Assembly: GCA_025602915.1 (NCBI GenBank)
Contig: JAHLJZ010000028.1
Coordinates: 62,001 to 126,000 of the forward strand
Length of the DNA: 64,000 bases
From: Paraphysoderma sedebokerense
Taxonomy: Eukaryota; Blastocladiomycota; Physodermatomycetes; Physodermatales; Physodermataceae
Direction of reading: 5' to 3'
How positions within the stretch are numbered: position 1 is the first letter of the stretch; every line of letters begins with the position of its first letter. This document shows, in pieces, positions 1 to 64,000 of the stretch. The translations under genes were made by a program, and so were the position numbers. A model generated the notes under the pieces. It was not told the origin of the DNA, searched no databases, and worked only from the letters and a program-made list of their open reading frames with translations.

Positions 1-663
1 CAGAAACAACGATAGACTCCAAACTGAAACAGCGGTCTGAAAACAAGCTGGATTACTGCTGAGTTCGCATAATGTTCCCTTTATTAATGTACATGTGGTT
101 TGACAGCCTTTGTGTAGTATGATTTTTGTATTGTAACTGGATTGTTAGGCATAGTGATGACCCGGCCACGCCGGGCAGCAGCTGAAACTAATATCCGAGT
201 GAAACTCTGTGATTTAGATTATCTGGACTTTTTGTTGGGATATTCTGTTTCCTGGTACAGTAGATAAAACTTTTGAGTATTAGGAGTTGGAACAAACAAT
301 GAGTTTATATTTGAGACATTGGGGAATCCGAAGTCTAAAAAGTAGGTAAATATAGGTACTTGATTTTTTAATCGACTTTTGAGTTTTGAGTAAACCGACT
401 ATTCTTTGCTCGAGCCCAAAGTTACAGAGTGTCACTTCGAATCACTGAAACCGCTTACATGATTGGCGAAAACAATACTACGAAAGTTCAAGGCAGGAAA
501 GACTGCAACAATTTTAGCAGAGCCTTTCCTTTTGCATTTTTGAACATGAAACTGGCATTGACGAAAGCCAAGGTCAGAAGAAACAAAAAAATAAAACCAA
601 TAAGATAAACTATAATTCGATACACCTGATTATTTTTTTTTCTTTCTGCAACACTACAATAAT
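1..663. other. 3' flank, no gene seen
   Basis: No convincing coding exon or RNA gene is visible. The only longer open frame (488-712, minus) has no recognisable domain and overlaps the 3' side of the adenylosuccinate synthetase gene, so it is probably untranslated or spurious. A short GC-rich inverted repeat (CCCGGCC...GGCCGGG-like) lies near 160-175. Confidence 0.5.
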
Positions 664-2643
<1,980 letters not shown>

Positions 2644-3237
2644 TGTTCCGAGAAAATTACTGCCTCAGAGGTTGTTATAAGTGAAAATAAAAGTAATTTT
2701 CAGAGCGTAAAAAAACGTTGGATCAGATAAAGCCGTTAATTGCATCTTCCACGTGTTGGATCATTGCCATTGCGACTGGACTGTTTTATCCGCTGTGGAC
2801 GAAGGAGATTTGGATATATCCATGCACTAGAGCTTGCTAGCATCAGATGCAATAGAGAATCAGATTTTACTAAAGTAGTACACTAATAAACTGTGCTAAT
2901 CATAATTAGCTAATATTTTGGGTATATGATCTGATTATATGTTATTGACGCAATCCCCCTAATATTGTGTAAGTCAAATACTATCTTCATAAACAATATG
3001 ATTTCTCCCAACGTAAAATCATAGAAATAATGCAGACTGACAATAACTTTGGTCCGGTGCGAGTCATCAAAAATCGAGTCATCAAAAAGCGCCGACTCAT
3101 GAATTCCCTTTCCAAGCCCCCCTGAAACTACTCGCCCGGCCTAAAATCGTTCCTCCTTTCAAACTAAAATTTTAATTTCTCTTTCACTCTACATTTGTTG
3201 TATCCAATATCGCATCCAATTTATACTTGTGCACAAG
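2644..3237. promoter_or_regulatory. shared divergent promoter, purine and branched-chain amino acid genes
   Basis: This 594-bp gap lies between two divergent start codons, so it must hold both promoters. It is AT-rich. It contains three TGASTC-type sites close to the aminotransferase side (listed separately). A CT-rich stretch just before 3190 fits a fungal 5' leader. No RNA gene is seen. Confidence 0.6.
3060..3100. promoter_or_regulatory. cluster of three Gcn4/Bas1-type TGASTC sites
   Basis: CGAGTCAT occurs at 3060-3067 and again at 3075-3082, and CGACTCAT at 3093-3100. Each contains the TGACTC/TGAGTC core on one strand. Spacing is 15 and 18 bp. They lie about 140-180 bp upstream of the aminotransferase ATG. 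In yeast, Gcn4 (general amino acid control) and Bas1 (purine genes) both bind TGACTC, and the two flanking genes belong to those two pathways. Function here is inferred from sequence only. Confidence 0.6.
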
Positions 3238-4852
3238 ATGATGACCCAAGACACTGATTCTACGGCTGTCCAACCCTTGGCCGATAATGCGCAGGTGCAA
3301 AAGAAAAGAAAAGCTGAAAATGGAGATCACTCTGTCGCTGTCGACGCTGGAAAAAAGTTGAAAACTGTAGGAGTCGATCCAAAAACGTTGAACTGGGGAA
3401 GTCTTGGTTTTGGTATGCTGTTTCATTCTTGGCTTGTATTAATCTCGGAAATTAGCAGGGCATGAATCGGTGAAGTTCGTTGGAAGTTGGCAATGAACTA
3501 GATACTTCCGTCTCTTGAATTGTTGAACTGATTTAGATTCCCGTTTCTGGATGAACTTTTCATGGATGCATCAGGTTATGTTGAAACGAATGGACATGTC
3601 AAACTCACATATAAAGACGGAAAGTGGAACGAGGGCGAAGTCATCCAAGAACCGTACATCAATTTACATATTGGAGGTGAGTAGCGAAAGGATTTCTAAA
3701 GGATTTCTTTATTTTGCGATCGAAATGCAGGATAATAACAATGACTATCCCTGACATTTCGCTATTACAGCCACTGTTCTGCATTATGGGCAGACTTGCT
3801 TCGAAGGGCTAAAAGCATTCCGAATGAAGGATGGAAAAATTCGATTATTCCGTCCGGAACAGAACTACCGCCGAATGATAAGATCTTGTTCACGGGTGTT
3901 AATGCCTGTCCCGACTCTTCAACAATTTCTCTCTGCCATAGAGCGCTGTATAGAGCTCAACAAAGAGTATGTTCCCCCTTATGGCAGTGGTGCCTCTTTA
4001 TACGTTCGACCATTTTTATTTGGGTCAGGTTGTAAATTAGGATTGAGCGAAGCAGATGAATACACCTTTATCGTCACTGCTAGTCCAGTCGGAGAATATT
4101 ACAGTAAAGGCAAAGTGAAGCCAGTCAAGGCTGTTGTGGCGGATGATTTTGATCGAGCAGCTCCATTGGGGGTAGGAAGCTTTAAACTCGCTGGGAATTA
4201 TGCTCCTACGTTGCTACCGTCGAAGGAATGGAAAGCGAAAGGATATCCGATTGTCTTGTTCTTGGACCCGAAGACACACACCTACGTGGATGAATTCTCG
4301 ACTTCAAAGTGCGTTTAAAATTTTTTCTCGGATATTCATAATCAATTCTATTGTCTTGTCCCCTTTTTTGTCCAACGTTCCAAAAACTCATAATCTCTAT
4401 ATTTTTATAGCTTCATGGCCATTACAAAGTCAAACGAACTTATTACCCCACTCTCCGACTCCGTTTTACCCAGTATCACCCGTATCTCCCTCCTTGAACT
4501 CGCCCCAAAACTAAACCTTAAACCCATCACTCGACCAATCCAGTATGTGGAACTTTCAGAATCAGATGTCACCGAGGTAGCCGCTGTAGGCACAGCTGTT
4601 GTTGTTACGCCTGTATGGTGTATTGATCGAGTCAAGCAATCGAGCGACGAAAATGGTGAAAACAAGGAACAAGGGATGGAAAGAACTGTTGTAAATTATT
4701 GGCGCGGTAAAGAATCAATGTTAGAGGACGATAAGGAAGAGTTGAGTGAAGATGATACTTTATTCACGAAGTTGGCTGATACACTGAAAGGAATACAAAA
4801 GGGTGAAGTCGAAGATTACTTTGGATGGATGTGGCCTCAAAATGGATTGTAA
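3238..4852 (+). CDS. BAT1: branched-chain amino acid aminotransferase
   Basis: PLP-dependent class IV aminotransferase interconverting leucine, isoleucine and valine with their 2-oxo acids. Exons: 3238 to about 3412, then FPFLDELFMDASG..., a long exon from about 3772 to 4310, and a last exon from about 4411 to 4852. Visible motifs are YGQTCFEGLKAFR, RLFRPEQNYRRM, SGASLYVRPFLFG and the catalytic lysine region VGSFKLAGNYAP, with the Schiff-base lysine codon at 4184-4186. DEFSTSNFMAITK follows across an intron. I chose ATG at 3238 (MMTQDTDST); the open frame extends to a GTG at 3229 that is unlikely to be used. The N-terminus has a basic KKRKAE stretch but no clear mitochondrial presequence, so a cytosolic location is more likely. 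It is divergent from adenylosuccinate synthetase. Confidence 0.93.
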
Positions 4853-5020
4853 ATGAGTTAAATTATGCAGTACTGTTTCAAAAATGCTTCTTCGCCGAAG
4901 GGCTATTTCTCCCTTTATTATAAGAACTCAATAAACTAAGTTGACGTTTTCTGTCTGGAAACGTATAGTTGCGCAATATATACTCATTTTTGTATGTACA
5001 GGTACGAACCATACAAACAA

Positions 5021-6004
5021 TTACATACTCAACTCCACAACCCACTCCTGTACTTCCTCCATTTTCTCTCTAATTTGGTCTCTCACTTGCTCTATCTTGG
5101 CTCGAAGTTCATTTGTTTCCGTCATGTAGTCCCGTTCTATGATTTCTTGCTGAAGTCCCGACGACAAGGGCAATGACAAAGATGAAGAATGTAGTGACTG
5201 ATTCGATGCCGTAAGATTGAGTAATGACTTTTCGAGAGATTGAATACCTATTTTAAAATGAAATTATTATCGATAATGATTCGATGATTAAGGATAATTG
5301 CTGCAAACTAAAACCAAAGGAAGGTTACCTTCAAGTAACAACACGACATCATTTCCAACTTTTTTCCATTCCTTCGCTTCATTTTCCGTTAATGTAAAAC
5401 CATCCTCGTTCGGCTTCGGTTCACCTAGGGTTTCATTTCCCGAATATCTAACTCCATTTTCAAACTGCGTAATCACACTCCGAACACCACCCGCTATCTG
5501 TTTAAACAACTGAGTAGAAATTTCAATGATACGGGTAAGTTCCACCGACAATTGTTGCGGTGACAGGCCCTGAGTTCGTTCTGTATCTGAAGACTCCAGT
5601 TCCTTAACGTCCCGCTCATCGTGGGGATGTGAATGAAACATACAAGCATGAGATGTGTGGCCTGATGATTTATCTTGGATGTCGACTTCCTCGTCGTCGA
5701 GATCTGGATTCAAATCATTGTCTTTCAACTCGTATTGTTTCAGTAATAACAAGAACTGTTTCCAACTGGGATTTAATAGTGTATTGTATACTTCTGTTCG
5801 AGCATTTTGGAGCTGTTTGAACAAGAATAGCAATGCAAGTGGGGTGGTTGGCAGATTTTGACCGGCAAAAGTGATGGACGGAATAACGGGAAGAGTGATG
5901 GACGAGGGCAGAAGAGGGGAGGACAGAGTTGTAGATGGAGGGTGGGAGGATCGGGGAAGGGATTGAGACTCAATTACGGCGGGTGGAGAGGATAGTATAG
6001 TCAT
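5021..6004 (-). CDS. unknown helical protein, two exons
   Basis: Exon 1 runs from ATG 6004 to about 5329, where a GTAACC donor follows LLLEG. Exon 2 runs from about 5247 to the stop at 5021 and continues as IQSLEKSLLNLTASNQS. The N-terminus is rich in proline and serine (residues 1-55). Then comes a helical segment (LLFLFKQLQNARTEVYNTLL), an acidic linker with a His-rich patch (HACMFHSHPHDE), and a C-terminal predicted coiled coil (IIERDYMTETNELRAKIEQV). The helical, charged layout with a C-terminal coiled coil resembles small Mediator or other scaffold subunits, but I recognise no diagnostic motif and do not assign a family. It is convergent with the aminotransferase gene, whose stop is 168 bp away. 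Confidence 0.7.
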
Positions 6005-6412
6005 CTTTCGTTTGTATTTGCGGGATGATAGGAGGATGTCCTGTCATCAGGAATGGCGGTGGGGTGAAGGGATCCAGTCAGCAATTTGCGCGCCATAATA
6101 TTTAAAACTTAAAACCGAATTATTCGTATGCATCCAGCGCACTGTCATGCTAGTGCCAAGATTACGGGAATATAGATATTGTCGTCTTTAATTGTCTTAC
6201 ATATATATTGGACAAATTGGGAACCTAAAATCAGTCATCGCAGATGCTTTGACGATCATACCTTCGCTGGGTCCTAATCTTTTGCAAAATGCATACAAGG
6301 ATGATTCCGAGTATCGAAAATCTGGCGGCCCCATAATGGTGTGGTTTGAACAACAGGAGAATCTAGTAGATTCAGAATCAGATTTTGATTTTCCTTGATA
6401 TTTCAATTGCAC
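6005..6412. other. gap with diverged repeat sequence
   Basis: No supported gene. From about 6270 onward the sequence is recognisably but imperfectly similar to 19365-19481 (shared landmarks GCGGCCCC, GGTTTG.ACAACAG.AGAATCTAGTA). It is thus the diverged left shoulder of the long repeat that follows. The 68-aa open frame here has no domain. Confidence 0.5.
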
Positions 6413-8217
6413 AGAGTTTTATGACCCTGAAGTGCCTTCAGCCTCGCATAATTTAAATTACTCATCACTGTGGAATTTTACGATTTGCAACATTGTGAGG
6501 ACATATCTAGGCCCAATCTGACGGCTAATTTACTTTTATTTCAAATGTCGCAGATTAGTATACTTACTCACACATCAAGTATAAGTGATGCGGGACTCAA
6601 ATTAACACCGTTAGGTTCCTAAATGAGATGTTCGACATATTAACGGTATCGATTTTGACTGTATTTAGCAGCACGATTCACATGTCGCAGATAAATAGAC
6701 TACGCTTTGCGTCGACTCTAAGACTATACCATCTGAACCTTGAGAAACATTGCGTGTGGACTTTCTGCCACGTCAAACCATCCGGGTTATATCGGGTCAC
6801 TATATCGAACCGATGGTTACTGCAACAGATCTCAGTCATCTTGTGGCTTCTGATGTTTTGTGCCACATGTAAGACGTACAGAAAATGATTCAAGCGTTGA
6901 AATTTTAGCTTAAATTATCCGAAATGTGGAACATTCAAGTGTAACGGGCATGGTGAATACTGTCAATCGTTTTCGGATGAGGTCTACATACTATAATGCA
7001 AACAATTAGAGAAAGAACAGTTAATCAATGTCGAATGTCTTTAATATGGAGCTTAGCTCACCACATCCCTAAACGTAGCCAAAACATTACGTACCTTCAC
7101 CCAAATCAGCGGACAATTTAAAACAACGAAGTATCAAACAACGGACATCTAACAACGAGCTGAACGGGATTTTCACCGACCTGATTGTTAACATGAACGG
7201 CCACGGGTCCCGTTTTGTCATCACCGTCTATCATATGCGGAAAACAAAATAACCAATGTTTCAAGGTAATTAGACATATATTAGATCTCAAACTGAACCC
7301 CTGACCGTTATGTTTTTGGCTATCTGAAATCCGAGGAATCCAGACAACGAAATGACGACACTATGTTTAACAGAAATCAAATCATGTTGTGACTGTGTTC
7401 TGCTTCAAATCTAAGAAATTTCAGAAATAACCATGACTTTGAGACAACACGTACGTATAGTTAACACCAACGGCACCAATGTGTCAGTAGTGGATAGTGA
7501 GGAGGTTCAATTAACTGGCGGCTGAAACGAGTATCTGGATTTCTCTATACGGAACAATGTGTGATAAACCTGAAAGATTCAATTTGATTTGAAAAGGCTG
7601 TGAAAACGTTCAATTTCAACACGAACTTGAACTCGTTCAAGTGATAGAGGAGCTATAATAAAAAGCACTTTAAAATTGTAAACTCTAATAACAAAAACTC
7701 GGTGTAGTTGATTAGTAAGTGGGGGCTGAATTGTATTTAGGTAAAATTCTCCAAATATTACATTTGCCACAATATCAGCAATGACGTAGTAAAATAGACT
7801 AAACTAGTATTTGCAACGGCAATCCCATCCTCGACAGAACTAGGTTTCCTTAAAACCTTTGTTTGGATGAAAACAGTCGACTCTGATGTCGCAGATTTAT
7901 TTCCATATGCTGCAATAAGGAGGCGCAATGAAAATTTTTGCAGATCCTTCGCAATATACGACAATGGCATGGGCCGAGAGTGTGGCGAACATTTAATATT
8001 TATTCGTAATCGATACTGATATAGACTCTCAGGCGATGCTGCCAATTCTCGGCTATTCCATTCTGTGCCTCAATCACATTGACAGAGAAAATGAGAATGA
8101 TACAGACTAGTATTCCAGAATTGATGACGTCGATTTATTCAGAGATGCTTGGAAGAGAAGACTCTCGTAAGGGGCGCCGCTAAGCAGGACGTTGACTGCT
8201 GGTGCAAAGCGTATGCA
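6413..8217 (+). repeat. long direct repeat, copy A
   Basis: About 1.8 kb that is identical, as far as I can read, to 19482-21286 at a constant offset of 13069 bases. The four open frames of 63-95 codons are identical in both copies. The last 20 bases differ at a few positions (GACTGCTGG versus GACTGTTAG), after which similarity is lost. None of the open frames has a recognisable domain, and stop codons are frequent on both strands, so I see no intact gene in it. The flanking shoulder at 6270-6412 is homologous to that of copy B but clearly diverged, so the near-perfect identity is confined to the core. Confidence 0.9.
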
Positions 8218-9649
8218 TCAAGACTGAAACCGGTTTCGCCCGGGTAATCAAACTAATGTACTTGTTTGAGTATGGTCCGTTTTGCGGCGCTCGCGCACAA
8301 AAGCGTCCAGCTTACCCACTAAGGACACAAAGGGGGACGTAGAATCCCGGACTTCAGCACCGGTCGTACTTGAATAGCCAATGTTAACATTCCAACCAAC
8401 CTTCAACGTCGGTGGTACTACGGGAAACGTCGCCGTCATATAAAATCATAGATGCTGAAGCCTGTTGACTTGTATCAGACACCAGATAACGATTATACGG
8501 TAGCAATTTTGACGTAAAGCAGACAGATAAAACTCAGTAAATGTATACCTGACAATCGTGTGGTCGAGCAGATCAACCTTGACATGGAAACTGCCTGTCT
8601 TTTAGCCGTCGTGTGCAGGAGAATTGTTACAAACTTTAGTAGTTTCCACAAAAATCTTGTGATGTCCGTGCTGATAACTCGGACAAGCTACCGGCGACTT
8701 CGATGATGTCGGTGTGTTCTGGTAGATTCAATAGAAACAAAGATCCAACAAGTAACGACTAATAAAGCTTGCAGGGGAAGACTTGGAAGATTCTCTTTTC
8801 ATCATAATTGGAAGAATGAAATCGGTACAAGTTAGATCATTGTTACATAATGTTAGGTTATATATATAATACTATCATATAGATCTATTCGTACATGCGT
8901 TCCGAACGATATTCTCGATCAGTTGATGATTGCTCACCGTAAAATGACATCAATTCTCAGTTACGTGCGGAACCTTAAAACGAATTGTAATTAAAACAGC
9001 TGGACCAAATTATCCTCCCCTGTATTTGTATTTTTGTGCGTTCAGTGTTCACGTCACAATTATTATGAATCAATTCAAAAACTGGAGCCATCGTTGAGCC
9101 GTCAATCATCATGATTGTCGAGATAAGGAGTGATAAACTAATCGCCATTTTATAATAAATGATCAACATCGATCATTACTATCTCATAAAGAATCGCTTC
9201 CTTTATCTTCTACATAGTATGTCCCTATGAACCCAAGTCAATGCAGGTATTATTTTGGGGACACCTTGAAAATCGTTCCATATATATAGTTGCATGTAAA
9301 ACTTATTTTGCAGACGTTATGTGCAACTGCCTAAAAAAAGAAAAATCCCTCAGAAGTTGTTAGCCAGTGAGCCATGTATGAGTTTATTCGTACTGTTGAC
9401 TCCCCAGGGGTCGTTAGCACGATATTTCATACTAAAGCGAGACAGCGATGATAACATATATTTTGATTGGGATCGCACTACTTATTCAGTTTGAATTAAA
9501 TTGTCATCGTCCAAAGCAATGCAAATGCTTTACATTGATTTACCTCATCTAGAAGAAGAGCGCGATTATCCGTGCGGGTCGCCGAGCGCAGCTGCGGTTT
9601 CAACGAGGTATCGGAGTACAGTGCCGAAGTTGAAAAAGCACAAATGAGA
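8218..9649. other. intergenic, possible decayed secreted-protein exons
   Basis: No intact gene is supported apart from the small ORF listed at 8975-9148. On the minus strand, 8440-8310 encodes a stretch ending NIGYSSTTGAEVRDSTSPF, and about 8600-8555 encodes FHVKVDLLDHTIVR. Both read like beta-sandwich cell-surface protein, but I could not connect them with consistent splice sites. They may be remnants. Confidence 0.25.
8975..9148 (-). CDS. possible small secreted protein (57 aa) or first exon of one
   Basis: ATG at 9148 opens with MAISLSLLISTIMMIDG, a good signal-peptide-like hydrophobic segment followed by a small residue. The mature part is about 40 residues with two cysteines (NNCD and SSCF) and ends at 8975. 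It may instead be exon 1 of a longer gene extending toward 8250. No homologue is recognised, and chance occurrence cannot be excluded. Confidence 0.25.
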   Translation of the reverse strand: MAISLSLLISTIMMIDGSTMAPVFELIHNNCDVNTERTKIQIQGRIIWSSCFNYNSF

Positions 9650-9831
9650 ATGTGAGTAGATGAAAAATTAGATTGATTTAAGTTTAGAATTGAGATAATT
9701 GCCCCGGCTACTTACTTTCGCATGCTACATTAAAAGTACATTAAATCTTTTGTGTAAATGGGAAACAATAAGAATGGAGATGGATGACAGATTCGAGAGA
9801 TTTAAGATTGGAATTGAAATAATTGCCCCGG
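9650..9831 (+). repeat. degenerate direct duplication of about 65 bp
   Basis: Around 9650-9713 and 9764-9831 the same unit appears twice: GAGATTTAAG..TGGAATTGA.ATAATTGCCCCGGCT, with about one mismatch per eight bases. It lies just left of the tandem repeats flanking the transposase gene. Confidence 0.6.
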
Positions 9832-10144
9832 CTGCATCAAGCTGTTGTGGCTGTAACCATCTGTGAGCCGGATAACCTAGTCCAGAGGACCCGTAGCAAC
9901 ATATGAAAGCCATTCGCCAAATGCAATGGCTGCGTTACAACCTCGGCTAAGTCCATTCCAACGAGAGCATCATTTCCTCATTATTGTGTTGCCATCGCTT
10001 TTATTCACCTTGGTGGTCGTAGGAGAAGATGGTAGCTGATGTTGATGATGTGCTTGTTCAAACTTCAAATCCTCTCCGCCGGACAGGCTGCGAATGAAGA
10101 ATTCGTCATCAAGCCAATAACCTAGTTGAGAAGAGAGCGGAAGA

Positions 10145-10740
10145 TCTGACGATCTGGCGATAAAAGTGACAATTTTGTATTTGTAAATGGTTGATATACA
10201 GTATAAATAACGATTTAGGTTATGCAAAATATTCTGACCCTCGGCAATAAACACCTATTGTCAATCGAGTGTCATTGCCACCACAAAACGGCGACCATTG
10301 ACTCATATCTGACGATCTGGCGATAAAAGTGACAATTTTGTTTTTGTAAATGGTTGATATACTGTATAAATAACGATTTAGGTTGTTCAAAACATTCTGA
10401 CTCTCGGCAATAAACACCTATTGTAAATCGAGTGTCACAGCCACCACATAACGGAGATCATTGACTCAATTAGCAATATCTGACGATCCGGCGATAAATG
10501 TAACATTTTTATTTTTCTATATGATTTATATGCTGTTTGAATAGAGATTTATAGTTTTGAAAACATTCTGGCCCTCGGGAATGAACTTCTGTTCTCAAAC
10601 GACATTCAACTTTGTGGTGTCGCGTTTGAAAACGGCGATCATTGACTCTAGCTGCAATATCTGACGATCTGGCGATAAATGTAACATTTATGATTTTCTA
10701 TATGATTGATATGCTGTTTGAGACGCAGGCTAAGAATTGT
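10145..10740 (+). repeat. degenerate tandem repeat, four units of about 163-181 bp
   Basis: The motif TCTGACGATCTGGCGATAAA starts at 10145, 10308, 10479 (one mismatch) and 10660, giving periods of 163, 171 and 181 bp. Each unit goes on with a TTGATATRCTGTWTGAATA-like stretch, then TTCTGRCYCTCGG.AATRAAC, and ends near GATCATTGACTC. Units 1 and 2 are closest to each other; unit 4 decays after about 70 bp. Position next to the transposase gene suggests subterminal repeats of that element, but I found no inverted counterpart on the far side. Confidence 0.75.
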
Positions 10741-10866
10741 ATAAATCTGTCGGCTTTCAGACACCATAATGACCCAGATCACCGATTGACTCGTTGCACT
10801 GTCATTGTTTCTCGGCACGATCCGTCAATACTCCTTCCCCTCCGCAAAAGAGTGGATAAATGAACC

Positions 10867-13800
10867 TCACAAATCAGTCGACACAGAAGAATTCCGAACC
10901 GGGTCCAAAATAAATTTTGTTGCAGATGGCTTGACGCCATCATAAATGAGTTGGTTAGGTACGGCATTAGACCAGAAATCGATCCTACCACCCTCACCCA
11001 AAATATGTTGTTCAACTTTCACTATTACTTCTCCGGGCCCGGAGACGCAAAGGATGGAAGCAACAGTGGGGCTTATGTAGACCTGAAAAGGGGAGTTGAA
11101 ATCAGGACCATTTGAACGAGATAATACATGGTGACTCCACAGAAGAGGTCCCATCCGGTCGATTTGTCCCAGTTATCCACCGAACAGACCCCAACCAAAT
11201 TAATAAAAGTCAGACATGTGGACTTGAAGCACTAATTAATGAGAAAAGTTGCAACTTTCAGAAATCAGCATATATTCATATCTACTCGGTTTAATGGTCG
11301 GTACCTTCGAACAACAATCACTGGGACCTCGTCAACTTTTAAAATCTCTTCAATGCGACCCTTAAAGTCAGGTCCCTCGAAAGAAGAAGAAATACGTTGC
11401 AAGCGGCCTTGTGAATTTACTACACCATCGAACTTCTCAATTTTAACGTCGTTTTGAATATTATAACCGATAAAATCTTGCAAACTGGTGCGGGTTAACA
11501 TCACTTGCTCCCAACAACACTGCTGTCGTCGGGAATGAGTCCAGTTGCTTCCTTTCAACACAAATGGTGTCGATGCTGTTCTAGTAACTCCACCGAAAAT
11601 AAGCTTCTTCATTGAAGGTTCTTCCTGGAGAGCTAGTATAGATTTTCCAGCTTGCTGGTACGTCCTACCATCCACAGAGAAGAAACCACCGTCCGCAATG
11701 TGTACAGCAAATTGATAACTTGCAAATCGGCGGGCTACATCTTTTGAAGGGGCTTTTCTATCTGTGTGTGTTATGAAATTCCTCGTGATACCATTCATCT
11801 GGAAGAGAGCATTAGTGAAATCTTCATCTAATACCAACACTTCTGACGTACGTATTCAAATTTCTCGGTGTTACCGTACAGTGGTAAACCGAACTTTTTA
11901 ACTTGTTCAACATAATGGAGTAGCATGTGATATTTTGATCTTTGTCTAGTAAAGTCGGGTATCGTTGTCATTGCAGATTCCAAGTATCGCCGGATATATG
12001 TTTGTAGAGACTGCTGATAACTTTCTTCATTTTCAATTGATGACACATACAGGGCTTTACCTAAAACAGTTCAGTCGTCAAACACAAATTGAACACAAGT
12101 GGAAGAAACTAATACATACAGACTTCCGCTAAGTAGACTACTCTTCGTACCCAATCATTGGTATAAACATGTTGCAAGACAAACGGAGCGATCTGTATAA
12201 ACAATTTAAAATCTCTACCAAGAAAGGAGCCACAGTAATGCGTCAAGTGTCTGCCAATCATTTTACTTGGGAAATCGGTGAAGTTGAATCCATCGACAAA
12301 AAGACTAACTGAATTTAACTGCTCATTCGTTAATTTGTCCTTAATCAGTTGAGTTTCATGCTTTAGAGGACCGAGTAAAACTGTATGTAAAGTCTCCAAC
12401 AAATTATCTCTCTCGTAACCTGGTACTGATGTCAACGGACTATACAATCGATTCACCCCAGTTTCTGCCCTCCTATTCTCGTACGCCCGAGTGCCCAAGC
12501 CAGACATTTGTTCTACTAGTTCATCCATTCGTTCATTCGTTCTGAGTTCGCCTCCTGTTAGGAGATCATCGTTCACTTTGTTGATAAAACAGAAGCGGCA
12601 AAAACAGTTTGCTGCGGCGCCAGCATGATTCACCAATTCGCTTGCTCGTTTGTTATCTGCTAATGTAGCAAAGACGCCAGCAACAACCAGAACAGGCTGC
12701 ACATAAATGAGGTATTTCAGTTTCCGAATATGTATGCGAGGAAACAGCAAAATGTACCTGTTGTGGTAAGGCGTCGAAACATTCGATACCATCTCTCAAT
12801 TCATTCATTATCTCAGTCGCTATAGCTTCACTCAACTCAATTCCGGATGCATAATTCGATGTTGCGACAAAATGAAGATTTTTTACATTTTGGAGCGCTT
12901 TGAAGGGCAAACCCGCCAATGCAACAAACCAGTTCTCAAACAAATTCCACTGTTTAGTGGTATTGCCCGAAGTTTCATCAAATAATAACAACAATGGAAT
13001 CATGATGGCGGTTTTGCCATTACATTTCTGACGTAGGGTACTCTCTGTGGTAAATCTAAAAACCTCATGGTCCGACAGGATTTGAAGATGTACTCCCCAT
13101 CAGTATTTGATAGTTTCTTATACTGTGCAAAATGAAGTCGATCGTCGTAACCGATATTTGACCGCAAGTTGATACGTTGTTCGATAGCGTCGACAGGAGA
13201 GGCAATCTCCTCGTCTTCAATATATATAAGTTCATTTTTACGAAGGAATTCGGTGTTCTAAAAGTTCCCCTGAGATAGAAGGAGGTCGTATCTGCGTATT
13301 TTGCAGAGCTTAGGTGAGTTGCAATGGATCATGATTAGAGAATTTGGCTTGACGTACCTAACAAAGGTTTGATTATCTTCAATATAAAATTGTTTAATTT
13401 TCTCAAAATGGTAGTCTTTATTGCCGACTTTTCCGCATATTTTTACGACATCATTTGCAAACCAATCGCCTTTTGGCGTACGAATCATAGGCGTTACGAA
13501 ATTTGGATTCGTCAACCACTTAATGGCGTGAGAAAGTCTATTGATATTCTCCTTCCTCACTTCAGGAATTCTAGCTAATTGCTTCGATGTCATCGGGTTC
13601 GTCAACGATAATTTTTTCGTATCAACAATACTGTTATGATAAAATATTTTTCCCGCTGAGTTCCGCGTTTGGATTGTTTGTGCTTTGGGTAGTCTCGAGT
13701 CGAATTGATGGACACTATTGAGGCGCGGTAGATCTCTAACCTGTAGCTCTTTTAAGACCCACCAGAGACCTTCCTGAAGATCTCGCGATACTATATAGCG

Positions 13801-14388
13801 ACCACCGAATAAGAGAAAATAGAGGAGAGCAAAAGTTTTGGAAGGAAAAGGGGCATACGGGTTGGTTTCGTCGGGAGCATCGATAGCACTAACATCGTTC
13901 TCAGTATCAATGCCATCGTCATTTTCAGACATCTCCATAGCTTCCTCATTCCTCATTTCACCCTCGCGATTATTGTCGCCTAAGTTTTGATCATTGCCAC
14001 TGTCTGCGTTGAGTGGTTCTGGATCCGGCGCTGCTCCAATCCTGCCCCCCCCCAAAATATCTGAGCTGCGTGAAAGTGAATCTTCGGTGTGGTGATCAAA
14101 TGGGATTTGGTATTCGTCAGAAAATGAATCATTGGAATCGTTTGTCTTGACTGTCCTTGATGAGGAGCAAGACGTCGACGGGACTGCACAAGGAGATTCT
14201 TGAAAACTGAATTGAGCTGGTTGTTCAGGCGGCCACTGACATTCGTAATCCATGTCGAATCTACTATGCATGCTAACACTTCGATTTATAATCTCGCTAT
14301 GACAATAGTTCGTAGAATGTCTTTTCATATTCCATTTTTTTACGAAACCTTTCCCGCATTTATTGCAGTAATGGAGATATCGCGACAT
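10867..14388 (-). CDS. Plavaka-type (TNP2/CACTA group) transposase, multi-exon
   Basis: Cut-and-paste transposase. The N-terminus at 14388 has a C2H2 zinc finger (YCNKCGKGFVKKWNMKRH) and a long acidic/serine linker. It continues with features of fungal Plavaka proteins: LLFGGRYIVSRDLQEGLWW, NSAGKIFYHNS and RTPKGDWFANDVVK. The catalytic-core segment LLLLFDETSGNTTKQWN lies at about 12990-12940, followed by LHFVATSNYASGIELSEAIA, then the CFCRFC motif (about 12590) and APSKDVARRFASYQFAVHIA after an intron near 11800-11860. The frame of the first exon ends at a TAG at 13258, and the same frame resumes with NTEFLRKNEL. Another frame change occurs near 13020. Neither is resolved by a good intron, so exon borders are uncertain and the gene may be broken. 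The last exon (10867-11154) is the least certain part. Confidence 0.75.
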
Positions 14389-14400
14389 GGATGCTGAAGG

Positions 14401-14866
14401 TTCGTCGTAAAAGAGTCGTAAAAATGTTTGAGAAAAATGCTTAAGGCATCGAATAATAAAATTTTGGTATGATTATAGGATTACAAATCACATCGGTGTA
14501 TCATCTGATCGACTGCATGGAATTTTCAACAATTGTGTTAAACATTTCACGTCACATCATCGCACGACTCACGCGATTTGACCAGCACGGACTTGTTATA
14601 AAATGGAAACATTTCCCTTTCGGTCATTCACAAATCCCCTCAACTCCCGAGGAATGGCATACACACAGTTATCGACTCCAATAGCTCCGAGGAGACCTCT
14701 GGTCCCTGTGTCAACTGTAACATAAAACGTGCGTACTCCAGCCCCCTTTACACCGGCGATTTCATTTGATATTAGCGATTATTTCATCAATACCCCATCG
14801 GCGGACGAGAACGCAAGAAGACGGTAGGATAGCCAAAGCAAGTATCTCAGGGACATTTTATTCTTT
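14401..14866. other. gap, no gene seen
   Basis: Lies between the zinc-finger start of the transposase (minus) and a small plus-strand gene. It is AT-rich with a GC-richer patch at 14655-14800. No terminal inverted repeat matching the tandem repeats on the other side of the transposase was found here. Confidence 0.4.
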
Positions 14867-15421
14867 ATGTCTGAAATGCAGTCAACAATAACAGTCTTTC
14901 CTTCCGCAGCCTCAACAGGTAATTTGCGAAATGAGCGACAGGACCAAAATACACCATCTCATTTTGATTATCGAAGTATTGACTTTGAAAACCTCGATTC
15001 GGATCAAAAGCTATCAACTATTTGGAATGGAGTGAAGACCCTGTTAGACCAAGTTGGCCGACAAAACAGTTCCCAAAGTCGACGGAATAACCAAGCGACC
15101 ACGATTTCCGCTAACGTGACTGAGGAGCTCAAGGTAATGCCAATTGCAATCTCAATCATACATTCCAATTAACAAAAGTAATCATACATTTCTTTTAGTC
15201 TCTGGTTCGGTCAGCGGGAACTTGAATGCATAAATACCCATCCTGATCATAAAGAGTGTATAGCTTTGTTGACACAAGAATCGACAACCCTTGAAGCCGC
15301 TATGAATCAAAATGAATTGCTCCAAAATCAATTAGCGTCGTATTTGTTGGGTCATTTGAGAACCCTCCGAGCTGATGAAAAGAAAAATATAACGGCTTGT
15401 CACATTGGAACGGGCGGTTGA
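14867..15421 (+). CDS. small hypothetical protein, two exons
   Basis: Exon 1 14867-15133 and exon 2 15215-15421 join in phase 0 through a GTAATG donor and a CGGTCAG acceptor, giving about 157 aa. The N-terminal half is polar (SHFDYRSIDFENLDSDQKLS). The second half is predicted helical (IALLTQESTTLEAAMNQNEL) and could form a coiled coil. No family is recognised. It is divergent from the transposase gene and may be an accessory gene of that element or an unrelated lineage-specific gene. Confidence 0.4.
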
Positions 15422-15481
15422 GTATTATAAGAACAGCGGCCTCGAAATTGAGGATAGGAAAAGGCGGTTTCTTGTCATGGT

Positions 15482-15910
15482 ATGTCACATCTTTACACTT
15501 GGAAACTTTCCTTGGAAATACGAAATTCTGACATATATTGTTATCGATTCTTGGCGCGAATGACTGCAACACGGTCGCCTTCCTGGGACTTCTGGAGGGA
15601 TCCCCAAGCAGGCTTTGTATCGCACGTTTCCTATTTGCAACGGCCTCACACCCGGGAGGCCTTTCGACACTTCGACGGTCTGATGGTAGTTTATGAAGAA
15701 GCGATTGTTCCTCAAGGAGACAGACCTCGTGATGATGAAAGAAGAAGACGAATTTCACAGAGGGATGATGACACGGAAGATTCTAGGTCTGTTACCAGAC
15801 AACGCTTGGAAGATGCATCTTTTAGTGATCAAGATGAATTGGAAACATCGAGTTCGATGGACGCAAATGCTATTGTAACAGAAATACCGGATTATGCTAA
15901 TAAAATTTGA
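15482..15910 (+). CDS. hypothetical charged protein or terminal exon
   Basis: Open frame of 142 codons. The first 60 codons read poorly and could be intron, but the C-terminal 80 residues are strongly biased to charged residues (RPRDDERRRRISQRDDD, then acidic and serine-rich), which looks like a real disordered tail. It could be the last exon of the preceding small gene, but the splice path is not clear. No domain is recognised. Confidence 0.28.
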   Translation: MSHLYTWKLSLEIRNSDIYCYRFLARMTATRSPSWDFWRDPQAGFVSHVSYLQRPHTREAFRHFDGLMVVYEEAIVPQGDRPRDDERRRRISQRDDDTEDSRSVTRQRLEDASFSDQDELETSSSMDANAIVTEIPDYANKI

Positions 15911-16896
15911 TTGCTGTTATTATTGATCATCATCATTGTAAATATCTATTCAAATATATGCACCTATTCCTTTTTGAATTGCAACCGCAGGACGTTTTAT
16001 AGATGAGTGCATGAGAAATTAGCAAATATTTTCTGTCGCTTATCACTATTCAGTCAGCGTTTCAATTCGGTGGAAAAGTTACATTAATTTTTCATGCTGC
16101 ATTTGTGTTATTAATGTACGATAACATGTTATTAGAAAAGGGTATGAAACTCCCATGGCTTGATTACGCGGATTTCTCAATTGCCTTAGGCAAATAACCA
16201 ATGTGCAAGTTCATTTTTCTGATATTGGGTAAATGCATGAAAAGTATGGAGGAATCAGGTGCATATCAATTATCAAGACTCCTCATTAGAATAACGCAAT
16301 CGAGCAACCGTCAAACTGGCATGCCGTCAGTTGCGTTGACAGAACGTTATTTCTTTGCGATGATATTGCATTATGAGTGGCAACGTTATTATACCGTCAG
16401 CTCATAGAACGCAATTTTGATGTCGCCTGAGCTCGTTCAATTCACGCAAATTTAATGCCTGTCTCACGTCGTCCAAGTTCATCGTTCCAACGCTGATAAT
16501 TTTCCGCTGTGTAGGTTATATTTGAGATCGGTACTCCCGGCACACCAAATCACGTGGGGCTGGCAGGAACTTCATATCTGTTATGTACATGCAAAATTCA
16601 GCAATAATATAACATTAAACAGTGCGAGTAGTTCTCTTGTTTGTAAACCCTCAATAATCACTATCTAATTTTGCTGATCCCAATAGAGATCACACAGAAC
16701 TCACTGCAATAATGGTTTGTTAAGGTTTTGTTTGACATGGTCATGTGTGTGGATAAATAGGTCGGATGATAAACCTTTGAACTTGACAAACTATTCCTCC
16801 GTTATCCGCTCGATTTCGCATTTCCAAATCATAATCTAATAATCATCCCAATAGACCGAAATCACCAATTCTCAAGGTGTGTTGTTTTGATGGAAA
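15911..16896. other. gap, no gene seen
   Basis: AT-rich with no frame longer than about 68 codons and no domain. The last 150 bases before 16897 include GGATAAATAGG and an intron-like acceptor (TCCCAATAG) at about 16855, so an upstream non-coding or coding exon of the OLD-like gene could lie here. Confidence 0.35.
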
Positions 16897-18646
16897 ATGT
16901 GTGGCGGATCTCGCTATTTAACTATGGCGCGGGCACTGTTCGATGCTAGGAGATATAAACTGACATTTAAACTAGAAATGCGTATCGAAATAAACTGGGA
17001 AAACGTTACCAAGCCGTTGAATAAACAATTTTTCGTTCAAACCAAACGAGATTCGGAGCCCGCTTTTTATCCAGTATTCGGAAGGGAATATCGTAGCGAT
17101 CTCTTACAAGCTATAGACTTGGTCATTTCAGCACAAAATAAAAAATATCCCTCGGACAAGCAGTGTCATAACGAGTCTACGTATTTGAAACCGACCAATG
17201 TCGATATACAGGTAATGCGAAAGGGCCTCCTTGAGTGGGTTAGATCGCTCTGTCAAACGTTTCTGATGGACTCTTCTAGGTATCTGTGGATAATGCAGTG
17301 ACTTCAATGATCTCTGTTGTTGGAGCTAATCTACCGTTTCGAATCAAACGAGGAACCCATAAAGGCAATCCCGCTGATTTTTCTTGTCATCTTCGTGACT
17401 ACGAGCATGGCAAAATACAAGATACCTTATGCCGCATTATGGATAGCGATGTGGCATCTTATAACAAGATTGTTAAATTTTGTCAGGAAATTGGTGTTAT
17501 TCTTAAATTGGAGGCTACAAATGACAAAAATCCTGGCTTTTTGGAGTAAATTGCTATCATTCAACCCTCATGACCATTACCGATAGTAACTAATTCTGAC
17601 TATTGGCTGTTCTTAGAACTGATGTTGCAAAAGTGAAAAAACTACCTCGAGAGCTGTTTACCGGCTTAACACTCACATTCAAGTCAAATAACATGTCGCT
17701 GGTCTCAATGATCGTCTCTATTTTCTTTGAAGAACGCCCGCCTCGTTATATTTTCTTGGAATGTCCATTCTATTCGTTGATACCGATACATCAACGAATT
17801 TTATGGCACAAATTGCGAGAACATACACGAAACGACAATGTCTCAATATTCATTTTCACAGATGTTTACGAATATTTGGTAGAATCTGATCATATGTATT
17901 TCGTCGCATCTAAGAAAACGGTTAAGCTTAAGCTATCGGAATTTTTGTATCGCCCATCATGGTTTTCTTTGTTGAAAGGTTCCCACGTCATTTTCGTAGA
18001 AGGGCCAGATGATTACCGGGTAATAGCAGCTGCTCTTCAGGTTATCCAGGAGACAAGAGAAATCGATCCTTGGGTTGTGGTCTCACTTGGAGGATGTGAA
18101 AATCTACAGCTCGCTGTGAAGTGGGCAAAGGAAATGGACATCAAATTTCGAGCTGTGTTGGATTTGGATGCCACACTATCTGGCATGGTGAGTTGCAGCA
18201 ACTGGGACATATGGCTACCCATTACTTACACTCTGCTCTAGAAACTGCGTTATCCGCGCACAGAAAACTCGGCCAAAATGGTTGTTCCCTCCAATTTTTT
18301 CGATTCAGCTATTGGTAAAGCCATCAACATAACTGAATCGGAGTTAGCCGAAGTCTTGGGCTCTGGGAATGAAATTACTTTAGCAAAACACTGTGAAGCT
18401 ATCATTCCATATTTGCGAGGAACGCACGGAATATTTGTTTGGAAGTGGGAAATGGAGGATGCATTTCAAGATCTTGTCCAAAACCTCTCGACGGCCTCCT
18501 CCAAAAAACATCCGTTACATCAGATGTGGAAGGGATTAAGTATTCCGAAAATACTGGATTTTATCAAGCACAGATCTAGTGGCGAGATTCGGGAACTCAT
18601 TAATTATATTCAACCTACTGCAGTAAGCGATATTGAACGTTTGTGA
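16897..18646 (+). CDS. OLD-like protein with TOPRIM nuclease domain, four exons
   Basis: Exons 16897-17211, 17280-17545, 17617-18187 and 18242-18646 join with consistent phases to about 518 aa. The middle resembles the second half of an OLD-family ATPase. RPPRYIFLECPFYSL aligns with the Walker B/His-loop region normally written LIEEPELFLHP, so the Walker B acid pair is degenerate, and NVSIFIFTDVYEYLV follows. Next comes a TOPRIM fold: VIFVEGPDDYRVIAAAL with the metal-binding Glu (about 18000), VVVSLGG, and the DxD motif AVLDLDATLSG at about 18155-18187. OLD proteins are nucleases best known from phage and bacterial defence. The N-terminal 100 residues show no Walker A motif, so ATP binding is probably lost or lies in an unseen upstream exon. 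The gene sits between the transposase gene and the second long repeat. Confidence 0.6.
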
Positions 18647-19481
18647 TGTATAATTGTGGTATGCTCATGTCAGCAAGAGTAATTTTGTTGGAGGGTGATT
18701 GTCAAGTTGGAGTTTTGGGACAAGACCTCAATTGAAAGGTGTGAACTGTGAACGCCATTAGAAGTATAACAATGTAATGGCCCAATGGGTCTTTGATAAA
18801 GAAATCTCAGTACGAGGCGCGCTACTGTAATCATCAGAAGAGCTGCAGGAACTTGGATACCTCCAGCGGTTAAATCCTCTTTTTGCAACGGCAGACCATG
18901 CAAGATAAGACGATGGCCTCAATTGTTTTAGTCATTTGATGGCCTTTTTAATTGGTTCGCAGTGCAAGGCAAATCACAAGAAGACATAGTGAAATCTCGA
19001 AGGGTTGGCAAGCGTTAAAGTTGGTATTTGTGGGACATGATGGGGAACTAATAAAGTCCTACGCCTTCCCCAGCATGTACCTTCATATTCATTAAAGAAA
19101 ACATTGGAATGTTGCCTTTTAAGGAAATATCGTCATTATTTTATAAGTTTAGTTCAGGGTGATTGGTGGAATCCGTAAGAATGATGTCCCATTTGTCCGA
19201 TGACATTTTTCGTTTTGTATTGAAAGTGTTGGTTGCAGTATGGATGTGAAAATTTTCAATAGTACAAATACTATTGTGGCATAATACAATGGTAATATTC
19301 AATGGCTCACCGCCGCAACATACGTTCGCTCAAAGTTAGCTGCTATTCCGGTGCATGACGCAATACCAGGACGATATCCAGATTGAATAATTAGCGGCCC
19401 CAAAATGGAGCGGTTTGCACAACAGAAGAATCTAGTAAATTCTCAGGATTAGATTTTGGTCCTTGTCAATTTCGATTACAC
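18647..19481. other. gap with diverged repeat shoulder
   Basis: No supported gene. The 77-codon minus-strand frame at 18670-18903 has no domain. From about 19365 the sequence is the diverged left shoulder of the long repeat, comparable with 6270-6412. Confidence 0.45.
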
Positions 19482-21286
19482 AAAGTTTTATGACCCTGAA
19501 GTGCCTTCAGCCTCGCATAATTTAAATTACTCATCACTGTGGAATTTTACGATTTGCAACATTGTGAGGACATATCTAGGCCCAATCTGACGGCTAATTT
19601 ACTTTTATTTCAAATGTCGCAGATTAGTATACTTACTCACACATCAAGTATAAGTGATGCGGGACTCAAATTAACACCGTTAGGTTCCTAAATGAGATGT
19701 TCGACATATTAACGGTATCGATTTTGACTGTATTTAGCAGCACGATTCACATGTCGCAGATAAATAGACTACGCTTTGCGTCGACTCTAAGACTATACCA
19801 TCTGAACCTTGAGAAACATTGCGTGTGGACTTTCTGCCACGTCAAACCATCCGGGTTATATCGGGTCACTATATCGAACCGATGGTTACTGCAACAGATC
19901 TCAGTCATCTTGTGGCTTCTGATGTTTTGTGCCACATGTAAGACGTACAGAAAATGATTCAAGCGTTGAAATTTTAGCTTAAATTATCCGAAATGTGGAA
20001 CATTCAAGTGTAACGGGCATGGTGAATACTGTCAATCGTTTTCGGATGAGGTCTACATACTATAATGCAAACAATTAGAGAAAGAACAGTTAATCAATGT
20101 CGAATGTCTTTAATATGGAGCTTAGCTCACCACATCCCTAAACGTAGCCAAAACATTACGTACCTTCACCCAAATCAGCGGACAATTTAAAACAACGAAG
20201 TATCAAACAACGGACATCTAACAACGAGCTGAACGGGATTTTCACCGACCTGATTGTTAACATGAACGGCCACGGGTCCCGTTTTGTCATCACCGTCTAT
20301 CATATGCGGAAAACAAAATAACCAATGTTTCAAGGTAATTAGACATATATTAGATCTCAAACTGAACCCCTGACCGTTATGTTTTTGGCTATCTGAAATC
20401 CGAGGAATCCAGACAACGAAATGACGACACTATGTTTAACAGAAATCAAATCATGTTGTGACTGTGTTCTGCTTCAAATCTAAGAAATTTCAGAAATAAC
20501 CATGACTTTGAGACAACACGTACGTATAGTTAACACCAACGGCACCAATGTGTCAGTAGTGGATAGTGAGGAGGTTCAATTAACTGGCGGCTGAAACGAG
20601 TATCTGGATTTCTCTATACGGAACAATGTGTGATAAACCTGAAAGATTCAATTTGATTTGAAAAGGCTGTGAAAACGTTCAATTTCAACACGAACTTGAA
20701 CTCGTTCAAGTGATAGAGGAGCTATAATAAAAAGCACTTTAAAATTGTAAACTCTAATAACAAAAACTCGGTGTAGTTGATTAGTAAGTGGGGGCTGAAT
20801 TGTATTTAGGTAAAATTCTCCAAATATTACATTTGCCACAATATCAGCAATGACGTAGTAAAATAGACTAAACTAGTATTTGCAACGGCAATCCCATCCT
20901 CGACAGAACTAGGTTTCCTTAAAACCTTTGTTTGGATGAAAACAGTCGACTCTGATGTCGCAGATTTATTTCCATATGCTGCAATAAGGAGGCGCAATGA
21001 AAATTTTTGCAGATCCTTCGCAATATACGACAATGGCATGGGCCGAGAGTGTGGCGAACATTTAATATTTATTCGTAATCGATACTGATATAGACTCTCA
21101 GGCGATGCTGCCAATTCTCGGCTATTCCATTCTGTGCCTCAATCACATTGACAGAGAAAATGAGAATGATACAGACTAGTATTCCAGAATTGATGACGTC
21201 GATTTATTCAGAGATGCTTGGAAGAGAAGACTCTCGTAAGGGGCGCCGCTAAGCAGGACGTTGACTGTTAGTGCAAAGCGTATGCA
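19482..21286 (+). repeat. long direct repeat, copy B
   Basis: Matches 6413-8217 base for base at offset 13069 over all blocks compared, up to a few differences in the final 20 bases. Orientation is the same as copy A, so the pair encloses 11.3 kb including the transposase and OLD-like genes. No intact gene is recognised inside. Confidence 0.9.
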
Positions 21287-21962
21287 ACAGCTAGTCCGTA
21301 ATCTTACGAATCAAACTTTTAATGTAAAATCCAGAAACTTGGGAATTGCCACCTTTGAGGTGGGATTGGGACTATGATCGTTTCTAAAGAGTTGCATCTA
21401 AAGCACCGTATTTACAATTACTGCGAAACTGAGGTTTCTGCTTGAATTTGTTGTTCCTGAATTCTCCCCTGAAAAAGCAGGCGACACAACTGAATTGGAA
21501 ACTACACTCTCCTCGTTGACATCGTTCATTACATGTATTGTTCACAATCAATTGTAACTTGGTCACCGTTGTCGTGGGTTGAAAAAGTTTATCACGTTAT
21601 CACGCCACAATCAGTAAAACTCAAATCATCAGCTCTGTCCGTTGAGCTTTTGCAGATGACACAATCCGCCATGGAACAATTCGGCTACGGAGTTTTCCGA
21701 ACAGGCGGATGTGGAACCAGTGTGGAACCTCACATTACCCCCTACGTGCCATCTGCCTCAAATCGCAGCTTATTCCAATTTACAATGTATCAACGGTTTC
21801 AAAAGGGGCAAAACTTAATATAAGCCCTGATCTGCAGTCTGTCATGTCTGACGTCAGTATACTCAGCTATTTGAAGTGTGGTCGCAGACATCAAGAGATA
21901 AATACACCTGAGTTTCCACAGTTGTCTCCGGAAATACACTTTAGAATTTTTATCACCACATC
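21287..21962. other. gap, no gene supported
   Basis: Overlapping open frames of 60-96 codons occur on both strands without recognisable domains. The region may hold an upstream exon of the next gene, but I see no convincing splice connection. Confidence 0.35.
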
Positions 21963-23399
21963 ATGCCGACAAACCGACATTTCGCAGTTCATATAGCGAG
22001 CTCTCATACGCAGCAACAGCTGTCCGAGTACAGATTAGTGACCGGTGAATCTCAGAATTCTCTGGAGACGAGTTGCGTCGAGTTAGCTGGTGAGACCTGT
22101 TTATTTTTTCCTGGCGAATTTAATATACATGCTGACCGCCACAACTCTGTTCACCGACATAGACGGCGTGAATGAATTGAGTGTTCGACTATCGAATGTT
22201 GGCTATTATTGCCCGACATCGTTTATTGGGTCTAAAATTACTGCACATCTTTTTATAAATGATTTGCACACCAGGTCGACTACATTAACAAGAGTTGGTG
22301 ACACTCAGACAATATTGCTCAGTAAAAAAGAATTGGTCGCTGCCGTCGAACCTAAGATGGGTCAGGCATTAAAAGTCGAAAGTTTCAACACCTGTTTGCC
22401 ATCACCGCCTTACATTTCTAGGGTGGATGGGGAGCTTAGAGTGGACGGAGTTGCGAGTTCACCCCGACAGAGGGAAACCGCCCGTACTCCTTCCATTCGG
22501 GTCGAATTTTGGAATACTATTGAAGTAAAAGTTCCCGAAGGCCTTCATCTGGCTGGTCCAGTAAACGAAACAGACTGCGAGAATGTGAAAGATAGAGAAA
22601 GAAGCCGGTATTAGTCAATGGTTAATTAATATTGGGGTTATTAATGGAAAACTGACTATTGCTTTCCTTAGTTCAAAGGAACCGGAATGGACCAAATCAC
22701 GGCTGATAACTAAAAATATTGGTAAACACCCGTTAGCAACCGTTAGCGTTCAATTTTTGGAGTCGAACAAGTTTTATAATATGATAACCATAGGTGCTTT
22801 GGTGTTGTCGGGTAGGAATTTTGTTTCCGTTTAATTGTGGTTTATTACCAGTAATTCTGATTGTCGTCACTCCAAAAGAGCGTTCTCAATATACTCGACC
22901 CCCGACTAAGCGCCGTGAATCATTCAACCACGTTGCAAAGGTCAATCAGGATGATGAACGTCGATGTTCACCGAAAAATGTTGCGCCTCTGCGCAAGCCG
23001 CAGAAAGTACCCGGGAGGATGTCTGAGACTGAGGAATTAGTGTCTCATCTGCTAATGATGGAAAAGGACTCGCCAGAGAAGTCGCCTCTTATTCGGTGCT
23101 GCATTCATCACATGATTTCACAGCAGCGAAAGAACGAATATTTGCAGTCCAAGTTGTCGGCTTTTTCCAACAAAGTTTCTATGCATAAAGTGTCTTTACC
23201 TCCCATCACACATTTGATGCAGCGACCGGCTGATATAAAGCAACAGGATCGGGAGTTCTCAAACGAAGCCATTCAGACTCCGCCTTTAACTGCATTTAAC
23301 CCGTTGAAAAGACAAATAAACGATGGCGATAGTGACATCTTTTCGCTGTACTCCAATTGTAAAAAACCCAAAATACACCGAGAGCTACTATTACCGTAG
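21963..23399 (+). CDS. unknown protein, 419 aa, four exons, basic putative nuclear signals
   Basis: Exons 21963-22089, 22163-22607, 22672-22811 and 22852-23399 join in frame through GTGAGA, GTATTA and GTAGGA donors to 419 aa. The start gives MPTNRHFAVHIASSH. The first 300 residues read as beta-rich (DGVNELSVRLSNVGYYC, HPLATVSVQFLESNKFY), then VVTPKERSQYTRPPTKRRE. The C-terminal third is polar with a helix (LIRCCIHHMISQQRKNEYL) and ends with the basic NCKKPKIHRELLLP. A beta-sandwich followed by a basic nuclear-signal-like segment suggests a DNA-binding or regulatory protein, but I recognise no family. The consistent phases argue that the gene is intact. It follows the second long repeat. Confidence 0.5.
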
Positions 23400-23781
23400 A
23401 TTTTTTTGAAATGATTAGTAAGGGATATTGTAATTATATTAATTATGGGCTTATATTACTACCCAAAAGGAGCTGTTATGGCCCGTGTATGCATATCTAC
23501 AGAGAGTAGTTTTAGTGTTGTATCTCTATATGTGAAATATACCAAGTCGGACAGTGTGAATTAAGCATGACGATTGCCGGATAATAGCCATTCTTCTTCC
23601 GCGACAATTGCATCGGCGATTGGCGTTGCTCGTTATGCACGGCAACAAGAGGGAACGCGCGAGAGTGGATATTTGTCATCGGGTGAGTAAGCTAGGACTT
23701 GCTGATATAAAGGAGTGGACCCTGGCACCACCTGCATCGATATATCTGCACCATCGTGAAGCGACGCTGCAGACATAAAAG
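23400..23781. promoter_or_regulatory. probable promoter region of the ABCG gene
   Basis: About 380 bp between two plus-strand genes. A sequence GCTGATATAAAGGAGTGG at 23700-23717 contains a TATAAA box about 75 bp before the start codon. GC content rises toward the gene. No other feature is seen. Confidence 0.45.
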
Positions 23782-26209
23782 ATGACGTCCGGCATCCAGC
23801 TCACAGTCTACCCCTCCAAAGAATCCCCTCAGAAAGGCGACTCTGAAAACATGTCCCAGGAACACGACGTCAAAGTCGACATGCCCTCTGAAAGGAACGG
23901 CCAGACCTCTGGCTCAAAATCTGTCGCTACCGAAGGCACAAAACTCTCCTGGTCGAATGTCACTTATAAAATATCTATCCCAACAAAGCAAGACAAGAAA
24001 GCCACAAAGTCACTCCTCTCAAATGTTTCCGGCGAGATTAACCCTGGCGAAGTAGTAGCTATCATGGGTAGCTCAGGAGCTGGTAAATCTACATTACTGA
24101 ATGTTCTGGCTGGTCGTATTGCAAATGTTGGTACACTCGAAGGTGAAATTCTAGTCAATGGAAAGATAAGACAGCCAAATCTGTGGAAACGTCAAGTTGG
24201 TGAGTTTTTCAGATGAAATAATTTAAAAGTATTGTCGTAGGTTACATTGACTCGATGCATGAATTTTATAGCATACGTCGAACAGGACGATGTCATGTAT
24301 TCCAACCTCACCGTTTACGAAACTCTTTACTACACTGCACTCCTTCGACTTCCGCCGTCAATGTCAAGAAAAGCTAAACTTCAACGGGTCGAAGATATAA
24401 TTCAAGAGCTGGGTTTAGATAGGTGTCGGAATACCTACATCGGATCCGCCATTCAAAAAGGAGTTTCTGGAGGAGAACGAAAAAGAGTGGCAATCGGTAT
24501 GGAACTGATGACCAGCCCATCTTTGATGTTTTTGGATGAACCGACATCCGGATTGGATGCTTTTACGGCTTTCAATATGTAAGTCTTGATCGTGAATTGA
24601 GCTGTTACTTTAACAATTGTCTGACTGCTCTGTGTCTAGCGTCGAATCTTGCAAAAATTTAGCAGTAAAGCAGAACAAAACAGTCCTCATGACCATTCAT
24701 CAACCACGAACAAACATTCTTGACTGTAAGCCATCTACGTTTAGCCCATCCTTTCTAGTATTCCGGACATGTAGTTGACAATAATGTTGTATTTAGTGTT
24801 CGACAAGATTGTTCTATTGAGCGCCGGAAAAGTCATTTTCTTCGGCAAAACCGCTGATGCCATTACCCATTTCGCTAGCCTTGGCTTTGACTGCCCACCC
24901 AGAACGAATCCAGCTGATCATTTCTTAGGTTTGTATCATTGTTCTATCATTTTATACAATACTTGGTACTTATTGTGACCCAAATATAGATATTTCGACC
25001 ATTGATGCTCGCAGCCCTGATCTTTTGAAAACATCGATGGATCGTGTTCACCGTTTCCAAAAATCATGGGAGGAATCTCACTACAATGACGCTTTCAAAA
25101 AACAACAAGCTGCTGATATCGATATATCAGATGCTAAAGTCAGCTCCCGAGCCAACTGGATACAACAATTCTTCACTTTATTGAGCCGAAACATGAAAGA
25201 TGTAGTTCGAGATAAAGCGACATTGGGAGCAACTCTTGGTCAGTCGGTGATTATAACACTTATTATGGGTGCCGTGTTTTGGCAACTCGGAAGCGACGCA
25301 GCGGGGATTCAAAATCGATTGGGTGCACTATTTTTCATTGCTGTAAATCTTACATTCGGTAACGTCATGCCGACCTTAGCGGTATTCGTAAGTCACCATT
25401 CACCCTCTTCACGTATCACCCACAAATATCCCTAACACAAATTTATCATAGCCTCAACAACGACAAATTATCAAACGAGAACGTGCTTCCGGTGCATACT
25501 CTGCTTCAGCGGCATACATCGCCAAATTGGTTTCTTCACTACCTTTTCTCTTCCTTGGAACAATCCTATTCGCTGCGCCAGTTTACTGGATGATTGGTTT
25601 ACAAAACGACATTATAAAATACCTAATCTTTATTCTCATTTGTGTCGGACACGCATTCACCGGTTTGTATCCTCCCAATTTCTCAAAAACTGCCCCCATT
25701 GTACCTAACCCTGACACCCTCTTTTTTCGTCTTTCGTTCATAGCAAACTCAATGGGTATTATGATTGGTTCAGCTGTCCCCAACGTACGAGTGGGACAAG
25801 TAATTGGTCCATTGATTATCACAGTTTTCCTGATATTCGGTGGTAACTTGGTCAATCTCGGATCAGGGTTAGAATGGATTAAATGGATTCAATGGATTTC
25901 ATTGATCGCATACTCAAGTAAATTTTCATACACCATTCACTCCATTCTCAAGTTCGTTCTAAACTTACCAATTCATGTTATTTAGATAAAGCGCTCTCTC
26001 AAAATGAATTCTCAGGACTCACGTTTACTTGTTCCCCTAACACTCCTGGTTGTATCGCCGACGGAGACAAAGTATTAGACATTTACGACCTCGATGCCCC
26101 AAGTTTATCAAACTCGATCATAATATTATGGGGTATCGGTGTTGGTTTCGTAATCTTGGGATATTTCTTCTTTAGAATTAGTAGTCGACCGTTGATGAGA
26201 TTGAAGTAA
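23782..26209 (+). CDS. ABCG-family half-transporter (white/ABCG2 type)
   Basis: ATP-driven exporter or lipid/sterol transporter of a cell membrane, expected to act as a dimer. The nucleotide-binding domain comes first: Walker [10 protein letters not shown] at about 24067, [16 protein letters not shown], signature [12 protein letters not shown] at about 24463, Walker [13 protein letters not shown] at about 24525, then the H-loop MTIHQPR. The C-terminal half has six predicted membrane segments, with [45 protein letters not shown] and the ABCG2-like [17 protein letters not shown] hidden intron at about 25662-25744 (GTTTGT...TTCATAG) must be removed between VGHAFT and ANSMGIMIG. Several other short introns exist and the stop is at 26207. 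Substrate is unknown. Confidence 0.93.
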
Positions 26210-26838
26210 AGTCCATATACGGTCGTGTAAGAGTGATGTAGGGGATGGAAGAGTCAGAGGGTGTTTGTTTGTTACAGCAACGTATGCTTTCTTTCGGCTG
26301 CTTTTGTCGCTTGCTCTTTCAATGTAAAATTATATATCATGTACCTAAGTCTTAGAATTTTCTCATGAAATATACGTTTTAATGCAATCTAAACTTCTTG
26401 CAGCTTCGTATGGTGCGACATTATGTGTGTAACCAATGACCATTGGACAAAAACCAAAGTACATTTATCTAATAATTATGTTCTTTACATCTCATTTGTA
26501 TTGAACAAAAACGAAAAGCCAATACAAGAATAAAAATTCACTATAAAAACAATGATAAACACACAAGAAAGCAACAACAGAAAAGTGTATAGTTACATGA
26601 ATTGATATGCGTGAAAAATTCACATTGTAAAGTAACAATAATTTGTACAAACAGATCAAATTGAATGATTGAATAAAGTTAAAGAAAAGGTACAGTTTCT
26701 ATCCCGCAAATGTTTGACAACTCGTAAAAACGGTATACCACATAATTGATGCTACAAAAACAATACACGGGTTGGCTTTCTTATTGTGCTGAGTTGAAAC
26801 ATCGAGTACATCAGCGGTATTAGCGTACAAAAGAATGT
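26210..26838. other. convergent 3' region
   Basis: AT-rich stretch between the ABCG stop and the MCM6 stop. It presumably holds both 3' untranslated regions and poly(A) sites. No RNA gene or repeat is seen. Confidence 0.5.
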
Positions 26839-31002
<4,164 letters not shown>

Positions 31003-31649
31003 TGTGGACGATGGGAGTCGAAATGTGTGGGAGCGGGTTGAATGAGCGATGCTGGATGTGAGGGAGAGTGTTGTCTGGAAAGAGCAATGATGCAGATGTA
31101 TTCTGGGTGAGTGGAATCAATCAATTCCCACAATTGACGAGAGAGAAGACAAACAAACAAAATTCCCTCTTTTCGCGTCTCGTGAATTTATACAACGGAA
31201 TTGAATTGGAAATCATACCAGATTTAATTTATACGTATGTTTCAATCCATACACTGCAACAGCAATACACACAACAATGCATCGCTCATGCATACCTCCA
31301 AGTAGGTAGGGGTGAGACCAGTGGGTTCAGACGGGCCCAAAAGTGTCTCCGTCGTCTGTCGGCCGACTCAAGAAAAGAAGCGTTATAGTCATATTAGTCA
31401 TAGCAGTACAACTCCAATGGACATATTCAATCATTTCATCACATACTATGCTCCTGTTTGCAAAGAGTTTTGCTCTGTGGATAAAGAGAGACGCGTCTCA
31501 GGTTGAATTTATTAATAAATTAAAGTTCTTTTGCACGCGTTTTTGTTCCTCCATTCCCTCCCTTCAAATTACAATTGCCATTACAATTACAATTACAATT
31601 GCACTTCAAATTAAACGAATATTAAGTATTACCCACAAGGGCAAGAAAA
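31003..31649. promoter_or_regulatory. divergent promoter with MCB boxes (MCM6 / GBP-like gene)
   Basis: ACGCGT occurs at 31491-31496, inside the palindrome GAGACGCGTCTC, and at 31535-31540. A half-type TCGCGT is at 31173-31178. ACGCGT is the MluI cell-cycle box bound by MBF in yeasts, and MCM genes are classic targets. The two perfect boxes are nearer to the GBP-like start (about 110-160 bp) than to MCM6 (about 490-540 bp). A short ATTACAATT microrepeat precedes the GBP-like start at 31566-31600. Confidence 0.55.
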
Positions 31650-34631
31650 ATGGACAAACCAATTCCCTTCATCACCGTCAAACCATCGCAGAACCCTTCC
31701 TCGCCCTCCTCCGCTGACTCTGCCAAGTTCCAACTCCACAAACCAGCCCTAGAACTCCTCTCAAAGATTGAGGGTAACATCGCCGTACGTAGTTTCAAAT
31801 AGATTTATTGTATCCGTATCCATTGTATAGTGTTCTTCGTTATCAAGTAACTGAGTATGGAAAATATCTCATTCAACAATGTCGACTTTCTCACCTCAAC
31901 GTCCGTCTTTTCGCCCGACCATTCTCCTTGACTACTAATTCAGGTTGTGACCATTGCAGGTATCGTATTGTATTACTATCTTAGATTCTTAAAAATAAAA
32001 CCTATACCAGTTTGTAAAGTGTCTGTGTTAAAGCTGAGGGGGGACATAACGGTGGTTGCGGCTGAAATACTTGTCATTTGAGATGACGACACATGCCAAC
32101 GTATTTTAATATGAAGAAGTGACGCTTAGTTATGCATACTATGAAATATGTAGAGTGGTTTATTGACATCTATTCTTTCTTTTCGTCATTGCAGGATTAT
32201 ATCGAACGGGCAAGTCTTATATTCTGAACGTACGCATCGACCTATCCAATTCTATTTCCATGACATCGTGGGCTCCTCATACAAGTATCCCTTATAACAA
32301 ACTTCTTGTTATCTTTTTGCTTATTTCCTCGAATAGCGACTTGCTGGGTCATCTAGGGGCTTCGCCATCGGTTCATTTGTCGGTACGTTGTCCCTTCCTT
32401 TACAGTTACAGCCAACTTAATTGGGAACCCAACAACCTGTATCTAATTCATTCCAAATAGAACCATGCACCCAAGGTATTCATATGTGGATTGTGAAGTC
32501 TCCACCCCCACCCGCAGAACAGCATGGTATTCCATGGCCAGAGAATACAACCTTAGTTCTCCTCGACACTGAAGTAATTTCGATTCTCTACAATCCCATT
32601 CCGTCCATTTCGAGCACACATACCAATGACAAATTATTCAATTTCTTAGGGTTTAGGAAGTTATACGAAATCCAAAACTTACGATATCAAGATATTCGCA
32701 CTCTCGGTGTTGCTGAGTTCTATCTTCATTTACAATTCAATGGGTAGCATCGATGAAGGAGCCCTAGATCGATTATCATATCCTTTTCTGATTTTGTCAT
32801 CTGTTAAAATTAGTATTTCTATTATAACCTTAACTTGACTCACTCTCGTTGCAGAATTATCAAACAATATCAAAATGCAAAGCGATTCAGACGATCAGGA
32901 TCCGTACCAACTTGCTCGATTCTTCCCAAAAGTAACATTCACTTATAGTTGTTTACTTCTCAACAAGTTGGGATCTAACTTATCTCTGATCCTTTTACCC
33001 AATTATCTAGTTTTTATGGCTCGTCAGAGACTTTTCACTCAAATTAGAGCTTGATGGCAAACAGATTAGTTCGACAGATTATCTAGAAAACACCTTGAAA
33101 CCTCTTCAGGTACTTCTCTACTGTTTTCTATCAGATTTTACGTAATACTCTAAATATGCTGATACTTATTACTATCGTCATCTGTTAAATCTTTAAGGGT
33201 GACCCCGAACGAGTCAAATCTCGAAATCTCATTCGCAACTCAATAACCCAATACTTCCCCGATCGACACTGTTTTACGATTAAACGGCCTGTCACGGACG
33301 AGAAACTGTTACAGGTATGATGTGACAATACATATTTCAGGATAATTGAAGTCACTTTGACCGTTCACAATCTTTCAAACTCCAAAAAATAGAAATTAGA
33401 AGAAATCACGGAATCGGAATTACGACCACAGTTCTTGGAACAAGTGAACGACTTGATGAAAATGATTTTTGGAATGGTGCAACCAAAGAAATTGTTTGGC
33501 GAGACATTGAACGGACGAAGTATGTTATTCCGGATTGACAGACATTACTAGGCCTAGACTCACAACTGCGTGTACTTTTCCGTTTGTCCTCATACAGTGT
33601 TTGTTCAACTCGCTACTTCCTACATCGATGCTATCAACACCGGTGGCGTCCCCACTATCCGATCCGCCTGGGACAACATTGTAGAAGCAGAATGCCAACG
33701 CACTCTCACAACCGTCACAGAGCACTACGAAAAACTGTGGGCACAGAAAGTAAATTTTGAAAAATCAGCCCTGGAGGTAGAAGAATTGGAAAAGATTTGG
33801 TATGAGTGCGTAAAAGAAGTGACGATGATGTTTAGGAAGGCTGTGGGAGGGAAGGGACCGAGTGTTTTGGAGTGGGAACAAAAATTATCGGTACGCTGTC
33901 ATGCATTGCTCTGTTTCTGTTGCTGTTGATTAACCAACCATTCACCCATCTCCTCAACAGGACTACCTTCGTGACCACTACAATCTCCAAAAACAAGCCA
34001 ATGCGAAGAAATCTCAAAAATCATGCGAAGAATTAATCGATTCACTCTGCCAAAGTATCGAAGTAACCATCAACCAAGACGATAAAATCACAATCGAAGG
34101 GTTACAAACGTTATGGAATCAAGTTGTTGCGGAGAAGGTAAATTCGACTCTCTTTCAGTTTACGCATTCACATTACGTTCTGACTTTTGTGTTCTTCTGG
34201 CACTGATGATTCAGTATATCCCAACTGGCAAAGGACCTGCCAAGCACGAAATACTGAATTCATTTATCCAAAAACGCGGCTTCGAACACGCTGGAAGGGT
34301 ACATCGAAAGTTAATCAAGAAACTGGAAGAAGAGGTAAACTATTTTTCCCTTGAATCGATTCCCCTTGGCTCAACCTAATTCGTTTTTCTTTTTGCCTCG
34401 TTTATGATCACCCAAAACTCCAAATCACAGCACGAAAAATCCATCACAACTCATTTATCAACCGCCCAAACTAACTATGCTAATCTCGAAAAAATGTACA
34501 ACGATGTTAAAACTTCTTGGTTGCGAAGTAGAGATGAAGTACGAGATTTAGAAACCGAAAATAGCAAGTTAATTGACGTGGTTGCTAGATTTAGCGATGT
34601 CGTGAATGATGAGATGTTGAGGAAAAAGTGA
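31650..34631 (+). CDS. guanylate-binding-protein (GB1)-type GTPase
   Basis: Large GTPase of the dynamin superfamily, GBP branch. Exons include 31650-31784, a 16-nt microexon 31944-31959, 32195-32229, 32337-32382, 32461-32573 and one starting at 32650. Joined, they give the P-loop TIAGLYRTGKSYILNRLAG, then GSFVEPCTQGIHMW (switch I), LLDTEGLGS (G3), FALSVLLSSIFIYNSMGSID, and further on FLWLVRDFSLKLELDGKQIS with the RD signature (guanine recognition). The C-terminal half is helical with a final coiled coil (RSRDEVRDLETENSKLIDVV) and has no isoprenylation CaaX box (it ends RKK). GBPs are best known from animals, where they are interferon-induced, and from plants and protists. The role in this fungus is unknown; membrane or endomembrane work is an inference. 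Confidence 0.88.
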
Positions 34632-35022
34632 ACAAGACGAAAGTCAGTGAATTGTAGTGGTGACAATTATGATAATTAATCTAGGTGACATACGATAAAA
34701 ATATGATATGCAGAACTTTTTTTATAATTAATTTTAGTGACGAATAGTCGAATCGTAACCATATTCCGTAATAACCTGTAATTACTTCTCTGTGTACAAA
34801 TTGTTATAAAAGAGAAATAATTTGATTATGCGGTTTCGTTAAAACTTTTATTTACATCATGAAATCTCAAAAACGATATTTACAATTCACATATACGCTA
34901 TATACAACCCAAAAATCCATCCAAATCTCGTGGTTCTAGTATTTACATCTTCAGGTTTGGGTAAAATCATGAGTACCTCAAAACCGGTATTCTTTTTTCG
35001 AAGTGAAATACCGCCATATTTC
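34632..35022. other. convergent 3' region
   Basis: AT-rich region between the stops of the GBP-like gene and the F-box gene. No RNA gene or repeat is seen. Confidence 0.5.
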
Positions 35023-37248
35023 TCAAATATACCCTTTGTATTCATCCACCACCCATTCCATTATCCTTCGATTCATTCTGACATCCCATTTTTCAAACCC
35101 TGGATTCCAATATGGATAATCACGTTTATAGTTTACCATTTCCTCAATCGGGTATGTCGTTTCAATGAATTTAGATGATACGGAACTAGGGTAAGTGAAA
35201 TTAACGAGTTTAGCCAAACAAATAGTTTTTCGGGGTTGTCTGAAACTTTGTAATCGTTGTCTTATAGTGTCCCTCGTGATTTGGGTGATGGTTTCCAATG
35301 CAGTTCCAGTTTCAGTTCCGGGTATGTTGTCATTGTTCGTTTCTAGCTCGTTTCGAACTTGACCTGTTCTTAGTGGACGTTGAAGTAAAGTATTGACGGA
35401 AGTAACACCGCTACCACAACCTGATACATTCAGGAACTCAAAGTTCTGGGAATCACTGTGAGAAGTATATATTTTTATAAATGGTAGAATGGATGAAACG
35501 TTGATATAGCGGTTATTTTCGAGTGACAATGATCGAAGAGACGGAAGAAGTGGGATGAATTCAGATGTTGGTTGGACAGGGCGGGACTGGTACGAAGTGT
35601 ATGACAATGGTAGTATTGGTTGTTGACATTGAAGGAGGTGGAGGATAAATGTATTGGTGAGTTGGGGGTTATTTGAGAAATCTAGGACTTCGATGGTGCT
35701 TGTGAAATCAGGGTTTTGATCAAAGGAAATAATGATGTCGGATTGAGATAGTCGTTTCGCATTTTGGATGCTAAGTATTCGTAATTTACGGCATGAAGAA
35801 AGAAGTTTGCTGAATGCGGTGCACGTTAATTCCGTGGGATTGAATAATTGAAGATTCGTTAAATTGAGACATGAATTGGATATGTCCAGATACGTTGTAC
35901 TATCTATGTACTGACACTGTCGGATGACTAATGTCGTGAGGTTCGTGAGGTGAGGAAAGAACGGAAGTTGGAAACACGTCGGGTTTGGGTATGTGGAACG
36001 GGGAGTAGGGGAAGGAATGGAGAACTCTAGATGAGCTAAATTGGGATGACTCTTGGCGATATCAGAGATACATTTGAACAACACTCGATGACTGACTGAG
36101 CGCATCACTATTACACGGAGGCACAAGACATAAAAGAACTATCAGTTAAAGTTGCCCGAACATATCGGAAAAGTTTAGGAATAGCCGGACGTACTCTCAG
36201 TAGGTAAACATAATTTTTTTAAACTTCGTGTTGTCATCTGCGAGGTGAGATGCAATAATGAAAAATCGGTCAATTGAAGGTATCCTCCTATATCTAATTC
36301 GCGGAGTTGTGCAGCCAATTCAGATAAGTCTATAATTCCTGAATGACCAATCCTATCAAAAAAGAAAAACGTCATAATGAGCATAAGAAATTCTCAAAAT
36401 CATTCTAAAAAATTACAAATTTCTTACTTGCTGCACCCTCTCAACCTGATATTCGTCAGATCATTAGACAAAACTACCAATGACCGGACGGTTAAATTCC
36501 CAAGTAACCTGCAAGCAGTCAAATCGATTTGTCTTAATGAGAATCCAATTGCAGCCAACAAATAAATAACCGATGTATCCGTCAATTGAGAGCACCCCTT
36601 TAGGCTTAGCGACGTAATTTGCGGTTTAATCACTTCAAATGCCGCAGCGAGTCGATGTATGTGTGAATCTTCAATGAACCGTGCAACATCTTCTACTTGT
36701 TCTTCTTCATTTCGTATGGATAATCCATCGTTGGGTCGAATACAAAAACACAAATGTCTTGTAAAAGTTGGTCCGAGTATGCCGATACGATGAGTAAGAT
36801 TATCGCCAAATTCGTACATCTCTGCATCGCCTTTAGTCTCACCCTCACTGGACTCAACTCTACCTTTCCCTTTCCATTCTAAATTAAGACAATTGTCCAA
36901 TTCTGTACCGCTATCTCTTCGTCCGACTATTTTCGCTCTTCTTCGATCCTCCTGTTCACTCAAAGTATTTGCAACGAATTCCACTGACTTTAACCATCTC
37001 GTGAAATCATAAATCTGGTGGAACACTGGTTGCGAATGAATCAAGTAAGCCGCTGCGATATACCAATTCTTGCACACATACAGACATGATCGAATTTCTT
37101 TGTAGTAGTGATTCACCGATGAATTTGTAGCCGGATGCGAGGTCAATTTCCTTTGTGGTATGACACTGGCGGAATGAGTTGGAGGTCGCAGGTAAGCGAA
37201 TACCTTGAGTAGAATTTCCTGAGGCAGCGTCTCGGGAGAATATTCCAT
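35023..37248 (-). CDS. F-box/leucine-rich-repeat protein, three exons
   Basis: Likely substrate-recognition subunit of an SCF ubiquitin ligase. An F-box opens the protein (METLPQEILLKVFAYL-like, residues 6-20), with SCLYVCKNWYIAAAYLIHSQ as the second part. AMN1/GRR1-type leucine-rich repeats follow (ITSLSLKGCSQLTDTSV, LRQIDLTACRLLGNLTVRSL, LTNIRLRGCSK). Exon 2 (about 36360-36200) continues IGHSGIIDLSELAAQLRELD, and the long exon 3 ends at 35023 with more repeats (LEVLDFSNNPQLTNTFILH-like). I set the start at ATG 37248 (MEYSPETLPQ); the frame extends upstream to 37305 only through a TTG codon. Exon 3 is joined by a TAATAG acceptor at about 36110, just before MRSVSHRVLFKC. Confidence 0.82.
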
Positions 37249-37730
37249 TATAGTTAGTTTTGCTTTATGACGCTGTAGTTCTTTGATCAATGATACAACT
37301 GGCAATTAAAATTTATCTTAAATCTGCGGGGGAGACAGGTCTAGCAATCCCGAATTCTGTCTGTGCTACAGTAGACTCAATGCGCCGATTGTTGCCAGCC
37401 ACGTCAACCGCCAATAATAAGATAAGATAAATTACTTCAGAATTAAGCTTCAACTTCTGGACGGTCTGCCTCTGACGTAAATTGAGACAGACTTCCCTTC
37501 AAGTTCATTAAGGACCCCACATGAAGAATTAGAATTACAGAAATATTCAATAGTTTTATACAAAGACTTCAATTATATGATACTATGACGGATGGATAAC
37601 AACGGATTTAAGGGATGTCGATGACTTCTTGAAATACTAAAGACGCTAGCATAATTTAACTATTTCGGTTTAATGTACAATATATCATTGGCTGTTCAAC
37701 AACATTGCTCTTTTCAAACTGCATCTCTTC
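37249..37730. other. promoter of F-box gene and 3' flank of Myb gene
   Basis: Both neighbours are on the minus strand. No coding exon, repeat or RNA gene is recognised. Confidence 0.45.
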
Positions 37731-39486
37731 TCATGACCTGGAAAATACTTCACTCAGCATCTCAAAGTCGTCAGAGTTCAACGGTGGAATATCCGATAAA
37801 ATGTACTGTTCCAATTCTCTATGTGTACCGCCATTGGTGGGACTATGCGGTCCGGACGGTAGCAAAGACGAAGTAGCGGAGTCTGAATTAGCTTTCATGT
37901 TGGGCAAAGGCGGAATAGCCACAGTCAAATAAGGATCATTTTCGTCGTCCGAATCTTCGATGTAATAATTCGCTAACTTGCTGACATCGATGTTGTCATT
38001 CTCTTTCATAAGACTTTCAAGTATTTCTGTAAATTCAAAACGTTCATTAAAGTCAGTTACCAACAGTGATAATTGTTTTCTGGATGATTTTTTACTGAGA
38101 GTGGCACCCACCTTCAAACGACTTAGATGCAACATTGGGAACCCGGTGTTTCATTTTAGCCCACTTTCTTCGTAACTTGTCGGCCGACCACAGATTCCAG
38201 TCTGAATCCAGGAGTGTGTTCCAATGAATTGCCGATTCCTCTTCTACACCACTATCGTACAATCTTTTGCCAATTCCGAAAAGCGAAAATACCACGTTAG
38301 AACACGGAATGGAAATCAAACTGTACTTTTAGAATATTAAACCTTTTCAATAGATATCTTTCGTCCAGAGCGTTCCATTTTCGTCTCTTATCCTGGACTT
38401 TTTCTTTCACATTTAAACAATCGTACCATTTGATTCGACATTGATGAGAATTCCGGGTGCGAACTCGTTGAGCGACGACACTCCATTTAATATCACTATC
38501 TGTCGATTTCCCACGTTGTAGTTCTTTAACAGTGCTGAGTAAAAGCGCCTCTTCTTCAGGAGTCCAGCGTCCTGCACAGATGCAAATGACAACAATTACA
38601 ACCGTGTTTCTGTAATGTTACAAATTGCGAAAAACAAACCGGAATTCACTGCTTTTTCGATATCTCGGAATCTATCTCGACAGCTCATTGGCATTCTTCC
38701 CATTTCTGCGCCAATTGCATTCCACTTCCGCCCATGCAGTTTCACCAATCTACATGAAAAGTGGATATTAGACTTCAACACTTCCCCGTACATGTCGTTG
38801 AAATGCCGAAACATACTCTTTTAATGTCGAATCATCTTCGGCTGACCATTTTCCAGCATAATTGTCAGGATGATACATTCGTCTAACGTGGTGATAGATA
38901 CTTGGTAATGGACGGTCCGGTAATTGACTTGATAGTTCTGGCCAAAATGATGCCATTCGCCCATCAGCACCTCGGCGACGTTCCGAACTGAACAGCATTT
39001 CCGTAAATTCATCCGTATCGATTTGATTCTCCTACAATGCAAAATACACATCAACAATTGAGGCGCCGAAAGGGAAAGATTATATAATCTAAAGCGTACC
39101 GACAAATACTTCGATACCGCTGCTTTTATGATGTTGTTCTCCGAGTCCGTAAACTTTCCTTTCTTTGTGACTTTACCTATCATTGTGGGATGTCAAAAAA
39201 GCAAATGTTAACCCTGAACAACGGCCGTACGCTCGTAGACTATATGTGTGCCAAATCTAGATGCGCAAAAGATAGACTTTGACAGCTAATTACCAGATTC
39301 TTCCATTTCTGCTGTTGTTATCCATTTCTTATCCAGTGAAGTGTTTCGAGGTTTCTTTCGAGACGTCTGCTCAAGATTGGAATGTTTAGGCTTCCTCTTT
39401 GTTCTTGTGGTCTGAGATTGCTGTAATTCCGATACAGCGGCGAGGGCATCATGCAAGTGAGCTTGAAGGGCCTGTTCAGCGCTCAT
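37731..39486 (-). CDS. REB1: REB1/TTF1-type Myb-like DNA-binding protein
   Basis: Nuclear DNA-binding protein of the family that stops RNA polymerase I at the end of rDNA and also acts as a general regulatory factor. Exon 1 from ATG 39486 encodes a basic N-terminus (KRKPKHSN, SRKKPRN). Then come Myb-type repeats: GKFTDSENNIIKAAVSKYL, SIYHHVRRMYHPDNYAGKWS, HGRKWNAIGAEMGRMPMSCR, RWTPEEEALLLSTV and WSVVAQRVRTRNSHQCRIKW, plus DSDWNLWSADKLRRKWAKMK. The C-terminus is acidic (YYIEDSDDENDPYL). The CRDRFRDIEK segment is diagnostic of the Reb1/TTF1/DMP1 group. About seven exons. The exact orthologue (Reb1 versus a paralogue such as Eta2/DMTF1-like) is not certain. Confidence 0.82.
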
Positions 39487-39938
39487 ATTGTCTCTTATTA
39501 CGATTACGCTGACTGCTGATAATGGAAATAGTAAGATATCGTCGCTGCGTCAATCTGTGTAGGGAAAGTCACGTGTCCGTCACCTCGCTCAGTTGACCAA
39601 GATTGAGTTAAAATGCGAGTGGAGAATTCAGGGTGGCGCCAACAGTAACGAATGATCATACTTTATGATATTGTGTAAGGCAAGAAAATATTCTGAAGAC
39701 GATTTAAATATACATTTTTAAAATTCGGCGTTAATTCTGCTCCTGACCGATCTGGATTCTGAATAATTCACCAACACATCGAAATTGGAACGTTGAAATT
39801 AATTTGCAATTTCACCCGATCAACAGCTGTGTCGGTTGGCAGAAAATGACGGTCCGAAAGATGACTGATGCAAATTTGTCACCAGCAATCCAGCTGCATC
39901 CATCGCCCTGGCTCCTCATGAACCACAAACTATTTTGT
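39487..39938. other. promoter of Myb gene and 3' flank of RPP30 gene
   Basis: Both neighbours are on the minus strand. No gene, RNA or repeat is seen. Confidence 0.45.
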
Positions 39939-41433
39939 CTATGTCCTCATCAGGTCCACATCTGGCGTCTCATCATCCAATTTCATAAAATCTTCAGCAT
40001 CTTGCGATTTTTGCTTCTCCATTTCCTCCAAAGCATCCTTGACTCGCCAACTCTCCGTCTGACTCAGAGGTGTTACTGACACTGCAGATCGGTAGGACTT
40101 CTTCCGTGTATCTGAAACGGAGCGCTTATATCAGCGACATCTCGATGGAATATAGTGAAGCCTAAAGGACTAACCTGAGTGATATAGAATTGTACGAACG
40201 TTGTTTGATATGCACGCTTTGGCCTGTGCCTGATTTAGACCAAAAAGAACCCCCCTAAATCATGACAGTGTTATTGCAATTGCATGTGACAAGTATACAG
40301 TGCAAAAGTAAGAACTTTCGCTCCCTAGTAAAACAAATACTTACAGATTGATCACGTCAAAGGGGCCCCTTACGTCCATGGCCTTCATCGCATCGGACGA
40401 TAAAATAATATTTTTCCCTTTCGTAACTCGAATTAAGTTTGCTGCATTGGATATCAGATTCCTTCGAGCGGAAGGATCTATTAGATTAATATGATTGTTA
40501 ATTTTCGTGCTCAATACTTCAATGATTGTTGCCGTTGAACTAACCCCTAATAGCTTTTGAGTAACAGATTTCAAAAACTATTCCTCGTTCTATAGCTACG
40601 CCTACTAGATTTCTCTTGATATAAAAGGGCAACCGTTCACTCAAATCCAGCGAAATGATATCGACGTCCAATGTCGAGCAAGCGATTTGGAAAAGTTTGT
40701 CATTAGTCGGTGTGACGCTCAGGATATCGAAAGATGTGATAAACGGGTTATTGATATTCTGTTAAAGTAGAAGTTAAGAATGTTTAGATGAATATAAAGA
40801 ACAAATTCATAAACTGTAGACTGACCAATCCATGGTTCATCGATGAATCTTCTAAAACTACATTAAGTCTGGACAACTGTTTGATAGCTTTCGATTTGTT
40901 TGCTCCTCTGGCCTGCAAGATTACCAGAGGATCAGATTTCAGCGTTGACGTTATCGACCTTGATGAATTCGTTTTCTCGGATTGCAAAGGTTCAAAATTG
41001 TAAGCTTCGAGTTTTTTGATGGGGTTGGCGCTCTGAGGTACAGATTCCGGATAGTCAGAATTCTGATAAACAATCATTCAGGCAATAATAGTTCTAGATC
41101 ATAATTAAAGAATCAGTTTCTCCACTCACTTCAGTATTCGGGAGTTTCTTTCCTCCTGAAGCTTGTATCGTATGTGTATATGCCACTCCGTGATATCCTA
41201 CTGAATATTGAAAATCATTATGTCAATCATCAAGCCTGTTTCCGCTTTCAAATACTGCTACTATATGCTATAACAAGTACTTGATGCTGTGTCTGGGTTG
41301 ATCGTATCAAGCTGCCATATATCGGTCTAAACTTACATGTTATTAACATTTCTACTGTTTTCCTAAGAGACGGTATCTGTTGCGATGTATTCGTTGAGGC
41401 AGCGGGGTATGGTATATTAAGATCCCAGTACAT
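39939..41433 (-). CDS. RPP1: RNase P/MRP protein subunit p30
   Basis: Component of nuclear RNase P and RNase MRP, needed for tRNA 5' processing and rRNA processing. Starts MYWDLNIPYPAAS (ATG 41433), with VGYHGVAYTHT in the second exon. A middle exon has diagnostic RPP30 sequence FDILSVTPTNDKLFQIACST and LDVDIISLDLSERLPFYIKR, then VGVAIERGIVFEICYSKAI-like sequence in overlapping exons. SARRNLISNAANLIRVTKGK, NIILSSDAMKAMDVRGPFDV and INLGVLFGLNQAQAKAC follow, and the acidic C-terminus ends DDETPDVDLMRT at 39939. Length is close to the usual 270-300 aa plus a serine-rich insert. It lies about 1 kb from lysyl-tRNA synthetase. Confidence 0.9.
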
Positions 41434-42415
41434 GATGATCAGTGATGAATATTTGGAATAAAATTTACAATTAAGTTGTTACAAGGACGCAATAAATCAT
41501 CGGGCCGGAATGGCCGTCACTTGAGGATTCAAAATTTTTGTTTGGACACGAAGCCGCCACCAGTTCACGAAGGCAAAACTGACACCTGGAATGCCGAGTT
41601 CTATTTTACGTCAGTTTGTATACTGTATGATATTAATGCCGTTGGCCGTTTGAGAAGATCATTTGGAATCATCCTGATAGATTGAATCTCAGAAGCGTTA
41701 GATCAACGGTCAAGTATTCCTTCATTGTGAGGACGTTTCCGAATGCCAATCTTGACTGTCACTGGAGCGTGCGGTATGGTTGATTCAGGCATACTTTCAA
41801 TAACACCGGTTATGTTTTTCACCTCTTTATACTACGTTGAAAATGACCAAAGACATTTTGAAGACCAATCTCACATCTGGCGGTCATGGTGGCAAGAACG
41901 AAATCATCAATACAAGAGTAAATACTATTAGTGTCGCTCAGGAAAGTTTCGCAAAAGCACTACACATTTATATTGTAATACATTATGTTAAGTTGGGGTA
42001 AATAAGGTTAAGATCCAAAGATAGATTCACGCAGGTTGTCCAGAGCAAATGAATGCGACTATGTACGGCATAGCAAAGCCATTGATATAAATACCAGGAA
42101 ACTTCAAGAACGCGATGGTTACTTGAAAAGTCTCTGATGATGGGGAACTGACAATGCCATGCCCTTATTCCATGAGCCATGATATGCGAATTTTAACTGC
42201 TATCAGTCAGTTTTTTCCTTGTATCACACAAAAAATATTTTGGTCAGTGGGAACGGGACAGGGCAGTGACACATTCAATTTGGCCACTAAGGCGCTCAAT
42301 TCTGAATTATCAGACACACGTGCCTGGTGACCGATGGAAACCATATAAACAAGCCCTGATGTGACTCCTAATTTTGTCCATATTTATACTATTTCTCATC
42401 TCTGTATCCCTAACC
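41434..42415. other. gap between RPP30 and lysyl-tRNA synthetase
   Basis: About 980 bp with only short open frames that lack domains. It should hold the promoters of both divergent genes. No repeats or RNA genes are seen. An E-box-like CACGTG occurs near 42317. Confidence 0.45.
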
Positions 42416-44741
42416 ATGACAAACGCAACGGCCGCACCCGAAAAGACTTATCTTGATGAAGCCACCGGAGAGCAAGTCTCCAAGAGGTAAGAATCATCCC
42501 ACCTCTCGCAAACACTTTTGACTGTGACATGGAGGAACTGACCGTGGTTGTCACCGTTTGTGTAGTGAATTAAAACGTCGACAAAAACAAAGGCAAAAGG
42601 ATGCCGAAAAGGCAGCCAAGGTAAATTGGAAATCTATTTTGTTACTATTACGTATTCACTATGGTTGTGTATGGAATGTTAATATTTCCTTCGATATCAC
42701 GTCTAATAATAGCAAAAGGCTGCAGCCGCCGCAGCTCCAGAAAAGAAAGAACAAAAGAAAAATGACGAAGAATTGGAAGACGAATTGACCCCAAACGTAT
42801 TACACGATTTTCTTTGTCGCAATATCGACGATTTTTGCTTTGTGGACCCTGTAGCTGACTGTCCCCTTTGCCATTCATCTAGCAATACTTCGAAATCAGA
42901 TCGAAGTCGGTCGCCAAGCTTCAAAAGGAAGGTCGAATCAATCCATACCCTCATAAGTTTCACGTCACCATGTCCATCCCGGAATTCATTGAAAAATATT
43001 CGAATTTACAACCTGGAGACCACAACCGCGAAACAGTCATTAGTTTAGCCGGTCGTATTCATTCAAAGAGAAGTTCCGGCGCCAAACTGAGATTTTACGA
43101 TTTGCACGCCGAAGGCGTCAAGGTTCAAGTTATGGCCAGTTTACAGTAAGTCGATTCTTTGTCTGTTATATCTTGTTGGATCTTTGGCTCATCGGTCTTT
43201 TTGTGAAATAGGGACCATGACGAATCAGATGAAACCAACCACAACTATCTTGAGATTCATGACGCTCTGAGACGTGGTGATATTATCGGCGTGGTCGGAT
43301 ATCCGGGCAAATCCAAAATGGGTGAACTTTCCCTCTTTCCCAAAAAAGTTGTCTTGTTGACACCTTGTCTGCGCATGTTGCCAAAGGCCAGGTATGTAGT
43401 CCCATGATTTATCACACAACCAGTACCAAAAGATTAAACATTCCGCATCAATCTAGATATGGTTTCAAGGACCAAGAAGCACGTTACCGTCAGCGTTATC
43501 TTGATCTTATCATGAACAATCACGTTCGTAACCGATTCGTTGCCAGATCTAAAATCATCGCTTATGTTCGCAAATTCCTCGACTCCCTTGGTTTCCTCGA
43601 AGTCGAAACTCCAATGATGAACATGATTGCCGGTGGTGCCACTGCAAAACCATTTATCACTCATCACAATGACCTCAAATTAGACTTGTTCATGCGTATC
43701 GCCCCAGAATTGTACCTCAAGATGTTGGTTGTCGGCGGTTTAGACCGAGTTTACGAAATCGGAAAACAGTTTAGAAATGAGGGTATCGATATGACTCATA
43801 ACCCTGAATTTACTACATGCGAGTTTTATATGGCGTATGCTGACATGTACGATTTGATGGAAATGACCGAATCTTTATTATCCGGTATGGTCAAGTACAT
43901 TACTGGTGGGTATAAAGTCAAGTACCACCCGCATGGCCCAGACACCGAAGAAGTATACGAAATCGATTTCACGCCTCCCTTCCGTCGTCTCCCCATGATT
44001 CCTACCCTCGAGAAGAAACTGAATGTTAAATTCCCGTCAGCTGAAGAACTTGCCACCGACAAAGGTAACAAGTTTTTGGATGACTTGTGCAAAAAACACA
44101 ACGTAGAATGTTCGGCTCCAAGGACTAGTGCCAGATTATTGGATAAACTGGTCGGAGATTATATTGAAGTGGATTGTATCTCCCCCACTTTTATCACCGA
44201 GCACCCAATGATGATGTCCCCTCTCGCCAAGAAGTAAGTGTTATTTCCAGTTTTTATTTATCTTTGTTAACGCTAAGCTAATCAATATATTCTGTTGCAA
44301 CTTTTTAGACATCGATCGCAACCTGGTCTTTGTGAACGATTCGAATGTTTTGTTGCCACTAAAGAAATCTGTAACGCCTACACCGAACTGAACGACCCCG
44401 TTGACCAACGTTCCAGATTCGATCAACAGGCTAAAGACAAAGCCGCCGGAGACGACGAAGCCCAAATGATTGACGAAAACTTTTGTCAAGCTTTGGAGTA
44501 CGGATTACCCCCAACGTACGCAACTCTATCATTTATTTTGTTCATTTCTGCTTTCCTTCCTCGTGATTCTAACTGTATTTTTTTGTTCAACGTTTACAGT
44601 GGTGGATGGGGTCTCGGTATCGATCGTCTTTGCATGTTCTTGACCGATTCCAATAACATCAAAGAAGTATTATTATTCCCAGCCATGAAACCTCTAGATC
44701 ACCACGCTCCCGTCGAATCAGAAAAAGCTGAAGTCAATTAA
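42416..44741 (+). CDS. KRS1: lysyl-tRNA synthetase, cytosolic class IIb
   Basis: Charges tRNA-Lys with lysine in the cytosol. Starts [21 protein letters not shown] lysine-rich helix ([16 protein letters not shown], then [20 protein letters not shown]) follows, then the OB-fold anticodon domain ([40 protein letters not shown]). Catalytic class II motifs are motif 1 region [20 protein letters not shown], motif 2 [20 protein letters not shown] and motif 3 [20 protein letters not shown], ending [11 protein letters not shown] 21-24 residue open extension after PPTYAT is an intron that happens to stay in frame before GGWGLG. Introns are short throughout. No mitochondrial presequence is seen. Confidence 0.95.
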
Positions 44742-45350
44742 AATATAATTCAAAATCTTGGTGGAAGGGTACATTGATAATGTTTATATTAAGGAGAAAG
44801 ATGATTTCGGATTTCTTTTCAGGTGTTTTATTCTTTGTAGTCTAGATCTCTTTATACGAGTTTTTTTAATACAAATCCAATTATCCTCACAATCCAATAA
44901 CACTATCAGCCGTACCAATACCAGCTGAAATTTTTGAAATTTTTAACCAACTTAATTCAGTATACAATAACCATCACAACCTAAACCTATTTTTTCCCAG
45001 TTTTATTCACCGAGTACCAAAACAAGAATAATAAGCGACAATAACCTAGTAATATAACGTTGGAAGTTGACTGTAAATGTTAAAAAATACCAACCTGCGA
45101 TATCCATTGACTTTGGGGAAATTACAATTCTTACATCCCATCCGGCGTGTCGCGACAAAATGATTTCCGAATCACAAAAATCTTGTATATCAAATTCAAC
45201 TTCATCCGAAAATATCGCTTCCACATCCCCACATCTTCTCATCCTCCCATTTTCTTATCTCCTCACAAACATAACGGTCCCACACATCCACCATCCACTA
45301 TCCGAATCACTCAACCGCACTCAACCTCTTGACACTACTACATATACACA
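44742..45350. other. 3' flank of KRS1 and upstream flank of the split tRNA
   Basis: AT-rich. Overlapping open frames at 45003-45242 (minus) and 45067-45360 (plus) have no domain and look like chance. The last 100 bases are pyrimidine- and adenine-rich. Confidence 0.45.
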
Positions 45351-45368
45351 TCTCGAGTAGTATAGTGG
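45351..45368 (+). tRNA. 5' part of a split tRNA-Asp(GTC) gene
   Basis: TCTCGAGTAGTATAGTGG matches nucleotides 1-18/19 of eukaryotic tRNA-Asp. TCTCGAG is the 5' acceptor strand, and TAGTATAGTGG is the A-box/D-arm up to the conserved G18G19. The following bases (GGTAGTACAAGC) do not continue a tRNA. The complementary acceptor strand CTCGAGA lies at 49653-49659, after the 4.2 kb element, with 7 of 7 base pairs. This half alone cannot be functional. Confidence 0.85.
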
Positions 45369-45400
45369 GGTAGTACAAGCGTGATTCGCGACAAAACGAG

Positions 45401-45416
45401 GTCGCACCGGGTCGCA
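45401..45416 (+). repeat. left-end GTCGCA pair
   Basis: GGTCGCACC is repeated at 10-bp spacing (GTCGCA at 45401 and 45411), 33-48 bp inside the left end of the element. The same hexamer in the same orientation occurs at 49487, 49533, 49542 and 49562 near the right end. These are candidate recombinase-binding sites. Confidence 0.5.
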
Positions 45417-45524
45417 CCCTCGCATTGCACTGAAACGGCGTTACAACAGCCGGGGAACTGCCTTGTTTGTTTGCTTTCGCTGGCAACCTCTTCATTCCGT
45501 CCGTTGCAAATTGAAACCGCAGCC

Positions 45525-46238
45525 ATGAATCCGATCTATGAAAAGTGGATGGTCTCAACCAACTCGACTCTCGGATATCAACCTGACGCTATTATAACAG
45601 ACATTTCGACTCTCTACCAAAAACTTGTCGAATGGGGTGGTCGTCGTGACGAAAATTCTAACCACGATGAAAATATTACATCCGGTCAGACAGAAGTTAT
45701 CACTCCTCAGCACCAATGCTCTCATTCCCCCGGTACTCGTCGTAATATTGTTCGACTAAATCAATCGATCGTAGAGCTTAGCAAGGCTGTTGATAAGAGC
45801 GTCAAAACAAATGCTCAAAGGATTGTTGAAGAGACCGCCATTGCCGAACCAGATTCTCCGTCCCACAGTAAAGATTTTATTCGTCGCGATGGGACGAAAA
45901 TCCGACATGAGGATATCATGTCACTGGGCTGGCATGCTATTGGGGGTTTGAAGGGATGTATCAAGGCAGTTTTATATGGCTTCACTCACAACGAAAGTAC
46001 ATTTCCCCCGATGAAGGAATGGAAAGCAGATAGGACCTTTGCAAGGTGGTTTAGACAACATAATTTAAACTTTTGGAAGCATACTACTTGGTATATCACT
46101 GTTGGGAAAGTTTACGAACAATCGTATAGTGAAGTAACGGATGAGACCTTGCAGGACTTCATAGTAACCAAATTAAATGGAAAGTCAAGTAGTTCTTACT
46201 GTAAAGAATGGGCCCAGAAGCAAAGTAAAGAAGAATGA
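45525..46238 (+). CDS. unknown element-borne protein, 237 aa
   Basis: Intronless frame from ATG 45525 (MNPIYEKWMVSTNSTLGYQP) to 46238. The upstream in-frame extension begins with GTG and is not needed. The N-terminal half is polar, with a helical stretch (IVRLNQSIVELSKAVDKSVK). The C-terminal half (residues 115-237) looks globular, rich in tryptophan and aromatic residues (IMSLGWHAIGGLKGC, WKADRTFARWFRQHNLNFW). No family is recognised. It converges on the resolvase gene with only 17 bp between stop codons, a compact arrangement fitting an element gene. A DNA-binding or accessory role in recombination is a guess. Confidence 0.65.
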   Translation: MNPIYEKWMVSTNSTLGYQPDAIITDISTLYQKLVEWGGRRDENSNHDENITSGQTEVITPQHQCSHSPGTRRNIVRLNQSIVELSKAVDKSVKTNAQRIVEETAIAEPDSPSHSKDFIRRDGTKIRHEDIMSLGWHAIGGLKGCIKAVLYGFTHNESTFPPMKEWKADRTFARWFRQHNLNFWKHTTWYITVGKVYEQSYSEVTDETLQDFIVTKLNGKSSSSYCKEWAQKQSKEE

Positions 46239-46255
46239 AAATAAAATTGAAGATT

Positions 46256-47163
46256 TTATTGCACAAAGTTTTTAATCCACTTCTTCCTTTGTTCGATAAA
46301 CTGCACAAAAGCTAGTAATTGTAACAAGCAATCTGCCATGTCGTCCTTTTTCTGTAGTTGATGGAAGCTGATGACATCTTCAAAAGACAAAAACAGACGT
46401 CTGGGTAGAGATTTAATATCACCGTCTAACCAATCGGACACCATTCTTACGGCATCCTTCTTTCTATCCTTATACTTGGTACTTCGTGGTACCGCGTCAG
46501 GAATTTGCGATGCTTTGAATGCAGTCATGACTGCTGTCGTGAGTTCTTCGGACGCATATGCCAGAGCATGAAACTGGGCAGCAATGGGAATTAAACCTCG
46601 TCGAGGTTGCTTTTCAATTACGAAGAACACTTGGTTTATGGGCAATTGATCGATCATCTCAGCAAAAGCCTTGCGTACGGATCGCGACAGTTCAGGAAGA
46701 TCCGTCCCGGAGCATTCGAGGTTAACCAGGCGCCATTTGAATATGAATTCGCTCTCGCAATCGTAAGTGACATATGCCAAGTTTTTAAGCCCAACATCAA
46801 TACTGATAATGTAGCGGAAGGACCGACAAGCGAGTTCAGATAATGAGTGAGAGATTCTTTCGATGTACTGACTTCGTCGCTGTCGGCTTGAAAGGGAAGA
46901 CAGACTACCATAACCACAACTATTGATTACAGCAACGAGGTCTTTGTTCTTCATTTCCGATAATCTGTTAAAATTATAATTGAGCGAATTTAAGCAATGG
47001 TCAGAGGAATAGATAGAGTAGGAAAGAATGAAACGGAATGATTAAGTCTAAGGTATCTCAGAGATTGATTAAATACTTACATATCGCAAACAATTGCAGC
47101 AACTTCGGGACTTGCATTGTTGCTTTTTAGATCTTCCTTTAAAAAATGATTTAATTTCGACAT
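46256..47163 (-). CDS. Cce1/Ydc2-family Holliday-junction resolvase with SAP domain
   Basis: Exons 47163-47081 and 46964-46256 join (GATAT|GTAAG ... ACAG|ATTATC) to 263 aa. The N-terminal 45 residues form a SAP-like DNA-binding segment (NHFLKEDLKSNNASPEVAAI, MKNKDLVAVINSCGYGSLSS). The RNase H-like nuclease follows with the family catalytic signatures: IISIDVGLKNLAYV (first Asp), VFFVIEKQPRRG (Glu) and KKDDMADCLLQ (final Asp pair). Family members cleave four-way junctions and normally act in mitochondrial DNA segregation in fungi; poxvirus A22 is a relative. No clear mitochondrial presequence is visible. Its position inside the tRNA-interrupting element suggests cargo or an element function, unless the host gene was captured. 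Confidence 0.88.
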
Positions 47164-47500
47164 TTTATTCGGAAAGAGAACCCATCAAATAGGCAAAAGC
47201 ATGGACTTTCAGAAACGCGCCCTTTTATAATGGAAGGGCCGAAATTTAGGCATTCTTTCAGAGTAAGGGATGTAAATAAATTAAGAGGGCAACACATGGT
47301 AATGAAGAAAGGGGGTAGGGGAAAAGAAGGGGAAAGGGAGCATAATCAAAGCAGAAAATACAAAAAAAAAATCAAGTGAGTTCTGCTCTAAAGATTGAAG
47401 AGCCGTGTATGTTATGGAAGACCAGGAATGCGGGGTTTTCCAAATTTAATTAATTATCTAAGTATGACATATAAGAATACAGAAAATATTATGGATGCTT
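47164..47500. other. gap inside the element, purine-rich tract
   Basis: Lies between the resolvase start and the recombinase stop, both minus strand, so it holds the resolvase promoter. A strongly purine-biased stretch (47305-47350) and an A-run of ten (47362-47371) are the only notable features. Confidence 0.45.
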
Positions 47501-49412
47501 TTAACATTGTCGTTTTGTGTGTACCACAGTGATGATGCCAGGAGTTGGCTCTTCGTGTCGTCTCTTTTCCGCCATTTGCCGCACTCTCAGTCTCCGCATT
47601 GCATGCCGATCCAGAACAGGATTTCCATTTGCATCGAAACCCGTAGACTCGAATCGAGTTGTCCCAACTGGTTGCCACACCCATTTCAAGAGGTCAGGAT
47701 CTCCCGCGCCGGGTTTTTCTTAAAAATTATTCGACAAGATTGCATGGTTAATTGAAATCAGAGCGAATGAAGGACAATAATCTACCTTGCTGTCGTTTAC
47801 GGTTTTGAGATCGACTACGTGCGTCATTATTGTACAACATAACAGTTTTGTGATCTTTGTGACCAGATAACTCCATAATTTCCTCCATGGTAGCTTCCGA
47901 GATGATTGCATGCTGTATACCTGTTCGGCGCAAGGAATGAGGGGTGATATTCATCCTCTTAGAATCCATTCCGGCTAGAGCAAAAATTTGAGGGATCCCT
48001 TTATCGAGATACGTCTCAGGGTTAAAGTCTTTTCCAGGCGGAAAATCAAACAAATAACCCGTTTTAATTTTTGTCGCAAGGAGGTATGTCGTTAGCAGGG
48101 AAACAGGACAGAGGTAATCAGCCGTTCCTTCATTGGTAGAGATCATCTTGATAACCGGATACTTGCTATATTTGTCTTTCGGAAAGACAATTTTCAATAC
48201 TTTCGGTATCTTCCTGTTGGGGAGAGTGATAATTTCGTTGTCGTCGTTCGTCAAGGGCACTATCTGCTCCGCCAAAATACTACAAAGAGAGGTTTTTCTA
48301 TTGGTGGAGTGTATACCTAAAACCATCTAAATATTCATGAATATGATTTTGCGCTCAAAAAAAAAAAAAGGAAATGCTACGTACAGCCACATAAACGCCG
48401 AATAGTTTGAGACTATTGGAAGCAAGGACCGCCTCGAACAGCTTTTTGAAGGTGGTTAATTCTGGTGAGCAAGATGATTAGATTACCGTCGCATAAAGAA
48501 CCAATGGGCATTCATTTACCGATAGGACTGGCTTTCCAGTTTACAATACCTCCCTCATCCCATTCTTTCTTTAAGTGGTTCATAAGGTAAACGAACCGAC
48601 CTTGCCGCGTTGCGTCGCCCGTCGCAGTGCCATCCTCCAACGACTTGTATTCACCAATATGTTTGTACTTCTTTAATATGTTCCGAATTGCTGTTTTCGC
48701 AGCCAATGCTGTATTATAGGATCTTCCTAATGGAAGGATTCTTGCACCATCGCCCAAGTCGAGGAAGTTTTTCTCGTTTGGTTTGCCTGTGTGGTTTAGG
48801 TTGAGACTTCCGTGTCGTAAAGCCATGCCGAACTGGTCAGAATAAAAAACCTTCGTCAAACTCTCCCGAGGGATCCATCTCAAACGGAGACAACGTTGGA
48901 GTTCCGTTTACATCCTTGTAAGGAAGCTGAAACCGATATCTGAAAAGACAGATTAGATCATCCTCAAGGAAGGCGCTCTTCTTGAGCCATTCATCTGAAA
49001 GCCTCTCGAAAAAGAGTGCGCCCCGCTTCATCGCATCTAGTTCTTTTGCGGCCTCTCGAAGCTGATTCATTTGAGAGTTCCATCTAGCGTTGAAATGTGT
49101 TATTAAGTGGAGGAACTGAGACACGTGGAATTGGATAGAATTTGCAACTTACAGCTTCTTGGAATTGGCGGCGAGGGGATTCTCCGAGACCATGGAATCG
49201 TTTACTGAAGGCATTGATGTAACGGTTGCGATGGCAGCTCGCTGAACGGCACAAACCACCGGAGTAGCTTGAGCAGAGGAGGAAACACCGTTGTTGTCTT
49301 TCTCCGCGGGACTGGGCGGAGTGGTCGTAGTTTCCGGGGGCGGTGTATAGGGAGGAGGGGCGGAGAGGGGCTCCGCTGAATCAGAATCATGATCATGATC
49401 GTCGGAAAACAT
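47501..49412 (-). CDS. Crypton-like tyrosine recombinase, six exons, intact
   Basis: Site-specific recombinase. Exons 49412-49153, 49083-48912, 48832-48520, 48461-48385, 48326-47786 and 47718-47501 join with consistent phases to 526 aa. The N-terminus is acidic/proline-rich and disordered; a helical core-binding region follows (LREAAKELDAMKRGALFF). The catalytic domain has Arg in STNRKTS (about 48297), HSLRR (about 47925-47939), GHKDHKT (about 47860) and the nucleophile Tyr in VMLYNND (about 47833). The full catalytic set is present. A C-terminal extension (KWVWQPVGTTRFESTGFD, then a basic helix) may bind DNA, as the GCR1_C-like tails of Cryptons do. The apparent frame change near 48850 is a 79-nt intron (48911-48833) and not damage. 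Confidence 0.85.
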
Positions 49413-49582
49413 GATCTTAAAATAGAAAAGTAAATGAATGAACTGGGATGGAGGAAACTGATTTATAAGGACAAAACAGTGGACGCGTCGCATGGGAACG
49501 CTATACGGAGGTATCCCGAACCCAGGCGAAACGTCGCACACGTCGCATCCTTGTTTGAACCGTCGCATAAACTATGTATATT
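49413..49582. promoter_or_regulatory. recombinase promoter and right end with GTCGCA motifs
   Basis: This 170-bp stretch lies between the recombinase ATG and the tRNA junction. GTCGCA occurs at 49487, 49533, 49542 and 49562. The last copy is 16 bp from the junction core GTATATTGG. The promoter of the recombinase must overlap these sites, so binding could autoregulate it (inference). Confidence 0.5.
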
Positions 49583-49660
49583 GGTGAGTATCCCCGCCTG
49601 TCAATAACGTTAAGTTAACATTGATCGCGGGAGACCGGGGTTCAATTCCCCGCTCGAGAG
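49583..49660 (+). tRNA. 3' part of the split tRNA-Asp(GTC) gene, with a 22-nt intron
   Basis: From GGTGAGTATCCCCGCC the sequence follows tRNA-Asp. The anticodon loop is CTGTCA with anticodon GTC at 49600-49602. An extra 22 nt at 49604-49625 sits exactly after position 37, the canonical nuclear tRNA intron site, and then CGCGGGAGACC. The T-arm CGGGGTTCAATTCCCCG includes the B-box GGTTCAATTCC. The 3' acceptor is CTCGAGA, pairing perfectly with TCTCGAG at 45351. The discriminator is G (49660). Upstream of the core the element end (AACTATGTATATT) replaces the first 17 nt, so no acceptor 5' strand is present here. Confidence 0.88.
49604..49625 (+). other. tRNA intron, 22 nt
   Basis: ATAACGTTAAGTTAACATTGAT interrupts the anticodon arm between positions 37 and 38. 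Removing it gives the CCCGC/GCGGG anticodon stem with a seven-base loop CTGTCAC. It contains the palindrome GTTAAC. Confidence 0.8.
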
Positions 49661-49669
49661 GTATTATAG

Positions 49670-49675
49670 TTTTTT
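49670..49675 (+). terminator. RNA polymerase III terminator
   Basis: A run of six T begins 10 bases after the tRNA 3' end, as expected for a Pol III gene; a second T5 run follows at 49679-49683. Its persistence supports the reading that the tRNA gene was functional before the insertion. Confidence 0.75.
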
Positions 49676-50932
49676 AGTTTTTGGATAGTGGGATTGGTGG
49701 GGTAGGTGTGAAGGGTTGGTGATTGGGGTAAGGCGGAATGTGGGTGGTATGGTTTAGTTTGAGGGTTGGTTATGGTGGAGAATTGTACTTAAATTTTGGT
49801 ATAATTTGATAGATTAAAGTGGGACGGCATGTTTTGGACAAAATGGGGAAACAAAAGTAGATTGATTGTTAAATAAAAAATTGTTTGCAGAGACGGTGAA
49901 TACAGTGAACTATCTCTCGGTGGCGCGACAATTATAGTGCGACAGTGCGACGTGTTTCGCGGTCAAGGGCGACAGGTGGGTTTAGATACTTTATACAACT
50001 GTTTTACATTTACGTTAATGGTGTATACATGAGGTTCCACGGTGTGCTGAGGTCAGAGATGTGGTCAGAGGTGTGGTCTGATTGCATGTTATCGATTCAT
50101 CTAGTCATGAAGTCATCAAGTAACCGTTTTCTTAATTTTTCTATCTGATGCAGTTACAGCCATTTATAAACTCTGAAATTCGGTCTCTTTGTACTAAATT
50201 AAATCAACAACACTCTGTTAGTATATATTGGAATTAACTGGATCGACAATTTGATAATGTCACAATTTGATAATGTCACAATTTGATAATGTCACAATTT
50301 GACAATTTGATGAATTATGCCGTACACCGACCTGTAATCTGTCGATCCTTGGTATTTTTTTAATTTTTCTGCGTACCGAGAACTGAGAATGGTCCGAAAT
50401 GGCGAGAAAGGAGAGAAAGGCGAGAAGAGCAAGAGACCGAGAAGGTTGAAGGATAAGATACGAGTATTATGATAAGCTGCGATAAGAGAAGAAACACATT
50501 CTAAACAATATTCTAAACACATTCTAAACAATGTAACTACTATGTAACTCGTGACGAAAATGACGACTGAACGACTGGCGATCCTTTTTTCGTCGCTCGC
50601 GTGTCGCCGATTCGCCAAGAACGAGAGAATAGAACTTCTTCCCCTTATTGAGTTCAATTGCCACACATGCTACACAATGCTACACGTTGGAAATTGGAAA
50701 TCGGAATTGGGGATTGGAAATCGGGAATTTAGAAATAGCAAGGTGGTGTTGTTAAGTGTGAACTTGTTATTATGTGGAATCTTGAAACATGTGGATCGTG
50801 GATTGTGGAAACAAGGAATGGATAAAAGTTTTGGACTGGGGCACTGGAAAAAAAGGGGAAAGTTCAGACAAGTACTTGTAGACGCTTGTGTTTTCAGCTT
50901 TTCAATTCTTGGCGGTGAAAGTTATAGTCCAA
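49676..50932. other. gap with strand-asymmetric and short tandem repeats
   Basis: 49680-49790 is G-rich and C-poor on the plus strand (GGGATTGGTGGGGTAGG-type). Four GCGAC(A) motifs cluster at 49925-49974. A 16-bp tandem repeat is listed separately. 50680-50745 is low-complexity (GGAAATTGG/GGGATTGG). The open frames across 50292-51240 have unusual composition and no domain; I do not regard them as genes. Confidence 0.5.
50246..50310 (+). repeat. 16-bp tandem repeat, three perfect copies plus partials
   Basis: ACAATTTGATAATGTC is repeated at 50246, 50262 and 50278, followed by shortened ACAATTTG units. The array is short and perfect, hence probably recent or unstable. Confidence 0.9.
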
Positions 50933-52094
50933 ATGTTGAACATACGAGTACTGTCTTTGGTGTTGACGGTGTTGATATTGATTTCTACATCAGGTTTGTA
51001 GTTTCCGGTTCTATTTTTGCGAGTTTGTGTTATTGTTTTGTCATTGGGAAAAAGAAGGAGCAAGACAGAAAATTGTTCCGGCCTTTTATTGATCTGGTAT
51101 TTGATCCGGGAGAGTCAAGAGTCAAGAGTCTCTGGGTCATTATTGTCATTCGTCACTGTCAGTCATCAGACTCATCACCTGCCAAAGGTTATCTAATATC
51201 TACACAGACTTTTGGACATCTTTGGACTCGTACAAAATAATTGACTCGATTATTTTTTCATCATTTGTTTTGAAATAAATGATACCGCTTTGGGCCTTTG
51301 TACTCTGTAGAACAAAAACAATCGGATACTCTCGACGCCACTTTTACCGTGCCAAGGAAGGATTCGCAGGGGGAAGTTTTGACGAATAGTCCATTCCAAG
51401 TGACGATCGACGTACAGTACCCTGCAAAAGATGTGCAAGATAAATTTAGATGGTTTAATCCCGCGGTTTGTATTAGGTCTCGGCATCATGACAAGGGCCT
51501 GCAGAGGAAAAGTTGAGGAGTCTTGGGAGCAGACATGAGCAGACTGTGGAAGGCGCAAAGGAGTGATTTGCAAAGGACGACAATGAATATGACAAAAATG
51601 AATATTGATTTCTGATATTTCAATTTTGAAAACATAACTAGGGCCCTTATCGACCCGATGTCTATTTTTATCAACTCGAATTGATCCCGACGTCTACTTC
51701 CGGATCCGGATCCAACTCTAAAGCCGCTTCCAAACGATTTTTGCTCGGGGAATACCGCACTGCTCGACCAGATTTCAAATTGAATCGAACTTTTTTCCTC
51801 CCATCGTATGCTGTGGGTAAGTATACCGTTGCACTTAGATTGAAGAACAGCGATTACCTTATTCCTGGATTATTTGGACGTGACAAGACGTTCAACGGTG
51901 GGGTGTTGAATGTGGTGAAAGTTGAGGCGGGGAAGGAAACGGTGAGAGATGAAGTTTGGAAGGAAGAGTTGGAGGGGAAAGGTAAAACAGAAGTGAGTGT
52001 GTATTTTGAGGATGGCTACTACTGGAAAAATATTCGCGAAGGGAGCACTGTTATGCTTGTCCCTGCCAGAGTGAGAGTGAACTCAGTGAAGTAA
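50933..52094 (+). CDS. secreted protein of unknown function, 222 aa, three exons
   Basis: Exon 1 (50933-50993) encodes almost only a signal peptide, MLNIRVLSLVLTVLILISTS. Exon 2 (51311-51465) and exon 3 (51642-52094) follow in consistent phase. The mature protein reads as beta-rich (SPFQVTIDVQYPAKD, YRPDVYFYQLELIP, SYAVGKYTVALRLKNSDYLI, VSVYFEDGYYWKN), with a Gly/Ser linker and no cysteine-rich domain. The middle exon and the start are easily missed because the first exon is only 61 nt. I recognise no family; an extracellular or cell-wall role is inferred from the signal peptide. Confidence 0.62.
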
Positions 52095-53669
52095 TTTTGG
52101 TCGACATGGATATTTTAGATTATTAAGCGTAATGAATGACGAGTTTTCAAACTGGTTTCAAGAGAGCCAGACCACTGGGTCATTCAGAGGTCTGTGATCC
52201 ATGAAGGATGTAACAGGCATTAGTGCATTCATGATCTAAACGACGTGTGGTTTCACTCTAATGAGATCCGAGAGCAAGAATTTTAAATAATACAATGATC
52301 ATTCATGAAGTGTTGCGCAAAGTGAGAAGCGGGGGAAATTTGTCATACACAATGTGTATGTTGGACAACAGAGTCAAACGCACAGGGCAGATGGGGTCGA
52401 GGTAGCAGGTATTAGAGGAGAGTGACACAGGTCAATAAAGCGAGAACAATGTGTGTTCAGCATGTTGTGCGGATACACAGTGGAATCAGTGGATGCACGC
52501 GTTCCAGCGGTCCTCGAGTGGTCGCTGAGTGGTCGCGTTCAGATTGATGGGAGAATGAGGTGAATGCGGGCTGGGCGTGGTGAACAGTGGTGAACAGTGG
52601 TGAACAGTGGTGAACAGTGGTGAACAGGTGAACCCTCGCAGCCTGTGCAACATTGGCGGGCGACGCGTGACTTTTCTCTTTTCGCTGGACTGGGGTGGAA
52701 TAGATCAGAGCAGCCAGCCGTGATATGATGCATTGCCCAGTGGAATGGATAAAGATCGCCCTTCCTTCATTCCCTCTCTGCTGCTGCTGCTTTTGCCACC
52801 CGCTGTTCTTTATCCCCTCTCTACTCCCAGCAGTGGTTGTTCTGTTGTTGTCATCCCTCAATCCCTCTATCCCACTAATACAACTGCACAACTGATCAAT
52901 CCCCAGTTGAAACTCACTCTGCAGAGAAAGTCACGTTCCCCAATACACCACCCGTCGAGCTCGCCCCTTGCTTTGTTGCCTCGCCCACTCCATTTCATTT
53001 CCTACTCGCCTTTCTCTCCCTCCGGCCCTCCCTCTCTCTCTCGCTCTATCCCGCAATCTGACTACCTTCGGCCATTGCATTTCCTCATTCATTATTGCGA
53101 CGGTAATTTTGCTCTTTGTCCCCTTCTCGGCTCAGCCCCTACTCTCGGACCACCCCTTGCTCTGATTTGCTGACTCGCCCTCTATGACCCCGATCTAACC
53201 GCTCCTCCCCTTCCCCTTCAGCCCTCGGCTTTCCGTCCCGTATACATACAGAACCCCATATCCCGTCGGCCCCAAATTGCTTTGCTACTAACCGTAAATT
53301 CAGTCGACGTGGTATGTATGTTTGATTTGCCTCTTTATCCTTTTTCGATGTCATTCTTGCCCTACCCAAACGCCTGACCGAGCTGTGGATTCACCCGGCC
53401 AAACAAGCCCGTCTGATGATCAATCAGCAACCTGTCGGCAAACGCAAGAATTCTTGTTCTTCCATTCTTTTCCTTTCCGCTGTTATATTTCCGTGCATCT
53501 CGATGCTTTTGATTGTGCGTGGTAACTCAATTTAAATTTCTAATCTCTTCCTAACACAATCCTCCGTTGCGCTTTCTGTACCTCGCCCCCCGCATCCAGC
53601 CCTGTTTGGTGTCCATCCAACACCAGCATCAATCGCAAACAGATTTGCCTAGTTGAATCCATCATAAAT
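52095..53669. promoter_or_regulatory. long CT-rich upstream region of the CSL gene
   Basis: About 1.6 kb without a supported gene. From about 52750 to 53640 the plus strand is very rich in C and T (CTCTCTCTCGCTC, CCTTCCCCTTCAGCCC), as in long fungal 5' leaders. It may include a leader intron (GTATGTATG near 53311, branch-like and CAG signals later). Open frames here are proline/serine artefacts of the CT bias. A 10-bp tandem repeat lies at 52578-52627. Confidence 0.5.
52578..52627 (+). repeat. 10-bp tandem repeat, five copies
   Basis: TGAACAGTGG is repeated head to tail starting at 52581; the fifth copy is slightly altered (TGAACAGGTG). It lies about 1 kb upstream of the CSL gene. Confidence 0.9.
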
Positions 53670-56600
53670 ATGTCTTCATCTTCGTCAATGTCTCTCCGGA
53701 AACGGAAGGCGCCTCCTGAACAGATTGCCATACCTTCGGCGTCTCTCGTCCTTCCAGACTCCACTGCTTCTACACCCCTAACGGCGGATCCTACGACTGG
53801 CGTGTCGCTCGACTCCGCATACGAATCCTTAAAGACAGGAACATTCAGTGTGCCAATCACGCCTCTGCAAAATTTATGGGAGCAATCTTTAAATCTCAAT
53901 AGTCCCGCAGCCAACACATTCCCTCTGGCTGACCAAGGATATTTTGCTTCGTCATTCAACTCAGCGACTCAAAATCCATCCGAACAGAGTCAAGTCTCAA
54001 AGGAACCCGCGTCATCCACCTACGACTTGGCAGCACTCGCGTCTCAATTCAACGTATCCAGTCCGGATCACTCTCAACTGCAAACCCCACCCAATTCGAG
54101 TCCGCTTCCCGCTATGCTCGACCTCCCAATGTCAGTTTCCACTTCGGTCGCCACCACAGTCCCTTCTTCTGCAGCGGATGCGAATGCGCTGAGTGCGGTT
54201 CAATACCTGTCCTCAATCATGCCAAACGCTTCAAACGTGAATTGGAATTCTCTGTGTTCCGAATTTCTGAATGAAAACCCTACTTTGGCTACTGCCCCAG
54301 CCCGGGAGAACGATACCGATTCGCAGAGTCATTCTAATGAGGATGTCGATATGACGAACGCACCTGCTCTAATAATAGACGAAACAGAGAAATGTGAGGT
54401 GGAAGCTGCAGACGATTGCAGTGATGCTTCCACTGTAGATTTAGATTCTGAAAAATCGAGCAAGGTGTCAGTACGTGGCACCGATATTGTCAAGACAGAG
54501 GAAAGTGATGATACGAGTATGTCATCTGATCATAGTGCCCACATAGAAAATGTACATAGTGGAATCGGCCAGAGGTATGAATTCTCCTATCTCTCTACTC
54601 ACCTTCTATCTAATGTCTTACCATCACTCCTTCCTCTTACCCTACTCAGCCGGTCACACCCCCAGCCCACGACCGCTCAGTCGCCTCGCCCTCCCCATCC
54701 AAAACGCATTCGACAAAACACCCAGCAAACCTCTACTTCCGTAAAGACCGAGACTGAGTTGGGAACCTCTCAAAAGTCCTTTGAGAACCATCAGTTTAAG
54801 CAGCCCATGTATCCAGCTTCGGCCTATTCCGCTCAACAGACCCAACAAAAGACTGCGAATGCTCCGATCACTTCGTCTATTGGTATTGTATTACCCCTCT
54901 TCATTCATTTCTGTACCGGCAAACACTCACCTCAACCATTCTACAACTCATAGCATCCGTCAATTCTTCGATTGCACAGCAAAGTTCTTTCGGACTTGGA
55001 CTGAGCCCGAACAGCAATGTCGGCGACTTGTCTGCCTCCGGAAATCCCTTTAAATTTGCTTCCAACATCGACTCTACACCTTTCTTATTTGATGGCGGCT
55101 CTCTCCACAGTCCCAGTACTTCGCCATTTTTACGAAGAACCAAAAGCTGCTACTTGGGTGGGACAAGTGGAAACGGACCGACACACGGAAGCGCCGTGTC
55201 CTCTGGGAAATCGCCGCTTGTACGTCATTCCCCAAAGTTAAATAAATCCACCGAACAGCCTCAAGCTCCAAAACCCGAACAAGATACCAGCTCCGAGGCT
55301 TCCTCACAATCTACCGACGCGAACGCTGGTCCCGCCGCCGCAGCTGAAGTCGTTCAACATCACTTGGCCGCGAACGCATATTTCCCATTTGATTTGGCCT
55401 CCCCTACCTTTGGAGTTTTCCCTGGAGTGGGAGGATTGTATATGGGAGAAGGATTATATATGCAAGACCCATCGAACGCTGCTATTAAGGCGGAATTGGA
55501 CGCCTTGCAAGTGAAAGCCGAACGTGGTTCTCCAGACTATCCGGGTTCCGCGGAAAATGCGCATGCTGAACAGACCCTGAAATCGATGGGGCACCTTGAC
55601 CAGCAATCGCTTCATAATCAACTATCGACCTCATCACACCTCTTACAACCCCCATTTTCCCTTCCGAACCAACAATACGCGATGTCGCAAGGCTCAGACA
55701 CATTTGGTCTAGTCCCTACATCGCACCCGTTTCTTCCTCCGCATTCAATTTACCAATTATCGTATCTCAATCAACCAGGCGCACAGGCAGCCAGTTCAGC
55801 TATTTCCCCACAGTCCTTGCAACTCTCTGGGAACGCGACGAATCCGGCGGCATTGTCTCATAATTTCGATTTGTCCAACAAACCAGTTTTCAAGAATGAC
55901 GTCCAGTCTCCGAGATTGGGACGACGTCACTCCTTCACCGCTGCAGGTCCTATCCATGGTCGAAAAAGTTCCACATTCAACGCTGACATTGACAATGACC
56001 TTGCCATGAGTGCCGATTCCCAATCTACAGCTCGCCCACCTTTACTCCAACGTCATTCGTTTCACACTCAAGCGAGCAAAGTCTCCAATACCCACTCGCC
56101 GTCTGATATTACCGCTTACGCTACTCCTCCTACGCAAACGGTATCTCTACAATCTAGTGACGTCCATACAAGTAGACCTGTTCAACTCAAAGCCACGAAA
56201 TTGTCAACTGCTGCCTTGTTTGATGTCGTTGAAAAATATCTTCTCCATGGAACCTGGGACGATCAAATGAGTTGTCACCGAACTGGCTGTTGGCATAACC
56301 ATCAACGAAATCTTATCATTAGGTGGGCGCAAATGAAAAGAGGTGGAACGGGATCCGTTCAGATTGAAATAGAAAAAATAGAAATGAATGACGAAGACGT
56401 TAGAGCCGTAGATGACAAATGGCAATGGAAATGGGGAGAAATGAAGGTGACGCTTTATACACCCAAAGTGGCGCAGAAAAGTTACGGTACTGAAAAGAGG
56501 TAAGGAGGGTGAAAGAAATTCGTTTGCAGCATGGTAGTGGAAATAACGTCGAAACGCTTGTTTATCTTTAGATTTCTTTGCCCGCCTCCTCAAGTGTCCT

Positions 56601-59536
56601 TGTTGGGATGTCCGTTTTTTCCTTCCCACCCTCTTTCGCATCCGCCCTCGCAGACGCCATCTTCTAATTCACCTATTCATTTATCGATTACACCACCACC
56701 ACATTCGCATTTACCGTATTTACAATTGTACATGGCAGATTATATTCCATCTCCATCGTCCGGTGGCGGACATGGGACGTCAACACGTCCCGCAGGAGGC
56801 AATAGAGCGCAACCATCGCATGCAATGTATTCTACCAATCCTCATATCAACCATGATCCTTCCTGGGCGGAAAGAGGCGAAGCCGTTATTCTCTCGCACT
56901 CTGGATTCTCAACAAGCAACACAATCAATGATTTTACTTCATCCCCGTTGCCTTTCTCATCCGGCTCTTCATCTTCCGATTCGAATTACGAAGACATATT
57001 TTCCAAAAATATTTACCCCTCACCCAAAAACATCTTACAAGTCGGCGACGCAGCGACGTTCGATAAAAAAGTCGAATACTGTATGGGTATTCCGTTAACC
57101 GGTCAAGGTGATGCTGGCGTCAGCAACACCATAGAAGGTAGTTCCGGTTCCCCGACGAAAAATACAGAAAATTCAAACCAAGATAGCAAGGCAACTGTAA
57201 TATACGCTGAAAAGTATGCCGGCGAAAACTACTGCGGTGATATCCCAATGGAACGATGGGGATTTAGAAATATTTGGGTGAGTGATAGTGAACGAAGAAA
57301 AGGATTCGAATGCATTTTAAAGGTAATTTCTTTTTCTACTGCTTTCATTAACCATCGTAGATTTTGTTCTGATAACCTCTCTATTAGGTTATTGATCCGA
57401 CAACAAGTCATTTGTTGTCCATCTTTAAATCGAAGCCGATCAAAGTCATATCGAAACCGACCAAGAAAAAGCCAAATCAAACTGGAACCAATCTCCCCAG
57501 CAGTGGCTTGAGCGGCTCTGTAAATTTAGGTTTGTTTTGATCACAATATCCAGTTTAATCGGTCCATCAACATGTTGTTCACCCACTACGTGACTTTTAT
57601 TCTTTCAGTGTACATATATAATGGAACCAATATCGCTATATTCAATCGTATCCGTTGCCAAACTGTGTCGACTAAATATCTCACTACCGGCACAACATTT
57701 CCTATCCCCGCGTCTCTACTTTCCCACTCGAATCCGCTCGACTCGACATCATCTGTCTCTGCCAAACTTGCCAACCATGCCAACAAAACATCAACGAATC
57801 CATCATTGTTGATGTCGAATTTTGTGACGCATGTATTCCCCGGTGCCACGACCCCAGAACAAGCGCGATTCCTCTGTAGTACCGGCGCCTGGAGCAGTTT
57901 CCAGATTCAAATCATCGAAGAGTACGAACGATCCTCAAGTTTTGTTCGATTACCTACCTGCGATTGTCCCGAGTGTAGAGAAAAATCGCAACTCGGTTAT
58001 TACACCCGTGTACCCACCGCCCTGGATAGCATGAAATCATGTTCGGCTCCGATGGTGTTACAATACAACCAGACGATTATTTTGGTGGATCCAGTCACGG
58101 GATTGAAATCTCGACCATTGATCGTTAGAAAAGTGGAAAAGGGTACTTTGGCCGTTTTGGCCGAAGGTCGGTACCATCCTACTCGATCCCATGTATACGC
58201 CGATCATGGTAGTGCTCACGCGAAACAAAACGATTCTCGGTTAATGTTGGATCCGTTACCTAATCATCCCATGTTATCACATATTGCAACGCGGACCGGA
58301 CCGTCCGGGTACGTGGGAGGTAGTCACACCGGGATATCGTCGTCGCAACATCAAGTGAATGATCCTGTATCTCAACTGCATAAAGTTGCGTTTCAACTCG
58401 CCGATTCAGAGTACCCTGGTGCATTTTTATCGTTGGTTGGGGACACTGTTGGCGTTATGTTTGCCAATCCTGACAACGTTAGATTCCAAGCCTGGGAAGA
58501 AGAAAATAAGAAGAGAAAAAACAGTTCCTCGGTTGGACAAACCAAGAAATCTGAAGGCAGTAAAGGATGGTTGACTGTGGATGTGACGGAAGCAGCGGTC
58601 TGGACTGTCGTCGGTACAGATAAAACAGAGTATAATGTGTATGTCCCGCCTCATTTTAGAGTCACGACGGCGGTGAATGCCCATCAGGATTTATCCGTAT
58701 CTACCGCGTCGGACGACTTGGATCGAAATAACTCTTCGGTGTTTAAACAAACCCCGGATTCGTCTCCGATACAATCGTTAAACACACCACCCATCGGAAA
58801 TCAGTCTCACCAGATGCAATCCCACGTTAGACCACGTAGTCTGTCTACACCGGCGACTATGCATCGCTCGAGTGGTAACCTCGGCATCGGTAACTCCTCC
58901 GGTAGCATGCAATCACATATTACTCCGCCGACCTCCCCCGCGACAGTTTCAGCCATCGCGAGTGCCCCTCTCCCACCTCTTCACCCGATACCGTTGGTTC
59001 ATGATGTTCGAGTAAGAGATACAAGCAACCAATGTGGCGATGCGTCTCGGGTAGTTTTATTAGATGGAACGAGTTTTCTTCAACACGATATCCAAGTTTA
59101 CGTGGCCGACATTAAATGTTCGAGTCAACTAAAATCTGATTCCACCATCGAATTCACCATGCCCCCTGATATTGTTCTCTTTAAACTTCTCTTCCAATCT
59201 GTATCTGCCTCTTCTACCTCGTCCCCCACGGAAGAAAAAGATCTCGTGTTAAAAGAAAAATACTCCTCCTTCATCGCGACATCGACCGACGTCAAACGAT
59301 TCATCAAAAAGGATATGTTTTACCAAACTACCGGATCAGGAACTAACTCTGGAGTCGTGAATTTACCGTTCGACGGTAAATCATTAGACATTGATATCGA
59401 CAATGATAATCCGGCGTTGAAGTTGCCTATTTTATTGGTTAGAAGTGACGGAGTTGTATATAGAACCGGCAAAAGTTGGTTATTCAAATTGGAAAATGTG
59501 GTGTTGGGATTAGGAAGTTGTGTTCAAATGGTTTAA
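53670..59536 (+). CDS. CSL-family (CBF1/Su(H)/LAG-1) transcription factor, very large
   Basis: Exons 53670-54574, 54650-54882, 54954-56499, 56572-57322, 57388-57529 and 57609-59536 join in frame to about 1834 aa. The first roughly 800 residues are Ser/Pro/Gln-rich and disordered. The conserved domain follows: RHR-N segment with QKSYGTEKRFLCPPP across an intron, RNIWVSDSERRKGFECILKV, SKPTKKKPNQTG and IAIFNRIRCQTVSTKYLTTG. The beta-trefoil has IILVDPVTGLKSRPLIVRKV and DPVSQLHKVAFQLA. The C-terminal RHR-C part has LDGTSFLQHDIQVYVADIKC and ends at 59536. Insertions such as the DCPECREKSQL segment and Ser-rich loops are typical of fungal CSL proteins. In S. pombe, Cbf11/Cbf12 regulate lipid, cell-cycle and adhesion genes without Notch. 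Confidence 0.92.
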
Positions 59537-60477
59537 TTCCCTTTTTTTCCTTTTCTCTTTTTGTGGTTACTTTCGGTGACTATCAAACGTTTTATGTTTG
59601 ATATTTTTCTTTTGATTCAGTTTGGTGTTATCCCATCTTGGTGATTACTATTCCCAACATTTTGGTGAGTTTATGGTCGACGTGTTAATATTGTGGAATA
59701 ACTGTTATGTTTCTCTAAAAGATGTATTATCAAATTACCTGTTACATGTCTATTTCCTTACAGTTGGAACCTTGATTCGACTTCGACTATTCGATCCCCC
59801 TTTTGTACATTTACCCCCGTGAAGATCGAAATCAGAGAAAAAAAAAAAGAGTGGATTGTATTCAATGTCAATATGAGTGTTGGATTTTAGTTTAGTTGTG
59901 TTTGTTCTCTTTTTCTGTTTCTGTAGAAAAATTTATCTCATGAATTGTTTAGACTTTTGTTGTATGATGTGTTGTGTTTAAATATTTTTGATAACTCTGT
60001 AAGTAAATACTGGAAATGAAAAATGTTATCTGGAATTTCTACAATTTTATTAAGCTGAAAATTCGAATTCGCGGCTTAATCTAGAATTGAACATCTTGAA
60101 GTGTTGGCCCTCATTTGGTTTCTTGCGCTCTCTACGTTCTAATTTAGAAGAATTAAATCTGTAAATATACTGTCATGACCTATGATATCCAAATAGAATA
60201 GGGTTTTCAGTCATCGCTCATCGTACCGTCACATCTGCAATTTACGACGCTCGGTCCTCGCTCTCGTCGATGGAGGAGCGTTCTGACTTTTGAGCGAGTG
60301 ACGAGGCAAACGGGCAAACTGACGTGACGAAAAGTAGAATAGATGAAGTTTCTTTCATCTCTACTACTAATAAACGATAGAGTGATGACAACATAACAAT
60401 TGAGAATCAACAACATACAAACTACTCACCCACTCTCTTTTTCACTCTCGAGCCGTCATTTTCAACCTCTCTCAATT
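59537..60477. other. gap between CSL and transporter genes
   Basis: Contains T-rich 3' sequence of the CSL gene, a 12-A run (about 59840) and the promoter of the next gene. No RNA gene or repeat is seen. Confidence 0.45.
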
Positions 60478-62460
60478 ATGCAGCCCTCAGAAGAAGATAC
60501 CAATTTCATCAACCACTTTGCATCCACATCCCAAGAAACCCCCGATACAAGACGACAATCCACTCATTCTCTATCATCCCCACTTATCCCACCCACCCAG
60601 CCAAAACTCATCACCACCACCATCCCAGATCCAACACCAGATTCAATCAACATCCCGATTTCCAAATCTCCCTCATCCCCAGCCCATGCGTACTCTACTC
60701 AATGGTTTTTACCGTGGTTACTGTTTTTTTATTTGACATTGAACACTTTTAATTCGTTTTTTGGGTCACTGAGTACCGCTATATTGGCGGGGTATTTGGA
60801 GTCGAGTGAGTATTCTGTGAAAGTGTTATTATGGAGTGGAAATATCGTGGTGGGGGTGACGGGGTGGTGGGCACTTTATTCAATGTTGTTCGATAGCGTT
60901 AAAGTTTCGGTATGTTTTGAATCTTCTTGTCGAATGTTAATGAATGCTCCGTTACGAGAAAGATAAAACTTGACGCTATTTTCTTTTTTGTGGGTTTGTG
61001 GAATTGGTGTATTCGTAGTTAACCCAAGCGACGACGTTTTCATTTATCGGCTGTCTTCTTCGTTATCTGTCACATTTGATGCCTTCTGCGCAATCTCGAT
61101 ACACAGTTTATTATATCGGACAATTACTAGTGTACTTGGCACAAGCTTATGTATTACTTTTGGTCGTTCGAATCAGTGGGAATTCTCCAAATAAAAGTAG
61201 AAGTTTAAAGTTGATCATGACAGGTAAGAATGACTAGAAGGATACAAGTCGAATGAAATGTTGTATTCATCTGTTATCGGTTTTTTTGTTTTGTCTTTGT
61301 AGGATTTCCGTTAGGGTATATCCTTGCCATGGGTCTTCCATTGATCGCTATACAACAACCATCCGACATGAATAACTTGGTGAGCATTCGCACTTTCCTT
61401 TTTCCCCATTTCCCATTTTGACCTGTTAACTGACTATAAATATTTAGACATTGACGTCTTTATTATTCCATGTGATACTATTTGCTGCCGTGTACTTTGT
61501 ACACCCTTCTCGAGCTATCCCACCCGGCAGTTTTATCAAGGTTTTGAAGGATAGATTTCGATATATCGGGAATATCACCGCTACAGTTGGTCTCAGTCTT
61601 ATCTTGGGAGCATATTTAGCTTTCATAATGTGTTTAGAAGCGATTGTGGAACTCTATTGGTTTCATTGGGTATGTTTCAGGATAACCGGAGTTGAGCATT
61701 TGCGGATATCAAGTTAACAGATTTTAATGTCTAGTGGGAATCTGGCATTTTCTCAGCTTGCCTCCTCCTTACTTCGTTGATTTTTTCTTATTTTTCACTC
61801 TTGATTCCCTCGGTCAAGTTATTCAACCGCATCCTTCCAATCATATCCCTACCAGGTTTCGTTTTATTCACGGTCTACCTCCATCCCTCAAACCTTACAA
61901 TGTTGGCAGTTTCATGTGGTGTCATCGGATTGACGTGGCCCACTGTGATGGCTCTCATCTCGCGGGTGGAAAATGTTGTAGGATATGTTACCCTCCTTTT
62001 GGGATACTTGATGGGATTCATCATTGCATGTGTATTAGAGTCTGTCAGTGTGGCGAGTGCTAACGCGGATAGTGGAAGGAATGGAGAAAATGTTTGGAGT
62101 TTGAGTATAGGATCTTACCCGCTTGTTGGCATGATTTGCTGTGGAGTGGTCGCTGTTGGAATTGTACTGGTTGTCGTTGCTAGATTTAAAAATGAGGAGG
62201 TCAATCAGATTGCCGCCCCCGAACGAAATTTAAGACCCGAGACGGAACAGTTGGATGTGCCCTCGCGAGGAGGGAAGAAGCGAGAAAGTAATGTGGGGTT
62301 ACTATATGGCGGTGCTAATTTAGAAAAAGCGAGACATTCATCTGAATCATTACACGAGTTTGCTGACAATATTGTTGGATCAACGGATAGTGTCGGAGAC
62401 CAGCCTCACGTTAGGAAACTAAAACGGAAGGAAAATTCAGAGAGAAGAGGAAGTTTGTAA
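60478..62460 (+). CDS. multi-pass membrane transporter, MFS-like (SLC49/FLVCR-like layout)
   Basis: ATG 60478. An N-terminal cytosolic segment of about 75 residues, rich in Ser/Pro/Thr, precedes about 10-12 hydrophobic segments. The first is WFLPWLLFFYLTLNTFNSFF; others include NIVVGVTGWWALYSMLF, YILAMGLPLIAIQQPSDMNN, LLFHVILFAAVYFVHPSR, VGLSLILGAYLAFIMC, LAVSCGVIGLTWPTVMALIS, NVVGYVTLLLGYLMGFIIAC and GMICCGVVAVGIVLVVVA. The tail is long, basic and cytosolic. About six exons are split by short introns. The overall layout and the LPLIAIQQP segment are reminiscent of FLVCR/DIRC2 (SLC49) transporters, but no diagnostic residue fixes the substrate. Confidence 0.72.
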
Positions 62461-62606
62461 AGCATTGTTGTAAATATCTGAGTCAACTGAACGCTAATGT
62501 ACCCGAATCAGTATGCTTGGCAAAATTTATTTATTTCCTAAACCTATATAACGCTAGCTCATGCTATCCTTAATTTTACTATCTACTATCTGTGGTCTCC
62601 ATTACA

Positions 62607-64000
62607 TCACTTTCGTGAATTCTTGTAGTAAAGATAACCTGCAACTGCAAAACTGATGATACCAATACCAAATCCGAACGGAAAGAAACTAGAATAACTA
62701 TCATCTGATTTAGCTTTTCGCCTCTTCCTCCTTTTCTTCTTGCTACGTGTTTCGCCATTTGAAGTGGGTGCAGGTGGTGACGGTAGTTGGTTATCGCTCG
62801 CTTTTACAGATGGAGGTGACGTAAGCGAAGCCTTCATTGACAAAGACGACAGGGGTTGTCCCGGCTTGATAAGAGGTGTTGAAGACGTCGTTTTTGGTAA
62901 TTGATTCTCTGGTTCCTTGGATTCCGCCGAGCGACCAGAAAAATCTAAAACTGCCTCTCCAGTTTCAACCATGTCCAATGTTTCCTCACTTAAATCTTTT
63001 AAAGCTTCTGGTAAAGTTAGTTTTCCAGAACTGTCCAAGTTAATACCACGTCTTAGTAACTTGACCGCCGTCTGTACGTTTTGTTCCACGCCCCATCCAT
63101 TCAACAACAAAACACCTAGATTGTACAAGCTGGCTGCATGTCCTAGCTGAGAAGAGATAGCGAAATAATGATAAGCTTTTGCAGGATCAGTCGTTTTAGG
63201 TGGAGGCGGAGTAAGGTAAATGAGGGCCAACTGAAAAATCATGGAAATATAGAGTGATGTTGGCTTGGTTTGGGGGTCAAAGAGTGAGATTGGTAGTATG
63301 GGAATCTTCGATGTGTCTATCGTATCAGGAGTTGGACCGACTGTGGGGGAAGTGAACCCGGAGGGGATACCGATGTAATTTTCTAGTATGGATATACCTC
63401 TATGAAGCCATTCCAGTGCGTTGTCGCCGCTACATTCTGCACCGTCACCAGAAGCATATGCCGTTCCGACTACATAAGCGGCCTCTGCAATCGATATCTG
63501 TTCTTCACAGCGCCGAATAGGGACATCGAAACTCGCGGTAGCTACTGGTTCGGCATCCGCATTTCTCGTAGTCGGCGAAGACGGATTTGAAGCCTCATTC
63601 GAAACATAATATACATCATCCAAATTTGCTGCCTTTAGGTGCCAATAAAACGCTTTCTTCGGATCCCGCTTTAATGGAACTCTTTCGTCAGTCTCCTGAC
63701 CAATCTCATGATAAGCTGCGAGCTTTAAAATGCTGCGAATGTGATTTTTTCGTGCAGCATAAGTCAAATACAATAACTCCAAATCATGATTACCTGCCGC
63801 ACTGTGGAAAGACGATAAAGAGAATGCCGATATTGGATCAATTTCCAGTTCGTACTCGTTAATATCTGATTCCGGGAGAGGCTCCGGTAGAGCTGACAAT
63901 GGAGATGATATCAAGACGGGCCATTGCAATCCATGGTTCGCTTTTTCTGCATGAATCGTGATGACTTTGGAAGTTTTAAGAGATTCGAATTGCCACAATG
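62607..64000 (-). CDS. Sel1-repeat protein with C-terminal membrane anchor (5' end outside the window)
   Basis: The frame is open through the right edge; the start codon is not in the window, since the apparent first codon at 63998 is TTG. At least three Sel1/TPR-like units are visible: LKLAAYHEIGQETDERVPLK with DPKKAFYWHLKAA, YVVGTAYASGDGAECSGDNA with LEWLHRGI, and AKAYHYFAISSQLGHAASLY with NLGVLLLNGWGVEQN. A Ser/Pro-rich linker and a highly basic stretch (RSKKKRRKRRKAK) come before a single hydrophobic segment, GIGIISFAVAGYLYY, at the C-terminus. This suggests a tail-anchored adaptor on the ER or mitochondrial surface, somewhat like Hrd3/Sel1L-type scaffolds but without their luminal domain order. 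Partner unknown. Confidence 0.8.
   Translation of the reverse strand, partial: LWQFESLKTSKVITIHAEKANHGLQWPVLISSPLSALPEPLPESDINEYELEIDPISAFSLSSFHSAAGNHDLELLYLTYAARKNHIRSILKLAAYHEIGQETDERVPLKRDPKKAFYWHLKAANLDDVYYVSNEASNPSSPTTRNADAEPVATASFDVPIRRCEEQISIAEAAYVVGTAYASGDGAECSGDNALEWLHRGISILENYIGIPSGFTSPTVGPTPDTIDTSKIPILPISLFDPQTKPTSLYISMIFQLALIYLTPPPPKTTDPAKAYHYFAISSQLGHAASLYNLGVLLLNGWGVEQNVQTAVKLLRRGINLDSSGKLTLPEALKDLSEETLDMVETGEAVLDFSGRSAESKEPENQLPKTTSSTPLIKPGQPLSSLSMKASLTSPPSVKASDNQLPSPPAPTSNGETRSKKKRRKRRKAKSDDSYSSFFPFGFGIGIISFAVAGYLYYKNSRK

Follow-up and report, generated by a model that had tools for sequence, protein, structure and literature searches.

Sequence comparison revealed that a tRNA-Asp(GTC) gene with an intron lies as two parts, separated by 4,216 bp, in the window (the whole stretch of 64,000 nucleotides analysed here; Table 1). 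Three ORFs lie in the DNA between the parts, termed element A: one for a tyrosine recombinase assembled by splicing, one for a Holliday-junction resolvase of the Ydc2/Cce1 type, and an orphan of 237 aa; the preliminary description of the insert had recognized the recombinase but overlooked the resolvase. We consider it probable (roughly four chances in five) that element A integrated as a circle, by means of its tyrosine recombinase, into one member of a multicopy set of tRNA-Asp genes, which was left unrestored.

Table 1. Features of the split tRNA-Asp gene and of element A (window positions; exons in order of transcription).
Feature	Position	Strand	Basis
tRNA-Asp(GTC) 5′ part: acceptor strand and D arm to A box end	45351..45368	+	sequence, contiguous paralogues, 18-mer search
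Common core TGG, left junction	45366..45368	.	junction comparison
Element A, 4,216 bp	45369..49584	.	junction comparison, ARAGORN
Two GTCGCA motifs (45401, 45411) near left end; possible accessory binding sites	45401..45416	+	motif count
Orphan ORF, 237 aa	45525..46238	+	no family assigned by Pfam/PHROG
Ydc2/Cce1-like resolvase gene, 263 aa, exons 47163-47081 and 46964-46256	46256..47163	-	profile matches, 1kcf by 3-sequence profile
Tyrosine recombinase gene, 531 aa, six exons (49412-49153, 49083-48851, 48786-48520, 48461-48385, 48326-47786, 47718-47501)	47501..49412	-	splicing, profiles, alignment
Four GTCGCA motifs near right end (49487, 49533, 49542, 49562)	49487..49567	+	motif count
Common core TGG, right junction	49582..49584	.	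junction comparison
tRNA-Asp remainder: anticodon GTC, 22-nt intron, T arm, acceptor strand	49585..49660	+	sequence, paralogues, ARAGORN

The two parts had been described as one tRNA-Asp with neither side complete, and both points were confirmed. When the insert is left out, ARAGORN calls tRNA-Asp(gtc) with an intron of 22 nt, which follows the anticodon in the right part as in other tRNA-Asp genes. No tRNA was called by ARAGORN at the left or right junction taken singly, and none was found in the window as assembled by ARAGORN or by Rfam at gathering scores. The gene is cut within the D loop rather than where the intron lies, and the A and B boxes are now 4.2 kb apart. Since GG at 49583-49584 is common to both sides, the join reads AGTGG/TGAG and the insert spans 45369-49584, a placement that is ambiguous within the common TGG.

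Contiguous tRNA-Asp genes, which the preliminary description proposed to seek in other copies, occur ten times in the same genome. The 3′ part has 12 matches in the genome, all of which were inspected; 10 are contiguous genes, with the 5′ part directly joined and the sequence continuous over the junction, and the others are the window itself and a match on C22 with 10 bp of the D loop missing. The 5′ 18-mer, with up to two mismatches, gave 12 places, namely the same 10 genes (nine exact, one with one mismatch), the window and C19. About one chance match was expected by our own arithmetic, and a reversed control gave 0; C19, with two mismatches and no tRNA body behind the 18-mer, was rejected as a second 5′ half and ascribed to chance. 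Outside the intron the split halves are unchanged relative to the paralogues, and a genome search showed the left flank to be unique. The ten contiguous paralogues and the common crossover core support the original claim that a recombinase element split the tRNA gene without restoring it.

At the crossover, element A and its target have TGG in common, and they are identical at 8/9 positions over GTATANTGG; the exact direct repeat of the element is 3 bp. To the left, 8/12 bases of element A match the target, as do 0.28% of the window's random 12-mers, and to the right only 2/12 match. The terminal 150 bp have no inverted 8-mer in common that would indicate terminal inverted repeats, and candidate inverted arms at the element joint were judged unconvincing (best 8/12 among 72 alignments). 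Six GTCGCA motifs lie within 100 bp of the ends, compared with a maximum of two in control pairs; those near the left end could be accessory binding sites.

The tyrosine recombinase, previously called intact, is indeed encoded, but its reading frame opens only once five introns of 58-69 nt each are spliced (the start codon is our choice). A frameshift near 48840, where two frames abut, was rejected because a 64-nt GT-AG intron explains the arrangement and the copy on C100 splices open too. The Pfam profile match is just below the cut-off (27.0 of 27.1 bits; 25 bits for the spliced protein), and a PHROG integrase is matched at 2.1e-9. R10, H130, R133, H156 and Y165, a pattern which we take to represent the catalytic residues of a tyrosine recombinase, are all present in the catalytic exon, and H130, R133 and Y165 are invariant across 16 aligned rows. 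As a single query the spliced protein found no homologue at E up to 1 among 7,116 candidates; a four-row profile matched 48 proteins, one being that of the window itself and the other 47 having E from 4.1e-6 up; those with names are called integrase, XerD or hypothetical, and nine come from mushrooms. A GCR1_C domain was not found in the spliced protein (E up to 5). The predicted structure model has a value of 70.

The resolvase scores 32.1 bits against Ydc2-catalyt (cut-off 23) and also exceeds the Pox_A22 cut-off, the Ydc2 match being the stronger. A PDB search with its single sequence gave no match at E up to 1, and a 3-sequence profile matched 1kcf at 2.8e-8 with most of the domain covered. 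D53 and E114, presumably the catalytic residues of a Ydc2-type resolvase, are invariant in three aligned rows. A homologue search returned one protein, identical over 88%, and the genome's best Ydc2 match is on C15 rather than in element A; the predicted structure model (34) was not used. The orphan ORF matches no Pfam family below E 0.2, has a best PHROG value of 0.09 and in the genome matches itself alone.

An integration mechanism is proposed where element A is a site-specific eukaryotic DNA element mobilized by its own tyrosine recombinase. The circle joint, in which GTATATTGG would be followed by GGTAGTAC, would recombine with the target, in which GTATAGTGG is followed by TGAGTATC, in the D loop at the A box end of a tRNA-Asp gene. 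Exchange probably occurs within TGG or at its edge, since the flanking bases that differ between circle and target go to opposite junctions. After the first strand exchange, the Ydc2-like resolvase may resolve the Holliday junction, as its co-occurrence with the recombinase suggests; such a step would help because the homology is only about 3 bp. Integration would destroy the tRNA-Asp gene, a loss that the host could bear with ten further tRNA-Asp genes still contiguous. The sequence itself shows the split gene, the core, the gene content and the empty sites of the paralogues; we infer the circle, the direction and activity of the element and its target specificity.

Apart from its own locus, element A matches at the DNA level only a part of C100 in the genome; there is one copy, so that target specificity rests on one insertion. 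The suggestion that further copies might lie beside tRNA-Asp fragments was not borne out, as none was found in genome searches with the element, the 3′ part or the 5′ 18-mer. These searches undercount: a query with the unit of a second element, B, listed C118 only, though C143 and C148 also carry it. The relative on C100 has lost two conserved residues, and the examined stretch, in which the contig starts 311 bp before the match, contains no tRNA. Relatives on C24, C132 and C39 showed no split tRNA against a library of 35 tRNAs (drawn from 63 listed, about one per distinct score, tRNA-Ala not included), and in limited stretches near C100, C132, C39 and C30 the same library gave no tRNA fragments at E up to 0.1. 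A tRNA-Arg near the C24 recombinase was rejected as a split target, since the gene is intact and there is no second long fragment.

Element B, which is unrelated to element A, has three copies in the same genome (C118, C143 and C148), and their identical end adjoins, in each case, the final 22 nt of a tRNA gene, one exactly Lys-CTT and two Ala-like. The insertion point always lies between T-stem positions 51 and 52 (3/3 genes). Below the respective cut-offs, element B matches NDC10_II as two separate segments (3e-5 and 0.031) and GCR1_C at 2.3e-4 or 3.6e-4 depending on extent, and by sequence it appears CryptonF-like; it also holds the front part of a resolvase gene similar to that of element A. 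It is known from one junction, the far junction being unassembled, and its contigs end in odd ways; in a sample of 40 of the 390 contig ends, neither a tRNA half nor element B was found. The same sample contained one 12-nt tRNA-Cys match (E 0.019).

Element A could instead be a Crypton-type transposon of the usual kind that has no preference for tRNA genes and hit one once by chance, with the resolvase as cargo. Its single copy and the lack of a split tRNA at the C100, C24, C132 and C39 relatives would fit, as would the short terminal repeats reported for fungal Cryptons in an account whose main text mentions no tRNA target (PMC3212892). However, tRNA genes occupy very little of the genome, the end of element A imitates the tRNA sequence at the cut, and three tRNA genes of the same genome adjoin the unrelated element B, whose resolvase gene is similar; we regard a chance hit as unlikely. 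Descent from an integrated virus (polinton-like or related) that has shrunk until the recombinase and a pox-type resolvase are left is very improbable: polinton-like viruses with tyrosine recombinases are reported and the resolvase matches Pox_A22, but Ydc2 is matched more strongly, no viral gene was recognized among the three ORFs, and viral contigs, when scanned, yielded a single weak match to the recombinase (53 residues) and none to the other two genes.

There is likewise very little chance that a false join in the assembly placed element A between two tRNA pieces. Repeated tRNA genes and the odd ends of the element B contigs would favour such an error, yet the halves fit together with single-base precision, the insert forms one coherent gene set bounded by the two halves, no second copy of the left flank occurs in the genome and contig C28 continues for tens of kb on each side. 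Least probable of all is a functional split tRNA, with the halves expressed and joined or element A removed as a very long intron. The halves are unchanged outside the intron, which a young insertion explains equally well, whereas the D-loop cut, the distance between the A and B boxes and the ten contiguous genes argue against function.

What is new here is that the unrelated element B lies at one fixed point of three tRNA genes. The presence of a resolvase-like gene in two unrelated families of one genome suggests convergence and a testable two-enzyme reaction. We tentatively propose, at somewhat less than even odds, that elements integrating into tRNA genes also exist as a class proper to eukaryotes: in one probable fungus, two or more unrelated families with tyrosine recombinases would attach at Pol III promoter boxes (A box/D loop and B box/T arm) and carry a Ydc2-type resolvase as second recombination enzyme, so that the recombinase's task would be limited to the first strand exchange and a few bases of homology would suffice. 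A-box and B-box sites occur in every tRNA gene, and enzymes that target them could reveal how the multiplicity of a target offsets the cost that insertion imposes, and might serve as landing-site tools. Insertion into tRNA genes at a fixed point is known chiefly from bacteria; element B shows it here in an apparently fungal genome.

tRNA genes are classic docking sites of bacterial integrative elements, and bacterial and archaeal elements usually, though not always, restore the tRNA gene. Element A resembles these in its tyrosine recombinase, its tRNA target and an element end that resembles the target, but differs in that the tRNA is restored on neither side, the cut lies in the D loop, the host is eukaryotic and a resolvase gene is present. 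The open-access papers searched yielded no eukaryotic tyrosine-recombinase DNA element with a tRNA-gene target, and within that scope the earlier statement that no Crypton or other such element is described with this target holds.

Like CryptonF and CryptonS, element A is small, has an intron-bearing tyrosine recombinase, lacks terminal inverted repeats and is proposed to form a circle; short terminal repeats are reported for fungal Cryptons, and CryptonS ends are mostly TATGG, compared with the TGG that ends the core of element A (PMC3212892). The direct repeats at Crypton ends are 4-6 bp; element A has an exact 3 bp and 8/9 over GTATANTGG. Element A differs in its missing GCR1_C match, its resolvase gene and its insertion in a tRNA gene, the word tRNA having 0 occurrences in the main text on Cryptons (PMC3212892); the CryptonF-type pair of NDC10_II and GCR1_C is matched by element B, below cut-offs. 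Dada transposons are reported to insert inside eukaryotic tRNA genes, tRNA-Asp included (PMC3706591, PMC8869645), but with a DDE transposase and 6-7 bp target-site duplications instead of a tyrosine recombinase and a 3-bp core; no DDE transposase domain was found in the three ORFs of element A. Nimaviruses likewise combine eukaryotic tyrosine recombinases with repeated genomic targets, reportedly telomere repeats and 28S rDNA (PMC10871703), although they are large crustacean viruses with other targets. The mitochondrial Ydc2/Cce1 resolvases are matched by the element A protein above the profile cut-off and, through 1kcf, over most of the domain, but the element A protein differs in being encoded by a mobile element, beside a recombinase and apart from the C15 match.

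Removal of 45369-49584, the 4,216-bp insert termed element A, yielded a tRNA-Asp call with ARAGORN, whereas neither junction taken singly gave a tRNA call and the unedited window contained no tRNA by ARAGORN or by Rfam at gathering scores. The gene is thus cut in two with neither side complete, as the preliminary description had claimed, and the search without the insert that it had suggested returned the expected tRNA. It had also proposed looking for empty sites among other copies, and ten uninterrupted tRNA-Asp genes are present in the genome (27.3 Mb, 195 contigs, with the window on C28). These emerged from 12 matches to the tRNA-Asp 3' part, each inspected individually: all ten read TCTCGAGTAGTATAGTGG joined directly to TGAGTATCCCC and feature CCTGTCA with anticodon GTC, one has an acceptor-strand substitution, and five are misnamed by ARAGORN owing to their introns. 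The remaining two matches are the window copy and one on contig C22 with a D loop 10 bp short around the crossover point. A search with the left flank of the window gene found no second copy in the genome; the assembly therefore holds no empty allele of this locus itself.

The gap in the C22 copy (C22:176262) spans the crossover core of element A; it may have arisen by chance or be what an imprecise excision left behind. Close to this copy is a U2 snRNA gene (L012:5489-5684). GT-AG introns in the genes of element A and introns in tRNA genes of the genome point to a eukaryotic host. We infer a fungus from neighbouring proteins, one at C19 that we take to resemble external NADH dehydrogenase and one encoded in the window that presumably resembles a CSL-type factor.

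Interrupted tRNA genes and copies of element B, an unrelated recombinase unit of the same genome
Feature	Contig or stretch	Position	Remark
tRNA-Asp(GTC) 5' part	window	45351-45368	
tRNA-Asp(GTC) remainder	window	49585-49660	22-nt intron after anticodon
Element B and tRNA remnant	C118	56787-62719	
Element B units	C143	from 17821	
Element B units	C148	from 15062	

The intact tyrosine recombinase reported between the tRNA halves was recovered as a stop-free 531-aa reading frame once six exons were joined. Against Phage_integrase the catalytic exon scores 27.0 bits (4.3e-6; cut-off 27.1) and the spliced protein 25 bits; a PHROG integrase family matches at 2.1e-9, and the best PDB matches are XerD (0.002) and, in a profile search, XerA (0.0019). 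Residues R10, H130, R133, H156 and Y165 of this exon correspond to what we take to be the tyrosine-recombinase pattern, and H130, R133 and Y165 are unchanged across 16 aligned rows. The 263-aa product of the second gene, encoded by two exons, matches the resolvase families Ydc2-catalyt (32.1 bits, cut-off 23) and Pox_A22 (28.9 bits, cut-off 22). A single-sequence search of PDB returned no matches for it; a three-row profile recovered 1kcf (2.8e-8), presumably Ydc2 of fission yeast, and canarypox resolvase (0.0095). In a six-frame genome search with the Ydc2 family the top match lies on C15 (61.9 bits, against 15.8 bits for the window gene), and the element A resolvase therefore looks additional to a host gene. 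The 237-aa ORF has no second match in the genome.

A relative at C100:312-2065 shares 84% DNA identity with the window recombinase and is open after splicing from an ATG at C100:322; it lacks a counterpart of the N-terminal part, and R10 and H156 are altered. Diverged recombinases on C24 and C132 are 33 and 31% identical to the window exon and share 73% DNA identity with each other along 1,560 bp, and C39 gave a weak match (3.4e-5). No split tRNA was found beside these four relatives with a 35-tRNA library within the stretches retrieved. At C24:254917-256714, an intact tRNA-Arg(TCG) precedes the diverged recombinase gene in the same orientation, with ~200 bp between them. Another Ydc2-like gene (C30:69505-70203) is 28% identical to that of the window, both containing a KKDDMAD stretch; its adjoining ORFs have no family matches, and together they are perhaps a third element. 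Elsewhere in the window, 1.93-kb direct repeats (6293-8217 and 19363-21286; 98.4% identity) lie 13 kb apart around a 376-aa zinc-finger-like ORF, an arrangement like that of a 15-kb element bounded by long terminal repeats.

The bases flanking the TGG common to both junctions of element A differ, with G on either side at the left junction and T on either side at the right, which places the exchange within TGG or at its margin. When the joined element ends and tRNA-Asp are lined up at the junction, they are identical in TGG and share 8/9 bases of GTATANTGG; 8/12 bases are equal left of the cut and just 2/12 right of it, and 0.28% of random 12-mers from the window equal the left-arm match. The outermost 100 bp at the two ends contain GTCGCA six times in all, whereas random pairs of 100-bp stretches drawn from the rest of the window (up to 100,000 pairs) contain it at most twice. 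The spacing (10 bp at the left end; 46, 9 and 20 bp at the right) makes these repeats possible accessory binding sites.

Searching with the resolvase also revealed C118, C143 and C148 (E 3.9e-6 to 8.6e-6), which carry one, two and two identical copies of the 5,858-bp element B. It holds a Ydc2-like gene truncated to its front portion (Pfam just 0.04-0.08 for this piece), NDC10_II as two consecutive pieces (3e-5, 0.031) and GCR1_C (2.3e-4), an arrangement that, on matches all below cut-offs, resembles the CryptonF layout. The contigs stop exactly at a unit end, a pattern that might arise from tandem copies, from a circle or from a loop in the assembly. Next to the unit 55 bases are identical on all three contigs, the last two being the GG that opens each tRNA part, and the flanks diverge beyond. 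On C118 the unit adjoins the final 22 nt of tRNA-Lys(CTT) (56787-56808, minus strand), an exact match to two intact genes with T8 within the next 20 bp; on C148 it adjoins GGGTCGATGCCCAGGTTCTCCA, then TTTTT, and on C143 GGATCGATGCCCTGGATCTCCA. The latter two are read as tRNA-Ala-like, partly on presumed resemblance and partly because their acceptor strands pair 6/7 and 7/7 with the 5' part of a truncated tRNA-Ala-like gene at C148:1-55. All three genes are cut between T-stem positions 51 and 52 (standard numbering), the start of the B box, with one junction per gene assembled. Contig C148 itself starts inside that minus-strand tRNA-Ala-like gene, whose T arm is broken close to the element B insertion point, and this fragment possibly represents the 5' side lacking for a different copy.

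Most likely, given the anatomy of the elements and established knowledge of the enzyme family, a circle integrates when the tyrosine recombinase exchanges strands at a short core within a tRNA gene that the genome has in several copies. For the resolvase we propose a role in completing the reaction: the second exchange would be hampered where homology is so small, and a Holliday-junction resolvase could offer an alternative exit. This proposal draws on the co-occurrence of a Ydc2-like resolvase gene in two recombinase elements of the genome that are unrelated to each other, the gene of element B being truncated as assembled.

The view that no eukaryotic tyrosine-recombinase DNA element had been described inside tRNA genes holds within the open-access library searched, where none was found. 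The same applies to passages of PMC12220804, PMC3212892, PMC3706591, PMC8869645, PMC10871703, PMC2699053, PMC13269885, PMC5006619 and PMC7175516, and the Crypton survey PMC3212892 does not use the word tRNA in its main text. According to PMC12220804, tRNA loci are known integration hotspots, but tRNA genes were not found near the insertions of cryptophyte polinton-like viruses, some of which carry tyrosine recombinases. Tyrosine recombinases are linked to telomere repeats and 28S rDNA in PMC10871703, and thus provide precedent for target choice of this general kind. Dada is likewise located inside tRNA genes, but its enzyme is of another type.
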